Shown: in pieces, positions 1-64,000 of the stretch | Numbering within the stretch: the stretch's first letter is position 1 | Layout: each line of letters opens with the position of its first letter | Assembly: GCA_937995655.1 (NCBI GenBank) | Contig: CALKJI010000005.1 | Coordinates: 248,001-312,000 of the forward strand | Direction: 5' to 3' | Source of the DNA: an uncultured Pseudothermotoga sp. | Lineage (GTDB): Bacteria > Thermotogota > Thermotogae > Thermotogales > DSM-5069 | Length of the DNA: 64,000 nucleotides | The notes under the pieces: generated by a model | What the model saw: the letters and a program-made list of their open reading frames with translations, nothing else | Database searches by the model: none | What the model was told of the DNA's origin: nothing | Made by a program: the position numbers and the translations under genes

Positions 1-325
1 AAAGAGCAAGTTCAACTGTCCAGGGTAACCTGTTCAAGATAGCATCTTTGACAGGTTCTTTACCGACGACAGACCAACCAAGATCACCACTCAAGGTATT
101 CTTTAGCCATTTTACGTACCTGACAACCATCGGGTCTTTCAGTCCGTATTTTTCTTTTATCTTCTCAAGTTGGTTTGGAGTCAGTTTGTCCAAAAGTCCA
201 GGGTTAACATAAGCTGCCAGAAGCCTATCTGAACCCAAACTCTGTATCATACCAAAAACAATTAGTGATATTCCAAACAAAATCAACGGTAAGAGTAAAA
301 ACCTTCTTATGACATAAGCAACCAA
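1..325 (-). CDS. Peptide/oligosaccharide ABC transporter permease, DppB type (N-terminal part)
   Basis: Only the first 108 codons lie in the window; the gene runs off the left edge. The start is TTG at 325, preceded by a strong site AAGGAGGTGTGAT at 331-340. The product begins VAYVIRRFLLLPLILFGISL, a membrane helix after a short basic N-terminus, and continues with a periplasmic stretch (KEKYGLKDPMVVRYVKWLKN, SGDLGWSV) typical of DppB/OppB permeases of the binding-protein-dependent transport family. Such proteins form the membrane channel with a DppC-type partner, which would lie outside the window. It follows the chemoreceptor gene with 16 bases between. Substrate cannot be told; in Thermotogota such systems carry peptides or sugars. 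Confidence 0.85.
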   Translation of the reverse strand, partial: MVAYVIRRFLLLPLILFGISLIVFGMIQSLGSDRLLAAYVNPGLLDKLTPNQLEKIKEKYGLKDPMVVRYVKWLKNTLSGDLGWSVVGKEPVKDAILNRLPWTVELAL

Positions 326-341
326 AGATCACACCTCCTTA

Positions 342-2312
342 TCACACTTTGAATCGGTCAGACAAAGCCTTTAGTTCTCCCACTATATGTGTTAATTCGT
401 CGACTTTCTCTGAGAGGTCCTGAGTATTATCTGCTTGTTTGATGGCACTTTGTGTCAATTCACCAATAATCTTAGATACCGATTCAATGTTTTTGGTTAT
501 TCTATCTACAGCTGTGGTTATTTCTTCTATAGCACCGCTTTGCTCTTGACTTGTTGCAGCAAGATCATTTGCTGCCAATGTGAACTCCTCTATATCTTTT
601 ACCATATTTTCTATCTGCTGTGCGTTTTCTTGTAAAGTTTTCATTGAATCTTGGATTTGGTCCACAACAGCTTGTCCTCCTTGAGCCACCAGAAGACTTT
701 GTGATTTGATTTGTTTTAAGATGTCGCTCACTTCCTGAGTAGCACTTCTACTTTCTTCAGCGAGCTTTCTTATTTCATCTGCAACAACTGCAAATCCTCT
801 TCCCGCTTCTCCTGCACGTGCAGCTTCTATGGCAGCATTCAGCGCAAGCAAGTTTGTTTGTTCTGCGATGCTGTATATTGCATCAGTTATATCACCGATG
901 CGATTAGAAAGGTCAACCAATTTTTGTACCACCTGCATGGACATCTGGCCACTTTCTGCTGTTTGTTTCATATGCTCAGTTAGTTCTTTCATAGAATCCT
1001 TAGTTGAAAAGGCCTTACTTTTGAGTTTTTCAGAGCTTTCAGCAAGTTTTGAAGCGTTCTTGGCAGTATTCTGTGCGCCAGAAGATATCTCTTCCATACC
1101 TGAATTGACCTCTGAAACTGATGACACAATTTCTTCTACCCTTTCATTAGCGACTTGTGCAGACTTTTGCGCTTTATCTGATACCGAGCTTGCCTCCTGC
1201 ATGCTCTCGCTGACTTTGCTGGAAAAAGCTTCAATCCGATCGCTGAGATTCTTGATCTTCGTTACACTGTCTTTGAGATTTTCAGTGACAAGCAAGAATG
1301 CCCCTGAGAGTTTACCGATCTCATCTGAGCTTTTAATTCTTTCATTGATTGTTAGATCACCTTGTGCCACACGCTGAGCCGAGGTTGTCAAAGTCTGCAA
1401 TGGTTTCGTAATCCTCCTAGTGAAAATCATTCCTACAACAATGCTCGCAAATATGACAATTCCAGAGGCTACCAATGACGCCCACAGAGTTTGCAAGAAC
1501 ACTTCCTGCAGTTCTCTGTATGGCATTGTTAAAACAAGAACCCAGTTTGCTGAGGGAATAAGAGAGGTTGTGGCAACTTTTTTCTCTCTATCCAACTCAT
1601 AAATAGTGGAAGAATACTGTGTTTTCTTGATCTTGTCTTCTAAGGGCTTGAGTGAATCGTTGATTTGTGTCAGGGTCTTACCAACGTATTCTTGCCTTGG
1701 ATGTGCCAGTACGGTGGCTTGGGAGTCACACAAGAAAGCATACCCTGTTTTGCCATATTTGAGTGATTCAATCATCTGCCAGAACTTTTCTTGAGGTATC
1801 ACAGCAGCGAACAGACCGGCTGTGTTCCCACTGTAATCTGTAATCTTGATTGCGAGAACAACAGATTTGATTCCTTGCCAATTGAAATTATCCTGTACAT
1901 AGAAATTCTGGTTTTCGAGTACGATTGATTTGAAAAACCTAAATTGTGACACATCCATCTCCTGTTCACTGTATGTAAAGGTCTTACCCTGCAAATTTGA
2001 TAAAAGATAATCAGAAAAGCCAAGCTTTTTAAGATTGTCCCCGTGAGATTTCAGAGCTAGAACAACCATGGCCTTTTCGAAAATCATGAGATAGCTTTCA
2101 AAATTAGACGCAATTGTTGAAAGCTCAGATAATCTTTGCTTGAACCAGTGATCTAACACCAACGCCTCTCTGTCAGCCTTCTGTTCCATCGCACTTGTTG
2201 CAAAAGTCATGAGACGCTGTTGCATAGAAATGATGTTAAGTACGGTGACGATTCCTACGCCGGCAATCACGAAAACCACTACAAGAAAAATTATCTTCGC
2301 ACGCACTGACAT
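342..2312 (-). CDS. Methyl-accepting chemotaxis protein
   Basis: A transmembrane chemoreceptor of 656 residues. The start is ATG at 2312 ([10 protein letters not shown]) behind GGGAGGTGTGG; an upstream in-frame extension has no ribosome-binding site. A first helix (about 6-28) is followed by a periplasmic sensing region of about 250 residues that looks like a double-Cache domain, a second helix near residues 285-310 ending in TRRIT, a HAMP linker, and the cytoplasmic signalling coiled coil with the conserved hairpin tip ([38 protein letters not shown]). It would signal to CheA/CheW and be modified by CheR/CheB. It sits between comF and a peptide-type permease on the same strand, so the ligand may be one handled by that transporter (inference). 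Confidence 0.95.
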
Positions 2313-2326
2313 ACACCACACCTCCC

Positions 2327-2938
2327 TCAGGCACGGGCAATACAATAGACGGTGATAGACCTAGCCCCATTATCTTTCAAAACTCTTGCGCACTCCTTAA
2401 CTGTAGAGCCAGTTGTATAAACATCGTCAATCAGTACTATGTCTTTGTAAATTCTAGAGATAGCTGAAAAAGAATTCTTAACTGAATTTCGTCTTTCTTC
2501 TAAGGTCATACCCCTCTTGTTTGATTTCGAAAGGGATTCAAGAGTCTTTTTTGCCACAATACCGGTCATTTTAGAAACACTCTTGGCGATCAAAGCCATT
2601 GTATCAAAACCGCGTTCTTCCAAGGAAGCCAAACTTGAAGGTACCCAAGTGATAAGCTGGGCATCGGAAGGGTAGGTGTTCATAGTTTTCACCAAGAAGG
2701 AAGCGAGAACTCTATTCAAGCGCCAGTGGTGGGAATTTTTATAAAGTAGGATCAGATCACGTAGTTTTGAATCGTATCGACCATAGAAATATGCTGTGAA
2801 TAGAATGTCACTCTCATGCAACACGATAGGACCACTCGAAAGATCATTTAGGCAAGCTGAACAGAGCAGTTCATAATATTTTATTTGTCGATTGCACAAA
2901 AGACAATAATTTGGTAGAACTAATTCAACCAACCCCAA
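2327..2938 (-). CDS. ComF family phosphoribosyltransferase-like protein
   Basis: A 203-residue protein with the ComF layout: an N-terminal zinc-ribbon-like part (CLLC at about residues 12-15 and CSAC at about 27-30) and a C-terminal phosphoribosyltransferase fold with the PRPP-binding motif [14 protein letters not shown] near residues 165-178. ComF proteins are linked to DNA uptake in competent bacteria, but their enzymatic substrate is unknown. The start is TTG at 2938 behind a GAGGTTG site. It lies 60 bases after the shortened purH and 14 bases before the chemoreceptor gene, probably in one transcript. Confidence 0.85.
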
Positions 2939-2999
2939 AATTCTTGCAACCTCGACCTTTCAGGATAGTAGACAACCAAAAACCTTCGGCTCGATTCTA

Positions 3000-3590
3000 T
3001 CACAAATAAGGATCGACAGCAAAAAGCTCGCTTATCCTTTTATGGACAATCATGTCATACTCACTACACAGCAAAAAAGCTTTCGCACACAATTTCCTTC
3101 TGTGCTGCAAAACAACATCACCGCATCGATCTATTGATTCAACAACAATTGTATAATCATTATAATCACATACTGGCACTACGTCTCTATAGTTTTTTGC
3201 TGCGGCTCTAAGTAATGCGACGCCGCCTATATCTATCGATTCGAGTAATTCCTTCTCATCAAAACTTTGCGCCAAAGGCCTAAGGTTCACAACAACCATA
3301 TCAATAGGTTGAACACCAAGTGCATACAATTGTTGCAGGTGCTCCCTGTTGGAAAGTTTCGCAAGCACAGCTGCAAAGATCTTTGGATGGAGTGTTTTTA
3401 CTCTTCCATCTAAAAGTTCGTGATAACCTGTCAATTGTTCTACTTCTTGGACACTTATTCCATTTTCTTTGAGAAAAATGGAAGTACCATGTGTTGCAAG
3501 TATTGATACGCCTCTCTTTGACAGTTCTCTTGCAAAGTCCAACAACCCAGTTTTGTCCCAAACACTCATCAGAACTCTTTTTATGTTCAA
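3000..3590 (-). CDS. IMP cyclohydrolase-type domain of PurH, without the AICAR formyltransferase half
   Basis: Begins NIKRVLMSVWDKTGL after the TTG codon and shows the PurH N-terminal (MGS-like) landmarks ILATHGTSIFL, LDGRVKTLHPKIFAAVLA and IDIGGVALLRAAAKNYRDV. Bifunctional PurH proteins are about 450-520 residues; this one stops after about 196, where the cyclohydrolase domain ends, so the formyltransferase domain is absent. The start is set at TTG 3590 behind GGAGCGTGATCAG; an open frame extends to 3644, but that part is the uraA terminator hairpin. The second PurH reaction would need another enzyme elsewhere, or the gene is a remnant. The cyclohydrolase landmarks are intact, which favours a working single-domain protein. 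Confidence 0.75.
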   Translation of the reverse strand: MNIKRVLMSVWDKTGLLDFARELSKRGVSILATHGTSIFLKENGISVQEVEQLTGYHELLDGRVKTLHPKIFAAVLAKLSNREHLQQLYALGVQPIDMVVVNLRPLAQSFDEKELLESIDIGGVALLRAAAKNYRDVVPVCDYNDYTIVVESIDRCGDVVLQHRRKLCAKAFLLCSEYDMIVHKRISELFAVDPYL

Positions 3591-3618
3591 CTGATCACGC
3601 TCCAAACACAATTCTATC

Positions 3619-3642
3619 AAAAAAGGCGGCATGGAAGCCGCC
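3619..3642 (-). terminator. Intrinsic terminator after uraA
   Basis: On the minus strand GGCGGC, a six-base loop and GCCGCC are followed by six T. It lies 23 bases past the uraA stop and before the shortened purH. It shows that the first residues of the longer open frame through this spot are not coding. Confidence 0.85.
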
Positions 3643-3664
3643 AAAATTTTCTTTTCATTTTTTC

Positions 3665-4876
3665 TCAGTTTTCCTTCTTGTCGACAATCAGTAAATTTGC
3701 GACAATACCAACCACTGCGGCTAAACTCAAACCCTTCAGTTCAATAGGGCCGATCTTTAAGGACGCGCCGCCTATTCCAACTGTTAATATCAAAGATGCC
3801 ACAAGAAGGTTCTTTGCCTTAGAAAAATCTACCTTTGCGTTTACAAGTGTCCTGATACCAACTGAGGCTATCATCCCAAACAGTATCAAGCTTATACCAC
3901 CAATAACACAACTTGGTACGGTTCTCAACAAGCCACCAAACTTTGAAACAAATGCAACAATTATGGCAATGATCGCTGCTCCCCTTAAGACTCTTGGATC
4001 ATAGACACGCGTAAGGGCAAGAACACCCGTATTTTCGCTGTACGTCGTATTCGCTGGACCTCCAAGCAATCCTGCAATAGATGTTGCCAAACCATCGCCA
4101 ATTAGAGTTCTATGTAAACCGGGGTATTCAAAGAAATTCTTGCCTACTACAGCGCCATTGGTTGTTATATCCCCTATGTGCTCCATGAAAGTTGCTATTG
4201 ATACAGGAGCAATCATTGCTATTGCTGTCCAGTCAAATTTCGGAAAGATGAACTTCGGTATGCTAAACCAACTTACCTGATTCAGGGCAGAGCTGTCAAC
4301 TTCTTTAAGAAATAGAGCAAAGACATACCCCACGATGACTCCTGACAAAACGGGGACGAGACTCCAAAAACCTTTTAAAAAGATAGACACCACTATGACA
4401 GTTACAATGACCACTACTGCAATAAACCAATTCGTACTAGCCATTTGGATTGCAACGGGACTCAATGTAAGACCTATCACGATAATCATGGGTCCTGTGA
4501 CAACAGGTGGAAAGAGTTTCTTAACCCTTTCAATTCCCAGTATTCCTACAGCCAAGGCGAACAGTAAATACACAAGACCTGCTGCAAAGATGCCGCCCGT
4601 TGCATATGAGAGGTCACCGAACTTCTCCTTAACCATGATCACAGGTGCTATGAAAGCAAAGCTCGATCCAAGAAAGACCGGAACGACTCCTGCAGTGAAT
4701 GAATGAAACACAAGTGTTCCTATGCCGGCAGTGAACAAAGCAACAAGGGGATCAAGACCGGTGAGTAGAGGTACTAAGACCGTTGCTCCAAACATAGCTA
4801 CAAAATGCTGAAGAGATAAGACAAGATACTTCCAACCAGTTACGCGCTGTTGGACAAGCGAAGCTTGAGCTTCCAT
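3665..4876 (-). CDS. uraA: Uracil/xanthine permease, NCS2 family
   Basis: A 403-residue integral membrane protein with about 12-14 hydrophobic segments, beginning with the NCS2 signature region (YLVLSLQHFVAMFGATVLVP) and containing GLLGGPANTTYSENTGVLAL, the family's conserved substrate-site stretch. It would import uracil, or possibly xanthine, by proton symport. The start ATG 4876 is preceded by AAGGAGGAT. It has its own promoter and terminator, so it is probably a single-gene unit. The short leader contains a CTCCTG/CAGGA hairpin directly before the ribosome-binding site, which could affect translation (inference). It lies between purine-type and sugar genes without a clear pathway link. 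Confidence 0.93.
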   Translation of the reverse strand: MEAQASLVQQRVTGWKYLVLSLQHFVAMFGATVLVPLLTGLDPLVALFTAGIGTLVFHSFTAGVVPVFLGSSFAFIAPVIMVKEKFGDLSYATGGIFAAGLVYLLFALAVGILGIERVKKLFPPVVTGPMIIVIGLTLSPVAIQMASTNWFIAVVVIVTVIVVSIFLKGFWSLVPVLSGVIVGYVFALFLKEVDSSALNQVSWFSIPKFIFPKFDWTAIAMIAPVSIATFMEHIGDITTNGAVVGKNFFEYPGLHRTLIGDGLATSIAGLLGGPANTTYSENTGVLALTRVYDPRVLRGAAIIAIIVAFVSKFGGLLRTVPSCVIGGISLILFGMIASVGIRTLVNAKVDFSKAKNLLVASLILTVGIGGASLKIGPIELKGLSLAAVVGIVANLLIVDKKEN

Positions 4877-4926
4877 TTTTATCCTCCTTCCTGCCCTCTC
4901 AGGAGCAAATTAAAGGATCCTCGAAA

Positions 4927-4955
4927 AGTGTATCATCGAGTAGTTAATCTGTCAA
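4927..4955 (-). promoter_or_regulatory. Promoter of uraA
   Basis: On the minus strand a perfect -35 box TTGACA (4950-4955) and a -10 box TACACT (4927-4932) are separated by 17 bases. The predicted start of transcription is about 45 bases before the uraA ATG. Confidence 0.75.
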
Positions 4956-4960
4956 TGGTT

Positions 4961-4986
4961 TTGGTTGGTAAAGGTTATGGTATAAT
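4961..4986 (+). promoter_or_regulatory. Probable promoter of the kdgK-iclR operon
   Basis: A perfect -10 box TATAAT at 4981-4986 lies 60 bases before kdgK. The best -35-like match is TTGGTT at 4961-4966, with a short 14-base gap, so activation or another spacing is possible. It is back-to-back with the uraA promoter. Confidence 0.5.
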
Positions 4987-5045
4987 GATGGTAAAGATTT
5001 ATCTATGGTATTTATGATTATCTATTAGGAAATGGAGGTGTTGAG

Positions 5046-6068
5046 ATGTCACGAGTGATAACTTTTGGAGAAATCATGATGAGGCTTGCAACGCCTAATT
5101 ATTTAAGACTTGTTCAGACCAATCAGTTTGAAATTACATACGCAGGTGCCGAAGCAAATGTAGCTGTTTCGCTTGCGAATTTTGGTGTTGACACAGCATT
5201 CATAACCAAATTGCCAAACAACGACCTTGGTCAAGCGGTCTTAAGAACTTTGAGACAATACGGTGTAAATACTTCCTACATAACTTTTTCAGATGGAAGA
5301 CTGGGCTTATATTTTCTCGAGACAGGCTTTTCTCAAAGGCCTTCGAAGGTCATATATGACAGGGCGAATTCGGTCTTCGCATTGTCAAAGCCTGAAGATT
5401 TCAATTGGGATGAGATCTTTAAAGATGCAATCTGGTTCCATTTTACTGGTATAACACCTGCTTTGGGTGACAATCTTGTGGAATCCTGCAAGAAAGCCCT
5501 TCAACAAGCAAAGGAGAAAAACATAACGGTTTCTTGTGATCTGAACTACCGTGCAAAACTCTGGAGTGAACAGAAAGCACGACAGGTCATGACAGAACTT
5601 GTTAAATATGTGGATGTGCTTTTTGCAAACGAGGAGGATGCAGAAAAAGTATTTGGAATTCGTGCAGACGATTCGAACATCGTAGAAGGGAAATTGAGCC
5701 TGAAAGGATACGAGCAGGTGTGTCGCAGATTGCAGGAGACATTCGGTTTAAAAAAGGTTGCCATAAGTCTAAGAGAGAGCATCGTAGCGAACGTGAATGG
5801 CTGGTCGGGGGTTCTTTTGGATGGCGATCGTTTCTATCAGAGCAAACAATACACTGTTCACATTGTTGATCGAGTAGGAGCAGGCGATTCATTCGCTGCT
5901 GGTTTGATATACGGAATAATAAACCATATGGAACCACAGCAATCTTTGGACTTCGCAGTTGCGGCATCTTGTTTGAAACATACGATAATCGGTGATTTCA
6001 ACCAAGTAACATTGGAAGAGGTTAAAAAGCTCGCCAAAGGCGAAGGATCAGGACGAGTGGTGAGATGA
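5046..6068 (+). CDS. kdgK: 2-keto-3-deoxygluconate kinase (PfkB family)
   Basis: A 340-residue PfkB-family sugar kinase. It begins SRVITFGEIMMRLATPNYLR, typical of KDG kinases, has the sugar-binding region AGAEANVAVSLANFG (about residues 33-47) and the catalytic anion-hole motif near residue 275, DRVGAGDSFAAGLIYG. It should phosphorylate 2-keto-3-deoxygluconate to KDPG in uronate and pectin breakdown. The ATG follows GGAGGTG. An IclR-type regulator starts directly after the stop (TGAATG), a usual KdgR arrangement that supports the assignment. A related 2-keto sugar acid cannot be excluded. Confidence 0.88.
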   Translation: MSRVITFGEIMMRLATPNYLRLVQTNQFEITYAGAEANVAVSLANFGVDTAFITKLPNNDLGQAVLRTLRQYGVNTSYITFSDGRLGLYFLETGFSQRPSKVIYDRANSVFALSKPEDFNWDEIFKDAIWFHFTGITPALGDNLVESCKKALQQAKEKNITVSCDLNYRAKLWSEQKARQVMTELVKYVDVLFANEEDAEKVFGIRADDSNIVEGKLSLKGYEQVCRRLQETFGLKKVAISLRESIVANVNGWSGVLLDGDRFYQSKQYTVHIVDRVGAGDSFAAGLIYGIINHMEPQQSLDFAVAASCLKHTIIGDFNQVTLEEVKKLAKGEGSGRVVR

Positions 6069-6824
6069 ATGGCGATAGGATCTGTTGAAAAGGCTTTGAA
6101 GATTCTTGAATTCATAATAACTAAGAAGAATGGTGCGAGAATCCAAGATATTGCTGATCATTTAAAAATATCCTCTCCGGCGGTCTATAAACATCTTGAA
6201 ACCCTTGTCCGGGCTGGTTATGTATGTAAAGAACCACACAGTCACAAATATTTGCCGTCTTACAAAATAGTCGAGCTTGGAAGCATAATCCTCAGAAATG
6301 TTCAAATTAGGGAAATTGCGCATCCTTTCTTGGTAGATCTCATGGAAAAAACTGGCATGACTATTCATTTTGCACTCAGAAATGGTTATGAAGGCGTTTA
6401 TGTTGATAAAATAGAGAGCGCTCGAACGATACCTACGGTGTCACGAATTGGAATGAGGATGAGGCTGTACTCTACAGGCTTTGGTAAAGCAATTTTGGCA
6501 TTTCTGTCAGATGAAGAGCTGGATGAATATTTTGCCAAAGTGAAACTTGAGCGACAAACTCCTCATACAATAACCGATGTAGAAAGGTTGAGAAAGGAAC
6601 TCTTCGTTGTCAAACAAAAAGGTTACGCTATTGATAACCAAGAAAATGAGCCTGGTATAATGTGTATAGGTGCTCCAGTGTTTGATTACACGGGTTCTGT
6701 TATAGGAGGAATAAGCGTCACGGGAGCCGCAAGTTTTTTCAGTGATCAGATGATAGATATTGTTGCAAATGAGGTTGTCAAAACGGCACGTGAAATTTCC
6801 AAAAGGCTTGGGGCATCTACTTGA
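6069..6824 (+). CDS. IclR family transcriptional regulator
   Basis: A 251-residue regulator with the IclR layout: an N-terminal winged helix-turn-helix (SVEKALKILEFIITKKNG, ISSPAVYKHLETLVRAGYV) and a C-terminal effector-binding domain (GIMCIGAPVFDYTGSVIGGI). It begins at the base after the kdgK stop and no separate strong ribosome-binding site is seen, so it is probably translated by coupling. By context it is likely the repressor of sugar-acid catabolism sensing KDG, as KdgR does; the ligand is inferred, not shown. Confidence 0.9.
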   Translation: MAIGSVEKALKILEFIITKKNGARIQDIADHLKISSPAVYKHLETLVRAGYVCKEPHSHKYLPSYKIVELGSIILRNVQIREIAHPFLVDLMEKTGMTIHFALRNGYEGVYVDKIESARTIPTVSRIGMRMRLYSTGFGKAILAFLSDEELDEYFAKVKLERQTPHTITDVERLRKELFVVKQKGYAIDNQENEPGIMCIGAPVFDYTGSVIGGISVTGAASFFSDQMIDIVANEVVKTAREISKRLGAST

Positions 6825-6899
6825 ATGAATTGATCACCCCACCTCTAATGTAAATGTAAACGATCACTTGGTACCATATGATCTTTAGGAGGTGGTAGA

Positions 6900-7274
6900 A
6901 TGCGGTTAAAATTTATCTTTGGTACATGTGAAGTTATCGCCGAACTTGATGAAAACAAAGCTCCAATGACAGTTGATGCCATCAGAAAATGTCTGCCCAT
7001 TAAAAGTGTTGTGAACAGATGGGGTGACGAGATTTATTTCGAAACGCCTGTAAAGATCACAACGGATGAAAACAGTAAAGATGTAGTAGAAGAAGGGGAC
7101 GTGGCATTTTGGATACCGGGGAAGGCTATATGCATCTTCTTCGGTAAGACACCCATAAGTGATGAGAAGATTAGGCCAGCCAGTGCTGTGAACGTGTTCG
7201 GCAGAATAAAAGAGGGTTTAGGACTATTAAAGGAAATCAAATCTGGTACTAAGGTGATTGTTCAAATCGACTAA
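6900..7274 (+). CDS. Cyclophilin-like fold protein (TM1367 type)
   Basis: A 124-residue protein resembling Thermotoga TM1367, a small beta-barrel protein with a cyclophilin-like fold but no shown isomerase activity. Visible marks are LKFIFGTCEVIAELDENKAP at the start, WGDEIYFETPV in the middle and DVAFWIPGKAICIFFGKTP. The ATG has a strong AGGAGGTGG site. It stands between iclR (75 bases) and a membrane-anchored unknown. Its role is unknown; a small-molecule-binding or isomerase role has been suggested for the family on fold grounds only. Confidence 0.75.
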   Translation: MRLKFIFGTCEVIAELDENKAPMTVDAIRKCLPIKSVVNRWGDEIYFETPVKITTDENSKDVVEEGDVAFWIPGKAICIFFGKTPISDEKIRPASAVNVFGRIKEGLGLLKEIKSGTKVIVQID

Positions 7275-7316
7275 ATTCTCCTCCTGTGGTAACATAATTT
7301 TAGGAAGGAGGAGAAT
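7275..7316 (+). promoter_or_regulatory. Perfect 10-bp inverted repeat covering the next gene's ribosome-binding site
   Basis: ATTCTCCTCC at 7275-7284 is the exact reverse complement of GGAGGAGAAT at 7307-7316, with 22 bases between. The right arm contains the Shine-Dalgarno sequence of the GTG start at 7319, so the folded RNA would hide it. The left arm begins one base after the previous stop codon. There is no T-run, so it is not a normal terminator. Confidence 0.65.
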
Positions 7317-7318
7317 CA

Positions 7319-7903
7319 GTGAATCAAAAAACATTATTTTATATACTCATTGCATTCATAGTTTTCTTTATCGCCACGCAGTTGATCACGACCTTGACAC
7401 AAAAACCACCTTTTGAGATAGCCTATTATAGAAGTATTATGGAGTACGATTACACAGGCCAGGCTACGTTCACAGCAACGGCTGGCCTTTTTTTCAAAGA
7501 CAAAGCTAAGCAGCAGCAATATGTCAGTCAGTACCAACAAGCTTCTACGTCGACCTTCAAGAATTATTTCGATGACATAAGCAAGAAGATAGGTAGGCAG
7601 ATAGATGTGATATCTATGAATTCAACTGTCATAGAAAGGTCAGGCATACTTGAAATCTTGGAAGTCGCCCGATTGTCGAATGTAGCATTGGTTCAAGATG
7701 GTATAGTTGACACGTCATTGAAAGACATATCCATATACTCTGTTAACGATTCGCAGATCACAGTTGTCATTCCACCGGATGCGCAGATACTGACAATAGA
7801 ACCAACGCCGACCAAGGTCGTTTCGAACCAGATTTACTGGCAACCCAGTCAAGCCTCTATGATTTTTCCAAGGGTTATCTTTAAGAAAGGTGAGAAAAAT
7901 TGA
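7319..7903 (+). CDS. Membrane-anchored protein of unknown function
   Basis: A 194-residue protein with a single N-terminal membrane helix (TLFYILIAFIVFFIATQLI, about residues 5-23) and an outside domain of about 165 residues rich in beta-type sequence (ITVVIPPDAQILTIEPTPTK). No catalytic motif is seen. It may belong to a Thermotogota-specific family of unknown function; I do not assign a role. The start is GTG 7319, and its ribosome-binding site is inside an inverted repeat, pointing to translational control. The sirtuin gene overlaps its stop codon. Confidence 0.8.
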   Translation: MNQKTLFYILIAFIVFFIATQLITTLTQKPPFEIAYYRSIMEYDYTGQATFTATAGLFFKDKAKQQQYVSQYQQASTSTFKNYFDDISKKIGRQIDVISMNSTVIERSGILEILEVARLSNVALVQDGIVDTSLKDISIYSVNDSQITVVIPPDAQILTIEPTPTKVVSNQIYWQPSQASMIFPRVIFKKGEKN

Positions 7904-8640
7904 TAGATCATTTTCTTCAGTTGATCAAATCTTCAAAACATGTAGTTGTTCTGACTGGAGCGGGAATAAGTACACCAAGCGGTATACCAGATTTTCGAAG
8001 TCCTACCGGGCTTTATTCAAAGTACCCCGAAGACATCTTTGACATAGAGTACTTTTATCGTGACACTAAAGGGTTCTACAAATTCTGTAAAGAGATCCTA
8101 ATACCGATGGCTGATGTTAAACCAAATGCTGCACACTTCATGCTCGCAAAGCTTGAACAAAAAGGTATTCTGAAAGCAGTGATCACTCAGAATATAGACG
8201 GTTTACATCAGAAGGCAGGAAGTAGAAATGTTATAGAATTGCATGGTAGTGTATATGAGTATTACTGCACTCGATGTTCAAAACAATTCAGTATCTCATC
8301 AGTCAAAGAAATGCTTGGTATTTCAGATCTTCCATTGTGTAGCTGTTCAGGAGTGATCAAACCAAAGATTGTCTTTTTCGGGGAGTCATTACCCCAAGAG
8401 GCTCTGTACGATGCTCAAGATCACTCTAAAAGGTGTGATTTAATGATCGTAATGGGGAGTTCTTTGGTTGTCTATCCTGCAGCACAACTTCCTTTCATTG
8501 CGAAAATGAATGGTGCAAAGGTTCTGATCGTGAACAAAGGTAAAACCGGTTTTGATGACCTGTGTGATTTAAAGATACAAGAAGATCTTTCTTTGTTTGC
8601 TGAAAAATGTTTCATGGCAGATCCAGGTCTTTTCAGTTGA
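7900..8640 (+). CDS. NAD-dependent protein deacylase, Sir2 family
   Basis: A 246-residue sirtuin, the same length as my recollection of the Thermotoga maritima enzyme. It shows the NAD-binding motifs TGAGISTPSGIPDFRS (about residues 20-35) and TQNIDGLHQKAG, the catalytic histidine in ELHGS, a zinc site made of CTRC and CSC, and GSSLVVYPAAQLP. It removes acyl groups from lysines using NAD. Translation starts at TTG 7900, overlapping the previous stop as TTGA, so it is probably coupled to the membrane-anchored unknown. Confidence 0.95.
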   Translation: MIDHFLQLIKSSKHVVVLTGAGISTPSGIPDFRSPTGLYSKYPEDIFDIEYFYRDTKGFYKFCKEILIPMADVKPNAAHFMLAKLEQKGILKAVITQNIDGLHQKAGSRNVIELHGSVYEYYCTRCSKQFSISSVKEMLGISDLPLCSCSGVIKPKIVFFGESLPQEALYDAQDHSKRCDLMIVMGSSLVVYPAAQLPFIAKMNGAKVLIVNKGKTGFDDLCDLKIQEDLSLFAEKCFMADPGLFS

Positions 8641-8693
8641 ACAACTTCGTTTTATACTACAAAAGGTAATCGAAAAATCAAGGAGCGAAGTAG

Positions 8694-9617
8694 ATGGATG
8701 GAAGAGTAGCAGTCTTTGGGAAGGTGAATGTAGACACTTTTTTGTACATCGATCAAATACGAATAGGGGAAAACCACATGTGTCAGCAGACGTTGGTTGA
8801 TATCGGTGGTAAAGGAGCCAACACGGCAATTGGCCTTGCGAAACTTGGTATTGACTGTCATTTGGTGGCTTGCGTAGGTAACGATGCCATTTCGCAAAGT
8901 GTAGTCAAAAAATTAGAAAAAACTGGCGTTGACACTTCATTCATCAAATCTTGCAACGCCCAGACAGGTAAGACATTTGTCGTTGTTGAATCAAACGGTA
9001 GAAACACCATGTTTCACATACTTGGAGCGAACAGCCACTTGAGCCCCGAAATGATAGACTGGACCTTTTTAGAAAGGTCGACTGCTGTTTTCCTTCAGTT
9101 AGGTATTCCTATTGACACCGTGCGAGAAATAGTATTGATGTCAAAACGAAACGGAAAATATGTCTACATAGACCCGGCTGGCTTCGTAGATGAATCTTTC
9201 CTAGAGATCGTTGCTTATGCCGATACCATAGCACCAAACGAAAATGAACTCTTGAGGATGACGAAGGAAATCGATATAGAAAAGGCTGCTAAGAAGCTTT
9301 TGTCTTTTGGTGTTGAGGAAGTTGTTGTCAAATTAGGATCAAAAGGCGCCACTTTTTTCTCAGAAAAGACATCTATTCACGTTGATGCATATAAGGTTGA
9401 TGTAGTTGATACAACTGGAGCTGGCGATGCATTCAACGCGGCTTATATTGCGGGTAAAATGAAAAAATTACCCTTGAAGGATACCTTGAAACTTGCAGTA
9501 GCAGCATCAGCTATCTGTGTTACAAGGCAGGGTACATCCAGTGCAAGCCCAACTAAGGAAGAGTTGCTCCAATTTCTCAAGAAAATGGAAGAAAAAGACC
9601 TGTTAGCTGCTTTATGA
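8694..9617 (+). CDS. PfkB family carbohydrate kinase (ribokinase-like)
   Basis: A 307-residue sugar kinase of the ribokinase group: N-terminal AVFGKVNVDTFLYIDQI, the substrate motif GGKGANTAIGLAKLG (about residues 41-55) and the C-terminal ATP/catalytic motif DTTGAGDAFNAAYIAGK (about 240-256). It resembles ribokinase most closely, but no ribose transporter is nearby, so the sugar is open (ribose, fructose or a nucleoside are possible). The ATG follows AAGGAGCG. Its stop overlaps an in-frame upstream ATG of pyrG, and the two are presumably co-transcribed. Confidence 0.9.
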   Translation: MDGRVAVFGKVNVDTFLYIDQIRIGENHMCQQTLVDIGGKGANTAIGLAKLGIDCHLVACVGNDAISQSVVKKLEKTGVDTSFIKSCNAQTGKTFVVVESNGRNTMFHILGANSHLSPEMIDWTFLERSTAVFLQLGIPIDTVREIVLMSKRNGKYVYIDPAGFVDESFLEIVAYADTIAPNENELLRMTKEIDIEKAAKKLLSFGVEEVVVKLGSKGATFFSEKTSIHVDAYKVDVVDTTGAGDAFNAAYIAGKMKKLPLKDTLKLAVAASAICVTRQGTSSASPTKEELLQFLKKMEEKDLLAAL

Positions 9618-9631
9618 AAAGAGGTGAGCCT

Positions 9632-11203
9632 TTGAAAAAATACGTTGTTGTGACTGGCGGTGTGTTGAGTGGCGTTGGCAAGGGTATTTTCTCCGCCTCC
9701 CTTGCGAGATTGCTCAAAGAATGTAATGTGAAAGTCAATGTTCTGAAAATAGATCCATATTTGAACGTCGATGCTGGAACAATGAATCCTAACCAGCACG
9801 GAGAGGTCTTTGTAACAGAAGATGGATACGAGGCAGACTTAGATCTTGGGCATTACGAAAGATTTCTGGGCGAGAACATGAGTAGAAAAAACAATATAAC
9901 TGCAGGACAGGTTTATTCAACTGTTGTACAGAGAGAGAGAGAAGGGGGTTATCTTGGTTCAACGGTTCAAATGGTTCCCCACGTGACTGCAGAAATTAAG
10001 AGGAGAATCGAATCACTCGAAGGAGAAGTCAATGTCATCGAAATAGGGGGTACTGTTGGAGATATAGAAAGCGAGGTCTTCTTGGAGAGCGTTCGTGAAC
10101 TTGCGTTGGAAAAATCTTCAGATGACTTTTTGTTCATACATGTTACATACGTGCCATATTTGAAAGCCTCCAATGAATTCAAAACAAAACCGACACAGCA
10201 GTCAGTTCAGTTACTTCGAAGATCTGGAATCAACCCGGATATGATAGTCATCCGATCTGAAAATTCAGTTAACGGTGATAGCCTCAAGAAGGTAGCACTT
10301 TTTGGTGGTGTGCCGATTGATATGGTGATAAATTTGCCCGATGTTCAAAATGTTTACTCTGTTGTAGAGATACTCAAAAATTACGAAGTACACAGGAAAG
10401 TTGCCCGAAGATTAAAAATCACCCTTGATGATGCAAGCTTTAAGTGGGATTATCCAAAAACTTTCAAAACTTATAAGATAGCACTCGTGGCAAAGTATCT
10501 TGGTACCGATGATGCATACAAAAGCATTATTGAGTCTGTCTTTCTTTCAGGATGTATAAAACCATCGATTGTTGACGCCCAGATTCTGGAAGAGATGAGC
10601 TGGGAACAACTGTGCGAAACGCTGTATGAATACGATGCTTTAATAATACCAGGAGGGTTCGGTAAGCGAGGAATAGAGGGTAAGATCAGGGCGATTCGCT
10701 TTGCAAGAGAGCACAAGAAACCTATCTTAGGGATCTGTCTTGGTATGCAATTGATGGTCATAGAATTTGCAAGGAACGTTCTAGGGTATAAAGATGCCAA
10801 CTCCACAGAGTTTGATCCAAACACAACTCATCCAGTGATAACGATGATGGAAGAGCAAAAAAGAATATTGCAGCTCGGTGGAACAATGAGACTTGGTTCG
10901 CAACCTATGAAGATTTTTAAAGATACTAGACTGTGGCAGATATATGGTGGAGTCGAACAAATATCAGAAAGACACAGACATCGGTACGAGGTCAATTATG
11001 ACGAATATCCTGAACTGTTCAAACTACCAAATGAAGATGGCAATAAGCTTGTCATAAGTGCAAAATCTAATTTCATCGAAGCCATTGAGTTAGAAGATCA
11101 TCCATATTTCATAGGAATACAGTATCACCCAGAGCTCAAAACGAAGGTTGGTAATCCTCACCCATTGTTCAAAGCTTTGATTGATTCTATCAAGAGTACC
11201 TGA
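9632..11203 (+). CDS. pyrG: CTP synthase
   Basis: Converts UTP to CTP with ATP and glutamine. The N-terminal synthase domain begins KKYVVVTGGVLSGVGKGIFS (P-loop-like), with KIDPYLNVDAGTMNPNQHGE following. The C-terminal glutamine amidotransferase domain has the catalytic cysteine in GICLGMQLMVIEFARN and the His-Glu pair in YHPELKTKVGNP. Length (about 523 residues) is normal. I place the start at TTG 9632, preceded by GAGGTGA at 9621-9627 and matching the usual N-terminus; an in-frame ATG at 9614 overlaps the previous stop and has no good binding site. Confidence 0.96.
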   Translation: MKKYVVVTGGVLSGVGKGIFSASLARLLKECNVKVNVLKIDPYLNVDAGTMNPNQHGEVFVTEDGYEADLDLGHYERFLGENMSRKNNITAGQVYSTVVQREREGGYLGSTVQMVPHVTAEIKRRIESLEGEVNVIEIGGTVGDIESEVFLESVRELALEKSSDDFLFIHVTYVPYLKASNEFKTKPTQQSVQLLRRSGINPDMIVIRSENSVNGDSLKKVALFGGVPIDMVINLPDVQNVYSVVEILKNYEVHRKVARRLKITLDDASFKWDYPKTFKTYKIALVAKYLGTDDAYKSIIESVFLSGCIKPSIVDAQILEEMSWEQLCETLYEYDALIIPGGFGKRGIEGKIRAIRFAREHKKPILGICLGMQLMVIEFARNVLGYKDANSTEFDPNTTHPVITMMEEQKRILQLGGTMRLGSQPMKIFKDTRLWQIYGGVEQISERHRHRYEVNYDEYPELFKLPNEDGNKLVISAKSNFIEAIELEDHPYFIGIQYHPELKTKVGNPHPLFKALIDSIKST

Positions 11204-11233
11204 CGTTTCTTGTATGTTTGCACCTTGTGGTAC

Positions 11234-11262
11234 TTGAAAAAGATCAAGTTGTATGGTAGGAT
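11234..11262 (+). promoter_or_regulatory. Probable promoter of the tRNA cluster
   Basis: TTGAAA at 11234-11239 and TAGGAT at 11257-11262 are 17 bases apart, about 20 bases before tRNA-Val. A fair match, in the expected place. Confidence 0.5.
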
Positions 11263-11281
11263 AATCAATGGTCATCACGGT

Positions 11282-11356
11282 GGGTGCGTAGCTCAGAGGA
11301 AGAGCGTCTGCCTTACGAGCAGAAGGTCGTAGGTTCGAGTCCTGCCGCACCCACCA
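11282..11356 (+). tRNA. tRNA-Val (anticodon TAC)
   Basis: Acceptor arms GGGTGCG (11282-11288) and CGCACCC (11346-11352) pair fully, the discriminator A is followed by an encoded CCA, the anticodon stem is TCTGC/GCAGA with loop CTTACGA giving TAC, and the T loop TTCGAGT is present. 75 bases with CCA. Confidence 0.95.
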
Positions 11357-11365
11357 AAGGAAAGT

Positions 11366-11441
11366 GGCCAGGTAGCTCAGTTGGTAGAGCACTGGACTGA
11401 AAATCCAGGTGTCGACGGTTCGATTCCGCCCCTGGCCACCA
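11366..11441 (+). tRNA. tRNA-Phe (anticodon GAA)
   Basis: Acceptor GGCCAGG pairs with CCTGGCC (11431-11437), followed by A and an encoded CCA. The anticodon stem CTGGA/TCCAG carries loop CTGAAAA, giving GAA. 76 bases. It lies 9 bases after tRNA-Val, probably on one transcript. Confidence 0.95.
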
Positions 11442-11465
11442 TATTTTTGTTGAAGCAATTTTCCT

Positions 11466-11542
11466 GGGGCCGTAGCTCAGCTTGGGAGAGCGCTACCATG
11501 GCACGGTAGAGGTCGTGGGTTCAAGTCCCATCGGCTCCACCA
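11466..11542 (+). tRNA. tRNA-Ala (anticodon GGC)
   Basis: Acceptor GGGGCCG pairs with CGGCTCC (11532-11538, one G-U pair), then A and an encoded CCA. The anticodon stem CTACC/GGTAG carries loop ATGGCAC, giving GGC. 77 bases. It is the last of the three clustered tRNAs and marks the edge of the decayed region. Confidence 0.94.
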
Positions 11543-11699
11543 TTTGTAAAGTGAACAATAAAGCCTTCTTACTTTTTGATGCCTTTTTTGGTGAGTAGGC
11601 TATTGAGTACTAATTACTTCTATGTGCACCTACCTCATGTTTGTCCATGCAGTGATGAAACCTTGAACAGGTAAATCCATCTGCATCCTCATAATAATA
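11543..11699. other. Non-coding stretch after the tRNA cluster
   Basis: No gene is supported. An imperfect inverted repeat (AGCCTTCTTAC and GTGAGTAGGCT, with two mismatches) lies near 11561-11600 and could help end tRNA transcription, but it lacks a clean T-run. Confidence 0.4.
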
Positions 11700-12160
11700 G
11701 TGAAAAATATTTTCCATGAGCAAGGGCAACAGGCGCAACATGAATATTTCCCATGGCATAGTATTTTTAAGATCGAATCTAAGGGAGAAAGAATTTCTTT
11801 TGATTGTAAAGAAATAACATTCTTATCAAAGGACTAAAAGCAAGATAAGCGTTCAAAACTTATCCAATTATGTGATGCTTTTATGGGAGCTTGCGCTCCA
11901 ATAATTCGTGGAATTAAAATAAGCAAAAAATCAAAATATAGAAACAGTTGATGAATTTAATATTTCCATTAGTTCAGCGAAGGATAAAAGAGCCCGAAAA
12001 TATTAATAGTGAATACAAATATGCAAACAGAATAATGATAAAATTTTTTCCAAAAGAAAAAACAACCCCAGATGATGTAAGAAGATTGCAGAATCAATTT
12101 TATACTGAGAGTCGTTTATATTATGAAGATCAAGAAATTGCACAAGAAAGACTACAATAA
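11700..12160 (+). pseudogene. Broken gene, possibly DUF3800-like
   Basis: Two reading frames join into one recognisable protein remnant. From GTG 11700 a frame reads through IFHEQGQQAQHEYFPWHSIF, meets an in-frame TAA at 11835-11837, continues SKLIQLCDAFMGACAPIIRG and stops at 11949. A second frame from 11951 continues MNLIFPLVQRRIKEPENINS and IMIKFFPKEKTTPDDV to a stop at 12160. The pattern IQL.D...GA followed by a tail with FFPK resembles DUF3800 proteins of mobile regions as I remember them; this is a pattern-based guess. At least one stop and one frameshift make it non-functional as a single protein. It is A+T-rich compared with its neighbours. Confidence 0.4.
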
Positions 12161-12383
12161 TTGAAAAAGCTTATGAGAACATTAAAAGGAATTTTACAAG
12201 AGCATACTGGGGAAGTAAAAAGAGAATATAGAGTAAAAAGAATTGCGATATTTTTTTATACAAGAGGAGAGAGCAAATAAATAAAGCGGTATTGATACTT
12301 TATTGAGATTTCAAAAATCCATAGGACTGAAATTTGTTGGGCTGTGGCAGAATGGGTAAAGAATAGATTAGAGAAAGCAAGGA
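12161..12383. other. A+T-rich stretch without a recognisable gene
   Basis: Only short fragments of possible former coding sequence are seen (for example CWAVAEWVKNRLEKA around 12335-12380). I cannot assign them. The stretch separates two broken genes. Confidence 0.4.
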
Positions 12384-12690
12384 GTGTGTCAATGGAAAAG
12401 ATACGATCCGAATAAACTTCACCGGAGGTCAATTCGTTTAAAAGATTACGATTGTTCCCAACCTGGTGCATATTTTATAACCTTATACATGCATAATAGA
12501 GAATGTACATTTGGGGAAATCAAAGACGGGAAAATGATTTTGAATAAATATGGGGAGATTGTGAAAAGTTGTTGGTTACAGACACCAAATTTTTTACCAA
12601 CATTCAATTAGATAAATTTATAATTATGCCAAATCATTTCCATGGAATAATTTTTATTACAAATGTAGGGACAATTCATGAATCGTCCCT
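12384..12690 (+). pseudogene. Remnant of a REP-associated (Y1, IS200-like) transposase
   Basis: The first frame (12384-12611) reads RYDPNKLHRRSIRLKDYD and AYFITLYMHNRECTFGEI, the usual N-terminus of REP-type Y1 transposases. It ends at a stop after LPTFN, and the sequence continues in another frame as LDKFIIMPNHFHGIIFI, which holds the HUH metal motif (HFH). The C-terminal half with the catalytic tyrosine is missing. Around 12690 the sequence passes without a stop into a DUF2851 remnant. The single frameshift near the T-run at 12590-12597 and the lost C-terminus make it inactive. Confidence 0.75.
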
Positions 12691-12699
12691 ATTGGGTGA

Positions 12700-13418
12700 A
12701 AAATGGCTGAAATCTAAAATCCAACGAATGAGGAATCTTTTAAAAATTGCTGAGCCAGATGAAGCCCTTTATCGAGAGATAATGCTCTCTTGGCTGTCCT
12801 AAAAACAAAGTTCAGTTTTTAAAACTTGCCCTTATGACTCCATTGGGCTTGATAAAAACACAGAGGGAGGGAGAAATAGAAAAAGCATTCCTTTACAGCG
12901 CAGCATTCATCGATTCATAAAGAAGGTTTACCTGATAATTTTGATTTTTCATTGAGGATGGATAAATCGGTTCGGGATTTTAGAGGAATTCGTCCTGCTA
13001 ACCATCCAAGAAAAGAATAAAAGGAATTTCTCATCTTTAATCAGAAACTCCTTCTTGTAATTTAGTATTTTTTGTAAGGAGGTTAAATGAAGGGATAATC
13101 TAGCAGTCCCATCTAAATCCTAAGAAGGCGCAAAACTGCGTAAATAAAATAATGGATTTTAAGGGTCTCGGTATTCAAAGAAAAAGGGAGATGTTTTTCA
13201 ACATTATCTTACCTTTTTGTCTTGCCTTTCTTGAAGATCAGAATTCTGAGGTTATTAAGTTTCTCAATACAATCTTCTCCATCCATCCACCACTTTCGGA
13301 AAATTCTACAACTAAAAGGCTTAAGTTCGTTGTTGATAAATCAAGTTATGCTAAACTGAATGTTTCAACAAAAACTTACTTCGGAATACATCTTTTTATA
13401 AAAGAAAAGCTTCAATAG
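12700..13418 (+). pseudogene. Remnant of a DUF2851 family protein (C-terminal half)
   Basis: Pieces of one protein in several frames: KIQRMRNLLKIAEPDEALYR (to a stop at 12802), then LGCPKNKVQFLKLALMTPLG and EIEKAFLYSAAFIDS from about 12789 to a TAA at 12918, then EGLPDNFDFSLRMDKSVRDF and GIRPANHPRK from 12922 to 13020, then GLGIQRKREMFFNIILPFCL and SIHPPLSENSTTKR from 13152 to 13418. Order and motifs (RPANHP, ILPF, ENSTTKR) fit the C-terminal half of DUF2851, whose role is unknown. Four or more frame changes show long decay. It begins inside the reading frame of the transposase remnant. Confidence 0.65.
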
Positions 13419-13650
13419 AAAACGTTGGCTAATATAGGAAAGATATTTCACGTGACTCATTTACCTAACTCACTCAAATATACAAGATATCTTACTTTCC
13501 TAAGGTCTTTTATAACCCCGATTTGGCTGAAAGAGAACAATCTATCCTATGTGATATAAAGAGCCTGAAGATGAAACAAAATACCCTTGATCGTAGTTTC
13601 AAAAATTAGCCAAAAGTTCAAAGACTCATAAAGATTTATCTATCTTTTTG
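13419..13650. other. Stretch without a supported gene
   Basis: A short open stretch (NPDLAEREQSILCDIKSLK, around 13515-13580) looks protein-like but has no start, and I cannot assign it. It is probably further decayed sequence. Confidence 0.4.
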
Positions 13651-14095
13651 TCAGCAGATTGTTCCACGCCGGCAGTACTCTTCACTAAGTATACTCATGA
13701 TCAAGATGTCATGATATTGCCCAGCCAAATATCTGGCTTTTCTTAACCGACCTTCATAAACAAAGCCACATTTTTCATATACGTGCATTGCTCTTTTGTT
13801 GTATTCATATACTTTCAGCGAAACTCTGTTGAGATTAAGATATTCGAAGGCATATTTCAAAGTCAGTTTCGTTGCTTCTGTGCCAAAGCCCATATTTCAA
13901 AATCTCTTATCCGTTATTGCTATGCCAAACTCTGCCAGCCTGTTGACCCAGTCAATGCTATGTAAACCGGTTGTACCAATCAATGTTTCTTGATTCAAAT
14001 GTCTGTCTGACATCTATGTCGTTTATGTTCAAAAGTTGATCAATGTCAGAGGGCTCAACTGGTCTTAAAATGATCTTTTCGCCTTTGAATATCAA
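13651..14095 (-). pseudogene. Broken GNAT family acetyltransferase (RimJ/RimL type)
   Basis: The N-terminal part reads IFKGEKIILRPVEPSDIDQL from TTG 14095 behind GGGGGTGA, then runs to a stop at 13958. The next part is in another frame: LIGTTGLHSIDWVNRLAEFG, IAITDKRF, an in-frame TGA where homologs usually have Trp, then MGFGTEATKLTLKYAFEYLN and RAMHVYEKCGFVYEGRLR, the acetyl-CoA-binding region and C-terminus. About 50 residues that should lie between the two parts are absent. One deletion with frameshift and one nonsense change make it a pseudogene. Its 5' end overlaps the CDF transporter gene by about 40 bases. Confidence 0.8.
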
Positions 14096-15023
14096 TTTTT
14101 TCACCCCCATCTGTAACTTGTTGTTGAGATAATCCATATGCCTCGCGTTCCACATTTCCAATTGGCTCTACATGTACCATTACATCAGCGATTCTGTCGT
14201 TTTGTTCAACTATGGCTTTCTTAATCTGAGTTGCAATGTCATGCCCCTGTTGAACCGACATCTTTCCACTGACCTCGATGTCCATATCGACGAAATACTT
14301 GTACCCAACCTGCCTAACTCTCACTTTGTGTGGATTAGCAGCACCTTGGACGTTCTTAACAGCCTTGAAAATCTGATCATATATATCGAAGTTCGTCATA
14401 CCATCCATCAACTCATAGCTGGTTTCTTTGAAAATTTCAAATGCTGTCCTTATGATCATCGCGGATATGATCAAGGCAACTGTTCCGTCTACCCACAAAA
14501 GGCCAACTTTGTTCAAAAGTACACCAACAAAAACCGTTGAAGAAATAAGAATATCATTTCTCATATTCAACGCATCGGCTATGAAGGCATAACTCTTAAT
14601 CTTTTTTCCGATGTTGTATTTGTAAATAAAGAGCCATGTTTTTACTGCGACGGAGATGAGTGAAACTATCAAAGGAAGTATTCCTATGATCAAAATGTGT
14701 TCACCACTGATTATTCTCTTGGTTGACGAAATCATCAAATTTGTCCCTGCATAGAAAATGACAAAAGAGACAACCTTTGCTGCTATGGTCTCTACTCTCT
14801 CATGACCATATGGATGCGTTTTATCTGGAGGGCGGTTTGATATCTTGCTTGAAACCAGAGTAACCAAAGATGTAAAGATGTCGGTCGATGTATCAATCCC
14901 GTCTGCAACTAAAGCCATACTTTTGAAAACCAGTCCGACAAAGATTTTCATTGCTGCCAATGCAGCATTGGCAAATACTCCAATCCAGGCAGCCTTTGAA
15001 GAGATTTTGTCTCTATCTTCCAT
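14055..15023 (-). CDS. Cation diffusion facilitator family metal exporter
   Basis: A 322-residue CDF transporter with six membrane segments and a cytoplasmic C-terminal ferredoxin-like domain. The TM2 site is DTSTD (in VADGIDTSTDIFTSL), the TM5 site is NMRND (in ADALNMRNDILISS), and HPYGHERVET follows TM2-TM3. Zinc-type members usually have HxxxD in these places, so the DxxxD/NxxxD pair suggests Mn or Fe export (inference from family rules). The start ATG 15023 has AGGTGAT. A 9-bp hairpin and a TATAAT box precede it, so it may have its own promoter although it follows eno. The last 20 or so residues look frayed and overlap the broken acetyltransferase gene. Confidence 0.88.
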   Translation of the reverse strand: MEDRDKISSKAAWIGVFANAALAAMKIFVGLVFKSMALVADGIDTSTDIFTSLVTLVSSKISNRPPDKTHPYGHERVETIAAKVVSFVIFYAGTNLMISSTKRIISGEHILIIGILPLIVSLISVAVKTWLFIYKYNIGKKIKSYAFIADALNMRNDILISSTVFVGVLLNKVGLLWVDGTVALIISAMIIRTAFEIFKETSYELMDGMTNFDIYDQIFKAVKNVQGAANPHKVRVRQVGYKYFVDMDIEVSGKMSVQQGHDIATQIKKAIVEQNDRIADVMVHVEPIGNVEREAYGLSQQQVTDGGEKIDIQRRKDHFKTS

Positions 15024-15040
15024 ATTATCACCTGTTAAAT

Positions 15041-15063
15041 AAGGCGCGGACCTGCCGCGCCTT
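15041..15063 (-). other. Perfect 9-bp hairpin between eno and the CDF gene
   Basis: AAGGCGCGG and CCGCGCCTT flank a five-base loop. No T-run follows on either strand, so termination is doubtful. A TATAAT at 15078-15083 (minus) would start a transcript whose leader holds this hairpin before the CDF ribosome-binding site. Confidence 0.55.
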
Positions 15064-15086
15064 GAGGATGTAAAAAGATTATACCA

Positions 15087-16382
<1,296 letters not shown>

Positions 16383-17087
16383 TCAATCAGGTAATATGAT
16401 ACTACCAATATTTTCACCACGGACGGCTTTCAACAGAGCACCTTCTTCAAAGAAATTCAGAACAATTATGGGAAGTTTATATCTGCCACAGATAGAGAAA
16501 GCCTCCATATCCATGACCCTTAAACCAAGTTTTATCGCCTGCTGATAAGAGATCTTCTCGAATCTTTGAGCTGTCTTGTTTTTCTTTGGATCACTGTCAT
16601 AAACCCCATCGACCTTGGTCGCCTTTATCAAGACGGATGCGCCCATCTCGACTGCTCTCAGAGCCGCCGCCGTGTCGGTTGTGAAAAATGGATTGCTCGT
16701 TCCACCGGCGAATACCACCACATAACTTGCCTCAAAATAAAGATTTATGTCATCGTAATGAATAGGTCTGATCGATGGTAGCGAAGATATCTGCGAAACC
16801 ACAACACACTTGACTCCATGTTTCTCCAAGGCTCCCTTCAAGTATAAACCATTGACCACTGTGCCAAGCATACCGATTTGATCGGCTAAAGAATGTGGTA
16901 TCTCTGACAGTTCCTCACCTCTGAATATATTTCCAGCACCTATTACGATACCGATCTTTGACCCATAATCCACAACTTGAGATATCTGCCTGACTAAATA
17001 GTTTATATTGTCTTGATCAAAGCCTCTTGAACCCTCCCCACACATTACCTCGCCGCTGAGTTTTATAAGAACCTTCTTATACATCAT
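16383..17087 (-). CDS. pyrH: UMP kinase
   Basis: A 234-residue amino-acid-kinase-fold enzyme that phosphorylates UMP to UDP. Seen are KKVLIKLSGEVM at the start, IGIVIGAGNIFRG, FAGGTSNPFFTTDTAAALRA and the uridylate-specific ATKVDGVYDSDPKKN region. Two adjacent ATG codons occur (17087 and 17084); GGGAGG lies just before, and the second has the better spacing. With pyrG and uraA nearby the window holds several pyrimidine genes, but they are not one operon. Confidence 0.97.
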   Translation of the reverse strand: MMYKKVLIKLSGEVMCGEGSRGFDQDNINYLVRQISQVVDYGSKIGIVIGAGNIFRGEELSEIPHSLADQIGMLGTVVNGLYLKGALEKHGVKCVVVSQISSLPSIRPIHYDDINLYFEASYVVVFAGGTSNPFFTTDTAAALRAVEMGASVLIKATKVDGVYDSDPKKNKTAQRFEKISYQQAIKLGLRVMDMEAFSICGRYKLPIIVLNFFEEGALLKAVRGENIGSIILPD

Positions 17088-17158
17088 GAATCCCTCCCAA
17101 GTGATTTTATCAGAGATATTTCAGTTGAAAGGAATGTTGTTGTTAATTTGATATGACC

Positions 17159-17187
17159 TTGACAAAAATTCAATCATAAGATAAAAT
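17159..17187 (+). promoter_or_regulatory. Strong promoter of the DUF2089/DUF4097 operon
   Basis: TTGACA at 17159-17164 and TAAAAT at 17182-17187 are separated by exactly 17 bases, close to consensus. The predicted transcription start falls in the palindrome at 17191-17206. Confidence 0.8.
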
Positions 17188-17190
17188 ATA

Positions 17191-17206
17191 TTCAAGTACA
17201 CTTGAA
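17191..17206 (+). promoter_or_regulatory. Palindromic operator-like site at the transcription start
   Basis: TTCAAGT and ACTTGAA flank the two bases AC, giving 7-bp perfect half-sites. The position just after the -10 box is where a repressor would block transcription. The DUF2089 protein encoded next is the obvious candidate to bind it (inference). Confidence 0.55.
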
Positions 17207-17228
17207 AAAAATGAAAGGAGAGATTTCA

Positions 17229-17603
17229 ATGGCTCGCGTTATCTCAAAATGTCCAATCTGTGGTTCGAATCTTATTGTGACCGAATTAAGTTGCCCATCC
17301 TGTGGTACTGTGATAAAGGGTAGATTTGAATTGGAAGAATTCTTCAGGCTCACACCTGATCAGCTGAACTTTCTAAGAATTTTTATCAAGACAAGAGGCA
17401 ATCTAAGTGATTTGCAAAAAGAGCTTGGAATATCATATCCAACGGCGAAATCAAGACTTGAAGGGATTGTAAGAACACTGGGCTATGAAGCACAAGAAGT
17501 TACAGAAGAAAAGCAGGTTGATGAATTACTAGACAAGCTCGAAAAGGGTGAGATCTCAGCTCAAGAAGCTTTGGAAAAGATCAGGAGGCTGAGAGAAGAA
17601 TGA
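17229..17603 (+). CDS. DUF2089 family protein, likely DNA-binding regulator
   Basis: A 124-residue protein: a zinc ribbon (CPICGSNLIVTELSCPSCG, residues 8-26), then a helix-turn-helix-like part (LRIFIKTRGNLSDLQKELG, ISYPTAKSRLEGIVRTLGY) and an acidic C-terminal helix region (LDKLEKGEISAQEALEKIRR). DUF2089 proteins are thought to be small regulators; function is not established. The start is ATG 17229 with GGAG before it. A similar short 'GxISxEEAxxLL' type tail occurs at the end of the DUF4097 protein two genes on, a shared feature of this kind of cluster. Confidence 0.85.
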   Translation: MARVISKCPICGSNLIVTELSCPSCGTVIKGRFELEEFFRLTPDQLNFLRIFIKTRGNLSDLQKELGISYPTAKSRLEGIVRTLGYEAQEVTEEKQVDELLDKLEKGEISAQEALEKIRRLREE

Positions 17604-17824
17604 AGCTTGCCGTCACTATTACTGGTATAATTGGTGCATTTCTTCTTTTATATATAGGTTCGAAACTTCTTCAGATGCGAGTGAAATCTGTAACACTGGT
17701 TTACTCTTTTTTTGTCGGTTTGTATGCGTTGTTCTTGGTCATTGGGAATATCGTACCAATAATTGTGTACATCATTGGTGAATTGGTTGTCATATGGGTT
17801 ATAGTGATTTTCATGGGTTTCTAG
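17600..17824 (+). CDS. Small membrane protein of unknown function
   Basis: A 74-residue protein made almost wholly of three hydrophobic segments (TITGIIGAFLLLYIGSKLL, SVTLVYSFFVGLYALFLVIG and PIIVYIIGELVVIWVIVIFM). It overlaps the DUF2089 stop by ATGA, and the DUF4097 gene follows. It may serve as the membrane partner of these proteins, as small membrane proteins do in LiaI/PspC-like envelope-stress clusters (inference by position only). Confidence 0.75.
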   Translation: MKLAVTITGIIGAFLLLYIGSKLLQMRVKSVTLVYSFFVGLYALFLVIGNIVPIIVYIIGELVVIWVIVIFMGF

Positions 17825-17836
17825 GAGGTGAGAACA

Positions 17837-18640
17837 ATGGAGAAACTATCGATCGACTTCGCCAGATTTAAAAAACTCGTAGTAAAGGTCGTAGACATGG
17901 ATTTAAAAATAACTGGTACACATTCATCAGAAGCCTATATTGCTTTTGAATCTGAGCAACCTCATGTAGAGTATAAGGATGATACATTGATAATAACTGC
18001 TAAGGAAAAACATTTTTCGTTACTTGGTCCAATGATCTTTGGATCACATGGCACAGAACAAACCATGCAGATTGTGGTTCCTTATCAACTCAAAGAGTTA
18101 ACTGTGAATGGGGTTTCTTCAGATGTGGCAGTTTACTCAGTAAAAGGCGAAGTTTTGGTAATAAAAACCATATCGGGTGATGTTGTTTTAGAGAGCATTG
18201 AATTCTCTGACTGTCAAATGAAGACTGTTTCAGGTGATATCAAAATTGATTCACCAGTGATTACGAAGTTAGTCTTTTCCAGCGTCAGTGGTGACCTGAA
18301 TATAAAGAATCTGATTTGCCAAGATGGTGACTGGATTGTTAGCACTACGAGTGGGGATCTGACTATGCAAACGGTCGGTATACCAAATATGAGACTGACG
18401 CTGAGAACGGCAAGTGGTGAATTGAACACAAATGTTGGTTATACACGTGAAGGCAGAGATTACCTCTTTGGTGATGGCAGGATGAAGATGACTATAAGTA
18501 CTGCTTCGGGCGATGTAAACATCATATCAACAAACAGGGCTGAGAGATCAGAAGGGATAGAGAAGAAAATCTTGCGTCTTGTGGCGAGTGGGAAGTTAAC
18601 TTACGAGCAGGCAAGGCAAATTTTGGATGAACTCAGCTGA
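17837..18640 (+). CDS. DUF4097 family beta-strand repeat protein
   Basis: A 267-residue protein with a repeated strand pattern ending in SGD or SGE: KTISGDVVLESI, KTVSGDIKIDSP, SSVSGDLNIKNL, STTSGDLTMQTV, RTASGELNTNVG and STASGDVNIIST, typical of the DUF4097 beta-helix-like domain. No signal peptide or membrane helix is seen, so it is likely cytoplasmic or held by a partner. The C-terminus SGKLTYEQARQILDEL is the short helical 'SHOCT-like' end seen in related proteins. The start is ATG 17837 behind AGGAGGTGA. The family often accompanies envelope-stress regulators. Confidence 0.85.
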   Translation: MEKLSIDFARFKKLVVKVVDMDLKITGTHSSEAYIAFESEQPHVEYKDDTLIITAKEKHFSLLGPMIFGSHGTEQTMQIVVPYQLKELTVNGVSSDVAVYSVKGEVLVIKTISGDVVLESIEFSDCQMKTVSGDIKIDSPVITKLVFSSVSGDLNIKNLICQDGDWIVSTTSGDLTMQTVGIPNMRLTLRTASGELNTNVGYTREGRDYLFGDGRMKMTISTASGDVNIISTNRAERSEGIEKKILRLVASGKLTYEQARQILDELS

Positions 18641-18677
18641 GCTGTGATATCATTGGAGCACACAGGAGGTGTGCTCT

Positions 18678-20456
18678 GTGGCAAGATTCATAAAAACAAC
18701 TATTCTGATTCTCTTTTTTGGTTTTGTCATCTTTGGCATCATCGTTGGTCTTGTTGACAGATTGACATCCTCGATCTTTGAACTTCCCGAAAGAACTTAT
18801 TCGATCACAGTCCAACGAAATGGTTCTGCAAGTGTTTTAGAGACGGTTACTTACAAACTCAAAAAACCTTTTCGATTTGTGAGTTGGGCTATTGATTTTG
18901 ATAAACCAACCAAGATATCGAGTTTCGATTTCCAAGTCCTTGAAGGTCCGACACTCCAGGGAGGTCCATTCTTCGAAACGAGAAATGAGCAAAGCATAGA
19001 CCTCAAACTCCTCTTTAGTAGATCGATGGATGAGTACATTCAAGTGCCTAAGGACGGTTTAACAATAAAGGTTGCATTTTCATACACGCTGGAAAACTTG
19101 CTCATAGAAGGTCAGGATTTCACACAACTTTTCATCAAGTACGTAGGTACTGGAACGGTCGTTCAAACTAAGTTTTTGAAGGTTCGCGTAGATTTCCCAG
19201 AAAGCTTTCCAAAGCCCCTTGTATACCATCATCCATGGGGAATACAGGTTAAAGACAAAGCTATTGCAAATATCTATGAGTATGAATTTAGGAATATTCC
19301 TGCGAATTGTTTTGTAGAGGGACGCTTTGTTTTTCCCAATCTACTTGGAACAGGTACACAGTACCTGATGAAGTCGATAAACCTTTCACAGATAAGGGAC
19401 ATCGAGCGATCGTACGGTGTGAAAATCACATTGATGACGTTGGGAAGCATCGTATATGTGGTTTTCATAATAGCAATCCCGATTCTCATATACAGAAAAT
19501 TTGGTAAGGAACACTCAATACAGTACGATGCGCTCTATGAAAGAGAAATCCCATACGATGACCCACCAGAAGTTGTCAATGGGATCGTAAAGAAAATCTG
19601 CTCACATCCTGACGATGATGCCATAGCCGCTGCAATTATGAATTGTGTGAAAAAAGGTGAGGTTGAACTTTTGGAAAATGATAAAAAAGAGATTGTTGGT
19701 CTGAAGATAATCAAGGTCACCAACGAGAACCAAGATCTTCTAAATGCCTTCAAGAACTTCGAAAAAGAAGGTATTGTTGAGTTCAAAACCCTCAAGAAGT
19801 TGCTCAAAAAACGAGATAACGCAGAAAAATTTCTCAAAGGAATAGATAAATGGAGGAATCAGGCACATAAGAATCTCAGTAAAAGGAAGTACCTGATAAC
19901 CACAGGTAATACATTGGCGAAGTTCTTTGGTATCGTTTTTGGTATTCTTATTCCATTGTTCATCATTCTAGGCTTATCAAAGATTTCCACACCAGGTTAT
20001 GAGATAGTCTCAAGGTATTCAATGATGTTGATGGGAGTATCCATCGCAGTAGGAGCAGTCATAGTTCTGATGAAGAAGACCGTTTTCTCACGTTGGACCA
20101 ACGATGGTTTGCTATATTACCTGAGATGGAAAAACTTTGAGAGGTTCATAACAGATTTCTCGGCTCTATCCACATACCCGCCTCAGTCGGTGGTTTTGTG
20201 GGATGATTACATAATCTACGCAACAGCTCTTGGTGTTGCAAAGGAGGTCATTAACAACCTGAAAAAATTGTATCCTGAACCACCTTCAACACCAGTGGCT
20301 TCAAGAGTGTATTATTCGCCTCTTTTGACAACTGAACTTTCCTCCTTCAGAAGTATCGCAGTCTCAACCGTTTCAAGTTCAAGTTCTGGTGGATCACACT
20401 CAAATGGAGGGAGTGTAGGTGGAGGATCTGGCGGTAGTAGAGTTGGAGCAGGATAA
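18678..20456 (+). CDS. DUF2207 family membrane protein
   Basis: A 592-residue protein with the DUF2207 plan: an N-terminal membrane helix (TTILILFFGFVIFGIIVGLV), an outside beta-rich domain of about 220 residues, a helix near LMTLGSIVYVVFIIAIPILI, a cytoplasmic part, two more helices around residues 415-460, and a glycine/serine-rich tail (GGSHSNGGSVGGGSGG). The start is GTG 18678 behind CAGGAGGTG. It is the last gene of the DUF2089 operon; function is unknown, but co-occurrence with DUF4097 points to the cell envelope. Confidence 0.85.
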   Translation: MARFIKTTILILFFGFVIFGIIVGLVDRLTSSIFELPERTYSITVQRNGSASVLETVTYKLKKPFRFVSWAIDFDKPTKISSFDFQVLEGPTLQGGPFFETRNEQSIDLKLLFSRSMDEYIQVPKDGLTIKVAFSYTLENLLIEGQDFTQLFIKYVGTGTVVQTKFLKVRVDFPESFPKPLVYHHPWGIQVKDKAIANIYEYEFRNIPANCFVEGRFVFPNLLGTGTQYLMKSINLSQIRDIERSYGVKITLMTLGSIVYVVFIIAIPILIYRKFGKEHSIQYDALYEREIPYDDPPEVVNGIVKKICSHPDDDAIAAAIMNCVKKGEVELLENDKKEIVGLKIIKVTNENQDLLNAFKNFEKEGIVEFKTLKKLLKKRDNAEKFLKGIDKWRNQAHKNLSKRKYLITTGNTLAKFFGIVFGILIPLFIILGLSKISTPGYEIVSRYSMMLMGVSIAVGAVIVLMKKTVFSRWTNDGLLYYLRWKNFERFITDFSALSTYPPQSVVLWDDYIIYATALGVAKEVINNLKKLYPEPPSTPVASRVYYSPLLTTELSSFRSIAVSTVSSSSSGGSHSNGGSVGGGSGGSRVGAG

Positions 20457-20543
20457 TTATTAGAAAATTATTAAAAATCAACACCTTTTGAAAGATGAAA
20501 TTTATAATTCATTTTGAACCAATACAGAATGGAGGGTTGTGTC

Positions 20544-21551
20544 GTGAAAAAAGTTATCGTACTCTTTTTGACGTTCCTTGTCGTTTTTGTGTTTGCCAAC
20601 ATAATTGATGTGGTCGAGCTTGCAAAACAAAACAGCGTAACCTATCTCAAGGCGGTGCTGAACTTTGAACAGGCAAAGAACGACTATGACAAAGCGATGA
20701 TTGAGGCAAGGAACAAAAGGCAACAACTTGTAGCGCAGCAAAACTGGCTTCGAGCTCAACAAACCTACAGTCAGTCTGTGAAAAATTTCTACAGTGAGTT
20801 TTTTGATGCTTACGTTGGTGTACAGGAAAACACTCTTCAGGTTCAAATTGCACAGAACAAGCTACGTATAGCTGAGATTGATTTTACACAGACGCAAGAT
20901 TTGTACAAAACAGGTGCCGCAACGATACAAGATCTTCAAAGTGCAAGCTCTACTAAACTTTCAGCACAGGCGAGCTTGGGCGAAGCACAGTTGAGTCTGG
21001 AGCAGTCCAAGCAAGATTTATTGATCTTATTAGAAAAAGAAGTACAGATCATCGATCCCTCATTGATCAAGATTGATATTGAACTACCCTCAGTTGAAGA
21101 CTTGATCAACAAATCTCTTGCAATTCAAATCGCACAAATTGAAGTTCAGATAGCTCAAATGGATTACGATAGTCTTGTAAATCCATCGGTTTACACAAAG
21201 AATAAGTACGAAAGAGCACTCAAGATAGCTCAGAATGAACTTAGATATACTCAGAATAATACAAAGAAGTCCTATCAATCTCTGCTCTTGGCAACTGAAA
21301 ACCTCAAAAAGACTATTCAAGCTCAGAGAGAGACTGTTAATGTAGCAAAATCCGAGCTTGACAGCGCCGAAAAAAATTACAAAGTTGGTGTTGGTTCTGA
21401 AAAGGATCTTTTGCAGTCCAGAAACACTTATTTCACAGCTCAAAAAACGTTGCTTGGATATATCAAATCGTTCTTGAAAAATCTATGTTCACTTTACATC
21501 GATGCAGGTTTAGATTATCAACAGTTGCTCGCTACCATCTTTGGTGGGTGA
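20544..21551 (+). CDS. TolC-family protein, short and without evident barrel strands
   Basis: A 335-residue secreted protein: GTG 20544 (behind GGAGGG), signal peptide KKVIVLFLTFLVVFVFA, then almost continuous alpha-helical coiled-coil sequence rich in Q, A, K and E (LRAQQTYSQSVKNFYSEFFD, YKTGAATIQDLQSASSTKLS, YKVGVGSEKDLLQSRNTYFT). The two 'YKxGxxSxxDLLQ' repeats are the marks of TolC-type outer-membrane efflux proteins. The usual paired beta strands that build the outer-membrane barrel are not visible, and the length is about 100 residues below the neighbour. It may form a periplasmic coiled-coil conduit with the next protein (inference). Confidence 0.75.
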   Translation: MKKVIVLFLTFLVVFVFANIIDVVELAKQNSVTYLKAVLNFEQAKNDYDKAMIEARNKRQQLVAQQNWLRAQQTYSQSVKNFYSEFFDAYVGVQENTLQVQIAQNKLRIAEIDFTQTQDLYKTGAATIQDLQSASSTKLSAQASLGEAQLSLEQSKQDLLILLEKEVQIIDPSLIKIDIELPSVEDLINKSLAIQIAQIEVQIAQMDYDSLVNPSVYTKNKYERALKIAQNELRYTQNNTKKSYQSLLLATENLKKTIQAQRETVNVAKSELDSAEKNYKVGVGSEKDLLQSRNTYFTAQKTLLGYIKSFLKNLCSLYIDAGLDYQQLLATIFGG

Positions 21552-21557
21552 TTTAGT

Positions 21558-22859
21558 GTGAGAAAGATTTTGATCTTTCTGCTTTTGATACCCTTTCTTT
21601 CCTTTGCGAATTTTCTGGACCTCGTGCAAGATCAGCTTGAAAAGAGTAGTTCATATCTTTCTGCAGTCATGGCATACAAACAAGCAGAATTCAACCTTTC
21701 AAAAAACAGAAATGCCTTTATACCTTACGTCGGCACCAATGATTTTTCCATATCCACGGATTTTGAAAATTACACCGTGTCTGTTCCCTTTTTTGTAAAG
21801 TTTCAGAACGTAGCTGGCTTTGATTTCATTGTTTCAAACAATTGGACTTACTCAAGCAAGAAAGAAGAATGGGATGATAAAGGTTGGGCTTTGACAATCT
21901 CAAGAGAGCTTTTCTCAAAATGGGACGTCACAGATCTTCAAAACCAGAAAAACTTTACTTCTGCCTCTTGGGATCTAGTCGATAAAAGAAACAAGGTTTT
22001 TCTGAATCTTGCAAATGATATTTTTAACTATCATTATTACACCCGAAAATTAGAGATCACAAAGCAAAAAATAAGGCTTCTAGAAGATCAATTTACATCG
22101 CTGTTGAAGGCATATGAAGCTGGTACAGCTTCCAAAGAGGATATTCTGCAGATCCAGAGCAATCTTTTTAAAATGACAAATCAACTGAATGAGATCAGCC
22201 AGAACCTCATGGGCGCTCTCACGGAATATTCTACCGATACTCTAAATACCATGCTTGCTTGTCTTGAAAGAATCACCAGCAATTTGCCAACTCAAGAGGA
22301 GTCAGAAAAACTCCTACTGAATCGACTCGACATGAGAGCACAGATGATGGCAGTTGAGATCGCAAGACGCAACAACGAAAGGTCTTATCAAGAATGGTTG
22401 CCAAACCCTACTTTCTCATTCACCATAAAGCAGGATAAGAACTCCGATAATGGATATTCTTTTTCACTTGGTTTTAGTTTTGGTTACAATATACTCGATC
22501 GCGGAGAAAAAAATTATGCATACAACAACGTGAAAGATTCGTATTTACTGCAGCAACGAGTACTAGAAGAACAACTTGACAGCTTAAAAAAGTCTGTGCA
22601 AAAAGCCTTCCTATCAATGAAAATTGCTGAGTCATCAAAGAAAGTAGCTGAACTTGATCTACAGCTCAAAAAAATGGAATATGAAAGGGTTATCAATGCT
22701 TCCTCTTTTGTCTCTGAGAGCGATCTTAAAGGTGCAAAACTGGATTTGAGTGATGCTGAGACAGAGCTATTGAGAGCAAATTATAATCTTTTGATTTCAA
22801 AGATCAGTTTACTACAAACACTTGGTCTTGATCTTGTTCAAATTGCAGGAGGTAAGTGA
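21558..22859 (+). CDS. TolC-family outer membrane efflux protein
   Basis: A 433-residue protein with a signal peptide (KILIFLLLIPFLSFA), the TolC duplicated coiled-coil plan and two strand-rich parts that would make the barrel: around residues 55-110 (FIPYVGTNDFSISTDFENYT) and around 285-320 (WLPNPTFSFTIKQDKNSDNG, YSFSLGFSFGYNILDRGE). The 'YEAGTASKEDILQIQSNLF' repeat is family-typical. It starts at GTG 21558, seven bases after the previous gene. With the adaptor and MacB-type genes downstream it should form a tripartite efflux pump reaching the outer toga. Confidence 0.85.
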   Translation: MRKILIFLLLIPFLSFANFLDLVQDQLEKSSSYLSAVMAYKQAEFNLSKNRNAFIPYVGTNDFSISTDFENYTVSVPFFVKFQNVAGFDFIVSNNWTYSSKKEEWDDKGWALTISRELFSKWDVTDLQNQKNFTSASWDLVDKRNKVFLNLANDIFNYHYYTRKLEITKQKIRLLEDQFTSLLKAYEAGTASKEDILQIQSNLFKMTNQLNEISQNLMGALTEYSTDTLNTMLACLERITSNLPTQEESEKLLLNRLDMRAQMMAVEIARRNNERSYQEWLPNPTFSFTIKQDKNSDNGYSFSLGFSFGYNILDRGEKNYAYNNVKDSYLLQQRVLEEQLDSLKKSVQKAFLSMKIAESSKKVAELDLQLKKMEYERVINASSFVSESDLKGAKLDLSDAETELLRANYNLLISKISLLQTLGLDLVQIAGGK

Positions 22860-22860
22860 G

Positions 22861-23946
22861 ATGAGAAAAAATTTAAGAATCTACATACTCATATCCTTTT
22901 CGATCCTGCCTTTGTTTCTTTCATCTTGTAACAGAAATGTTCAGCAATCTTCCACCGCTACGCCTTCTACCACGGAGTACACCGTGAAAAGGACGAATGT
23001 GATTGACAGTATAACTGTTTCAGGAACGATCAAAGCCGAGAACTCTGCAGCAGTACAAGCGCTCGTCAGTGGGGTCGTTAAAAAGATATATGTCAAAGAA
23101 GGTGACACAGTAAAAGCTGGTGATCTTTTGGTGGAGCTGGACGATACAGATTACAGATTAACCTATCTCAAGGCGCTTCAAAATTATGAGTTGGCAAAGA
23201 ATTCGGGTTCAAAGCTTCTCATCGAACAACGCCAACTCGAACTCGATATTGCAAAAAGGGATCTTGAAAGGTGTAAGATTACTTCTCCAGTAGACGGCAT
23301 AGTGACAGCACTCAACGTTGAAGTCAACGATTATGTTTCAAAAGGGACCGCCGTTGATGTAGTCGCAAGGGTTGTGAATGTGAACAACCTCTATGTGTCT
23401 GCCGCCGTTGAAGAAATGGATTATTCGAAAATAAAGGTTGGTCAAAATGCTCTGTTAACCTTCGAAGCATTCGAAGGTGTGCAATTTCCAGCGAAAGTGA
23501 CGTATGTTGGAAGTGAGGCACAAATTTCGAGTGGAATAGTCACAATTCCGATAAAGCTGAGCCTGGTTCCAACAAGATCCTTTCAGCCTGGCGCCGCTAA
23601 TCCTAGCAGGAACCAACAGTTGGAAGCAATGATGAACAAAATAATACCAGGTCTTTCTTGCGAAGCAGAGATAGTGGTTCTAAACAAAACAAATGTAATC
23701 GTTGTTCCAACTGGTGCGATTAGTTATGAAATGGGCAAGGCTTATGTTACGGTGAAAAATGGAAACGCGACAGAAAAAAGGCAGGTAACGGTGGGAGAAA
23801 GATTCTCAATTGGCTATGAAATTTTAGATGGACTGAAAGAAGGAGAAGTCATCATCGTCAGTCGAGCTGGCTCATCTTCGTCAGCTGGTGGTGCCGCAAG
23901 AATAACTATTCCCTTCAACAATCCTTCAAGATTACCCCCTAGATGA
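22861..23946 (+). CDS. Lipoprotein efflux adaptor (HlyD/MacA family)
   Basis: A 361-residue periplasmic adaptor. The ATG 22861 lies behind AGGAGGTAAG and is followed by a lipoprotein signal with lipobox LSSC (Cys at about residue 22). The lipoyl-type domain is seen in two halves, VQALVSGVVKKIYVKEGDTV, VKAGDLLVELDD and CKITSPVDGIVTALNVEVND, joined by a rather short hairpin, then the barrel and membrane-proximal parts (VVPTGAISYEMGKAYVTVKN). It links the MacB-type transporter to the TolC-type protein. Short hairpins go with partners that come close to the inner membrane. Confidence 0.92.
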   Translation: MRKNLRIYILISFSILPLFLSSCNRNVQQSSTATPSTTEYTVKRTNVIDSITVSGTIKAENSAAVQALVSGVVKKIYVKEGDTVKAGDLLVELDDTDYRLTYLKALQNYELAKNSGSKLLIEQRQLELDIAKRDLERCKITSPVDGIVTALNVEVNDYVSKGTAVDVVARVVNVNNLYVSAAVEEMDYSKIKVGQNALLTFEAFEGVQFPAKVTYVGSEAQISSGIVTIPIKLSLVPTRSFQPGAANPSRNQQLEAMMNKIIPGLSCEAEIVVLNKTNVIVVPTGAISYEMGKAYVTVKNGNATEKRQVTVGERFSIGYEILDGLKEGEVIIVSRAGSSSSAGGAARITIPFNNPSRLPPR

Positions 23947-23963
23947 GAGAGTGGGTGTGAACA

Positions 23964-24662
23964 ATGGAAATCATAAATGTTGAAAATGTGAGAAAGACAT
24001 ACAGAATGGGTGATAATATTGTCAAAGCTGTAGATGGTGTAACCTTGAATGTATTCGGTGGAGAGTATCTCATAATCATGGGCCCATCTGGCAGTGGAAA
24101 AACTACACTGATGCATTTGATGGGGTGTCTTGATAAACCAGATTCTGGTGAAATCTATTTAGCAGGTAAGTGTGTTTCAAAGCTTAACGACAGGGATCTT
24201 GCCAGAGTGAGAAATAAAATGATTGGTTTTGTCTTCCAACAATTCAATCTTCTACCACGATTGACAGCACTTGAGAATGTTGAACTTCCAATGATATATG
24301 CGGGTGTACCAAGGGCGATTAGACATAAAAGAGCAAAAGAAGTTTTGACCATGGTGGGACTGAGAGACCGTATGGAACACAAACCAACACAACTCTCAGG
24401 TGGTCAGATGCAAAGAGTTGCTATAGCAAGAGCACTTGCAAATCAACCACAGATCATCCTTGCCGATGAACCAACAGGTAATTTGGACAGTAAAAGTGGA
24501 GAGGAAATACTCAAAATTTTTTCAGATCTGCATTCAGATGGTTTAACCATAATAGTTGTAACACACGATCTTGAAGTGGCTGCAAACGGCCAAAGAGTGA
24601 TTCACATGAGAGATGGAAGGATTGTGTCTCAAGAGGTGAGAACAAGTGTTAGAAATGCTTAA
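23964..24662 (+). CDS. ABC transporter ATPase, MacB/LolD type
   Basis: A 232-residue ATPase: Walker A GPSGSGKTT (about residues 40-48), Q-loop FVFQQFNLLPRL, signature LSGGQMQRVAIARAL, Walker B ILADEPTGNLDS and the H-loop VVTHD. This is the LolD/MacB/FtsE-like group. It powers the permease encoded next, whose GTG start overlaps its end by 17 bases. Probable substrates are drugs, peptides or lipids; nothing here decides between them. Confidence 0.95.
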   Translation: MEIINVENVRKTYRMGDNIVKAVDGVTLNVFGGEYLIIMGPSGSGKTTLMHLMGCLDKPDSGEIYLAGKCVSKLNDRDLARVRNKMIGFVFQQFNLLPRLTALENVELPMIYAGVPRAIRHKRAKEVLTMVGLRDRMEHKPTQLSGGQMQRVAIARALANQPQIILADEPTGNLDSKSGEEILKIFSDLHSDGLTIIVVTHDLEVAANGQRVIHMRDGRIVSQEVRTSVRNA

Positions 24663-25854
24663 GGAGGCCTTTAGATCGATTTCGGCAAATAAACTCCGTA
24701 CCGCTCTGTCCATGGTAGGGATAATCATAGGTGTTGCTGCTGTAATAGCAGTCGTTTCGGTGGCGGAAGGTACTAGTCAGAGTATAAAACAGAACCTATC
24801 GGCGATCGGTTCGAACTTGATCATGATCTCACCAGGTTTCACAAGGGGAGGCGGAGGGCGTATATCAACTAGTCTTTCAGATTTATTAACAAAGGACGAT
24901 GCCCAGAAAATTCAGCAGTTATGTCCTTCTGTTGTGTACGTGACACCAATGCAACAAGGTAATTTTTTGGTTCAGTATGAGCGGCAAAACACTATGACTA
25001 CAGTCTTGGCAGTTTATCCTCAAGTCTTTAATATGATGAATCTAAATCTACAAGAAGGCGAGTATTTTACACAAGAGGACGAAAATAGCAGGAGACGAGT
25101 TGCAGTGATCGGAAAAGAGATAGCCGATATGCTTTTTCCTGATGGTGATGCGGTAGGAAAAACTATAAGAATAACAAGTCAATCAATCAGGCAGAACTAC
25201 AAGATAATAGGTGTTCTGGAAAAGAGCGGGACCTTGCTCTTTTTAAATCCCGATAGATCCATATTGGTTCCATTTTCTGCTGCGGAAAATCGATTGTTCA
25301 GACGTAGTTACGTTTCTTCAATAATCGCACAGGCTTACTCAGAAGAAGTTGCGCCTCAGGCAGTTTCTGAGATCGACGCTATCTTATACTCTAAGTTTCA
25401 AAACGAAGATAAATATAGAATAGTCAGCCAGGAGGCTATGTTACAAACAATCAATCAAACCATGTCACTTCTGAGCTTTATGCTTGGCAGTATAGCTGGT
25501 ATATCATTGTTGGTTGGCGGTATCGGAATAATGAACATAATGCTTGTGACGGTGACAGAGAGAACAAGAGAAATCGGTGTCAGAAAAGCCGTCGGTGCAA
25601 ATCGAAGGCATATTCTCACACAGTTTTTACTCGAGTCGGTCATTCTCACATTGGTTGCTGGAGTCATCGGTGTGGGAGTTGGTATTCTTCTTTCAAGAAC
25701 AATAGCACTCATAGGTTCTATTCAAACTGCTGTCACACCTATCGTTATATTGATAGCTGTTTCTGTTTCAATAGCTGTTGGCGTGTTCTTCGGTGTTTTC
25801 CCTGCAATGAAAGCCGCAAAGCTCAACCCCGTTGAGGCATTGAGATACGAATAA
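24646..25854 (+). CDS. ABC transporter permease, MacB/FtsX type
   Basis: A 402-residue permease with the MacB layout: a first membrane segment (ALSMVGIIIGVAAVIAVVSV), a periplasmic MacB core domain of about 230 residues, and a C-terminal FtsX-type domain with three helices, including SIAGISLLVGGIGIMNIMLV, the coupling sequence RTREIGVRKAVGANR and the tail FGVFPAMKAAKLNPVEALRY. It works with the preceding ATPase as a mechanotransmission-type transporter. GTG 24646 follows AAGAGGTGAG. Its stop lies only three bases from the 3' end of the tmRNA gene on the other strand. Confidence 0.95.
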   Translation: MLEMLKEAFRSISANKLRTALSMVGIIIGVAAVIAVVSVAEGTSQSIKQNLSAIGSNLIMISPGFTRGGGGRISTSLSDLLTKDDAQKIQQLCPSVVYVTPMQQGNFLVQYERQNTMTTVLAVYPQVFNMMNLNLQEGEYFTQEDENSRRRVAVIGKEIADMLFPDGDAVGKTIRITSQSIRQNYKIIGVLEKSGTLLFLNPDRSILVPFSAAENRLFRRSYVSSIIAQAYSEEVAPQAVSEIDAILYSKFQNEDKYRIVSQEAMLQTINQTMSLLSFMLGSIAGISLLVGGIGIMNIMLVTVTERTREIGVRKAVGANRRHILTQFLLESVILTLVAGVIGVGVGILLSRTIALIGSIQTAVTPIVILIAVSVSIAVGVFFGVFPAMKAAKLNPVEALRYE

Positions 25855-25857
25855 CTC

Positions 25858-26211
25858 TGGTGGAGGCGGGGGGAATTGAACCCCCGTCCGAGAGTGAGTA
25901 CCCCCAGGCGTCTCCGAGTGCAGCCTGCGTTTTGAATTCAGCTTGCGACACCCACAGGCAGGTTTCGCAAGCTATATCCTTCCTGTAATTCTCATCGGAA
26001 AACGGAAGGCAGATTTTCCGATGATAGACTGGTTATCTCACGCCCCTATCCGAGCACCAGTCAGACTCGGTAAGGACGGCTGCTTATCTGTTAAGCAGCA
26101 AGTGCAAGTTCTTCGTTGGCACTTATTTGTTGTTTCACCTTTTTAACGAGGTGGTGAAGACCTCGACTCGCTTCCTGGGGGACCTCAAACCCGTCGAAAC
26201 CGTTCGCCCCC
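25858..26211 (-). ncRNA. ssrA: Transfer-messenger RNA (tmRNA)
   Basis: About 354 bases on the minus strand. The 5' end GGGGGCG pairs with CGCCTCC before an ACCA 3' end at 25858, and the T-arm-like GGGGGTTCAATTCCCCC is present. The tag frame (26091-26120) is GCC AAC GAA GAA CTT GCA CTT GCT GCT TAA, giving ANEELALAA, so the full tag with the charged alanine would be AANEELALAA, close to the remembered Thermotoga tag AANEPVAVAA. With SmpB it frees stalled ribosomes and marks their products for proteolysis by ClpP-type and other proteases. Confidence 0.96.
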
Positions 26212-26216
26212 CATCT

Positions 26217-26222
26217 ATAATA
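26217..26222 (-). promoter_or_regulatory. -10 box of the tmRNA gene
   Basis: TATTAT on the minus strand lies exactly seven bases before the mature 5' end of tmRNA. The -35 region is weak (TTGCAC with a 20-base gap) and overlaps an imperfect hairpin CACGGGAAG/CTTCCGTG that may end the HD-GYP transcript. Confidence 0.5.
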
Positions 26223-26258
26223 TTAACACGGAAGACCTTCCCGTGCAAATAAGAATCT

Positions 26259-27779
26259 TCACAACCCAAAGTCTGAGAGCCTTCTTTTTATAACATTCAA
26301 AAATGCCTTATAGAGATTGGGATTAAATTTTACTCCGATCATTTCTCTTTCAATGACCCTTAATGCTTCATCTAAACTCATAGCGGGCCTGTAAGGTCTT
26401 TCTTCAATGAGCGCTGTGAAAACATCAACCAAAGAAACTATTTGTGCTCTGACACTGATTTGATTACCTACTAATCCGTCAGGATAACCTGACCCATCTA
26501 TGTTTTCATGATGATGTCTGACAATATCTGCTACCAAGTCCCAACCAGAGATATTCTTGACGATCTTCTCGCCGTAGATGGGATGTTTTTTCATTATTTC
26601 GAATTCGTCAAAAGTGAGCCTGCCAGGTTTGTTCAGTATATGCTCTGGTATCCCTATTTTTCCCACGTCGTGTAATAATGCACCAAATTTTATTGCTTCC
26701 AGATCTGCAGGATCTGTTATGCCAAGTTCTTTTGCTAAATCGAGTGCAAGGCTAACCACCCTGCTAGAATGACCAAATGTAGTCGTATCTTTTATTTCAA
26801 TGGCTTCTGCAAGAGTGGATATTATCTGTGTATTCCTTTCTTGAAGGACTCTCTGCATCTCTTCGAGTTCATTCACTGTATCCTGCAAACTGTTCATCAT
26901 GGCATGCATTTCAACTTGTGAAGCTTTGTCTATTTCAAGAAGCTTTACGATAGACTCCTGTAACTCGTTCAGTTCATCGATCCTGGTTTTCACAGGTACA
27001 TAGTTTACCTCTTTATCCTTTCCAATTTGTGTTGTACTCCTGCTTATGTTATTGATTACCATTGCAGTAGCACCAACGAGTTTAGTTTCAAATCTCAGAA
27101 AAAATATCATCCAAACAACCGTTCCTATCAAGGCAAAGGATGAGATAATCAGATACGGTAGTAACAAAACAAAATAGCTTCGAATAGGTATGAAGACGCC
27201 AACCTTTGCGTTTGCTATAGGTAAATCTTCAAGATACAAGTATCCAGGAATGTTGTTCAATCTTACAAATCTGTTCTTGGTTCCCGTATTGACACCTGCT
27301 GTTTCTGCTTGTGTCGACAGGACGACTTTACCCTGATCGGTGAGCAAGAGCACATCTGCAAAATGGCTGGACAAAAAACTCTTGAAAAAAAATTGTGGTA
27401 TCTCGATGAACAATAAATTGTTTTGATTTTCAAGCAAAAATTTTGCACTGTTTCCAGGGGTGAAAAGCCCTTTGGAATCTGGCACAAGCCAGGGGAGTTT
27501 ACTGTACGACAAGACCCGTGAAAGATCAAAACCACTTTGTAAATCTACAAGATCCTGACTCAGCGTCCTTGCAACAATATCAGCTTGTTGCTTTCCTTTG
27601 AGTGCGCTGTCGATTACATTCTCCAAAAGTCGTCTCTCAGACATTAAATAGGTCTGAGAATAATACTTATGAACATTTTGAAAGATTATCACAAAACCGA
27701 TTATGAAAACCAAGAACAAAGTGAGTATCAAAAGCAACCCGTACCTTGCCAATCTTCGCACTGCAACTGAGAGCTTCAT
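26259..27779 (-). CDS. Membrane sensor with HD-GYP domain, cyclic di-GMP phosphodiesterase type
   Basis: A 506-residue protein: first membrane helix (YGLLLILTLFLVFIIGFVII, about 14-33), an outside domain of about 165 residues, second helix (FVLLLPYLIISSFALIGTVV, about 204-225), a HAMP-like/coiled-coil link, and a C-terminal HD-GYP domain with FGHSSRVVSLALDLAKELG, LLHDVGKIGIPEHILNKPG, KKHPIYGEKIV, RHHHENIDGSGYPDGL and SLVDVFTAL. The metal-binding HD and the GYP (GSGYP) motif are complete, so hydrolysis of cyclic di-GMP is expected. It overlaps the preceding binding-protein gene by ATGA, so the two are likely made together. Confidence 0.92.
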   Translation of the reverse strand: MKLSVAVRRLARYGLLLILTLFLVFIIGFVIIFQNVHKYYSQTYLMSERRLLENVIDSALKGKQQADIVARTLSQDLVDLQSGFDLSRVLSYSKLPWLVPDSKGLFTPGNSAKFLLENQNNLLFIEIPQFFFKSFLSSHFADVLLLTDQGKVVLSTQAETAGVNTGTKNRFVRLNNIPGYLYLEDLPIANAKVGVFIPIRSYFVLLLPYLIISSFALIGTVVWMIFFLRFETKLVGATAMVINNISRSTTQIGKDKEVNYVPVKTRIDELNELQESIVKLLEIDKASQVEMHAMMNSLQDTVNELEEMQRVLQERNTQIISTLAEAIEIKDTTTFGHSSRVVSLALDLAKELGITDPADLEAIKFGALLHDVGKIGIPEHILNKPGRLTFDEFEIMKKHPIYGEKIVKNISGWDLVADIVRHHHENIDGSGYPDGLVGNQISVRAQIVSLVDVFTALIEERPYRPAMSLDEALRVIEREMIGVKFNPNLYKAFLNVIKRRLSDFGL

Positions 27780-28774
27780 TTTGCCACCTCATCGCCAACG
27801 AATTGACCATTTTTCACTAGCACAAAGTTTCTTGATCTTGAAACAGACAGATCGGGTTCTACTGTAAAGGTTCCTGTTATTCCTGTGAACTTCTTGCCCA
27901 AAAGATAGTTGTAGGCTTCATCGGTCCTGATTTTAGAAGAAATCAGCGACCATATGACCATTAAAGCATCATAACTACCAGCTTCTTGAAGATCTATAAA
28001 ACCGAATTTTGTCATCTGTGAAAAATCAAAAAGATTATATACTATCATTCCTTCAACTGCCAGTCCACCCGTTAGAATGAGTGCATCTGTGTAAGCGTAA
28101 TCAGATCCATAGATAGTTCCTTTGAAACCTTTTCTGACAGCTAACTGGGCTACCAATCCGGCAACTCTTCCGTCAAGAACTAGTACCATTGAATCATATT
28201 GTGAAAAGTCAAAGTTCAATAATTCATCAGCAGAGTTTATGTACAAACAATCCAATGGAAATGATGAAGATTGAGCCATTATTTTGAAAAGATTTTCACT
28301 GTAAACGACGTTGTTTTTGTCACAGATTACGATCGTATTCTTTCTAAGATCCTCTCGCAACCTTTGGACTAATTCTTTTGCTTGCAAGTTATCTGAGGCA
28401 CTCAAAGTCATAAGAAATCTACTCTTTCCAATAACACTCGGAGAAGTTACAAGAGGTGCTATAGCAAAGATTTGATACTTCTCAAGATATGGAAGCAAAG
28501 ATAGTGCCTCTGTACTAGTCCTTGGGCCAACTGCATAACAGTTGGTGTATCTAGGCAAAATCTTTTCAATCTCATCGATGCGTTGATCGACTCTGATTGT
28601 TACGAGTTGTACCTTCAAATTATTTTCTTTTGCATAACGTTCGATACCGATTCGAAAATTAGTTTCACCATCTTCAAAATTTATTATTGTTATACCGGTT
28701 TGCTTTGAATACAAAACTAGTGCTATTAGACTCACAACCACAACCAGTACTATGATCAGGATCGACTGCTTCAC
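27776..28774 (-). CDS. Membrane-tethered periplasmic binding protein-like sensor
   Basis: A 332-residue protein with an N-terminal membrane helix (SILIIVLVVVVSLIALVLYS) that has no clear signal cleavage or lipobox, then a type I periplasmic-binding-protein fold like the Leu/Ile/Val-binding group (AVGPRTSTEALSLLPYLEKY, IFAIAPLVTSPSVIGKSRFL, GTIYGSDYAYTDALILTGGL). It is not next to permease genes of its own. Starting at GTG 28774 it overlaps DegV by GTGA, and its end overlaps the HD-GYP gene. It probably binds a ligand outside the cell and passes the signal to the HD-GYP sensor (inference). Confidence 0.8.
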   Translation of the reverse strand: MKQSILIIVLVVVVSLIALVLYSKQTGITIINFEDGETNFRIGIERYAKENNLKVQLVTIRVDQRIDEIEKILPRYTNCYAVGPRTSTEALSLLPYLEKYQIFAIAPLVTSPSVIGKSRFLMTLSASDNLQAKELVQRLREDLRKNTIVICDKNNVVYSENLFKIMAQSSSFPLDCLYINSADELLNFDFSQYDSMVLVLDGRVAGLVAQLAVRKGFKGTIYGSDYAYTDALILTGGLAVEGMIVYNLFDFSQMTKFGFIDLQEAGSYDALMVIWSLISSKIRTDEAYNYLLGKKFTGITGTFTVEPDLSVSRSRNFVLVKNGQFVGDEVAK

Positions 28775-29634
28775 CCAACAACCTCCAAGCCAAAACCAGC
28801 TGTTCCTGGGCCAACGTGTGTGGTGATAACCTTTCCCATTTCAGTAAAACCGACATCCAAGACTTCATAATGTTGTTTCAGCATTTCCAGAAGAACTCTG
28901 GTACTCTCCCGTGCGTCAGCATCGACCATGAGCAGTCTTACCTTAGAACCCTTTGGCACCAAACTCAAAGCTTTGTTGACAAGCATCTCCTGAGCTCTCT
29001 TAGTACCTCTTGCCTTTTCGAATGGCACCAGCTTTCCCTCGGGATCGATCCACAAGCCTACATGGACATTGAGTAATGATCCGAAGAATCCTTGCATGCG
29101 TGATACCCTTCCACCTTTGACCAGAAAATCAAAGTTTGAAACGTAAAATATCGCCTTATATCTTCCATTTTTGATATCCTGCTCAAGTAACTCAACTATC
29201 TTCTGTGCACTCAATCCTTCTTTTTCCAACTCTCTTGCACGCCTGGCCGGTAATGATACAGCTGCAGATGCGAGTTTACTGTCAATTACGAAGACAGGTA
29301 TTTTGACCTCTTTGGCGGCACTCAAAGCTGAATCGTAGGTTCCAGAAAGTTTTGTTGAAATACATATGACAAGAATTTGTTCATAGCCATCTTTTTGTAT
29401 TTCCCTGTACAGCGAAACAAACTCACCTACCGATGGTTGAGAGCTCTTTGGTAGTTCTTTTGCTGTGGAGACTCTCTTATAGAAATCTTGTATCTTTTCA
29501 AGGTCTCTTGTATCATCCTCTTGATCTCCATTTGGCCAAACGATGTGTAAAGGAGAGATTGCAATATCCAACTGCTTGATCCATTCTCTTGGTATGTCAC
29601 ATGTGCTATCTAAAACTATTTTCATCTTTGGCAT
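28771..29634 (-). CDS. DegV family fatty acid-binding protein
   Basis: A DegV protein of 287 residues from ATG 29634, which follows AAAGGAGGCG. Marks are KIVLDSTCDIPREW at the start, the SSQPSVGEF region, ISTKLSGTYDSALSAAKEV, and the end THVGPGTAGFGLEVVG. DegV proteins bind a single fatty acid and can feed a fatty acid kinase; many paralogs exist with unknown targets. The first gene of a coupled trio with a tethered binding protein and an HD-GYP sensor. An in-frame extension to 29685 has no ribosome-binding site. Confidence 0.92.
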   Translation of the reverse strand: MPKMKIVLDSTCDIPREWIKQLDIAISPLHIVWPNGDQEDDTRDLEKIQDFYKRVSTAKELPKSSQPSVGEFVSLYREIQKDGYEQILVICISTKLSGTYDSALSAAKEVKIPVFVIDSKLASAAVSLPARRARELEKEGLSAQKIVELLEQDIKNGRYKAIFYVSNFDFLVKGGRVSRMQGFFGSLLNVHVGLWIDPEGKLVPFEKARGTKRAQEMLVNKALSLVPKGSKVRLLMVDADARESTRVLLEMLKQHYEVLDVGFTEMGKVITTHVGPGTAGFGLEVVG

Positions 29635-29822
29635 TCTCTCGCCTCCTTTATAGTTTTGCTTTTCAACATTAAGAACTTTCTGCATTAGATTTTAGCAAAT
29701 TAAAAGAGATTTTTACTAAAACTCTGAAACCTTTGAGACCAATGTCACAAAACAACTTACAAATTTGACCACAAATAGATCGAAGGATACGATTCTTCTG
29801 ATTGAACAGGCTAAGACTGTAT

Positions 29823-30551
29823 TCAAGCAATTGCAACACCAAGGTAGGCCTTCCTCACGTTGTCGCTGCTGAGCAAGTTTTGACCTGTATCCTGCATGAC
29901 TATTTTTCCTGTTTCAAGTACATACCCATAATCTGCTATCTTAAGAGCCGCAAGTGCATTCTGTTCCACTAAGAGTATTGTCACGCCTTCTTCTCTTATT
30001 TTCTGAATTATTTGGAAAACTTCTCGCACGAGCAACGGTGCCAATCCTAAAGAAGGTTCATCGAGCATGAGTAATTTTGGTCTTGTCATCAAACCTCGTG
30101 CAACTGCAAGCATCTGTTGCTCTCCACCAGAGAGTGTTCCACCCAGTTGTTTTAACCTCTCCTTCAACCTTGGAAAAAGTGTCAGAACCCAGTCTAAATC
30201 TTTTCTGATACTTTCGGTGTCCTTTCTCGCGTACGCGCCCATCATCAGGTTTTCATAAACGGTGAGGTTTGGAAAGATTCTTCTACCTTCCGGTACCAGT
30301 GCTATGCCACTGTTCACAATCTGGTGAGTCGACGTGTGAGTTATATCGTAATCATTGAAAAACACCTTACCGCCACTCTTTCTGACGAGATTTGTTATGG
30401 CTTGCAGTGTGGTTGTTTTGCCAGCACCATTGGCACCTATCAACGTAACTATCTGACCGGCTTTTACATCGATACTAATTCCCTTCAGAGCGTGTATGTT
30501 GCCATAATGTACATGCATGTCCTGGATCTTGAGGACTGTTTGGTTGCTCAC
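29823..30551 (-). CDS. livF: Branched-chain amino acid ABC transporter ATPase LivF
   Basis: A 242-residue ATPase with Walker A GANGAGKTT, signature LSGGEQQMLAVARGL and Walker B LLMLDEPSLGLAP; the sequence LVEQNALAALKIADYGYVLE is LivF-typical. It is the last gene of the livJHMGF operon and starts at GTG 30551, overlapping livG by GTGA. No clear terminator follows before degV. Confidence 0.95.
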   Translation of the reverse strand: MSNQTVLKIQDMHVHYGNIHALKGISIDVKAGQIVTLIGANGAGKTTTLQAITNLVRKSGGKVFFNDYDITHTSTHQIVNSGIALVPEGRRIFPNLTVYENLMMGAYARKDTESIRKDLDWVLTLFPRLKERLKQLGGTLSGGEQQMLAVARGLMTRPKLLMLDEPSLGLAPLLVREVFQIIQKIREEGVTILLVEQNALAALKIADYGYVLETGKIVMQDTGQNLLSSDNVRKAYLGVAIA

Positions 30552-31327
30552 AGGAGCACCTCCTCTCCAAGATATGCTTTTATCACCACTGGGTTAGATT
30601 GAATTTGCTGTGGGTTTCCTTCTGCTATCAATTTACCGTAGTCCATAACATATATTCTTTCACAGATACCCATTATCACCTTCATATCGTGTTCGATTAT
30701 CATTATCGTCAGATGAAAATCACTTCTGATTTGCTTTATGAATTCCATGAGTTCAGATGTTTCCTGTGGATTCATGCCAGCTGCAGGCTCATCTAAAAGA
30801 AGCATCTTGGGATCAGTTGCCAAGGCTCTTGCTATCTCAAGTTTTCTCTGTAAGCCATATGGGAGTGAACTGGCCTTCTCGTTTGCAAAACTCTCTAACC
30901 CAACTCTTCTCAGAAGTCTCAATCCCTCTTCGCGCATTTGTTTCTCCATACGAATACTGTCTGGAGTCTTGACGATGCTTTTGAAAAACCACAACCAGTT
31001 TCTCAGTTTCAAATGTTGTGAAACCATGACGTTTTCAAGGACTGTCATATCTGAGAACAGACGTATGTTCTGAAATGTTCGGGCTATGCCACACCTAGTT
31101 ATCTCGTGGGGTTTGTGACCAGATATGTCTTTGCCCAAGAAAACAATATTACCCTCGTCTGGAGCATACATACCCGTGATGACGTTGAAAAGGGTAGTCT
31201 TACCGGCACCGTTGGGACCTATCAAACCCAGCAATTCTCCCTGCTTTACGTATCCATCAAATCGATCAACGGCTACGAGACCTCCGAAACGTTTGGTGAC
31301 ATTGTTTATTCGTAAAACTTCATTCAT
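30548..31327 (-). CDS. livG: Branched-chain amino acid ABC transporter ATPase LivG
   Basis: An ATPase of 259 residues with Walker A GPNGAGKTT, signature LPYGLQRKLEIARAL (the LivG form), Walker B MLLLDEPAAGMNP and H-loop IIEHDMKVIMGICERI. The start is ATG 31327 behind AGAGGTGGC; it overlaps the livM stop by ATGAATGA. With LivF it drives uptake of the ligand delivered by the LivJ-type protein. Confidence 0.95.
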   Translation of the reverse strand: MNEVLRINNVTKRFGGLVAVDRFDGYVKQGELLGLIGPNGAGKTTLFNVITGMYAPDEGNIVFLGKDISGHKPHEITRCGIARTFQNIRLFSDMTVLENVMVSQHLKLRNWLWFFKSIVKTPDSIRMEKQMREEGLRLLRRVGLESFANEKASSLPYGLQRKLEIARALATDPKMLLLDEPAAGMNPQETSELMEFIKQIRSDFHLTIMIIEHDMKVIMGICERIYVMDYGKLIAEGNPQQIQSNPVVIKAYLGEEVLL

Positions 31328-32390
31328 CGTTGCCACCTCTTTTTTTCAGTCTCTTAGCGACTAAAGCATAGACCGAATCCCAAGATAATTCCTTTCTTCC
31401 CATAATCCCCCGTTGCCAAAAGAGCATGAGTACAATGAGCAGAACTGAAAGAACAACCATTCTCATACCGGGAATCCCGGGAAAACTTATGAAGCCTATT
31501 TTGAAAGGGCTTTCAAGAACCCTCAAGAACTCCAGCCCAACGGTATAAATCGATGCCCCTATGATTGCCCCACTTATGCTGCCAAGACCTCCTAAAACGG
31601 CCATGATGAGTATTTCAAAGGTCTTAGAGAAGGCAAAGGATTTGGGATCTATTGTGGTTATCAAATGTGCCCAGAGTGCGCCCCCGACGCCTGCAAACAA
31701 AGAACCAAGCACGAAACTAACTACTTGGTGCGAAAAGACATTTATTCCCATTGCCTTCGCAGCTATTGGATCTTCTCTGATGGCTTTTAGGGCACGTCCA
31801 TAACTACTTTTCACCAAACTGGAAATCACCAAAACCGTTACGAATGCCCATCCCCAGGACCAATAGATGTTCGTATAGGGAGGTATTGCCTTCAAGCCGA
31901 GTGCACCGTTCGTGATCGACCAAGCATTGTTTGCAATTATTCTTATAGTTTCACCAAGGCCAAGCGTGGCTATTGCAAGATAATCTCCGATCAACCTGAG
32001 TGATGGTGCAGCAACAATATAACCAAAACCGGCCGCAACAAGACCAGCTATGAGCGTTGCTGGCAAGAAGGGCAACTGAATCTGATTCAAGGGATATATC
32101 AAGGGTTTTATCAGAAATGTCATTTCCTTTTGTGACACGGAAAGGGTCAGCAGCGTTGACACATAAGCGCCGATAGCTATAAAACCAGCATGACCAAGCG
32201 AAAAGATACCTGTGATACCGTTTATCAAAGTGAGTGATACTGAAAAGATTATATTTATTGCCATCAAATTGAGTATGAGTATGACATATTCACTTGCCTT
32301 ATTGTTGGCAAGGAATAGAAGGATACCAATCAGGAATATCAAGACAATCGTTAGAAAAAATTTCAGGTTGTTTGGAAGTGTTTTTTCCAT
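31320..32390 (-). CDS. livM: Branched-chain amino acid ABC transporter permease LivM
   Basis: An inner-membrane permease of 356 residues from ATG 32390 (MEKTLPNNLKFF), which follows AAAAGGTGTGAT; a longer frame to 32480 lies inside livH. It has about 8-9 membrane segments with family stretches LINGITGIFSLGHAGFIAIG and the coupling loop YGRALKAIREDPIAAKAMGI. It pairs with LivH. Confidence 0.94.
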   Translation of the reverse strand: MEKTLPNNLKFFLTIVLIFLIGILLFLANNKASEYVILILNLMAINIIFSVSLTLINGITGIFSLGHAGFIAIGAYVSTLLTLSVSQKEMTFLIKPLIYPLNQIQLPFLPATLIAGLVAAGFGYIVAAPSLRLIGDYLAIATLGLGETIRIIANNAWSITNGALGLKAIPPYTNIYWSWGWAFVTVLVISSLVKSSYGRALKAIREDPIAAKAMGINVFSHQVVSFVLGSLFAGVGGALWAHLITTIDPKSFAFSKTFEILIMAVLGGLGSISGAIIGASIYTVGLEFLRVLESPFKIGFISFPGIPGMRMVVLSVLLIVLMLFWQRGIMGRKELSWDSVYALVAKRLKKRGGNDE

Positions 32391-32394
32391 GCTA

Positions 32395-33303
32395 TCACAC
32401 CTTTTCAGATACTTCAACACCAAGTATTCCTGTAGGTTTGACGAGTAAAACAAACAAAAGTATTGCGTATGCGAAAGCATCTCTGTATCCTGCTAAAGAT
32501 GGTACAAATGCCACGATCATTATTTCACTTATGCCCAATATAAAACCACCAACCATGGCGCCTTGAATACTACCTATGCCTCCTACAACTGCTGCTATGA
32601 AGGCCTTGAGACCGGGGATCATACCGGTGTAAGGATAAACCTGTGGATATTTCATTGCCCAGAGGATTCCACCAATTGCGGCAAGTCCCGAGCCCAACAT
32701 GAATGTAAAACTGATCACTCTATCGGCATTAACACCCATTAATCTTGTTGTTGGAATATCTTTTGAGATAGCCCTCATTGCCATTCCAATTTTGGTTCTA
32801 TAGACGATCCACATCAAAAGTATCAAGGCTACAAAAACAATGCCTATCGTTATGAAAGTAAGGATGGGTATTCTAACATTACCAATGTTGATCATATTCA
32901 AAAACGACGTTGGATAAATACCGGTCTGAGGATTGAAAGATTTCGCTCTTCCACCGAAGACTACTACTGCAAAATTTTGTAAGAAGAAGGAAACACCGAT
33001 AGCTGTTATGAGAGCTGATATTCTTGGCGCATTTCTCAAAGGTCGGTACGCTATTCTCTCAATGAAAGCTCCTAAGAAAGCTGTTAAAAAAATTGAGAAG
33101 ACAAAAGCTATCCACCATGGCATTAAAAACAACACTACACCGTAAAAAGCAAAGTAAATACCATACGTAAAGACATCGCCGTGTGCAAAATTAATAAGTC
33201 TCAAGATGCCGTAAACCATCGTATAGCCTATAGCAATCAAAGCATAGATTCCACCAAGAGAAACTGCATTAACCAGATGCTGTAAGAATCCAGAAAGATT
33301 CAA
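32395..33303 (-). CDS. livH: Branched-chain amino acid ABC transporter permease LivH
   Basis: A permease of 302 residues. The start is set at TTG 33303 behind GGGGGTGA; the longer open frame to 33354 would translate a hairpin after livJ. Family stretches are LVNAVSLGGIYALIAIGYTM, VYGILRLINFAHGDVFTYG, and the coupling loop IGMAMRAISKDIPTTRLMGV. The product forms the membrane channel with LivM. Confidence 0.92.
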   Translation of the reverse strand: MNLSGFLQHLVNAVSLGGIYALIAIGYTMVYGILRLINFAHGDVFTYGIYFAFYGVVLFLMPWWIAFVFSIFLTAFLGAFIERIAYRPLRNAPRISALITAIGVSFFLQNFAVVVFGGRAKSFNPQTGIYPTSFLNMINIGNVRIPILTFITIGIVFVALILLMWIVYRTKIGMAMRAISKDIPTTRLMGVNADRVISFTFMLGSGLAAIGGILWAMKYPQVYPYTGMIPGLKAFIAAVVGGIGSIQGAMVGGFILGISEIMIVAFVPSLAGYRDAFAYAILLFVLLVKPTGILGVEVSEKV

Positions 33304-33326
33304 GGAATCACCCCCGATTTTGGAAA

Positions 33327-33346
33327 AGCCCCCCTTAGCGGGGGCT
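33327..33346 (-). terminator. Hairpin between livJ and livH, likely partial terminator
   Basis: On the minus strand AGCCCCCG, loop CTAA and GGGGGGCT are followed by TTTTCC. It lies directly after the livJ stop and before the livH ribosome-binding site. The short T-run suggests partial stopping, giving more binding protein than permease, or protection of the livJ message end. Confidence 0.65.
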
Positions 33347-33350
33347 CCTG

Positions 33351-34478
33351 TCATGGTCTAACGACGGTCATGAGAATAAACTGTCCATTCTTCACAGTGT
33401 TAATAACGGCCGGCTTCACGGGATCTCCAGAACCCTCTGGATAAGTTATAGATCCACCGACACCTTGAAAGTCCTTTGTTGCAGCAAGAGCATCTCTGAT
33501 GGCGACAGGATCAATTGACTGAGCTCTTTCTATTGCGTCGAGTACAAGATTGTAAGCGTCGAATGCTAAAGCACCGAAGGCATCAGGTCTTCTGTTGTAT
33601 TCTTTTATATAAGCTTCAACGAAAGGTTTTGTCGCAGGTGAAAGATCGGCATCTTGATGGAAGTAGGTTGTGTAGTAAAGTCCTTCGACAAACTTTCCAC
33701 CTATCTGTATCAATTCTGGTGCATCGGCACCATCACCCGCTAAGAAGTTACCTTTAAAACCCAATTCTCGAGCTTGTTTGCAGATCAAAGCTATTTCAGA
33801 GTAATATCCTGGCAAGAAAATTGTGTCTGGCTTCTTGGACAAAGCATCTGTAAGTTGAGCTGTGAAGTCTTGATCACCAGTGTTGTAATACTCTTCAAAG
33901 AATTTTCCACCAAGCTGTGCAAACTTTCTCTTAAAATAGTTAGCAAGCCCGACCACATAGTCTTGAGCCACATCGACCATGATCGCTACATTTCTCGAGC
34001 CGAGTTGTTCCCACGCGAACTTTGCAAGTAGTTCTCCCTGCATTGGATCGATAAAACATGCTCTGAAAATGAACCTTCTGTTTTGTGTCACAAGCGGGTT
34101 TGTTGCAGTGTTTGTAACCATAGGAACCTGTTTTTGCTCTGCTATTGCACCAGCCGCAAGAGCACAGGAACTGGTGCATGGCCCAAGAATGGTGACTACT
34201 TTTTCAACATCAATCAGCCTTTTTACAACATTAGCAGCTTCAGCTTTGTCGCCTTTGTTATCAAGCAAAACTACCTTCACTGGTACATCCTTGTTGCCAA
34301 TTCTTACTGTTGGTCTGAGTTTCATTGCTAACTTCACGCCGTCCCACGACATCTGACCAAAGCCCGCGATAGGACCTGTCATTTCCCAACCTGCACCGAT
34401 CTTTACTTCGCTGATCTCACTTGCTAAGACTACAACGAAGGCCAGAACAGTTGCGATAGCCACGTAGAACTTCCGCAT
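33351..34478 (-). CDS. livJ: Branched-chain amino acid-type ABC transporter substrate-binding protein
   Basis: A 375-residue secreted binding protein. It has a signal peptide (KFYVAIATVLAFVVVLAS), then VKIGAGWEMTGPIAGFGQMS, LLDNKGDKAEAANVVKRLID, ILGPCTSSCALAAGAIAEQK and YTTYFHQDADLSPATKPFVE, all usual for type I amino-acid-binding proteins. The ATG follows AAAGGGGGTTGG. The ligand may be a branched-chain amino acid, an amide or urea-like compound; sequence reading alone does not decide. Confidence 0.92.
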   Translation of the reverse strand: MRKFYVAIATVLAFVVVLASEISEVKIGAGWEMTGPIAGFGQMSWDGVKLAMKLRPTVRIGNKDVPVKVVLLDNKGDKAEAANVVKRLIDVEKVVTILGPCTSSCALAAGAIAEQKQVPMVTNTATNPLVTQNRRFIFRACFIDPMQGELLAKFAWEQLGSRNVAIMVDVAQDYVVGLANYFKRKFAQLGGKFFEEYYNTGDQDFTAQLTDALSKKPDTIFLPGYYSEIALICKQARELGFKGNFLAGDGADAPELIQIGGKFVEGLYYTTYFHQDADLSPATKPFVEAYIKEYNRRPDAFGALAFDAYNLVLDAIERAQSIDPVAIRDALAATKDFQGVGGSITYPEGSGDPVKPAVINTVKNGQFILMTVVRP

Positions 34479-34503
34479 AATCCAACCCCCTTTAAAAAAA
34501 TAT

Positions 34504-34520
34504 ACCTGAGCTCCTCAGGT
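34504..34520 (-). terminator. Terminator-like hairpin in the livJ leader
   Basis: On the minus strand ACCTGAG, loop GAG and CTCAGGT are followed by ATATTTTTTT. It could end the ispD transcript, or act as an attenuator of livJ if transcription starts at the TATAAT just upstream. Confidence 0.6.
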
Positions 34521-34526
34521 TGCCAT

Positions 34527-34557
34527 ATTATATCATATGAAGCACTCTATTCGTCAA
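34527..34557 (-). promoter_or_regulatory. Probable promoter of the liv operon
   Basis: On the minus strand TATAAT (34527-34532) is preceded by TTGACG with a long 19-base gap. The predicted start of transcription falls at the first base of the hairpin at 34504-34520. Confidence 0.5.
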
Positions 34558-34696
34558 TAACCTTGTATTCACTAGAAAAGGAAAATAAAGTGGATTCAAA
34601 CCCAAACATGTGCCATCCGCTCTTGAATTAGTATTCCCATCTTTTCTTATTAAGGTCTTTATCGTGGTTGGATCTGTATTTTGTTGATCTTTATTT

Positions 34697-35374
34697 TCAA
34701 GTTTGCTGGCTGTCTTTCCAAGACTGGCATATGAACTTTGCAAGATCGAGATCTTTTGGTTCTGTGATTTTGAAACAGTATGGATCACCTTCAACTATTC
34801 TTACTTTACCGTTATTCAAAAAAACAAGCCTTGTACCATCTTCAGCTTCAAACTTTTTCGCCGCATCGGCGATGACATCGTACCGAAAGGCTTGTGGTGT
34901 CTGAATACGATAGAGCGATTCCCTTGGTGCATAAGAATATACAAAACTATCTTCACAGTATGCAACAGTATCTGAAACAGGTATGGCAGCAGTAGCAGCC
35001 CCGTAAACTTTTGCTTCGCGAATGACTTTTTCCAGTAAGTACAGATTCAGAAACGGTCTTGCTGCATCATGGAAAACAACTATTGATGGGGCAAGGGTTT
35101 TAAGAAAATCAATTGCTATCAAAGAAGTTTCGTGTCTTGTTCCACCTCCTGTCAGGATCCATTTGACTTTAGCGAACTCTTTTGTCATCTGTGCAACACT
35201 GTTCCTCCAGCCATCAGGTACCATGACAAGACAAAAATCTATCAACTCTGACCTTTCGAAGGTCGAGAGCGAATAAAAGATAATCGGTTTATCACAAATG
35301 CTGTAGAATTGTTTTGGTATTTCTGTTCTTGCACGTGTACTTTTACCTGCGGCCATGATTATTCCTACTGTCAT
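34697..35374 (-). CDS. ispD: 2-C-methyl-D-erythritol 4-phosphate cytidylyltransferase
   Basis: A 225-residue nucleotidyltransferase of the IspD/TarI group: GIIMAAGKSTRARTEIPKQF at the start (CTP-binding), ILTGGGTRHETS, VVFHDAARPFL and AAIPVSDTVAY. It would join CTP and MEP in the non-mevalonate isoprenoid pathway. TarI-type ribitol-phosphate cytidylyltransferases look alike, so a small doubt remains. ATG 35374 follows GGTGATG. It stands alone on the minus strand, back-to-back with the plus-strand gene at 35419. Confidence 0.88.
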   Translation of the reverse strand: MTVGIIMAAGKSTRARTEIPKQFYSICDKPIIFYSLSTFERSELIDFCLVMVPDGWRNSVAQMTKEFAKVKWILTGGGTRHETSLIAIDFLKTLAPSIVVFHDAARPFLNLYLLEKVIREAKVYGAATAAIPVSDTVAYCEDSFVYSYAPRESLYRIQTPQAFRYDVIADAAKKFEAEDGTRLVFLNNGKVRIVEGDPYCFKITEPKDLDLAKFICQSWKDSQQT

Positions 35375-35418
35375 CTTTTCATCACCATATGTTAGAATAC
35401 CAGAAGGGGGAGTGTTTT

Positions 35419-36015
35419 GTGGTAGATGTAAAAAAGTTAGAAAGTATTATTTCTCAAATATCGGGTGTCACAGCCGTTCGGGTTGTACCTGATGGGGATA
35501 ATTTGAGAGAAATCCATGTTATAGCCGATTCAGCGAAAAATCCTAAGCAAATCGTTCGCGATGTAGAAACTGCAATATTGGCTTCGACTGGTTTGAGGAT
35601 AGACAGAAAGATAATAAGTGTTGCTCAGATGGCTGGTGAAGTGCGTACTCGTCCTGACTATGCTGTTACTTCTCTAACAACAGAAGATCTTGGGAAAAAT
35701 CTGCGTGTGACGGTTGTCGTGGAGCACGGTGAAGATAGATACGAAGGTACCGCTGAGGGTGCGAAAACAAGCATTCAGAAACTCAAGACTGCAGCAGCGG
35801 CAGTTATTTCCGCTCTCGACGAGCTAACCGAAAGTATTTATTCGGTTGACGACGTAAGAATTGTTACGTTGGCTGGTAAGGAATTCCTCCTGTGTCACAT
35901 AACCAAACTCGAAAACGGTAAAGAAAGGAGTTTAGTTGGTACTGCTGAACTTGAGAAAGATCCACTCTTAGCTGCCGCAAACGCTGCTCTTGAAGTTCTG
36001 GTCAGATATCAATAG
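35419..36015 (+). CDS. Conserved protein of unknown function
   Basis: A 198-residue soluble protein, from GTG 35419 behind GGGGGAG. The N-terminal part (ISGVTAVRVVPDGDNLREIH, VIADSAKNPKQIVRDVETAI, GLRIDRKIISVAQ) forms an alternating strand/helix domain that I recall from uncharacterised proteins of Clostridia and others; the C-terminal part (LRVTVVVEHGEDRYEGTAEG, KTAAAAVISALDELTE) looks like a second alpha/beta domain. No catalytic motif is seen. Its last 48 bases overlap the 3' end of jag on the other strand. Confidence 0.8.
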   Translation: MVDVKKLESIISQISGVTAVRVVPDGDNLREIHVIADSAKNPKQIVRDVETAILASTGLRIDRKIISVAQMAGEVRTRPDYAVTSLTTEDLGKNLRVTVVVEHGEDRYEGTAEGAKTSIQKLKTAAAAVISALDELTESIYSVDDVRIVTLAGKEFLLCHITKLENGKERSLVGTAELEKDPLLAAANAALEVLVRYQ

Positions 36016-36642
36016 ATCCTTCTTGTCCGGACAATATTCAATAACAACTTTTCTATACGGCTCTACACCGATCGAATAGCTTCTTATATCCTGATATTTT
36101 TTTACGATCTCATGTACTACGCGCCTTTCGAAAGCAAACATTGGGTCCAAAACTACTTTTCCTCTGTTTGATCTCACGCTCTCTATTACTTGTCTCACCA
36201 TTTGCTCCAGACTCTTCTTTCTCCTTTCTCTGTATTCATCTGCATCAATTATTACAGACAACTTTGTGTCACTCAGCCTGTTGAGATAAATAGTAGCGAT
36301 ATGTTGTAAGGCAGCAAGGGTCTTTCCGTGTTTACCGATCAGCCTACCAAGATCCTTTCCTCCGAGCTCAACCGAGAACTTCCTACCGACATATTGAACA
36401 TCGACGTTTATATCCCCATATGTACTCAACACTTGATTCATGAACTGTTCGAGTTTCCTTTTGTAGAATCCGTTCTTAATTGTTATCTCCACAACTGCTT
36501 CCTTAGCCATGAGACCGAAAAACCCCTTTGAGCCTTTCTCGATAACAGTATATTCAAATTCATCATCTTTAAGGTCAAATCTCTCTTTTGCCTTCTCAAT
36601 AGCTTCTGCAATAGTAGGTCCCGTGGCTCTCAATTTTTTCAC
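35968..36642 (-). CDS. jag: RNA-binding protein KhpB/Jag
   Basis: A 224-residue protein with three domains in the usual order: Jag_N (ATGPTIAEAIEKAKERFDLK, with GSKGFFGL), a KH domain (LGGKDLGRLIGKHGKTLAAL) and an R3H domain (RRVVHEIVKKYQDIRSYSIG). It binds RNA, usually with KhpA, and affects cell elongation and division in Gram-positives. GTG 36642 follows GGGGTGAG. It is the last gene of rpmH-rnpA-yidD-yidC-jag, a classic order. Confidence 0.93.
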   Translation of the reverse strand: MKKLRATGPTIAEAIEKAKERFDLKDDEFEYTVIEKGSKGFFGLMAKEAVVEITIKNGFYKRKLEQFMNQVLSTYGDINVDVQYVGRKFSVELGGKDLGRLIGKHGKTLAALQHIATIYLNRLSDTKLSVIIDADEYRERRKKSLEQMVRQVIESVRSNRGKVVLDPMFAFERRVVHEIVKKYQDIRSYSIGVEPYRKVVIEYCPDKKDLLISDQNFKSSVCGS

Positions 36643-36655
36643 AGAATCTCACCCC

Positions 36656-37987
36656 TTAAACTTTAGGCCTCAAACCGAGCAATTCTCTGGTCGTTATACC
36701 CTTGATTTTGTAACGTTTGTATATGTAATAAGTAATGAAAAGCTGAATGACAGTGTTGAGTGTGTAGTATAAAAACAGGCCACTGGGTAGTCCAACGAAC
36801 AAAAATGGAAAGATTACAGACATTATGATACCCTGCCAGGCACTCCTTGAATCTTGACTTGTTATGAGCGTATTGTAATAACTCGCGACTATAGTGATTA
36901 CTATGAACAATGCGTTCGGTCCGAAACCTCCAATAGAAAGATCATTCCACAGCAAAAACCTACTGCCAAAGGCAAACTCTTCTTGAAAGTATCTTATTAC
37001 TGCATAAAGTAAGAAGAAAACAGGTAATTGGACAAGTAACATAAGACAACCACTTGCAGGATTTACACCTTCTTCTTTGTAAACTTTCATCAATTCTTCT
37101 TGCTGTTTGGTGGGATCTTTGTACTTCTTTCTGACAGCCTCAACCTTCGGTTGAAGTTTTCTCATCTTTATCATTGATTTTGTCTGTGCGTGGTATAGAG
37201 GATAAAGAACAAGCCTTACTACAATGGTGAAGATCACAATTGTCCAACCAAAATTCTTCGTCAGTTCGAATACCCACCAAAAGAACCACACAAGTGGATA
37301 GAAAAAAGGATCGTACCATGCTGAACTACCACCTATCTTTTTTATCTCTGAAAGCAGTATTGGATAGTCATCTTCAAAAAGCTTTTTCAAAAAGACCCTT
37401 TTGTAAGGTGCCATGTGAAGTGTTATTCTTCCCAAACCACTAATAGTTAACCTGTTGGAAACAAGTTTTGCTCCGCTTACCTTTGAAACGGAAATGATTC
37501 TATTTTTCGGTGCAAAAGACACAAAATAATCTTTGATAACACGATCGTTTTCTTGATACCAAACCCTCGGGAGCGTAATAGTTACTGCATTGGTACTCTT
37601 GATTTCAACGACTGTAATATACTCTGGTGCATTTTTGAAGGTCACTATTTTTTGAACATTGTTTTCGTATTCATAGACAATTGATAGATCTCCAGTATAA
37701 GTGTTGGGTGCTACCATGGTGCCTTTGATAGTCGTTGTAACTACGTTCAATGGAGATCCTTCCAATGAAAACAATTCAAGTCCATCATTATCAGCCTGAA
37801 AAATGTGAATTTTTCTGTCGAGTGTCAAGTAAACATTGACAAGCTCACCTTTGTTGTTCAGCTCAAATTCACTGAACCGTGTAACGATCTTAAGCCCATT
37901 CTCAAGGTTTGTAACCTGAATTTCGTTTTTTGAAAAGTTCAAGGTTACAACAATAGCAATCAGTATCAAAGTAATCAATCTTTTCAA
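36656..37987 (-). CDS. yidC: Membrane protein insertase YidC
   Basis: A 443-residue YidC/Oxa1 protein: N-terminal helix, a periplasmic beta-sandwich domain of about 200 residues (smaller than in E. coli), and the C-terminal insertase core beginning [20 protein letters not shown] with [20 protein letters not shown], whose Arg in [10 protein letters not shown] lies in the hydrophilic groove. It inserts membrane proteins alone or with SecYEG. TTG 37987 follows GGAGGAG and overlaps the yidD stop by TTGA. Confidence 0.95.
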
Positions 37988-38223
37988 GTCGATCTCCTCC
38001 TTAGTGTAAATTTCTCTGGCACAGGGTCATTACCTCCCGGATTCAACGGATTACATCTAACAATTCTCCTCAGTGCAAGGTATCCACCTTTGAGTATGCC
38101 AAATCGTTCAATTGCTTGAATGGCATAATTTGAACAAGTAGGGTTAAACCTACATGTTGGTGGTTTCAATGGGGAGATATATCTTTGATAGAAACGTATC
38201 ACCCATATAAATATCTCTCTCAT
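37984..38223 (-). CDS. yidD: Membrane protein insertion efficiency factor YidD
   Basis: A 79-residue basic protein with the family core [40 protein letters not shown] and [13 protein letters not shown], including the three conserved cysteines. It lies between rnpA and yidC with 4-base overlaps on both sides (ATGA and TTGA), as in most bacteria. Confidence 0.95.
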
Positions 38224-38576
38224 TTCTCAATCCTCTTCATTAAATCACAGAGTTCTCTTTGGATAAAAGAATAGGATAAACCTTCAAAGACTTCTGACAG
38301 GGCTTTCCGGGGAAGTATGATTATATCAAAGCCCTTGACCAGTTCATTTTTCATAAGCCTGTAAGCTTCCTTTATCCAACGCCGAATTTTATTTCTCTCG
38401 TGAGCCTTACCAAATTTTTTCTTCACCATCACAGCTATTCTATTGTAATCAAGGCCGTTCTGAACATATACAACGGTGAAAAAGTCATTTTGGAGAACCT
38501 TCCCTTCTTGGAACACCCTGTCGAAGTCTTTGGTGAGTTTCAGACGTTCCATCCTGGGCAAAGAAAAATCACTCAA
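38220..38576 (-). CDS. rnpA: Ribonuclease P protein component
   Basis: A 118-residue basic protein that helps the RNase P RNA cut tRNA precursors. It shows [40 protein letters not shown] and the RNR-type motif [21 protein letters not shown] place the start at TTG 38576, which overlaps the rpmH stop by TTGA and has GGAG eight bases upstream; this also matches the N-terminal offset of Thermotoga RnpA as remembered. An ATG at 38591 lies inside rpmH. Confidence 0.9.
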
Positions 38577-38707
38577 ACAGCAATTCTCCATCTACCTCTT
38601 GCACGCCTTCGAGCCAAAACTTTGCGACCAGATGGCGTTCTTGATCTTGCCAGAAAACCATGTGTCTTCTGCCTTTTTCTACGATTGGGTTGATAAGTTC
38701 TCTTCAT
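38573..38707 (-). CDS. rpmH: 50S ribosomal protein L34
   Basis: A 44-residue ribosomal protein, [18 protein letters not shown] at the start and [18 protein letters not shown] at the end, an unmistakable L34. The ATG 38707 follows AAGGAGGATCAAGG. It heads the rnpA-yidD-yidC-jag cluster. A -10-like TACAAT lies at about 38747-38752 (minus). No dnaA gene lies next to it, so this is not a classic dnaA-rpmH origin arrangement. Confidence 0.95.
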
Positions 38708-38773
38708 CCTTGATCCTCCTTCTGTATCTTGTTATAACCTTTGCCATTGTACCATATGCCAAATGTAGTATGA

Positions 38774-39826
38774 TCAACCAACTCTATTTTTAATCATACC
38801 AATTGCTGAAGCAATTGCCAATGCCCTTTTCTCGCCTATCCCATCGACAGATTGAAGGTTATCAATACTTGCTTCGCTTAATGTCCTGAGGTTCTTAAAA
38901 GTTTTCACAACCTTTACAGACACACTTATAGGTATCTTTGCAGCGTACTTCAAAACTCTATAACCCCGTGGATGAAAAATCATTTCACCGGCTTGAGCTA
39001 AATTTTGAACGTCCATCCCCAGAGTTCGAATTATTCTCAGCAGAGTGATTTCTCTATCTTTACCTAAAGACTCGACAACCTCCCGAGCTTGTTCTAAATC
39101 TAAATCCTTTTGAGCGTAGTCCATCACCAATAAACATGTTATATCCTCAACATCTTCTAATATCTCTTCCATTTGCATGCTCATTAATCTTCCTTCTTCA
39201 CCAAGCTCTACCAAATAGGGATATGCTTCTTCGTAAGTCTTGAGAATGCTCACTCCCTTTTCTATCGCACGAGCAACATCATACACCGATACTCCAGAAC
39301 GAAATTCATTGATCTCCATTTCAGATACGATCTTGTCAAAATTGATTCTGTATTTCTCCAAGGTATTTATAGCCTGTGATACTCTTGCCATTAAAACACG
39401 AGTGTCGTTCATTACGTACTTATGTTGACCACAGTAAACTGATATCACATTTCTTCTTTTGGATATTGCAACAACCATCTGGCCAGTTTGCTTTGCTACT
39501 CGCTCAGCTGTTCGATGTCTCATTCCAGTTTCCAGAGTCGGAATCATTGGGTCAGGAACCAAGTGGACATTTGCAAAAAGTATCTTGGAGAGGTCTTCCG
39601 AGATAACTATTGCACCATCCATTTTTGCCAGCTCATAAAGTCTCTCTGGTGAGAAGGCACAATCTAAATCAAATCCTCCTTGGATTATATCCTCATATTT
39701 CTGAGGGTCATCAACGAAGAAAAGTAGCGCGCCAAGATTTGCCGACAGGATATCATCTAAAGCCTTTCTCAATTTAGTACCCGGTGAAAGTAGAGCAATC
39801 TTGCTGAGGAGCTCGTCAGGTATCAA
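38774..39826 (-). CDS. disA: Diadenylate cyclase DisA
   Basis: A 350-residue protein that makes cyclic di-AMP from two ATP and scans DNA. The N-terminal DAC domain has the catalytic motifs DGAIVIS (about residues 70-76) and GMRHRTAERVAKQTG; a helical spine and a C-terminal HhH domain follow (SIDNLQSVDGIGEKRALAIA). It starts at TTG 39826 behind GGGGGTGACC, just after the radA stop. Its place next to radA is common; RadA is known to restrain DisA in Bacillus. The product signal controls potassium, cell wall and DNA-damage responses elsewhere. Confidence 0.95.
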   Translation of the reverse strand: MIPDELLSKIALLSPGTKLRKALDDILSANLGALLFFVDDPQKYEDIIQGGFDLDCAFSPERLYELAKMDGAIVISEDLSKILFANVHLVPDPMIPTLETGMRHRTAERVAKQTGQMVVAISKRRNVISVYCGQHKYVMNDTRVLMARVSQAINTLEKYRINFDKIVSEMEINEFRSGVSVYDVARAIEKGVSILKTYEEAYPYLVELGEEGRLMSMQMEEILEDVEDITCLLVMDYAQKDLDLEQAREVVESLGKDREITLLRIIRTLGMDVQNLAQAGEMIFHPRGYRVLKYAAKIPISVSVKVVKTFKNLRTLSEASIDNLQSVDGIGEKRALAIASAIGMIKNRVG

Positions 39827-39827
39827 G

Positions 39828-41147
39828 TCAGGTCACCCCCAGTACTCTGCCAAGTTCTCGTACAGAACTTATCTTTTGGATATCTTCCTCCTTCAGCTCT
39901 GCTGTCCTAGGAATAATTATTGAACTGATGCCGACTTTTCTGATGGCCTCAATTCTTGATTTCAAACGATGGACATGCTTCAAAGACCCATCTAAGCTGA
40001 CTTCACCGATCAATGACATTCCACCAATCCTTTTGTCTAACATCGAGGAGAGTAACGCGCCAACAACTGCTGCATCTATACCAGGATCGGTAATTTTCAA
40101 GCCCCCCAGTATATTAACATATACATCGTGCGATTCTATGGGCAGATGCATATGTCTTCCTATAACGGCAAGCAACAATAGTAATCTTGTCATCTCAAAG
40201 CCATTGCTCACTCTTCTGGGTACTGCACTCTTAGTTCTCGAAACAAGTGCTTGTACCTGTACCACAAAAGTTCGAGATCCCTCGACTGCACATGTTAAGC
40301 AGTTGCCAGGCAGCTGATCTTCGGTATCGTAAAAAGCAGGATTTATAACTTGTTTGAGGCCATCTTCCGTCATCTCAAAGATTGCGACCTCTCCCGATGG
40401 ACCAAAGCGATTCTTCATAATCCTAAGAACTCTCAGTTCGGTATTTCTCTCACCTTCAAAGTAAACAACCGTATCTACCAAGTGTTCAACCAGCTTTGGT
40501 CCCGATATCTCACCACTCTTAGTTATGTGTGCTATGATGATACTTGGAATCGACAGTTCTTTGCATCTTTCTATTATTTTCTCAGCACAAGTACGAATCT
40601 GCAATATGCTGCCAGGATAGGTTCCTACCTGGGGAGAGTACATTGTCTGCAATGAATCGATTATAAGCAAACTGTAATTGTGGTTAAGCAAATCGACTAC
40701 TTGCTCTAAGTCATTCTCAGAGCAAACCATTATCTTCTCGGGATCGTCATGGAAAAGTCTTTGAGACCTGATAGCTATCTGATCTACCGATTCTTCGGCT
40801 GCAACATATAGTGTTTCCAATCCATTTCTCGAGAATTGGTTACATATCTCAAGAGCCAAGGTACTCTTGCCAACGCCTGGTTCTCCACCAAGTAAGATCA
40901 CCTGTCCTGGCAAAATACCACCACCCAGAGCTGCATCGAGCTCTGTGAAACCGGTACTTAATCTATTGATTGTCTCGGCGGACTTCTTGGCTTCCCTTAG
41001 GCTTAGAACTACTGCTCTGTTTTGTTTTGAGATCTTTGCCTTTATTTCACTTGCACTGTTCCATTCACCGCACTTAGGGCATCTACCGAACCATTGCAAT
41101 GATTCATAGCCACAGTTTGTACAAACGAAATAGGCTTTTTCCTTCAT
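39828..41147 (-). CDS. radA: DNA repair protein RadA
   Basis: A 439-residue branch-migration ATPase: zinc finger CTNCGYESLQWFGRCPKCGEW at the N-terminus (four Cys), RecA-like core with Walker A GGEPGVGKST, the RadA-specific KNRFGPSGEVAIF, and a C-terminal Lon-protease-like domain (DVYVNILGGLKITDPGIDAA). It takes part in homologous recombination. It overlaps the clpC stop by ATGA and precedes disA, with which it probably works. Confidence 0.96.
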   Translation of the reverse strand: MKEKAYFVCTNCGYESLQWFGRCPKCGEWNSASEIKAKISKQNRAVVLSLREAKKSAETINRLSTGFTELDAALGGGILPGQVILLGGEPGVGKSTLALEICNQFSRNGLETLYVAAEESVDQIAIRSQRLFHDDPEKIMVCSENDLEQVVDLLNHNYSLLIIDSLQTMYSPQVGTYPGSILQIRTCAEKIIERCKELSIPSIIIAHITKSGEISGPKLVEHLVDTVVYFEGERNTELRVLRIMKNRFGPSGEVAIFEMTEDGLKQVINPAFYDTEDQLPGNCLTCAVEGSRTFVVQVQALVSRTKSAVPRRVSNGFEMTRLLLLLAVIGRHMHLPIESHDVYVNILGGLKITDPGIDAAVVGALLSSMLDKRIGGMSLIGEVSLDGSLKHVHRLKSRIEAIRKVGISSIIIPRTAELKEEDIQKISSVRELGRVLGVT

Positions 41148-43597
41148 TTTTTGAGTACACCTGTTCTATGTTTTTTCTTGACAAACTTCAAACCATTTTC
41201 ATCAGCCTTGCAAATCACAGTATCCATCGGGTTAAACTTCCCTCTGAGAATCTCTTCTGCAAGAGGATCTTCCAGATATTGTTGAATAGCTCTCTTCAAT
41301 GGTCTTGCACCAAAGATAGGATCGTATCCTTTTTCGATCAAGAACTGCTTTGCTTCTTTGGTCAATTTCAGTGTGATTCCCTTGCTCACAAGTCTCTCCT
41401 GGACATCAGATACAAGTATATCGATGATTTTTTCTATGTGTTCCCGTGTCAATGAATGAAAAACTATGATTTCGTCTACTCTGTTTAGAAATTCTGGTCT
41501 GAAGGTTTTCTTAACCTCCTCTAGAACGAGGTTCTTCATCTCCTGATAATCTTTCTGTGCATCCTCGGAAGAGACAAAACCCATGGTCTTCTTTGATTTA
41601 TTAATGAGAGTTCCTCCTATGTTGCTTGTCATCACGACTATTGTGTTCTTGAAATCGACCTCTCTCCCCTGTGAATCAGTCAACCTGCCATCATCCATTA
41701 TCTGCAGCAAAATGTTGAACACGTCCGGATGCGCCTTCTCTATTTCATCAAACAAGATCACCGAGAAAGGTCTCCTTCTGACTCTTTCAGTGAGTGTTCC
41801 GCCTTCTTCGTATCCCACATATCCGGGGGGTGCACCAATCAATCTTGAGACAGAGAATCGCTCCATGTACTCACTCATATCGAACCTAAGAAGTGCCTTT
41901 TCATCACCGAATAAGTGTGCTGCCAGTACTTTTGTGAGCTCTGTCTTTCCAACACCTGTTGGTCCCAAAAACAGGAACACACCTATTGGTCTTCTTGGAT
42001 CTTTGAGTCCACTCCTAGCTCTTCTTATAGCCTTTGAAATGGCCTTTATAGCTTCTTCTTGTCCAACTATTCGTTGGTGCAATGCCTTTTCCAAACTTAA
42101 CAATTTCATACTTTCACTCTCTTCAATTTTCATCAAAGGAATTCCTGTCCATCCAGAAACCACTTCAGCGATTTGATCGATATCAACGGTTACAATCGAT
42201 GACTCTACGGACTTTCGCCACTGTTCATATCTGTCGGCGTATTCTTGGTTTAGTGTTTTCTCCTTCTCTTTAAGTTCTGCTGCCTTTTCATAATCTTGAT
42301 TGAGTACTGCCAACTCTTTGTTCGATTTCACATCTTCAAGTTGTTTTTTCAACTGTTGCAGGTGCTGTGGAATTACGAAACTTTTGAGTCTAGCCCTGGC
42401 TGCTGCCTCATCTATCACATCAATTGCTTTATCTGGTAAAAAGTGGTCTGTTATGTATCTTTTTGAGAGATAGACCGCAGCTTCCAGTGCACTATCTGTG
42501 TACTTAACTCTGTGATGAGATTCATATTTGTACCTGAGACCTTTAAGTATGTTCAGAGTTTCCTCAATCGTCGGTTCGCGAACATAGATCTTTTGAAATC
42601 TTCTTTCCAGTGCAGCATCCTTTTCGATATACTTTCTATATTCATCTGGAGTCGTAGCACCTATACATCTAATTTCTCCACGCGCAAGGGCCGGTTTCAA
42701 TATGTTTGCAGCATCTACAGCTCCTTCTGCAGAACCAGCACCAACTATCGTATGAACTTCGTCGATGAAAAGGATTATGTTTGGATCTTTGGTAACTATT
42801 TGAAGCAGCTTCTTCATTCGTTTTTCAAATTCACCACGATATTTCGTTCCAGCAACGAGGGCGGCTACATCCAGCGAGAATATTGTCTTACGCTTGAGAG
42901 GCTCAGGAACCTCGCCTGAAACAATTCTCTGTGCAAGCCCTTCCACGATGGCAGTTTTACCAATTCCTGGTTCACCGATGAGAACAGGATTGTTCTTTTT
43001 TCTTCGCACGAGTATCTGCATGACCCGTTCTATTTCTTCTTCTCTTCCGATCACAGGATCCAGTTGGTTCTTGGTAGCAAGGGCAGTCAAGTCTATTCCA
43101 AAGCCCTCCAAGTGTCTCACTGAAGCATTTTCAACGGTCCTGTCTTCTTCAAGTTCTGTATTCTTTGGTGAGGCGTTCTCAACGATAACTTTCCTGAGCA
43201 TTCCAAGATCGATTCCCATTTTCCTAAGTACATGAACGGCTATACCTTCTCCTTCTCTAATGATGCCAAGCAATATATGTTCAGGATGAATCTTATCGCT
43301 TCCCAGGTACTTTGCCTCTTCATAGGCTAACTCTATGACTCTTTTGGCGCGTGGAGTCATCTGAGGAGAGTTTGAAAATCCACGCATTCCCATACCTACC
43401 ATTGAAATAACTTCATTCTTTGTTCGAGCGTAGGTTATACCCATCTCAGCAAGTGCATCGACAATGGGTAAGTCTTGTTTCAAAATCGCCAGAAGTATAT
43501 GTTCTGTTCCTACATATGAATGTCCCATTTCTTTTGCCTCATTCTGGGCTTCAACGAAGACCTGTGCTGATCTTTCAGAAAATCTGTCGAACATCAT
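41144..43597 (-). CDS. clpC: AAA+ chaperone ClpC
   Basis: An 817-residue Hsp100: paired N-domain ([38 protein letters not shown]), first AAA+ module ([18 protein letters not shown]), middle domain with UVR-like [20 protein letters not shown], second AAA+ module ([20 protein letters not shown]) and D2-small domain. It unfolds proteins for ClpP. Two adjacent ATG codons (43597, 43594) follow GGGGTGAT; the second is better spaced. No mcsA/mcsB or ctsR gene is seen upstream, so control differs from Bacillus. Confidence 0.96.
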
Positions 43598-43607
43598 ATC
43601 ACCCCTT

Positions 43608-44186
43608 TCAAGTCATGAAGCTAATTACTAAAGCAACTGTGTTGTTGAGGCAGTGTATTATCATTGGTGGAACAAGAGATCCAGAGATTTCTCTTGCAAT
43701 GCTCAAAACTATAGACATCACGAAAATTTGTGGGAAGATATCCAATGGATGAAAAAATGAAAAGAACAAAGCGGTAAGAATTATCGTAGAATTTACGCTG
43801 AGTTTTCTACGTACCAGTCCTTGAGCATAACCTCTGAAAGCCATTTCCTCAGAAACGGGCCCCAGGAATGTTACCAATATGGCTGTTGTTAAATCAACTT
43901 TTTGTATTTGAGTGGTCGTACCAACAGTTGGGAAGATAAGACTCACTAGTGCCATCAAAACGTATATCAGTGGTAGAAACAGGATGCTCTTCAGTAACCA
44001 TTTGCCATCAAGTCTGAAAAGGTCAGACAGTTTCTCACCAGTTTTCAAGGTGAAGTATAGACTGACCACGAAAAGACCGGCATACCATATTGCGATGAAC
44101 AACATATTCGAAAGGTAGTACGCCATTATAGAACCTATCCAGAGTATTATCAATAATATTAAAAACCTCGTTACTGACTTACCCAT
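43608..44186 (-). CDS. CPBP family intramembrane metalloprotease
   Basis: A 192-residue membrane protein with the CPBP/Rce1-like motifs SEEMAFRGYAQGLVRRKL (EExxxR), FFSFFHPLDIFPQIF (FxxxH) and PMIIHCLNNTVAL (HxxxN). Family members include CAAX-prenyl proteases and bacteriocin self-immunity proteins; bacterial roles are mostly unknown. The start is ATG 44186 with GAGGAG ten bases upstream; the longer frame to 44243 would translate the rpsT terminator. It is the first gene before clpC. Confidence 0.87.
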   Translation of the reverse strand: MGKSVTRFLILLIILWIGSIMAYYLSNMLFIAIWYAGLFVVSLYFTLKTGEKLSDLFRLDGKWLLKSILFLPLIYVLMALVSLIFPTVGTTTQIQKVDLTTAILVTFLGPVSEEMAFRGYAQGLVRRKLSVNSTIILTALFFSFFHPLDIFPQIFVMSIVLSIAREISGSLVPPMIIHCLNNTVALVISFMT

Positions 44187-44221
44187 TTTCAAATTTCTCC
44201 TCATTACAATTTTATCACACA

Positions 44222-44252
44222 ACAAAAACCAGCACCAGTGCATAGGTGCTGG
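44222..44252 (-). terminator. Strong intrinsic terminator after rpsT
   Basis: On the minus strand CCAGCACC, an eight-base loop and GGTGCTGG are followed by TTTTTGTTG. It closes the long minus-strand gene run that ends with metK and rpsT. Confidence 0.9.
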
Positions 44253-44299
44253 AACAGGTTAGAAAAGTAACTTAAACCTTTTTATAGATTTTTTTACAC

Positions 44300-44566
44300 T
44301 CAGATTTTTGCAGTCTTCATTAGGCGAGATTTTCTTCGAGCTGCTTGATTCTTATGAATAACTCCCTTAGAGGCTGCTTTATCAATCGTTGAGATAGCAT
44401 TTTTCAAAAGCTTATTTACGTTCTCTGGTGATTCTTTTGCCTTAACAGCATCGAGCAATTTCTTGATAGCGTTCTTCATCTGAGTCTTATATGTCTTATT
44501 CTTAATTTTTCTTTCAATAGCTTCTTCGGCTCTCTTCACCACTGATCTTTTTACCTTCTTTGCCAT
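44300..44566 (-). CDS. rpsT: 30S ribosomal protein S20
   Basis: An 88-residue basic helical protein: KKVKRSVVKRAEEAIERKI, the central AIKKLLDAVKAKESPENVNK and the C-terminal AASKGVIHKNQAARRKSRLM are typical for S20, which binds 16S rRNA early in assembly. ATG 44566 follows AGGAGGAGAAAT. It lies 17 bases after metK and is followed by a strong terminator. Confidence 0.96.
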   Translation of the reverse strand: MAKKVKRSVVKRAEEAIERKIKNKTYKTQMKNAIKKLLDAVKAKESPENVNKLLKNAISTIDKAASKGVIHKNQAARRKSRLMKTAKI

Positions 44567-44583
44567 CTATTTCTCCTCCTCCT

Positions 44584-45774
44584 TCACATATTGAATGCTC
44601 TTTTGAGCTCGGAAACAGCATCAAGGTTCTCCCAGGTAAAATCTGGATCGTTTCGACCAAAGTGACCATAGGCTGCAGTCTTTTTGTAGATAGGTCTTCT
44701 GAGGTTTAGTTTTCTTATAATAGCAAGTGGCCGGAAATCAAAAATCTGTGTTATCACATCTACGAGTTTTCTTTCATCGACCTTCGACGTACCAAAGGTA
44801 TCTATCATAAGAGAGACAGGCCTTGCTTTACCTATCGCATAAGCAACCTGCAACATAAATTTATCGGCTAAACCAGCAGCAACAACGTTTTTTGCCACAT
44901 AACGTGCCATGTAATGTGCCGATCTATCGACCTTTGTTGGATCCTTGCCACTGAATGCTCCTCCTCCATGAGGAACCCAACCACCATATGTGTCGACTAT
45001 TATCTTCCTACCAGTCAAACCTGTATCTGCCGATGGACCACCAAGGACAAATCTGCCCGTCGGATTTACCAGTATTTTGACCTGATCATTCCAGTATTGC
45101 TCTGGAATAGTTGGCTTGATCACATGTTCTATTAGGGCATCTCTCAAATCACTTATAGTAACGTCCGGATCATGTTGAGCTGATATCAGCACCGTATCAA
45201 CACGAACAGGTTTACCGTTCTCGTCATACTCTATGGTCACCTGAGTTTTTCCATCGGGTCTCAAAAAGGGTATAAGCTTTTCCTTTCTCACTTTTGCCAA
45301 TCTCATTGAAAGTTTATGGGCCAGGATTATGGGTAGTGGCATGAATTCAGGTGTTTCATTGGTTGCGTAGCCAAACATCATTCCCTGGTCTCCGGCACCG
45401 ACCTTATCGAATTCGTCTTCATCGTTGTTCTTTTCTCTTGCTTCCAGTGCCTTGTTCACACCGAGTGCAATGTCAGGAGATTGACTGTGTATCGATGTAA
45501 AAACTCCACAAGTCTCACCATCAAAGCCATATTTTGCGCGCGTATATCCTACTTCCAAAATTGTTTTTCTTACAATATCCTGTACATCCACATAGGCTTC
45601 AGTCGTAACTTCTCCGGCAACAACTGCTATACCAGTTGTCACAAGTGTCTCCACAGCTACTCTTGCATCGGGATCTTGTTCAATGATTGCGTCCAAAATG
45701 GCATCTGAGATCTGGTCCGCCACCTTGTCTGGATGTCCTTCAGTAACACTCTCGCTCGTAAAAAGTTTTTTCAT
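44584..45774 (-). CDS. metK: S-adenosylmethionine synthase
   Basis: A 396-residue enzyme making SAM from methionine and ATP. Seen are [38 protein letters not shown], the P-loop-like [19 protein letters not shown] and the C-terminal [20 protein letters not shown] 45774 follows GAGGAGGAG and overlaps the previous stop (ATGA). No SAM riboswitch is seen upstream; the gene sits inside an operon. Confidence 0.97.
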
Positions 45775-46115
45775 TTCTCCTCCTCCTTCTTTTCCTGAGC
45801 TTTTTGTTCATATTCTTCCTTAGTGATGAACTTTCCACCATCAAGACTTACACTTTTCACTTTATACGAAGCACTAAACGAAGCTAACAGGTGAATTTTG
45901 TTTGGGCACTTTGATCCAACGTAAATCTTGTCTATCTTGTATGGTGTAGCTGCATTATCATAATCGTTTATAAAGTCATAACCTATTCTCAAATGACTTC
46001 TGAAGTTTTCACCGCAACGGTCACATTTTAGGTAAACAACTAACAGGTTGCCCTCCTTGTAAAACGGATTATTCTGTAATTCCTGATTGCTCTTTTTCTT
46101 CTTGAAAAACCACAT
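45771..46115 (-). CDS. Small protein of unknown function with a zinc-ribbon-like motif
   Basis: A 114-residue soluble protein with [11 protein letters not shown] (residues about 31-41) and a later single cysteine (GSKCPNKIH), a possible metal site, then a lysine/glutamate-rich tail. The name cannot be given; it looks like a short conserved Thermotogota protein. It overlaps metK by ATGA and follows the M23 peptidase by five bases. Confidence 0.75.
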
Positions 46116-46120
46116 GATTT

Positions 46121-47098
46121 CTACCTTCTTTCAAGCACAAATCTCATCACGAATTCTTCGTTCCATACATCGGTACAAACTATCCTGACATTCACTCTTG
46201 AAGGTAATCTTCCAAGTTCAGCAAATTTATTTGTTTTCACGACTGAAGTACCTCTATCTGGGTAGAGTTTGTACCACGCATTGTAGCTATACCCATCCGA
46301 AACAGAGTCAGTGGTATAAACACTCCACACATTGCTGAATTCATCCAATGGTATCTCACCAAGATTAATATCATACACAAGAATTTCATTGAAATACATC
46401 TTTAGACTCTTCAAGCCGATTACATTCTTGTTAATGATTGTTGCAACATTCACTGATATTTTAGGATATGCATCTTTGAATTGGTAAACCCTACCCTCAG
46501 TGTAAGTGTAGCGTTCAGAGTCAATTATCAACGATTTAACAGAGAAAGTGGCATCTTTCGGTTTTGGGAAGCTTATGAAAGAAGCAGGATCATAACACAC
46601 CGATTCGTCGGCACTTCGAATTTCAAAATGACAGTGAGGTTGAGCAGCTTCACCTGTCTGCCCAGAATAACCTATAGGCTCACCAGTCTTGAAAAAGAAA
46701 GTTTTCGAGGGGAAATTGACTACGATTCGTTTTTTCCCGAATTCTGAAGTAACAGAATTGATTATCAAATCAAGCTTGGACGAAAATTTACTCAAATGTG
46801 CATAAAGAGTTCGCAGGCCGTTTTCGTGTTCTAAAACAATGACATTACCATATATGTCATCGTCGTCGATTTCAACTCTGACAAGCCACCCGTCGGCTAC
46901 TGCCAGTATAGGTACGCCGCTTCTCATATTCGTTGAAAGATCGATCCCCATGTGAAAATGAGGACCCCTGTTTCCGGTGCCTCTGAATTCTCCAAAACTT
47001 GAAGTGACCACAGGTGTACCTGCAACAGGTGCAATAAAATTAGCGGCGCTGACCAATACAGTTATGACTGCTGAAAACACAATTAGGTATTTCTTCAC
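46121..47098 (-). CDS. Secreted M23 family peptidase (LytM-like)
   Basis: A 325-residue secreted protein. A signal peptide (KKYLIVFSAVITVLVSAAN) is followed by an M23 domain with zinc ligands in HFHMGIDLST, the later HLSKFSS, and HCHFEIRSAD, then a C-terminal beta-rich domain of about 170 residues of unknown role. M23 enzymes cut peptidoglycan cross-links. GTG 47098 overlaps the hflX stop (GTGA). A long insertion between the first and second motifs is seen. Confidence 0.92.
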   Translation of the reverse strand: MKKYLIVFSAVITVLVSAANFIAPVAGTPVVTSSFGEFRGTGNRGPHFHMGIDLSTNMRSGVPILAVADGWLVRVEIDDDDIYGNVIVLEHENGLRTLYAHLSKFSSKLDLIINSVTSEFGKKRIVVNFPSKTFFFKTGEPIGYSGQTGEAAQPHCHFEIRSADESVCYDPASFISFPKPKDATFSVKSLIIDSERYTYTEGRVYQFKDAYPKISVNVATIINKNVIGLKSLKMYFNEILVYDINLGEIPLDEFSNVWSVYTTDSVSDGYSYNAWYKLYPDRGTSVVKTNKFAELGRLPSRVNVRIVCTDVWNEEFVMRFVLERR

Positions 47099-48351
47099 GA
47101 ACTCATCCCTCCCGTGATTTGCTTCAAACGCTGTAAAACATTGGGACGTGCTTTGATTCTCACCATCACTGTGTTATCACGATATACTTGTTCAGTTATT
47201 GTTATTTTTTCATGCTCTTTGAGTAACAAGGATAAATCTTCCAATTTTAGTGCAAATAAATCTTCGCACTCATTCTTTTCAATTTCTTCGCAAAGACGTT
47301 TCAAAAGTTCTTGAATGCCTATTCCTTTTAGAGCGCTTATGAAGATAGCCTCCGGGTAAGCGTCGGATAAATTTAGCAGTATATAAGATGGTACCCGGTC
47401 AATTTTGTTAAAAACCAAGATTCTTGGGATCGATTGTGCTCCCAGCTCTTCTAAAACAGCTAAAGAAGACCTTAATTTCTCATTGAAGTTTTCATCTGAA
47501 ATATCTACTAAGACTACTATCAAATCTGAAAAGAGTATTTCTTCTAATGTCGACTTGAAAGCTTTTATGAGAGTATGAGGAACATTTCTTATGAAACCCA
47601 CTGTATCCTTGAAGAGCGCCATCCTGCCTGTGGGTAGTTTCACCCTTCTTATCACAGGCGCCAGAGTGCTGAAAAGCTTATCAGCCACGAACAGATCGTC
47701 ACCGCTAAGAGCTCTAATAAGACTCGATTTACCTGCATTGGTGTAACCTACGACGGAAATCATCGGAAGTTCACTTTTTAATCTCAATTTTCTCTGCTGG
47801 GCTCTGTTTTTCTCTATTTGAACCAACTTTTGTCTTAGAGTTCTTATTCTTTCACGTATCCTTCGCCTTTTTTCTTCTATCTCTTGCTCACCGGGTCCTC
47901 GTGTACCTATACCACCTCCAAGTCTTGAAAGCTCTTTGCCTCGACCTACCAACCTAGGTAACTCGTACTGTAAACTTGCAAGTTCTACTTGAAGCTTTCC
48001 TTCTTCAGTTACTGCATGGCGTGCGAAGATATCGATTATTATTTGTGTTCTGTCCTTCACAACCACACCAAGTTGCTTTTCCAAATTTTTAGCCTGCACA
48101 GGGGTTATTTCATCATCGATTACGACAAGAGATACACCATTTAGATTTATAAAATCTTTGAGTTTTTCTATCTTACCAAGTCCAAAATAATATCTTGCAT
48201 CGGGCTCAATTCTCTTTTGAGATATAACTTGTACAACTTTTATATCAAGTGTGTTTAAAAGTTGCTGGAGTTCCTCAACAGATAAATAGTCTTCCCTTAT
48301 TGTTAGGATGATCGCAACATTAGATCTCACTTCTTTATTATTTTGAGACAC
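47095..48351 (-). CDS. hflX: Ribosome-associated GTPase HflX
   Basis: A 418-residue GTPase: N-terminal glycine-rich HflX domain (DRTQIIIDIFARHAVTEEGK, LSRLGGGIGTRGPGEQEIEE), coiled coil, G domain with G1 GYTNAGKSS, G3 DTVGFI and G4 NKID. It splits stalled 70S ribosomes, notably after heat stress. GTG 48351 lies within the hfq 3' end, a 14-base overlap; the miaA-hfq-hflX order is the same as in many proteobacteria. Confidence 0.96.
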   Translation of the reverse strand: MSQNNKEVRSNVAIILTIREDYLSVEELQQLLNTLDIKVVQVISQKRIEPDARYYFGLGKIEKLKDFINLNGVSLVVIDDEITPVQAKNLEKQLGVVVKDRTQIIIDIFARHAVTEEGKLQVELASLQYELPRLVGRGKELSRLGGGIGTRGPGEQEIEEKRRRIRERIRTLRQKLVQIEKNRAQQRKLRLKSELPMISVVGYTNAGKSSLIRALSGDDLFVADKLFSTLAPVIRRVKLPTGRMALFKDTVGFIRNVPHTLIKAFKSTLEEILFSDLIVVLVDISDENFNEKLRSSLAVLEELGAQSIPRILVFNKIDRVPSYILLNLSDAYPEAIFISALKGIGIQELLKRLCEEIEKNECEDLFALKLEDLSLLLKEHEKITITEQVYRDNTVMVRIKARPNVLQRLKQITGGMSS

Positions 48352-48610
48352 TTTCGGTTTGACCTTCCTGTTGCTCTTCTTTCTGCTCAGCTTTCATGAG
48401 CATTACAAAATTAGATGGCATTATTGTGCTTATTGCATGTTTGTAGATCAGGTTCTGCTGATTCTCGTTCTCCAGCAGGATCGTGTAACTGTCGAAGGAA
48501 CGAATGATACCTTTTGTTTGAAAACCATTGACCAAGTAAACTTTCACTTCAATCTTACCTACCCTCAGTGCGTTCAAGAATCTGTCCTGAAGATTGAATT
48601 TTTCCACCAT
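48338..48610 (-). CDS. hfq: RNA chaperone Hfq
   Basis: A 90-residue Sm-like protein from ATG 48610: EKFNLQDRFLNALRVGKIEV with Sm1 (VYLVNGFQTKGIIRSFDSYT, ILLENENQQNLIYKHAIST), and Sm2 with the Y-K-H signature. The acidic tail (QKEEQQEGQTESVS) replaces the longer tails of other phyla. It helps small RNAs pair with messages. GGGGGG seven bases upstream serves as the binding site and overlaps the miaA end. Confidence 0.95.
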   Translation of the reverse strand: MVEKFNLQDRFLNALRVGKIEVKVYLVNGFQTKGIIRSFDSYTILLENENQQNLIYKHAISTIMPSNFVMLMKAEQKEEQQEGQTESVSK

Positions 48611-48611
48611 T

Positions 48612-49541
48612 CTAAAACCCCCCATCAAAGATTAAACCGCGCTGTACTTCTTTCAGCACGATTTCTGATATTGTCTTTGCAATATCTTCTTTCTCAGAAA
48701 GGTTCAAAACTATGGCATCTTTATATCTTCGAAACCAGATCAACTGCCTCCTGGCAAAATGCCTTGTGTTCTTCTTTATTTTTTCAATCATTGATTCATA
48801 ATCTACCTTTCCTTCCATGTACTCTATTACTTCTTGATAGCCAATGGTTTTCATCGAATTGAGCTCTTTTGTATAACCTTTCTTTTTTAAATCCTCAACT
48901 TCATCGATCAGTCCTTCTTCAATCATTTTGTCGACTCTTTTATTAATTCTATCATAAAGTTCCTTTCTGTCTCGATTCAAAATTATCAATGTAAACCTGC
49001 CAGCAGGTGAAATTTCCTTTTGAAGCTCAGAAAACTTTTTTCCTGATTTTAAACAAACCTCGAGTGCTCTGATCGTCCTTTTCAAGTCATTTTGGTGAAT
49101 CTTAGAAGCAGCCTGTGGATCGTACTGTTGTAGCAACCTTCTCAGAGAACCTGCATTTTCTTTTTCAAGTTGCAAAAGATCAGATCGCAATTTTTCATCT
49201 CTCGGGACCCCATCAAAGATCCCTTTGAGCAAAGAATCGATGTACAAACCAGTTCCTCCTACGAAGATGGGGATCTTTCCTTCTTTTATGATCTGACCGG
49301 CTGCACCAATGGCATCTCTCCTGAATTGATAGACGCTGTAGTATTCATCAGGTTCAACTATGTCGATGAGATAATGCTTGACCAGCTTTCTCTGTGCAGG
49401 CGTGGGTTTTGCCGTACCGATATCCATGTATTTATAGATTTGTCTTGAATCAACGGAAACAACCTGCGCACCAACACTTTGGCAAATACTAAGTGCTATC
49501 TCTGTTTTACCGACAGCTGTGGGACCAGCTATTATAATCAT
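48612..49541 (-). CDS. miaA: tRNA dimethylallyltransferase
   Basis: A 309-residue enzyme that prenylates A37 of tRNAs reading UNN codons. P-loop GPTAVGKTEIALS, DSRQIYKYMDIGTAKPT, FVGGTGLYIDSLLKGI and the C-terminal RHFARRQLIWFRR are seen. ATG 49541 overlaps the methyltransferase stop (ATGA); hfq begins one base after its stop. Confidence 0.96.
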   Translation of the reverse strand: MIIIAGPTAVGKTEIALSICQSVGAQVVSVDSRQIYKYMDIGTAKPTPAQRKLVKHYLIDIVEPDEYYSVYQFRRDAIGAAGQIIKEGKIPIFVGGTGLYIDSLLKGIFDGVPRDEKLRSDLLQLEKENAGSLRRLLQQYDPQAASKIHQNDLKRTIRALEVCLKSGKKFSELQKEISPAGRFTLIILNRDRKELYDRINKRVDKMIEEGLIDEVEDLKKKGYTKELNSMKTIGYQEVIEYMEGKVDYESMIEKIKKNTRHFARRQLIWFRRYKDAIVLNLSEKEDIAKTISEIVLKEVQRGLIFDGGF

Positions 49542-50308
49542 CTTTTGTCTATCACTCCGTAAAGTACCTGGCTCCTCTTGCTGCCAAAAATTTTGTCAAC
49601 AGATATTCTTTTGAAGAGGCTATCCTTTGCGTGTGCTTTTAGAACGACCCTCCTTTTTGCAACTCTGACCATGTGATTGACATCATCGATATCTACGGTA
49701 TCGTAAATTGCAAACGGTCTCAATGGATTCATGGAAGATGATTCGAAAACAGGATTTTCAAACATTGGATCACAGTAAACAATGTCATATGATTCTTCAG
49801 GACAAGACCTCAAGAATTCCTTAAAGTCAGCGTGTAATACTTGTATTTTTTTCATTGCTGCATTGATCCAGCTCTCTTTTGCTTTGTGATTTTCTAGTCC
49901 GTCTCTTACAACGACAAAGATTGGTGTTGAGCCTTCGATACCTACTACCCGTCCCGAGTCTAGAAAGGCAGCCATCAGAATCGCCTCGGTGCCAAGGCCA
50001 AGGGTTGTGTCCAGTATAACCTCATCACCACTCAGCTGTAAACAATCTATCAGATGGTCTTTCAGACCCTTTTGTATGTTTTTCATTCTAACCTTTGCCA
50101 TGGATGGATGAAAGAAGAACTCTAAATGTTCAGATTTGACAACGATTCTATCTTTTTCGATAACGTAACAATATTCTCCATGGGTTTCCTTTGAGATATT
50201 CGGATGATTCCTTCGTATCAAGTATGGCAGTTTCAATTCATCTGCGAGCTTCTTTGCCTTTTCTACTTGTGCTTCGGTAGGGTCGTGTGAAGTAGTCACA
50301 AATATCAC
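49538..50308 (-). CDS. SAM-dependent methyltransferase, RsmJ-like
   Basis: A 256-residue methyltransferase with an N-terminal small domain and a Rossmann core: VILDTTLGLGTEAILMA (motif I region), VVGIEGSTPIFVVV, and the catalytic-type YDIVYCDPMFENP (NPPY-like DPMF). DPMF with the preceding layout resembles the 16S rRNA guanine-N2 methyltransferase RsmJ. Target assignment is tentative. Start GTG 50308 overlaps the FtsB-like gene stop (GTGA). Confidence 0.8.
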   Translation of the reverse strand: MIFVTTSHDPTEAQVEKAKKLADELKLPYLIRRNHPNISKETHGEYCYVIEKDRIVVKSEHLEFFFHPSMAKVRMKNIQKGLKDHLIDCLQLSGDEVILDTTLGLGTEAILMAAFLDSGRVVGIEGSTPIFVVVRDGLENHKAKESWINAAMKKIQVLHADFKEFLRSCPEESYDIVYCDPMFENPVFESSSMNPLRPFAIYDTVDIDDVNHMVRVAKRRVVLKAHAKDSLFKRISVDKIFGSKRSQVLYGVIDKR

Positions 50309-50568
50309 TTTGTGCCATTCGCCCCCTTCATGTTATTAACACTTTCCTCTATTTCTTGGAGCTTTACCAGTAGATCTGCATACAACGATCTGAGTCTTTC
50401 GTTCTTAATGAGACATTGCTGATATCTTATGTATGAAATTGCAAATATGAAAGATAAAAAACACAAGACAATGGATATAACGATCTTGAGTATAAAAGTT
50501 CTGGATTTTTTTCTAGCTTTGATCGATTTCATTTTCCAATTGATACTCAGACAAACCACCCGCTTCAC
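50305..50568 (-). CDS. Small membrane coiled-coil protein, FtsB/DivIC-like
   Basis: An 87-residue protein: a basic N-terminus (KARKKSR), one membrane helix (LKIVISIVLCFLSFIFAISY) and a coiled coil (LRSLYADLLVKLQEIEES). This is the plan of FtsB/DivIC septum proteins, but sequence alone is weak. The start is uncertain: GTG 50568 overlaps the preceding stop, while an in-frame ATG (MKSIKARK) lies 11 codons later. Confidence 0.6.
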   Translation of the reverse strand: MKRVVCLSINWKMKSIKARKKSRTFILKIVISIVLCFLSFIFAISYIRYQQCLIKNERLRSLYADLLVKLQEIEESVNNMKGANGTK

Positions 50569-52811
50569 TTCAAACCCGTGCGCGCTACTCCGCGTATGAA
50601 ATATTTCTGAGTAAACAAGAACAATATTACTATAGGAAAAATGGAAAAGGTGGCAGCGGCCATTAATTGATTGTACACAGTTCCTACATCTGTGCTGAAA
50701 GTCTGAAGTCCTACAGGCAAAGTTCTAAATCTGTCTTTGTTGGTTACTATCAAAACCCACAAGAATGCGTTCCAGCTTCCCACAAATTTAAGAAGTGCGC
50801 ATGTTATTATTGTGGGTTTTGAAAGTGGTGCAACAATAGTCCACAGATATCTGAAATGGGAGCAGCCATCTATCAAAGCCGCGTCTTTCAGTTCAGAGGG
50901 GAGCGTCAAGAAGTGCTGTCGCATCAAGAAAATCGCGAATACACTCACAATCCAAGGTATAATCAAAGCGTAGTAGGTGTCGATCCAACCCAATCTTGAT
51001 ATGGTTATGAAATTCGGCACCAGTAAAACCTCTCCAGGAATCATCATTGTGCCCAAAAATACTGCAAAGATCAGGTTTTTTCCAGGAAATCGCATTATGG
51101 CAAAAGCGTAGGCAGCCATAGCGGCAAAAATAACCTCCAGAACTGTAGTGACTATAGATACAAAAGCAGTATTCACATAGTAAATACCAAAGGGTGCACT
51201 TTTCCAAGCCATCACGTAGTTGTGGAAGATATTTGCAAAAACTTCTCTCATATTATATTCAACACGAACAGCGTAATTTTCGTCCTCAAGGTAAACGGGG
51301 TGAACATTATTCAACTCTATTTCAATGTTCTGATTTCTGTTGAGTCTGATGTTTTTTACAAAATCAGGTGCCAGAATAATCTTCATGGCCGACTGACTTT
51401 GATTATAGATCCTTCGCAGTTCTGAAACAGCTTGAATGTTATCATAAACTTGTGTTAAAAGCTGCCAGAATAACTCTATGTTGCTTATGACCTGTGAAAG
51501 ATTTTCAAGCTTTTCCAAGCTTATCTGAAAGGCTTGACTTATAAGGGCTGATTCTTGAAGTTTGCGAATCATCATATCGAAGGATTCAAACTGTGAGAGA
51601 TTCTCAACACCTATGTATTTCAACGCGCCGGACAATGTGGACAGCGGTTGCTTCAATTGCTGAATATATGTTCTTAAGTTTTCCACATGCATAGCCTCAA
51701 AATCTTTATAGAGCTGTTCATCCAAGATTTTGTCAACTCTCTCGGGCAGGGAAATAGTAGAACGGGCGAGTTGATCCTTGATTATGCGATTTATTCTTTC
51801 AGGAGAATTCATCTTAGCAAGCTGGTCTGAAATGATCTTGTCCCTTTCTGAGCTGGTCAAGAATTTAAAAACGATCTTGCTGGTCTGTGGTTTTTGAATT
51901 TGAACTGATCTAAAGAACTGGACAACAAAGTCATAGGTATCGAGTACATCCAATAGGTTTTGAAGTGGCTGAACAATTCTATTTTCGTACAACTGTATTA
52001 CCGAATTGTTCTTCAATTCCTGGTTCAGCGAGTCTGTTGAAACCTGCTCGATACAGTTTTTGATATCTTTTCTGAGGACCTCTATTTCTGCTTTTTGTAA
52101 CAACGCAACTGTACCCTTTTTAAAGATTGTCACCTTTGACAATGTGTCGTTCAGTGACTTTTTTGCCTTAGATATGAAGGAAAGATAGAAATCTCTCTGA
52201 CTTTCTACAATTCTGTTTGCATATCTTTCAAATACTTCCAGCTGACTCAAAGAATTGCTCATTATTTGTTCGGCTTGGGATATATAATTTCTGCGATCCA
52301 GGAGTGCCAACTGACCGTGTTGATAAAGTACAAAAAAGTTTGAAAAGAACTCTTCGGCATTCTGAGATGATTTTGCCAGACCCAATACTTGTTTGTTTTG
52401 AGTGAAATTATTCAACTGTTCAACGAATTTGGCAAAACTTTCCCCATCGAGTTCTCCTTGAAGATAAGCAAATCCTTCGGGCAAATAAATTGTTAACGTT
52501 CCACGGTAAATAGGATCACCATCTATTAGGAGCGAAAGAAGATTAACCGTCTCTTGAGAGTCTCTAAGTGTTAGAGCTTCTCTCAAGGTCAACCCTCTCC
52601 AATCGATTCCACCAGCTGAACTTCTAGAAACTCTGATCTTCACATTCCAAGATCTTGAGAAATTTTTGGAACCCCATTGAGGTGGCCACCTTTCGACTTC
52701 GCTTCTTGCTTTGAAAGAAGTTGAAACCATCCATGCAAAAGGTAATAGCATCAATATGGCACCACAAGAAACCAACAGATAAATCAATGTGAGAAAAAGA
52801 AATTTCTTCAT
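50565..52811 (-). CDS. Sugar-type ABC permease (MalG family) with a large coiled-coil insertion
   Basis: A 748-residue protein; typical MalG-type permeases have about 280. The first membrane segment (FLTLIYLLVSCGAILMLLPF) and the end from about residue 538 (five segments, with the EAA coupling loop SELKDAALIDGCSHFRYLWT) are normal. Between them lies an insertion of about 500 residues, which by topology is outside the cell and is rich in helical and coiled-coil stretches (SQAEQIMSNSLSQLEVFERY, ALISQAFQISLEKLENLSQV). Start ATG 52811 follows GAGGTGAAAG. It pairs with the MalF-type gene before it; no binding protein or ATPase is adjacent. Long MalG-like inserts may be known in Thermotoga. Confidence 0.85.
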   Translation of the reverse strand: MKKFLFLTLIYLLVSCGAILMLLPFAWMVSTSFKARSEVERWPPQWGSKNFSRSWNVKIRVSRSSAGGIDWRGLTLREALTLRDSQETVNLLSLLIDGDPIYRGTLTIYLPEGFAYLQGELDGESFAKFVEQLNNFTQNKQVLGLAKSSQNAEEFFSNFFVLYQHGQLALLDRRNYISQAEQIMSNSLSQLEVFERYANRIVESQRDFYLSFISKAKKSLNDTLSKVTIFKKGTVALLQKAEIEVLRKDIKNCIEQVSTDSLNQELKNNSVIQLYENRIVQPLQNLLDVLDTYDFVVQFFRSVQIQKPQTSKIVFKFLTSSERDKIISDQLAKMNSPERINRIIKDQLARSTISLPERVDKILDEQLYKDFEAMHVENLRTYIQQLKQPLSTLSGALKYIGVENLSQFESFDMMIRKLQESALISQAFQISLEKLENLSQVISNIELFWQLLTQVYDNIQAVSELRRIYNQSQSAMKIILAPDFVKNIRLNRNQNIEIELNNVHPVYLEDENYAVRVEYNMREVFANIFHNYVMAWKSAPFGIYYVNTAFVSIVTTVLEVIFAAMAAYAFAIMRFPGKNLIFAVFLGTMMIPGEVLLVPNFITISRLGWIDTYYALIIPWIVSVFAIFLMRQHFLTLPSELKDAALIDGCSHFRYLWTIVAPLSKPTIITCALLKFVGSWNAFLWVLIVTNKDRFRTLPVGLQTFSTDVGTVYNQLMAAATFSIFPIVILFLFTQKYFIRGVARTGLK

Positions 52812-52821
52812 GTCTTTCACC

Positions 52822-54069
52822 TCAAGAAACATATTCCACAGTCTTGCGACTGAGCCAGAACTGTAGGCCGGTGAAAATCAATATGATTGCAAACAGTACG
52901 TAAGCTGCTGCACATGCTAATCCCATTCTTTGTTGAACATAAAATCTGTCAAAAACATAATAGACCATCGTCATCCCACTGTTGTTATAAGGACCTGGAA
53001 GGCCACTATACAGAACATATATCTCAGTAAAAACTTTGAAAGAACTTATTAGAGAGACAATTAACAGGAAAAACGTGGTTGGTGAAAGCAATGGCCAGGT
53101 TATGTGAATGAATCTGTCCCAAGTTGTCGCACCATCAACTTGTGCGGCTTCATAGTAAGATTTATCTATATTTTGAAGTCCAGCAAGCAGTATCACTGCA
53201 TCATATCCCACTGTTTTCCAGATCGAAACGATGGCTATAGTGGGAATAGTCCAGCGTTCATCTTTTAACCATGCTATTTTGTTGATCTTTAGAAATGAAA
53301 GTAGATAATTGAGTAGGCCGTATGCATCATCGAAGATCCATCGCCAGACGAGAGATATAGCAACAACAGAGGTCACAAATGGAATGAAGTATGCTGTTCT
53401 GAAAAACGCCCTTAACTTTATGTTACTGTTGAGGAGTAAAGCTATAACCAGGGCAAGGGCAATAGTTGTTGGAACGCTGAGAATGACATAGTAAAGGGTA
53501 TTATAAATAGCCTTTATGAACAAGTTCTTGTCTCGGCTTTCGAGAAAGAAATCTACAACTGTATATATTCTGTTGTCAAAAAAGATCCACAAAATTATCA
53601 GAATAATTGTAGAAAAAAATATGCTCACACCGTGTTTTGATAAGACTTGGTTGTTTCTCAATATAAGGTAAACCAAGGCTAGTAGAAAGAATGCTAACGC
53701 CAGAGAAATCACAAGATTATCTGCAAACCAAATGGAAAAAGCCGAACCTAGGAACACAAAAATAGAAAGATAACGTTTTCTCCTAATACTGTAGACTGAT
53801 ACAAAAATTGAAAAACATACCAAGACAACGATCAATGTTTCAAGCAAAGAAGATACAAAACTATGTGATGGTGGACTGTGAAATCGAAAGATTTCCGCAT
53901 AATTCTCAAAGCCTGCAAAGACTGGGTTTTTCATATTCTTGAAATCCCATCTGAAAAAACTGAGTACAAATGAGAAACCAACAGGCCAAAATACAAAGGT
54001 CCCAAGTATTAGAAAGGAAGGCACTAAAAAAATATATGCAATAAGGGCCTCTCTTACCTTCCTTTTCAT
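52822..54069 (-). CDS. Sugar-type ABC permease (MalF family) with extra membrane segments
   Basis: A 415-residue permease. The beginning (EALIAYIFLVPSFLILGTFV, FENYAEIF) and the end with EAA loop (YYEAAQVDGATTWDRFIHIT, WPLLSP) are normal for MalF/UgpA. Between residues about 65 and 170 an additional block of four or so hydrophobic segments is inserted (LETLIVVLVCFSIFVSVYSI, SIFFSTIILIILWIFF). The insertion explains the length over the usual 290-310. It starts at ATG 54069 behind GAGGGGTG, 13 bases after hslU. Substrate unknown. Confidence 0.87.
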   Translation of the reverse strand: MKRKVREALIAYIFLVPSFLILGTFVFWPVGFSFVLSFFRWDFKNMKNPVFAGFENYAEIFRFHSPPSHSFVSSLLETLIVVLVCFSIFVSVYSIRRKRYLSIFVFLGSAFSIWFADNLVISLALAFFLLALVYLILRNNQVLSKHGVSIFFSTIILIILWIFFDNRIYTVVDFFLESRDKNLFIKAIYNTLYYVILSVPTTIALALVIALLLNSNIKLRAFFRTAYFIPFVTSVVAISLVWRWIFDDAYGLLNYLLSFLKINKIAWLKDERWTIPTIAIVSIWKTVGYDAVILLAGLQNIDKSYYEAAQVDGATTWDRFIHITWPLLSPTTFFLLIVSLISSFKVFTEIYVLYSGLPGPYNNSGMTMVYYVFDRFYVQQRMGLACAAAYVLFAIILIFTGLQFWLSRKTVEYVS

Positions 54070-54082
54070 CTTGTGACACCCC

Positions 54083-55474
54083 TCAGAGGATGTAAGAACT
54101 CAAATCCTCATCTGCAATTATGTTGGCAAGCTTTTCTTTCACATACTTGGCATCTATGACTATTCTTTTTTCTGGCAATTCGGGCGCTTCATATGCAACA
54201 TCCTCGAGAATCTTTTCGACTACGGTATAGAGTCTTCGAGCTCCTATATTCTCAAGCCTCTGATTTAAATCGTATGCTACGCCTGCGATCTGTTCTACTC
54301 CTTCTTGAGTAAAGATCAATTCAACGCCTTCCGTTGACAGCAAAGCTTGGTATTGTTTTGTTATGGCGTTTTCTGGCTCTGTGAGAATTCTGACGAAGTC
54401 CTCACGTGTAAGAGAGTTCAACTCAACCCTTATGGGGAAACGGCCTTGAAGTTCCGGTATGAGATCAGAGGGTTTGCTCATGTGGAAAGCACCAGAGCCG
54501 ATGAAAAGGATATAATCAGTCTTCACCGGTCCATACTTTGTCATTATCGTTGTACCTTCAACGATTGGGAGTAAATCTCTTTGAACGCCCTGTCTGGAGA
54601 CATCAGGTCCAGCGCCAGCAGATTTGGTTGCAATTTTGTCCAGCTCATCTATGAAGATAATTCCGCGATTTTGTGCCCTGTCGAGTGCTTCTTGAGTTGT
54701 TTTGTCCATGTCTATCAATTTTTCTGCCTCTATCGGCAGTAAAACTTTTCGGGCTTCTGATACTGTCATTCGTTTCTTCTGCTTAGTTTTGGGCATGAGA
54801 TTGCTCAACATGTTACCAAGGTCAATTCCAAGGTCTTCCAACTCTCCCTGACCCAAGACTCCCATAAATGGTGAAGCTTCTTTTTCTATCTCTATTTCTA
54901 TTATTTCATCTTCCAGTTCACCATTTCGAAGTTTTTGACGCATCTCTTCACGTTTCTGCTTTAGATTTTTTCTCTCTTCAGGTGAAGGTTGCTGTTGCTG
55001 AGGACCTCCAAATATTCCCATTAGACTTATGCCTTGCGATTTTCTCGTCTCAGGGACCAGAGCGTCGAGTATCCTTTCTTCAACCATCAGTTCTGCCTTT
55101 TCTTTGACCTGTTCTATTCGTTCTTTTTTCACCATATTTACACTTATCTCTATCAAATCTCGTATCATCGAATCAACATTTTTACCGACATATCCTACTT
55201 CTGTGAAGCGTGTCGCTTCGACTTTCAAGAAAGGTGATCCTGAAAGTTGTGCCAATCTTCGTGCGATCTCTGTTTTACCAACACCAGTTGGCCCTATCAT
55301 GAGAATATTTTTTGGTAGGACTTCCTTCTGCCATTTTTCAGGCAATTTCTGCCTGCGTATCCTGTTTCTGATTGCTATTGCAACTGCCTTTTTTGCTTGC
55401 TGCTGCCCTATTATGTATCTATCCAGTTCCTTGACGATCTGTTTGGGTGTTAATTCGTCAAAGTTCACTTTCAT
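54083..55474 (-). CDS. hslU: HslU ATPase subunit of the HslVU protease
   Basis: A 463-residue AAA+ unfoldase: FDELTPKQIVKELDRYIIGQ at the start, Walker [19 protein letters not shown], pore loop GYVGKNVD, the intermediate domain (residues about 110-240), Walker B IIFIDELDKI and the C-terminal EDLSSYIL that contacts HslV. I use ATG 55474; a GTG directly before it is too near the GAGGAG. It lies four bases or so after hslV. Confidence 0.96.
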   Translation of the reverse strand: MKVNFDELTPKQIVKELDRYIIGQQQAKKAVAIAIRNRIRRQKLPEKWQKEVLPKNILMIGPTGVGKTEIARRLAQLSGSPFLKVEATRFTEVGYVGKNVDSMIRDLIEISVNMVKKERIEQVKEKAELMVEERILDALVPETRKSQGISLMGIFGGPQQQQPSPEERKNLKQKREEMRQKLRNGELEDEIIEIEIEKEASPFMGVLGQGELEDLGIDLGNMLSNLMPKTKQKKRMTVSEARKVLLPIEAEKLIDMDKTTQEALDRAQNRGIIFIDELDKIATKSAGAGPDVSRQGVQRDLLPIVEGTTIMTKYGPVKTDYILFIGSGAFHMSKPSDLIPELQGRFPIRVELNSLTREDFVRILTEPENAITKQYQALLSTEGVELIFTQEGVEQIAGVAYDLNQRLENIGARRLYTVVEKILEDVAYEAPELPEKRIVIDAKYVKEKLANIIADEDLSSYIL

Positions 55475-55481
55475 CACTCCT

Positions 55482-56012
55482 CTAAATTTCCTCGATCGTT
55501 ATGTTCTTATTCGTGTAAATACATATCTCACTGGCTATTTCCATTGATTTCTCGACGACGGTTCTTGCGTCCAAATTTGTATTTCTTACTAGTGCTCTCG
55601 CAGCGGCTATTGCATAAGGTGCACCTGATCCAATTGCTGCAACATTGTCATCGGGTTGAACGACCTCACCTGTTCCCGAGATTATCAATACATTGTTCTT
55701 ATCGGCAACCAACAGAAGGGCTTCTAGTCTTCTTAAGATCCGATCGGTCCTCCAATCTTTGGCCAACTCTACGGCCGCCTTTGTCAGATTGCCACCCCAT
55801 TCTCTCAACTTTGACTCAAATCTATCGAACAGCGCCATGGCATCGGCGACAGAACCCGCAAAACCTGCCAGAATCTGTCCGTCTGCTATCTTTCTGATCT
55901 TTCTCGCTCCATGTTTCATTATCGTATTACCATAAGTTACCTGTCCATCGCCAGCCATCACTGTTTTACCGTCTTTCGAAACGACCAGCACAGTTGTTCC
56001 TTTCCATATCAT
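55482..56012 (-). CDS. hslV: HslV peptidase subunit of the HslVU protease
   Basis: A 176-residue N-terminal nucleophile hydrolase. From ATG 56012 the sequence is [20 protein letters not shown], so a five-residue propeptide must be removed to free Thr as nucleophile, as in Thermotoga. [27 protein letters not shown] and [16 protein letters not shown] are typical. A GTG nine bases upstream lies inside the ribosome-binding site AGGAGGTGAC and is rejected as start. Confidence 0.96.
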
Positions 56013-56024
56013 CTGTGTCACCTC

Positions 56025-59000
56025 CTATTTCATCAGAGCAAAGTCTCTTTGCTTGGCCGACAACATCTTGTAGAATTCAAGAAAACGAATCTCTCTTTCC
56101 CATAGGAGTAATTCATAGGGAAGATTGATTATATTTGGCGAAACTTTGCTCATAACATGGGATACCTTGTTTTGGTCTTTAACGACAAGATTTATCAATT
56201 TACTCACTTCACTCAGCAGAGATTCTGAGAGATTCTTATTTATTGTGAACTTCTGATTCCATCTCTTATCATAAACCAGTATATTGAGCTCCGATCTCAC
56301 TATTGCTTCCCAATCGAGATTTCTTAAGTGACTCTGAACTTGCGGAACAAGAGTCTTAATTGGCTCCGTTGTGGCTTTAATCCTCTCGTTAGAAATTCCA
56401 ATATCAGCAAGCGCTGTCGATGTTACCAAGGCAATATTTTTCAAGTACCTTTCGATGGCTGATTCTAAGCGCAGTTTCTTTATCTCTTTCTCGATTCTTT
56501 CGTACGCGGGTTGATACATTTGGATCATTTTTTTGTACAAACTCTTTGCTTTGTCTGGTTCAGTTTTCTCCAGCTCTGCCGCTACCACCCATAGATATTC
56601 TGCCACACCGTCCGGCACTGCCCAAACACCTTTAGCAGCCATTCCCTCACAGGCCCAGGCTTCTTGTTGAGCTAGGTACTCTAAAAGCTCAATTACCCAA
56701 CTGCTGGTAATCGAGTCCATCGATACGGTTAAGGTCGCTATTGTTCTGTAAATATCTTCACCGGATAGGGCTTTCCAGATATCTAAATTCTTCCAATCAG
56801 GAAACCTGTTCCAACCACCTGGTAATCTACCTGTCGTTGCCTTCGAATATACGATAAATTCTTGGATGCATTTTTCCCTCAATTTTTTGAATTCATGGAT
56901 TGCTTTTATGACTATCTGATCTTGTGGCCCGCTTTGCAAGTGACCGATCAATTGATTTGTAGCATCGCACAGAGAATGGAATCTTGCTACCAATCCCTTG
57001 TAGGTATTTCGTTCGTTGAAGGAAAGTAGTGAAGTCTTGAAAAGCCCACAAGAATCTATGATTGCTTGCATCGTTGCGATGTCTTTAATCAGCTCTGGTC
57101 TATTTTCGATCAACGGGACAACAAAAAGAAGGTCAGAACTCTTGTATTGGCTTGCTATAGATCTTTGAAAGTCGTCGTACTCCTGCCTTAGCACAGAGTA
57201 ATCTTTTTTCAAAAGAGCATTCGCAACTTCCGAAATCCTCATTGGTCTAAGACAAAGTGACGCAAGATAAAAATGTGCCTTACCATATGCATGGTTGAGG
57301 GTCAGTGACCTTACTAAGTTTTCCTTTGCTTTCAGCGTATAGGTCCTTTCGAGTTCTTCCGCTTTCTTCAGATTGTTCTGTACAGTGGCTAAACTTTTCT
57401 GAAGCTCAGCCCGGATGTTCGCTATCTGATTGATTCGCTGTTTTTCAAGTTCGATTCCTGAAAGGTTAGATTGTCTGTAATTCTCAGGTCTCAAAGAAGC
57501 AAAATCACCTTCCAAATTGTTTAGTTCCTGAAGTTTTTGTAGATAAAGCTTCTCGTACTGTTGAAGTGTAGTTTTTTCGTTAGAAATATTGATCAGCATA
57601 TTGTAATAATTGTTGCCATTTTTGAAATACACTTCGCTTATGAAGTAATTCCATTTGAAGTAAATTGAGCTCAGTACTGTACCAAGTAGGAAGATTATGA
57701 AAACCAATAGGCCAGACCCTTTCAAGTCTATCTCGCGGGCAAGGATTTTTCTTTGGTTGAAATAGACTCCCGTTGCGGTAGCTGCTAAAAATAGTGCAAG
57801 TAGAGAATTAGGCAAGATATGACCAGGAAAACTAAAGAAACTCTGTACCATGAATGCGATAAAGGCACAAGCCAATACAAGAAAAAGCAATAGATCATCT
57901 TTGTCTTGGATGGTTTTCATGCATTTGAAAGCATAAACGATCAAAACACACATGAGCAAAAGTATTGCCCCCAGTCCAAAGATTCCTGTTTCACCCAGAA
58001 CCTGTAGATAGTCATTGTGCGTACGTTTGAAATTGTTCCAACCGTACAATAAATGGGGATTATCTTTCATGGCTTTTTCCAATTTATCGATGGCCATGAC
58101 TTGGTAAGTACCTATACCGGTTCCTATTAATTTGCTGTCTTTCCATTGATATATCGAACCCAGCCACGCCAGAAATCTTTCGTCCCTGCTGGTGATACTG
58201 GCCATCGCAGAAAATCTACTTGTTACAGAAATCTGCCCACCAACCGTGAGTGGGTTGTCTGTGTTATAGACAATCAGAACCAGCACGACGCTGATGAGCA
58301 GTGTTATCAGAAGTATTTTATTCACTTTCTTGAGTCTTAAAAGGTCCTTGTCTTTGTTTTCAATGTTACTCTGAGTTCTTTTGGCATAGATAAAGTAGAA
58401 GATAATGAAGATAAGTATTGATAAAATCATAGATATATATTCAGATCTTGTTTGGCTAACAACAACAGTAGTGACAAACAAAATTGTCGCTACCAGAGAA
58501 AATATTTTGACCATTACTGTGTTTTTGTAACTATATTTTTTCCAACCAAAATCCAGACTCAGAATAAAATAGACGCTAGGGAGCAAAAGCATTGTCATGT
58601 AGTTTGCCACAAAGATGGTGTTCCCAATGGTACTTTTTATAGCAGCCCGTGAGTACGGTTCACCGATGATACCCAAAAAGATGCTTTTACCGCTATAGAA
58701 ATTTAACAATGCATCTATCGCAACAATTAATCCGGTTCCGATGAAGGTAAGAAGGAGGCGAGTGATAGATTCTTTCGTTCTAAACCTGTTTGAGATATAG
58801 AGTCCAATGAAGGCCGTCAGAAGAACGTAGATCGCTATGTCTATCGAGTATCTAAAGTAGAATCTGTTCTCTTTGTAAACGGATATTGTAGATACCAAGG
58901 AGGCAATGGAAAAAAGAAACCAAGATATATTTGCCATTGAAACATACAGTTTCAATCGTTTCTCTTTAAGAATGTTATAGATTAAAATCACACAGATGAG

Positions 59001-59123
59001 CAAAGAAAAAACCGTCATGATCGCATATTTTGGCACACTGAACTCGTAAGTGACGAACTTGTTTGCAAATAGTGTAACGACCATGACGGAGATATGCAGC
59101 AAGATCTCTTCTGTTTTACTCAT
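56025..59123 (-). CDS. O-antigen ligase-like membrane protein with a long C-terminal domain
   Basis: A 1032-residue protein. About residues 1-480 hold some 12 membrane segments and the Wzy_C/WaaL features: a large loop with SQTRSEYISMILSILIF before it, then GTGIGTYQVMAIDKLEKA and KRTHNDYLQVLGETGIFGLG, which carries the H-N-D of O-antigen ligases. The remaining 550 residues are soluble and helical, perhaps TPR-like (YTLKAKENLVRSLTLNHAYG, AHFYLASLCLRP), on the outer face. It may join sugar polymers to a carrier or protein. It follows a WecA/MraY-type gene with overlap. Start ATG 59123 lies behind GGGAGG. Confidence 0.82.
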   Translation of the reverse strand: MSKTEEILLHISVMVVTLFANKFVTYEFSVPKYAIMTVFSLLICVILIYNILKEKRLKLYVSMANISWFLFSIASLVSTISVYKENRFYFRYSIDIAIYVLLTAFIGLYISNRFRTKESITRLLLTFIGTGLIVAIDALLNFYSGKSIFLGIIGEPYSRAAIKSTIGNTIFVANYMTMLLLPSVYFILSLDFGWKKYSYKNTVMVKIFSLVATILFVTTVVVSQTRSEYISMILSILIFIIFYFIYAKRTQSNIENKDKDLLRLKKVNKILLITLLISVVLVLIVYNTDNPLTVGGQISVTSRFSAMASITSRDERFLAWLGSIYQWKDSKLIGTGIGTYQVMAIDKLEKAMKDNPHLLYGWNNFKRTHNDYLQVLGETGIFGLGAILLLMCVLIVYAFKCMKTIQDKDDLLLFLVLACAFIAFMVQSFFSFPGHILPNSLLALFLAATATGVYFNQRKILAREIDLKGSGLLVFIIFLLGTVLSSIYFKWNYFISEVYFKNGNNYYNMLINISNEKTTLQQYEKLYLQKLQELNNLEGDFASLRPENYRQSNLSGIELEKQRINQIANIRAELQKSLATVQNNLKKAEELERTYTLKAKENLVRSLTLNHAYGKAHFYLASLCLRPMRISEVANALLKKDYSVLRQEYDDFQRSIASQYKSSDLLFVVPLIENRPELIKDIATMQAIIDSCGLFKTSLLSFNERNTYKGLVARFHSLCDATNQLIGHLQSGPQDQIVIKAIHEFKKLREKCIQEFIVYSKATTGRLPGGWNRFPDWKNLDIWKALSGEDIYRTIATLTVSMDSITSSWVIELLEYLAQQEAWACEGMAAKGVWAVPDGVAEYLWVVAAELEKTEPDKAKSLYKKMIQMYQPAYERIEKEIKKLRLESAIERYLKNIALVTSTALADIGISNERIKATTEPIKTLVPQVQSHLRNLDWEAIVRSELNILVYDKRWNQKFTINKNLSESLLSEVSKLINLVVKDQNKVSHVMSKVSPNIINLPYELLLWEREIRFLEFYKMLSAKQRDFALMK

Positions 59124-60021
59124 TATCATTACCTCCCTCGTCGTACCTGAACATCTTCAAAAATAAGACTATCACAACCGATGCAGCAAGTGCTACCAGA
59201 ATAGAAAACTGAATATATCTCAAAAAGGTAAAAAGGCAACTCAACGCAGCCATTATGAAAACCGTTTTGCGATCTCTTGCCACTTTCGAACCTTTCACCC
59301 TGCGCCATATCTTATCATATATGTGATCTCTATCACCTTTGAAAGGTGATCTGTGAGCAATGATTCTTCTTATAACACCACTGAGAATATCAAGAAACAA
59401 GATCCAGAAGGGAAGAAAAGTCTTAAAATTGAAAGATATTTTAAGATCTGAGAACATCGTATAGGCCACGACTGATCCCAAGAAATAGCTACCAGCATCG
59501 CCCATGAAAATCTTGGCTGGTGGAAAATTGTACATAAGATACCCAAAAAGAGATCCAACGACAGCCCATTTTATGGCAGAACTGCTTGAAAAAATCATGC
59601 CAAAGACCACGATCGTGGCGCACACCCCATCCATTCCGTCGATCATATTTGTGGCATTGACTATTAGAACAAACAAGAAGGTGTAGACAGCATTCATAAA
59701 GAGATTTTGAGTGATTATCGAACTCATGAACCAGCCAACTATCAACTCTGCTCCTAACCTTGAATACCAACTAATAGGTTTTATATCATCTATCAAACCT
59801 AGAATGAGCGTGAAACTTGCGAGCGTCAAAAATTTTGTATCCTTCAGAAAAGGTAAGACGCCGGCATAAATCGCCAAGCCTCCAAGATATGGTGTCACCT
59901 TCTGATGTGACTTAAGCATGCCATCTGGTTTGTCTACAATCTTGAGTTTTTTTGCTATTCTCATGACAAGAGGCATAATACTAAAAGATATGATAAAGGA
60001 AATGCTAGTCTCTAGCATCAT
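59116..60021 (-). CDS. Undecaprenyl-phosphate sugar-1-phosphate transferase, WecA/MraY-like
   Basis: A 301-residue polytopic enzyme of the glycosyltransferase-4 family: VDKPDGMLKSHQKVTPYLGG, GLIDDIKPISW (metal-binding DD), NATNMIDGMDG, MGDAGSYFLG and HRSPFKGDRDHIYD. The spacing and the HRxPFKGDRDHIYD form favour the WecA/TagO branch, which starts a surface glycan, over the peptidoglycan enzyme MraY. It overlaps DUF554 (ATGA) and the ligase-like gene, supporting a role in surface polysaccharide. Confidence 0.88.
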   Translation of the reverse strand: MMLETSISFIISFSIMPLVMRIAKKLKIVDKPDGMLKSHQKVTPYLGGLAIYAGVLPFLKDTKFLTLASFTLILGLIDDIKPISWYSRLGAELIVGWFMSSIITQNLFMNAVYTFLFVLIVNATNMIDGMDGVCATIVVFGMIFSSSSAIKWAVVGSLFGYLMYNFPPAKIFMGDAGSYFLGSVVAYTMFSDLKISFNFKTFLPFWILFLDILSGVIRRIIAHRSPFKGDRDHIYDKIWRRVKGSKVARDRKTVFIMAALSCLFTFLRYIQFSILVALAASVVIVLFLKMFRYDEGGNDNE

Positions 60022-60710
60022 TTGGTGATCATCCTTGTAAAGAAATCAACAACAGGTGTGAAGATGAGTGCAGGAAGAAAGTTTCCAACGCGTATATCTT
60101 GGATTTCAAGCAATCTTATACCTATTGCAACCACTATCAAGCCACCTACTCCGGTGAAGTTGGCAAGGTAGGCTTTGTCGGTCAGAAAAACAAGTTGTGA
60201 AGAAAAGATCACGAGTAATCCTTGAACCAGGAGCACTACTAAAGATGCCGTAAGAACACTTATGCCATACAAAGATGCCAATATTATAGACGAGATGAAG
60301 TCTAAGACAGACTTTATGTAGATGAGAGTACCATCTTTGATCAATCCGGCTCTGACAGAGCCTACGATGGTCATGGGACCTACCAGGAAGAGCGTCGTGG
60401 CCGTTACAAACCCTTTGGAGAACCTGTTAGAATCCCTTGAAATTCTTCCAATGGAAGCAATCTTTTCTTCGATCTTCAGCAGTTCGCCGACAATTACTCC
60501 TAAAGCGAGTGATATGAGAACAACAATGAAATTCGATGTGTCGAGGCTCATTTTGATTCCTATTCCAACGGTTGTCAACCCTACAGCTTGAAACAAAACC
60601 TTTCTTAGCCTATCGGGAATAGATTTTCCTAAGAGCATACCGATACTCGAACCTACCGCGACAGTCAAACTGTTTACAATCACCGAACTGTGTATTTTCA
60701 TCACCTCCAT
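60018..60710 (-). CDS. DUF554 family membrane protein
   Basis: A 230-residue protein with about seven hydrophobic segments and repeated glycine-rich stretches: IVNSLTVAVGSSIGMLLGK, LRKVLFQAVGLTTVGIGIKM, FVTATTLFLVGPMTIVGSVR and GVGGLIVVAIGIRLLEI. It belongs to DUF554, whose role is unknown (transport has been proposed). The first ATG 60710 has no binding site in front; an ATG three codons on is only two bases from GGAGG. A TATAAT at 60721-60726 would place the transcript start three or four bases before 60710, so the message may be leaderless. Confidence 0.82.
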   Translation of the reverse strand: MEVMKIHSSVIVNSLTVAVGSSIGMLLGKSIPDRLRKVLFQAVGLTTVGIGIKMSLDTSNFIVVLISLALGVIVGELLKIEEKIASIGRISRDSNRFSKGFVTATTLFLVGPMTIVGSVRAGLIKDGTLIYIKSVLDFISSIILASLYGISVLTASLVVLLVQGLLVIFSSQLVFLTDKAYLANFTGVGGLIVVAIGIRLLEIQDIRVGNFLPALIFTPVVDFFTRMITK

Positions 60711-60720
60711 ATTAGGTTAT

Positions 60721-60726
60721 ATTATA
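60721..60726 (-). promoter_or_regulatory. -10 box before the DUF554 gene
   Basis: TATAAT on the minus strand ends 10 bases before the DUF554 ATG. The same A+T-rich stretch (TATATTATATATT) must also serve coaX on the plus strand, since only 33 bases separate the two starts. Confidence 0.45.
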
Positions 60727-60743
60727 TATTCGGAGGTGGAACT

Positions 60744-61526
60744 TTGCTTTTACTTTTCGATGTTGGAAATACACACACCGTTGCCGGTTTTACAGAGGAT
60801 GGGACGAATTTTGTAAAATGGCGCCTGTCAACTCACAAATTCGAAACAGAGGATGAACTCTTCGTCATGCTTAAGTCTTTGTTCGACAACAGCAAGATTG
60901 ATTTTTCTAATATCAATTCTGTTGTCATAGCTTCGGTTGTTCCACCGGTAAACTATATCTTTCAAAAATTTTCCGAGAAATATCTTGGTATAAGGAATTT
61001 ATGGGTAGAGGCATCAAATGGATTGGACATAAAATGGAATGTAAAAAACCCTTCAGAGATCGGTGCAGACAGGATAGCAAACGTCTTAGGAGCAGCAAGA
61101 GTCTGCAGTGATGCCATTATCCTGGATTCTGGCACAGCTATAACAATTGATGTGCTCATGTCTGGTTGCTATGAAGGTGGAGCTATTCTCCCTGGTCTGA
61201 TGACAGCGGCTCATTCCCTTTTCGAAAAGACGGCGAAACTTCCTCAAATCGACTTGTATGCGCCAGAGAACTGTGTTGGTAAGGATACAGCAGAAAATAT
61301 AAGGATTGGCATAGTGAGAGGTACCGCCCATGCACTGAATGGTCTTGTGGAAGAAGTGAAGAGTTGCTTCAAAAACAACCCAAAAGTTTTTCTGACGGGT
61401 GGTCAGAGCAGTATCTTAGAAAGACTTGTGCGCTGTGATTTAAAGGATCCAGATCTGACTTTGAAGGGGATGTACGCCTATTGGGAAAGAAAATCTAATT
61501 CTACTCGTAAATCCTTGGATTTATGA
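60744..61526 (+). CDS. coaX: Type III pantothenate kinase
   Basis: A 260-residue ASKHA-fold kinase starting coenzyme A synthesis. It begins LLLFDVGNTHTVAGF (phosphate-1 motif), then VVIASVVPPVN, NPSEIGADRIANVLGAARV, ILDSGTAITIDVLM and YEGGAILPGLMTAAHSLFEK. The start is TTG 60744 behind GGAGGTG; the open frame continues upstream to 60690 inside the opposite gene and is not used. Its 3' end appears to overlap the radical SAM gene. Confidence 0.94.
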   Translation: MLLLFDVGNTHTVAGFTEDGTNFVKWRLSTHKFETEDELFVMLKSLFDNSKIDFSNINSVVIASVVPPVNYIFQKFSEKYLGIRNLWVEASNGLDIKWNVKNPSEIGADRIANVLGAARVCSDAIILDSGTAITIDVLMSGCYEGGAILPGLMTAAHSLFEKTAKLPQIDLYAPENCVGKDTAENIRIGIVRGTAHALNGLVEEVKSCFKNNPKVFLTGGQSSILERLVRCDLKDPDLTLKGMYAYWERKSNSTRKSLDL

Positions 61527-62820
61527 TTTTGCTGCTTATGATTTTTGGCTGAAACCGCTAGGCTTATTGTACGTTGGTTCGGCACTGAAGAAGCTTGGTT
61601 TTGAGGTACGGTTGATTGATCTTCTGAATCGTCATGATCCGCAGCTGGCAAATTTTGTAAAGCCAAAACCAGACAGGAAATTCGCCACAGGTAAATTCCA
61701 CAACTTTCAGGTGGAAAAGCCAGATCTTTTGAAGAATATTCCGCGCAAGTATAAATGTTATGGTGCGCCTGTAGAGTATTTTCTATCCAAACTAAAGGAA
61801 GTGGACAAGCCAAAAGCTGTCTTTGTGACATCATCGCTGACTTATTGGTGGCCAGGTGTGGCGCAGACGATATCCTACATCAAACAGACCATGCCAGATG
61901 TTCCCCTTGTCCTTGGTGGTCTCTATGCGAGACTATACCCAGAACATGCTAAGAAGAACACCAAAGCAGACTATATATTCAGTGGTGAATTGTCTGAAAT
62001 TGGTGGCTTGGTACGTTCTCTGTTTGACAGAGATATTGACTTTGACGTAGAAAAGTGGTTTGAAATCTTGGACCCTGCTTACGAACTATACGAGAGGGTC
62101 GGATATCTGGTATTCTTGACATCTCTAGGCTGTCCCTACAGATGCACTTATTGTGTCTCGCCCAAACTTTGGAAAAGATTCATACAAAGAGACCCCCAGA
62201 TGGTTCTTGAAACCATTGAGAAATACCTTCATCTTTTTGGAGTAAAAGATGTTGTATTTTTCGATGATGCAATACTCATAAATAAAGAAAATCATTTCAA
62301 ACCATTACTGAGATTTCTGATTAGTAAGAAATTCAATGTGAACTATCATCTGCCCAACGGCATACATGCAAGGCTTGTGGATGAAGAACTCGCTGTACTC
62401 ATGAAAGAGGCAGGTTTTAAAACCATCAAGCTGGGTTATGAAACAACAGGCAAGTTGCAAGAGTCAACCGGTGGAAAGGTTTATGATCAAGATCTGATCA
62501 GAGCTGCACGGATTTTAACAAAATCTGGCTTCACCGATCAAGAGGTACAGGCTTATATAATGATCAACATGCCTTTTCAGCAAATTGAAGATGTACTCAA
62601 AGCAATAGAGATATGCAGGAATGAAGGAATCTCAGTATCCATAAACGAGTACACACCAATTCCTGGTTCACAGGACTGGTATGTACTCTTATCCAATGGG
62701 CTCTTAGATGAGCAAACTGACCCTGTGTTGTTAAACAACACTGTGATACCCTACTGGTTCAAAGCAGGTATAGATGCTAAGACTGTTCAGATGATAAAAA
62801 ACATTTTGCACAAGCGATGA
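61480..62820 (+). CDS. B12-binding-like radical SAM protein, start codon not standard
   Basis: A radical SAM protein of about 445 residues. The N-terminal B12-binding-like domain starts in frame as LILLVNPWIYDFAAYDFWLK and continues VFVTSSLTYWWPGV, VLGGLYARLYPEH; the radical SAM core has SLGCPYRCTYCVSPK (CxxxCxxC) and FFDDAILINKENHFKP. The first TTG in frame (61567) would drop the conserved LLVNP strand. The frame is open from 61465, without ATG, GTG or TTG before that strand. ATT 61480 with AAGGGGATG upstream is the best candidate. It overlaps the end of coaX by 47 bases. Substrate unknown. Confidence 0.85.
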   Translation: MGKENLILLVNPWIYDFAAYDFWLKPLGLLYVGSALKKLGFEVRLIDLLNRHDPQLANFVKPKPDRKFATGKFHNFQVEKPDLLKNIPRKYKCYGAPVEYFLSKLKEVDKPKAVFVTSSLTYWWPGVAQTISYIKQTMPDVPLVLGGLYARLYPEHAKKNTKADYIFSGELSEIGGLVRSLFDRDIDFDVEKWFEILDPAYELYERVGYLVFLTSLGCPYRCTYCVSPKLWKRFIQRDPQMVLETIEKYLHLFGVKDVVFFDDAILINKENHFKPLLRFLISKKFNVNYHLPNGIHARLVDEELAVLMKEAGFKTIKLGYETTGKLQESTGGKVYDQDLIRAARILTKSGFTDQEVQAYIMINMPFQQIEDVLKAIEICRNEGISVSINEYTPIPGSQDWYVLLSNGLLDEQTDPVLLNNTVIPYWFKAGIDAKTVQMIKNILHKR

Positions 62821-62821
62821 T

Positions 62822-63829
62822 TCATTCTTTTTTGGTCACCTTTGATGCGATGATACCTACCCCGGGTTTGTATCCTTTAATGATTGCTAAATCATTTGCT
62901 ATCTTTTGAAAAATAACTATCACAGGTATCGAAGAGATCTCCTCCGGGAGGCCTTTTCTGAGCGCGATAGATTTCTCACTCAAGATATCCTGATCTGTGA
63001 TCGACCAAACGTTATGATAGGGAGAAAGATCGGCTAAGAGATCTAAAGTAAGGCTGAGTGTTTTCCCCTGCAGAGCAACAAGACATACCAAAGGATCTGT
63101 GACCATTAGTTCCATCGGGCCATGTCTAAATCCCGCACCACTGTACACAACAGAATTTATTTTTGAAATCTCTGCCAGTGTTAACTGGGCCATTTTCAGT
63201 ATTGGTATGGCAAAACCTCTGCCAACGAAAATTGGGTTTGCTTTTTCAAGGATACTCTTACTCAATGAATCAACGTTTATTGAAAGTGCATTTTCAACAT
63301 GGTCGGATAATTTTTCAAGATCAAGTTCTTTCTCGGTCCATGTGGATGCGATCAATAAGAGAGTTAGTATTGTGTTTACAAAAGTTTTGGATGAGCCCAT
63401 CGCTTTCTCTGTACCAGCAAAGATGTGAAAGACCCTTGATTCTCCAAAGATCTTGGCGTTAAAACTCTGAGGATTGTTTGTGACGAGCACACAGTTTGTC
63501 AATCCTTCTGAAAACAGATCGATAAATCTTGTCAGTTCAGCTGTTTCACCAGATTGACTGATCAAAAAGACTGTGTCGTACTGTTGTAGTAATTTTTCAT
63601 TGTCATACCAAAGGAATTCAGAAAGTTCTCTGCACTGAGCATCGATTCCAAAAGAGCGCAGGTATATCGTCGCATACAAAGATGCATAGTGAGAAGCCCC
63701 CATACCAAGAAAGAGGATCCTTTGATGTTTCAGTCTTGATGCTTTTTTTTCTAAATCCTTCTTCTGACTCAGAAGATTTCTTATGGCTCTGGGTTGTTCA
63801 GAAACATCATCGAGAAAGAGTGATGTCAT
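62822..63829 (-). CDS. SIS-domain sugar isomerase/deaminase-like protein
   Basis: A 335-residue protein with two SIS domains as in the C-terminal half of GlmS: ILFLGMGASHYASLYATIYL, FLISQSGETAELTRFIDLF, MGSSKTFVNTILTL, then FVGRGFAIPILKMAQLTLAE, EISKINSVVYSGAGFRHGPM and ELMVTDPLVCLVA. No glutaminase domain is present, so it may be an amino-sugar-phosphate deaminase or isomerase (AgaS or fructosamine-type deglycase-like). ATG 63829 follows GGAGGTATTG. It is convergent with the radical SAM gene; the two stops are one base apart. Confidence 0.85.
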   Translation of the reverse strand: MTSLFLDDVSEQPRAIRNLLSQKKDLEKKASRLKHQRILFLGMGASHYASLYATIYLRSFGIDAQCRELSEFLWYDNEKLLQQYDTVFLISQSGETAELTRFIDLFSEGLTNCVLVTNNPQSFNAKIFGESRVFHIFAGTEKAMGSSKTFVNTILTLLLIASTWTEKELDLEKLSDHVENALSINVDSLSKSILEKANPIFVGRGFAIPILKMAQLTLAEISKINSVVYSGAGFRHGPMELMVTDPLVCLVALQGKTLSLTLDLLADLSPYHNVWSITDQDILSEKSIALRKGLPEEISSIPVIVIFQKIANDLAIIKGYKPGVGIIASKVTKKE

Positions 63830-63914
63830 TTGTCAATACCTCCTTTGTAGTAGTCGGTTAAGTTTATAGCACAAGATTTTAAAAACTGTTCAGACAAAAG
63901 GCAAACAAATCGTG

Positions 63915-63920
63915 TAAAAT
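63915..63920 (+). promoter_or_regulatory. Probable -10 box before infB
   Basis: TAAAAT lies 33 bases before the infB ATG, with a weak -35 candidate CAGACA (63891-63896) 18 bases upstream. Confidence 0.35.
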
Positions 63921-63952
63921 ACACAAAGGGTACTAAAAGGGAGTGTGAAATT

Positions 63953-64000
63953 ATGCCAAGACTCAGAGTCTATGAACTTGCAAAAAAGTTGAATATGTCT
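63953..64000 (+). CDS. infB: Translation initiation factor IF-2 (first 16 codons)
   Basis: Only MPRLRVYELAKKLNMS is in the window; the gene runs off the right edge. This is the usual beginning of the IF-2 N-terminal domain (VYELAKKLNMS). The ATG follows AAAGGGAGTG. It is divergent from the SIS-domain gene. Confidence 0.8.
   Translation, partial: MPRLRVYELAKKLNMS

Follow-up and report, generated by a model that had tools for sequence, protein, structure and literature searches.

A membrane-tethered LivK-like binding protein and a transmembrane HD-GYP protein as a probable two-protein receptor in Thermotogota

The window analysed here, a 64,000-nucleotide stretch on contig C5 of a 2.1 Mb source genome, carries on its minus strand three consecutive genes: degV (28771-29634; 287 aa, ATG start), which encodes a DegV/FakB-like protein and has AAAGGAGG standing 5' of its ATG; the gene of a tethered binding protein (BP; 27776-28774; 332 aa, GTG start), with a type I periplasmic-binding fold of the LivK kind according to the family profile and an AlphaFold model; and the gene of a transmembrane HD-GYP protein (26259-27779; 506 aa). 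Each gene overlaps the next by four bases, as read directly on the minus strand: the stop of DegV and the start of BP share GTGA (28771-28774), and the stop of BP and the start of the HD-GYP gene share ATGA (27776-27779), the latter overlap being found also in two sister genomes. Upstream of the trio lies a complete liv operon on the minus strand (livF, livG, livM, livH and livK, 29823-34478; livK at 33351-34478), while downstream there is a tmRNA gene (25858-26211, minus strand). A scan for promoters and terminators returned sites no more often than in shuffled sequence.

Searched as a single sequence, BP matched no Pfam family above cut-off (ANF_receptor at E 0.16, no match to Peripla_BP_6). 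On the other hand, the BP family profile matched LivJ/LivK structures with E down to 4e-16, and the predicted structure (AlphaFold, alignment of three sequences; pLDDT 78, pTM 0.73) matched the Thermotoga maritima LivK TM1135 (PDB 3td9, E 4.9e-16). The kinship of BP to LivK thus emerges from profile and fold comparison alone, not from the score of a curated family model. The N-terminus consists of a single hydrophobic stretch at residues 5-23 (28706-28762, minus strand; Kyte-Doolittle mean 3.22), which falls within a helix at residues 2-23 of the predicted model; the part of BP outside the membrane would span about residues 27-332. None of 40 family members has a lipobox, and an AxA-type site was found in just one of the 40 and not in the window BP.

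The ligand pocket was compared with that of LivJ, in a register taken from alignments near 20% identity. Five LivJ residues (Ser79, Thr102, Asp121, Tyr150 and Glu226), of the kind by which LivJ and class C receptors hold their ligand at its alpha-amino and carboxylate groups, align with Ser87, Thr110, Asp128, Tyr158 and Asp225 of BP. The serine is unchanged in all 40 family members, and all five residues are present in seven of the ten members of the window's own family (f1) as well as in every aligned member of families f11, f8 and f5; among the exceptions, His replaces Tyr158 in three f1 proteins, and the f3 proteins have Asn at the Asp128 position and often Ser in place of Thr110. From these five conserved residues, the candidate ligand is most likely an alpha-amino acid. 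In the side-chain part of the pocket, the positions of LivJ Leu77 and Tyr202 are occupied by Arg85 and Asp201 in the window BP, and across f1 by Arg (10/10) and by Asp or Glu (10/10), a difference that speaks against leucine, isoleucine or valine as the ligand.

Two membrane helices of the HD-GYP protein, one near residues 15-33 and the other near 210-228, enclose an extracytoplasmic domain (residues 34-209; 27153-27680, minus strand). This domain matched no Pfam family above cut-off, nor was any relative with a solved structure found. Its invariant residues are Gly104, Lys113 and Glu126-Ile-Pro128 in the numbering of the HD-GYP protein. The catalytic domain (residues 323-487; 26319-26813, minus strand) matched Pfam HD_5 at E 3.4e-37, with neither GGDEF nor EAL in the protein, and the HDxGK motif, the His residues (HH), GYP and the final Asp are all present. 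The predicted structure (three sequences, pLDDT 48) was too poor for interpretation. What the first-pass annotation had observed at this locus is therefore borne out: both four-base overlaps are exact, the middle protein does have a binding fold of the Leu/Ile/Val type and a plain membrane anchor, the last protein combines an outside domain with complete HD-GYP residues, and the neighbouring liv operon is complete.

To describe the distribution of the genes, 103 Thermotogota genomes were searched with the BP profile (E <= 1e-20). Fifty-two matched; one (G029), whose sole match was judged to be an ordinary LivK, was left out, and the neighbourhoods were read in all of the remaining 51. In f1 the order DegV-BP-HD-GYP was kept in ten of eleven genomes (the eleventh, 71% complete, is without BP), which places the proposed trio beyond chance within this family; the trio sits behind the liv operon, apart from G010, whose contig does not reach far enough to include it. 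In f3, BP is followed by the HD-GYP gene in 13 of 19 genomes, while the other six (in g6 and g14, where a GDPD gene lies upstream) have BP without an adjoining cyclic di-GMP (c-di-GMP) partner. The pair is present in all six f11 genomes, two of which carry BP as a tandem pair. In f5, BP is followed by a transmembrane GGDEF-type protein (7/7), and genes of the ornithine/lysine aminomutase type, i.e., of amino-acid breakdown, stand just upstream (Pfam on locus L047). The six f9 loci are the most varied: the HD-GYP gene is upstream of BP with a four-base overlap at L074, a split HD-GYP-like gene is beside BP at L078, BP lies between a REC-HD-GYP protein and a histidine kinase at L076, and at L077, L079 and L081 it is beside GGDEF proteins that have an apparent binding-protein domain of their own. 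The three f8 genomes have BP with no c-di-GMP partner alongside, and in the f6 genome G047 the contig ends at BP. Of the gene order that was to be checked across Thermotogota, BP and the HD-GYP gene stay together in members of four families, whereas degV takes part only in f1.

The partners differ in the state of their catalytic motifs. Catalytic residues are complete in the aligned f1 and f3 HD-GYP members, L074 is intact at the motifs checked, and three f9 GGDEF partners keep an intact GGDEF. The f11 HD-GYP partners have lost the Lys of HDxGK, with further deletions in some members and without the usual first His motif in three aligned ones, and in the f5 GGDEF partners the second Gly of GGDEF is Glu (7/7). 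Judged by these residues, the output enzyme is probably inactive in f11 and f5. A non-enzymatic output in these two families is accounted for by none of the explanations weighed below.

Several lines of evidence tie the outside domain of the HD-GYP protein (hereafter the sensor domain) to BP: i) By hhalign, the sensor domains of the f1, f3 and f11 partners are homologous to one another (probability 96-98%), and the one at the reversed f9 locus L074 probably belongs with them (59-78%); ii) A profile of the domain found it in 30 of the 103 genomes, with one copy each (E < 1e-12), while three further matches (E > 1e-4) were taken as chance; iii) In all 30 genomes, which span four families, the domain is directly beside BP, and it was found in no genome without BP (Fisher p 1.4e-12 for co-presence, with genomes counted as independent, which they are not); iv) Since 24 of the 30 genomes had been used for building the profile, the fair test lies in the other six (G007, G008, G014, G026, G093 and G100), and there too the domain is beside BP in 6/6; v) In 12 genomes sampled, each with 9-21 HD_5 genes and 6-17 GGDEF genes, no HD_5 gene but the BP-linked one matches the profile. 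With such numbers of HD_5 and GGDEF genes per genome, the chance that a random gene has a neighbour of this kind would amount to a few per cent. Moreover, distances in the BP tree and the sensor-domain tree are correlated (r=0.92, and again 0.92 when the HD domain is controlled for; p 5e-4 by permutation inside families); as only three clades enter this co-variation, contact between the two proteins is supported but not proven. Since the sensor domain is exclusive to BP neighbourhoods in the genomes searched, BP and the HD-GYP protein are probably one receptor.

A similar exclusiveness was found in f5: a profile of the outside domain of its GGDEF partner matched eight genomes, all of f5, with one copy each, seven of them beside BP and the eighth near a contig end. 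No homology between this domain and the HD-GYP sensor domain was detectable by hhalign (probability < 4%); therefore a shared docking domain for the two kinds of partner is not claimed. Beyond Thermotogota, genome contigs were scanned with a degenerate peptide pattern, and the two loci returned were both from Thermotogota, which, as one scan with a single pattern, is weak evidence of restriction.

Taken together, we propose a membrane receptor composed of two proteins, with BP as an amino-acid Venus-flytrap and its partner as an HD-GYP phosphodiesterase; we give this reading a probability of about 0.66, with contact, ligand, direction of regulation and enzyme activity all putative. A single N-terminal helix would keep BP attached to the cytoplasmic membrane on its outer side, where the protein would act as a Venus-flytrap for a small molecule, most likely an alpha-amino acid, closing around it. 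BP, either open or closed, would dock on the HD-GYP protein at the small private domain outside the membrane; the change of form would then travel along the second membrane helix and through a long helical linker, and so alter how fast the HD-GYP domain hydrolyses c-di-GMP. The supply of extracellular amino acids could in this way be coupled to behaviour under c-di-GMP control, e.g., the sessile or motile state. The aminomutase-type genes ahead of BP in f5 also favour this reading; against it speak the six f3 and three f8 genomes in which BP stands alone, the probably inactive partners in f11 and f5, and the pocket substitutions in f3 and in three f1 proteins.

The role of DegV has to be judged apart from the pair. 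The protein matches Pfam DegV at E 1.7e-73, but its score of 183 bits is less than the 350 that the FakB1 equivalog model requires; with FakA encoded elsewhere in the source genome, it may be an ordinary FakB-like protein. Its gene overlaps that of BP by four bases in all ten f1 genomes with BP, and the two are likely co-expressed in this family. These overlaps and the presence of FakA would favour DegV, BP and the HD-GYP protein as a single unit for fatty-acid or lipid sensing, but we consider such a unit very unlikely, because by the tree the closest DegV relatives in f3, f5 and f11 lie elsewhere in the genome, away from BP, the BP/HD-GYP pair occurs without DegV in other families, the BP pocket aligns with an amino-acid pocket, and DegV falls short of the equivalog score. 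A degV gene that is divergent from BP in f3 was considered as an orthologue of the window DegV and rejected, being a different paralogue by the tree. DegV is a neighbour or passenger of the cluster specific to f1, outside the class-wide unit. Therefore, of the c-di-GMP signalling unit suggested by the first-pass annotation, the tethered BP and its HD-GYP sensor stand as an evolutionarily locked pair (30/30, with co-varying distances) whereas the membership of DegV is not supported, and neither is the idea that DegV supplies or senses a fatty acid for the sensor, as nothing ties the one to the other.

Nor does the neighbouring transporter offer a convincing role for BP. As a second substrate-binding protein, tethered for efficiency and feeding Liv, with the HD-GYP gene adjacent by accident, BP would have the expected LivK-like fold and, in f1, the expected place behind the liv operon. 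That operon, however, has a LivK of its own, BP is away from liv in f3, f5, f11, f8 and f9 with a c-di-GMP partner kept in most, and the side-chain pocket is unlike that of LivJ, which together make this role improbable. The same facts support the earlier view that BP has no transporter of its own, since the liv operon adjoins it only in f1, and they lend no support to the suggestion that it shares the liv ligand, the pair being away from liv outside f1 and the Leu77 and Tyr202 positions being Arg and Asp/Glu. That the pair has been co-inherited through conserved gene order, with no interaction, would fit vertical inheritance, which does account for part of the linkage; yet the flanking context varies by family on both sides while the pair stays, the order is reversed in G100 with the four-base overlap kept, a GGDEF partner takes over in f5 and some f9 loci, and the sensor domain is never without BP, so that we regard gene order alone as a highly improbable explanation. 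Somewhat harder to set aside is a BP that has lost ligand binding and persists as a structural accessory, on which the HD-GYP protein would depend for docking or stability: the loss of some pocket residues in f3 and the catalytic decay of the partners in f11 and f5 speak for it, but with the pocket serine unchanged in 40/40 and the full motif kept in seven of ten f1 and all aligned f11, f8 and f5 proteins we judge it unlikely.

The two-protein receptor proposed here can be compared with several known systems. The closest is NspS-MbaA of Vibrio cholerae, in which the ligand state of a separate outside binding protein sets the c-di-GMP level via a transmembrane enzyme (PMC8967002), a polyamine receptor found also in Sinorhizobium (PMC9993111). 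As in the BP/HD-GYP pair, a separate binding protein is encoded beside a transmembrane c-di-GMP enzyme; however, NspS binds polyamines in the periplasm and MbaA has GGDEF and EAL, whereas BP is LivK-like with a membrane helix and its partner is an HD-GYP protein with an outside domain of no known family. XylFII-LytS shares with the pair a separate binding protein that acts with a transmembrane partner; XylFII is likewise membrane-anchored, whereas the output of LytS is a histidine kinase. The binding protein works through the part of LytS that lies outside the membrane, and the two have been crystallised as a complex (PMC9769921); further differences are that this part of LytS is a four-helix bundle and that the ligand is xylose. 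In Corynebacterium glutamicum, GlnH, a tethered amino-acid-binding protein, is thought to signal through its transmembrane partner GlnX (PMC9769921), an arrangement similar to that of BP, but GlnH is an SBP_bac_3 lipoprotein and GlnX acts on the kinase PknG, with no c-di-GMP. LivK and LivJ (PDB 3td9, 2liv) share with BP the fold and the aligned amino-acid-gripping residues, although they are soluble transporter subunits, while BP is tethered, without its own transporter and with Arg and Asp/Glu in the side-chain pocket. Finally, RmcA (PMC8846402) and CdgH (PMC5431781) also use a PBP-type domain as input to c-di-GMP turnover, but there it is built into the same protein, whereas BP belongs to another class and is a tethered protein in its own right. 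The best reading of these analogies is that the BP/HD-GYP pair would work like NspS-MbaA or XylFII-LytS without being a member of either, as the components differ; for a tethered-flytrap receptor of HD-GYP enzymes we found no precedent.

We consider it about as likely as not that the proposal extends to the whole class: the Thermotogota may have a receptor family that shares a tethered amino-acid Venus-flytrap as its input but can exchange the transmembrane partner (active or degenerate HD-GYP, degenerate or active GGDEF), with private outside domains as the docking parts. Many c-di-GMP enzymes have no known input (PMC8846402), and little work has been done on c-di-GMP signalling in Thermotogota. 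For Fervidobacterium islandicum growing on keratin, a 2026 study reports changes in c-di-GMP and raised expression of GGDEF and HD-GYP genes (PMC13157175); this would be in keeping with amino acids or peptides as the input, although the study did not concern the BP/HD-GYP pair. As both halves of the proposed receptor and a candidate class of ligand can be named, the matter of its input is directly testable with heat-stable proteins. Moreover, an outside domain that goes unrecognised by the family libraries gains a likely function and, if the reading is true, would be a new extracytoplasmic domain family, while the exchange of HD-GYP and GGDEF partners would show how a single kind of input can be switched from the breakdown of a messenger to its synthesis, or the reverse.

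In several genomes of the genera g6 and g14 of family f3 (L045, L050, L059, L060 and L070), the gene for the membrane-tethered LivK-like ligand-binding protein (BP) was found without an HD-GYP neighbour. BP still had its upstream gene, which is GDPD in L049, and was accompanied by a gene of 175-192 aa, but the HD-GYP gene that separates BP from the latter in sister species was absent. At these loci the HD-GYP gene was apparently cleanly lost and BP kept. In family f8 (L043 6055-10554), BP was flanked on one side by an A24 prepilin-peptidase gene and on the other by RseC/MutS2-type genes; a c-di-GMP partner immediately adjoining it was absent.

Among the GGDEF-type partners of family f5, the second Gly of GGDEF was replaced by Glu in 7/7 (L047, L055, L058, L061, L064, L065 and L066), the site reading GEDEF, GEDSF or AEDKF; ornithine/lysine aminomutase-type genes lay upstream in L047. 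The BP-linked HD-GYP proteins of family f11 (L040, L041, L042 and L071) look catalytically decayed. Just downstream at these four loci was a convergent gene hit by the GGDEF profile; in L040, Pfam identified it as GAF-GGDEF. Two tandem BP genes were present at L072 6492-8664 and L073 3106-5196, those of L073 forming a single reading frame that passes through stretches of unknown bases.

In the window, a tmRNA gene (25858-26211, minus strand; Rfam RF00023, 195.9 bits) lies immediately 3' of the HD-GYP gene.

Between livF and DegV, genus g3 carried a gene for a methyl-accepting chemotaxis protein, which overlapped DegV by 4 bases (L034 7318-9282, L035 7069-9033 and L037 8188-10173; Pfam assignment for L034 alone among the three). 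The tethered protein in g3 might also be usable by a chemoreceptor.
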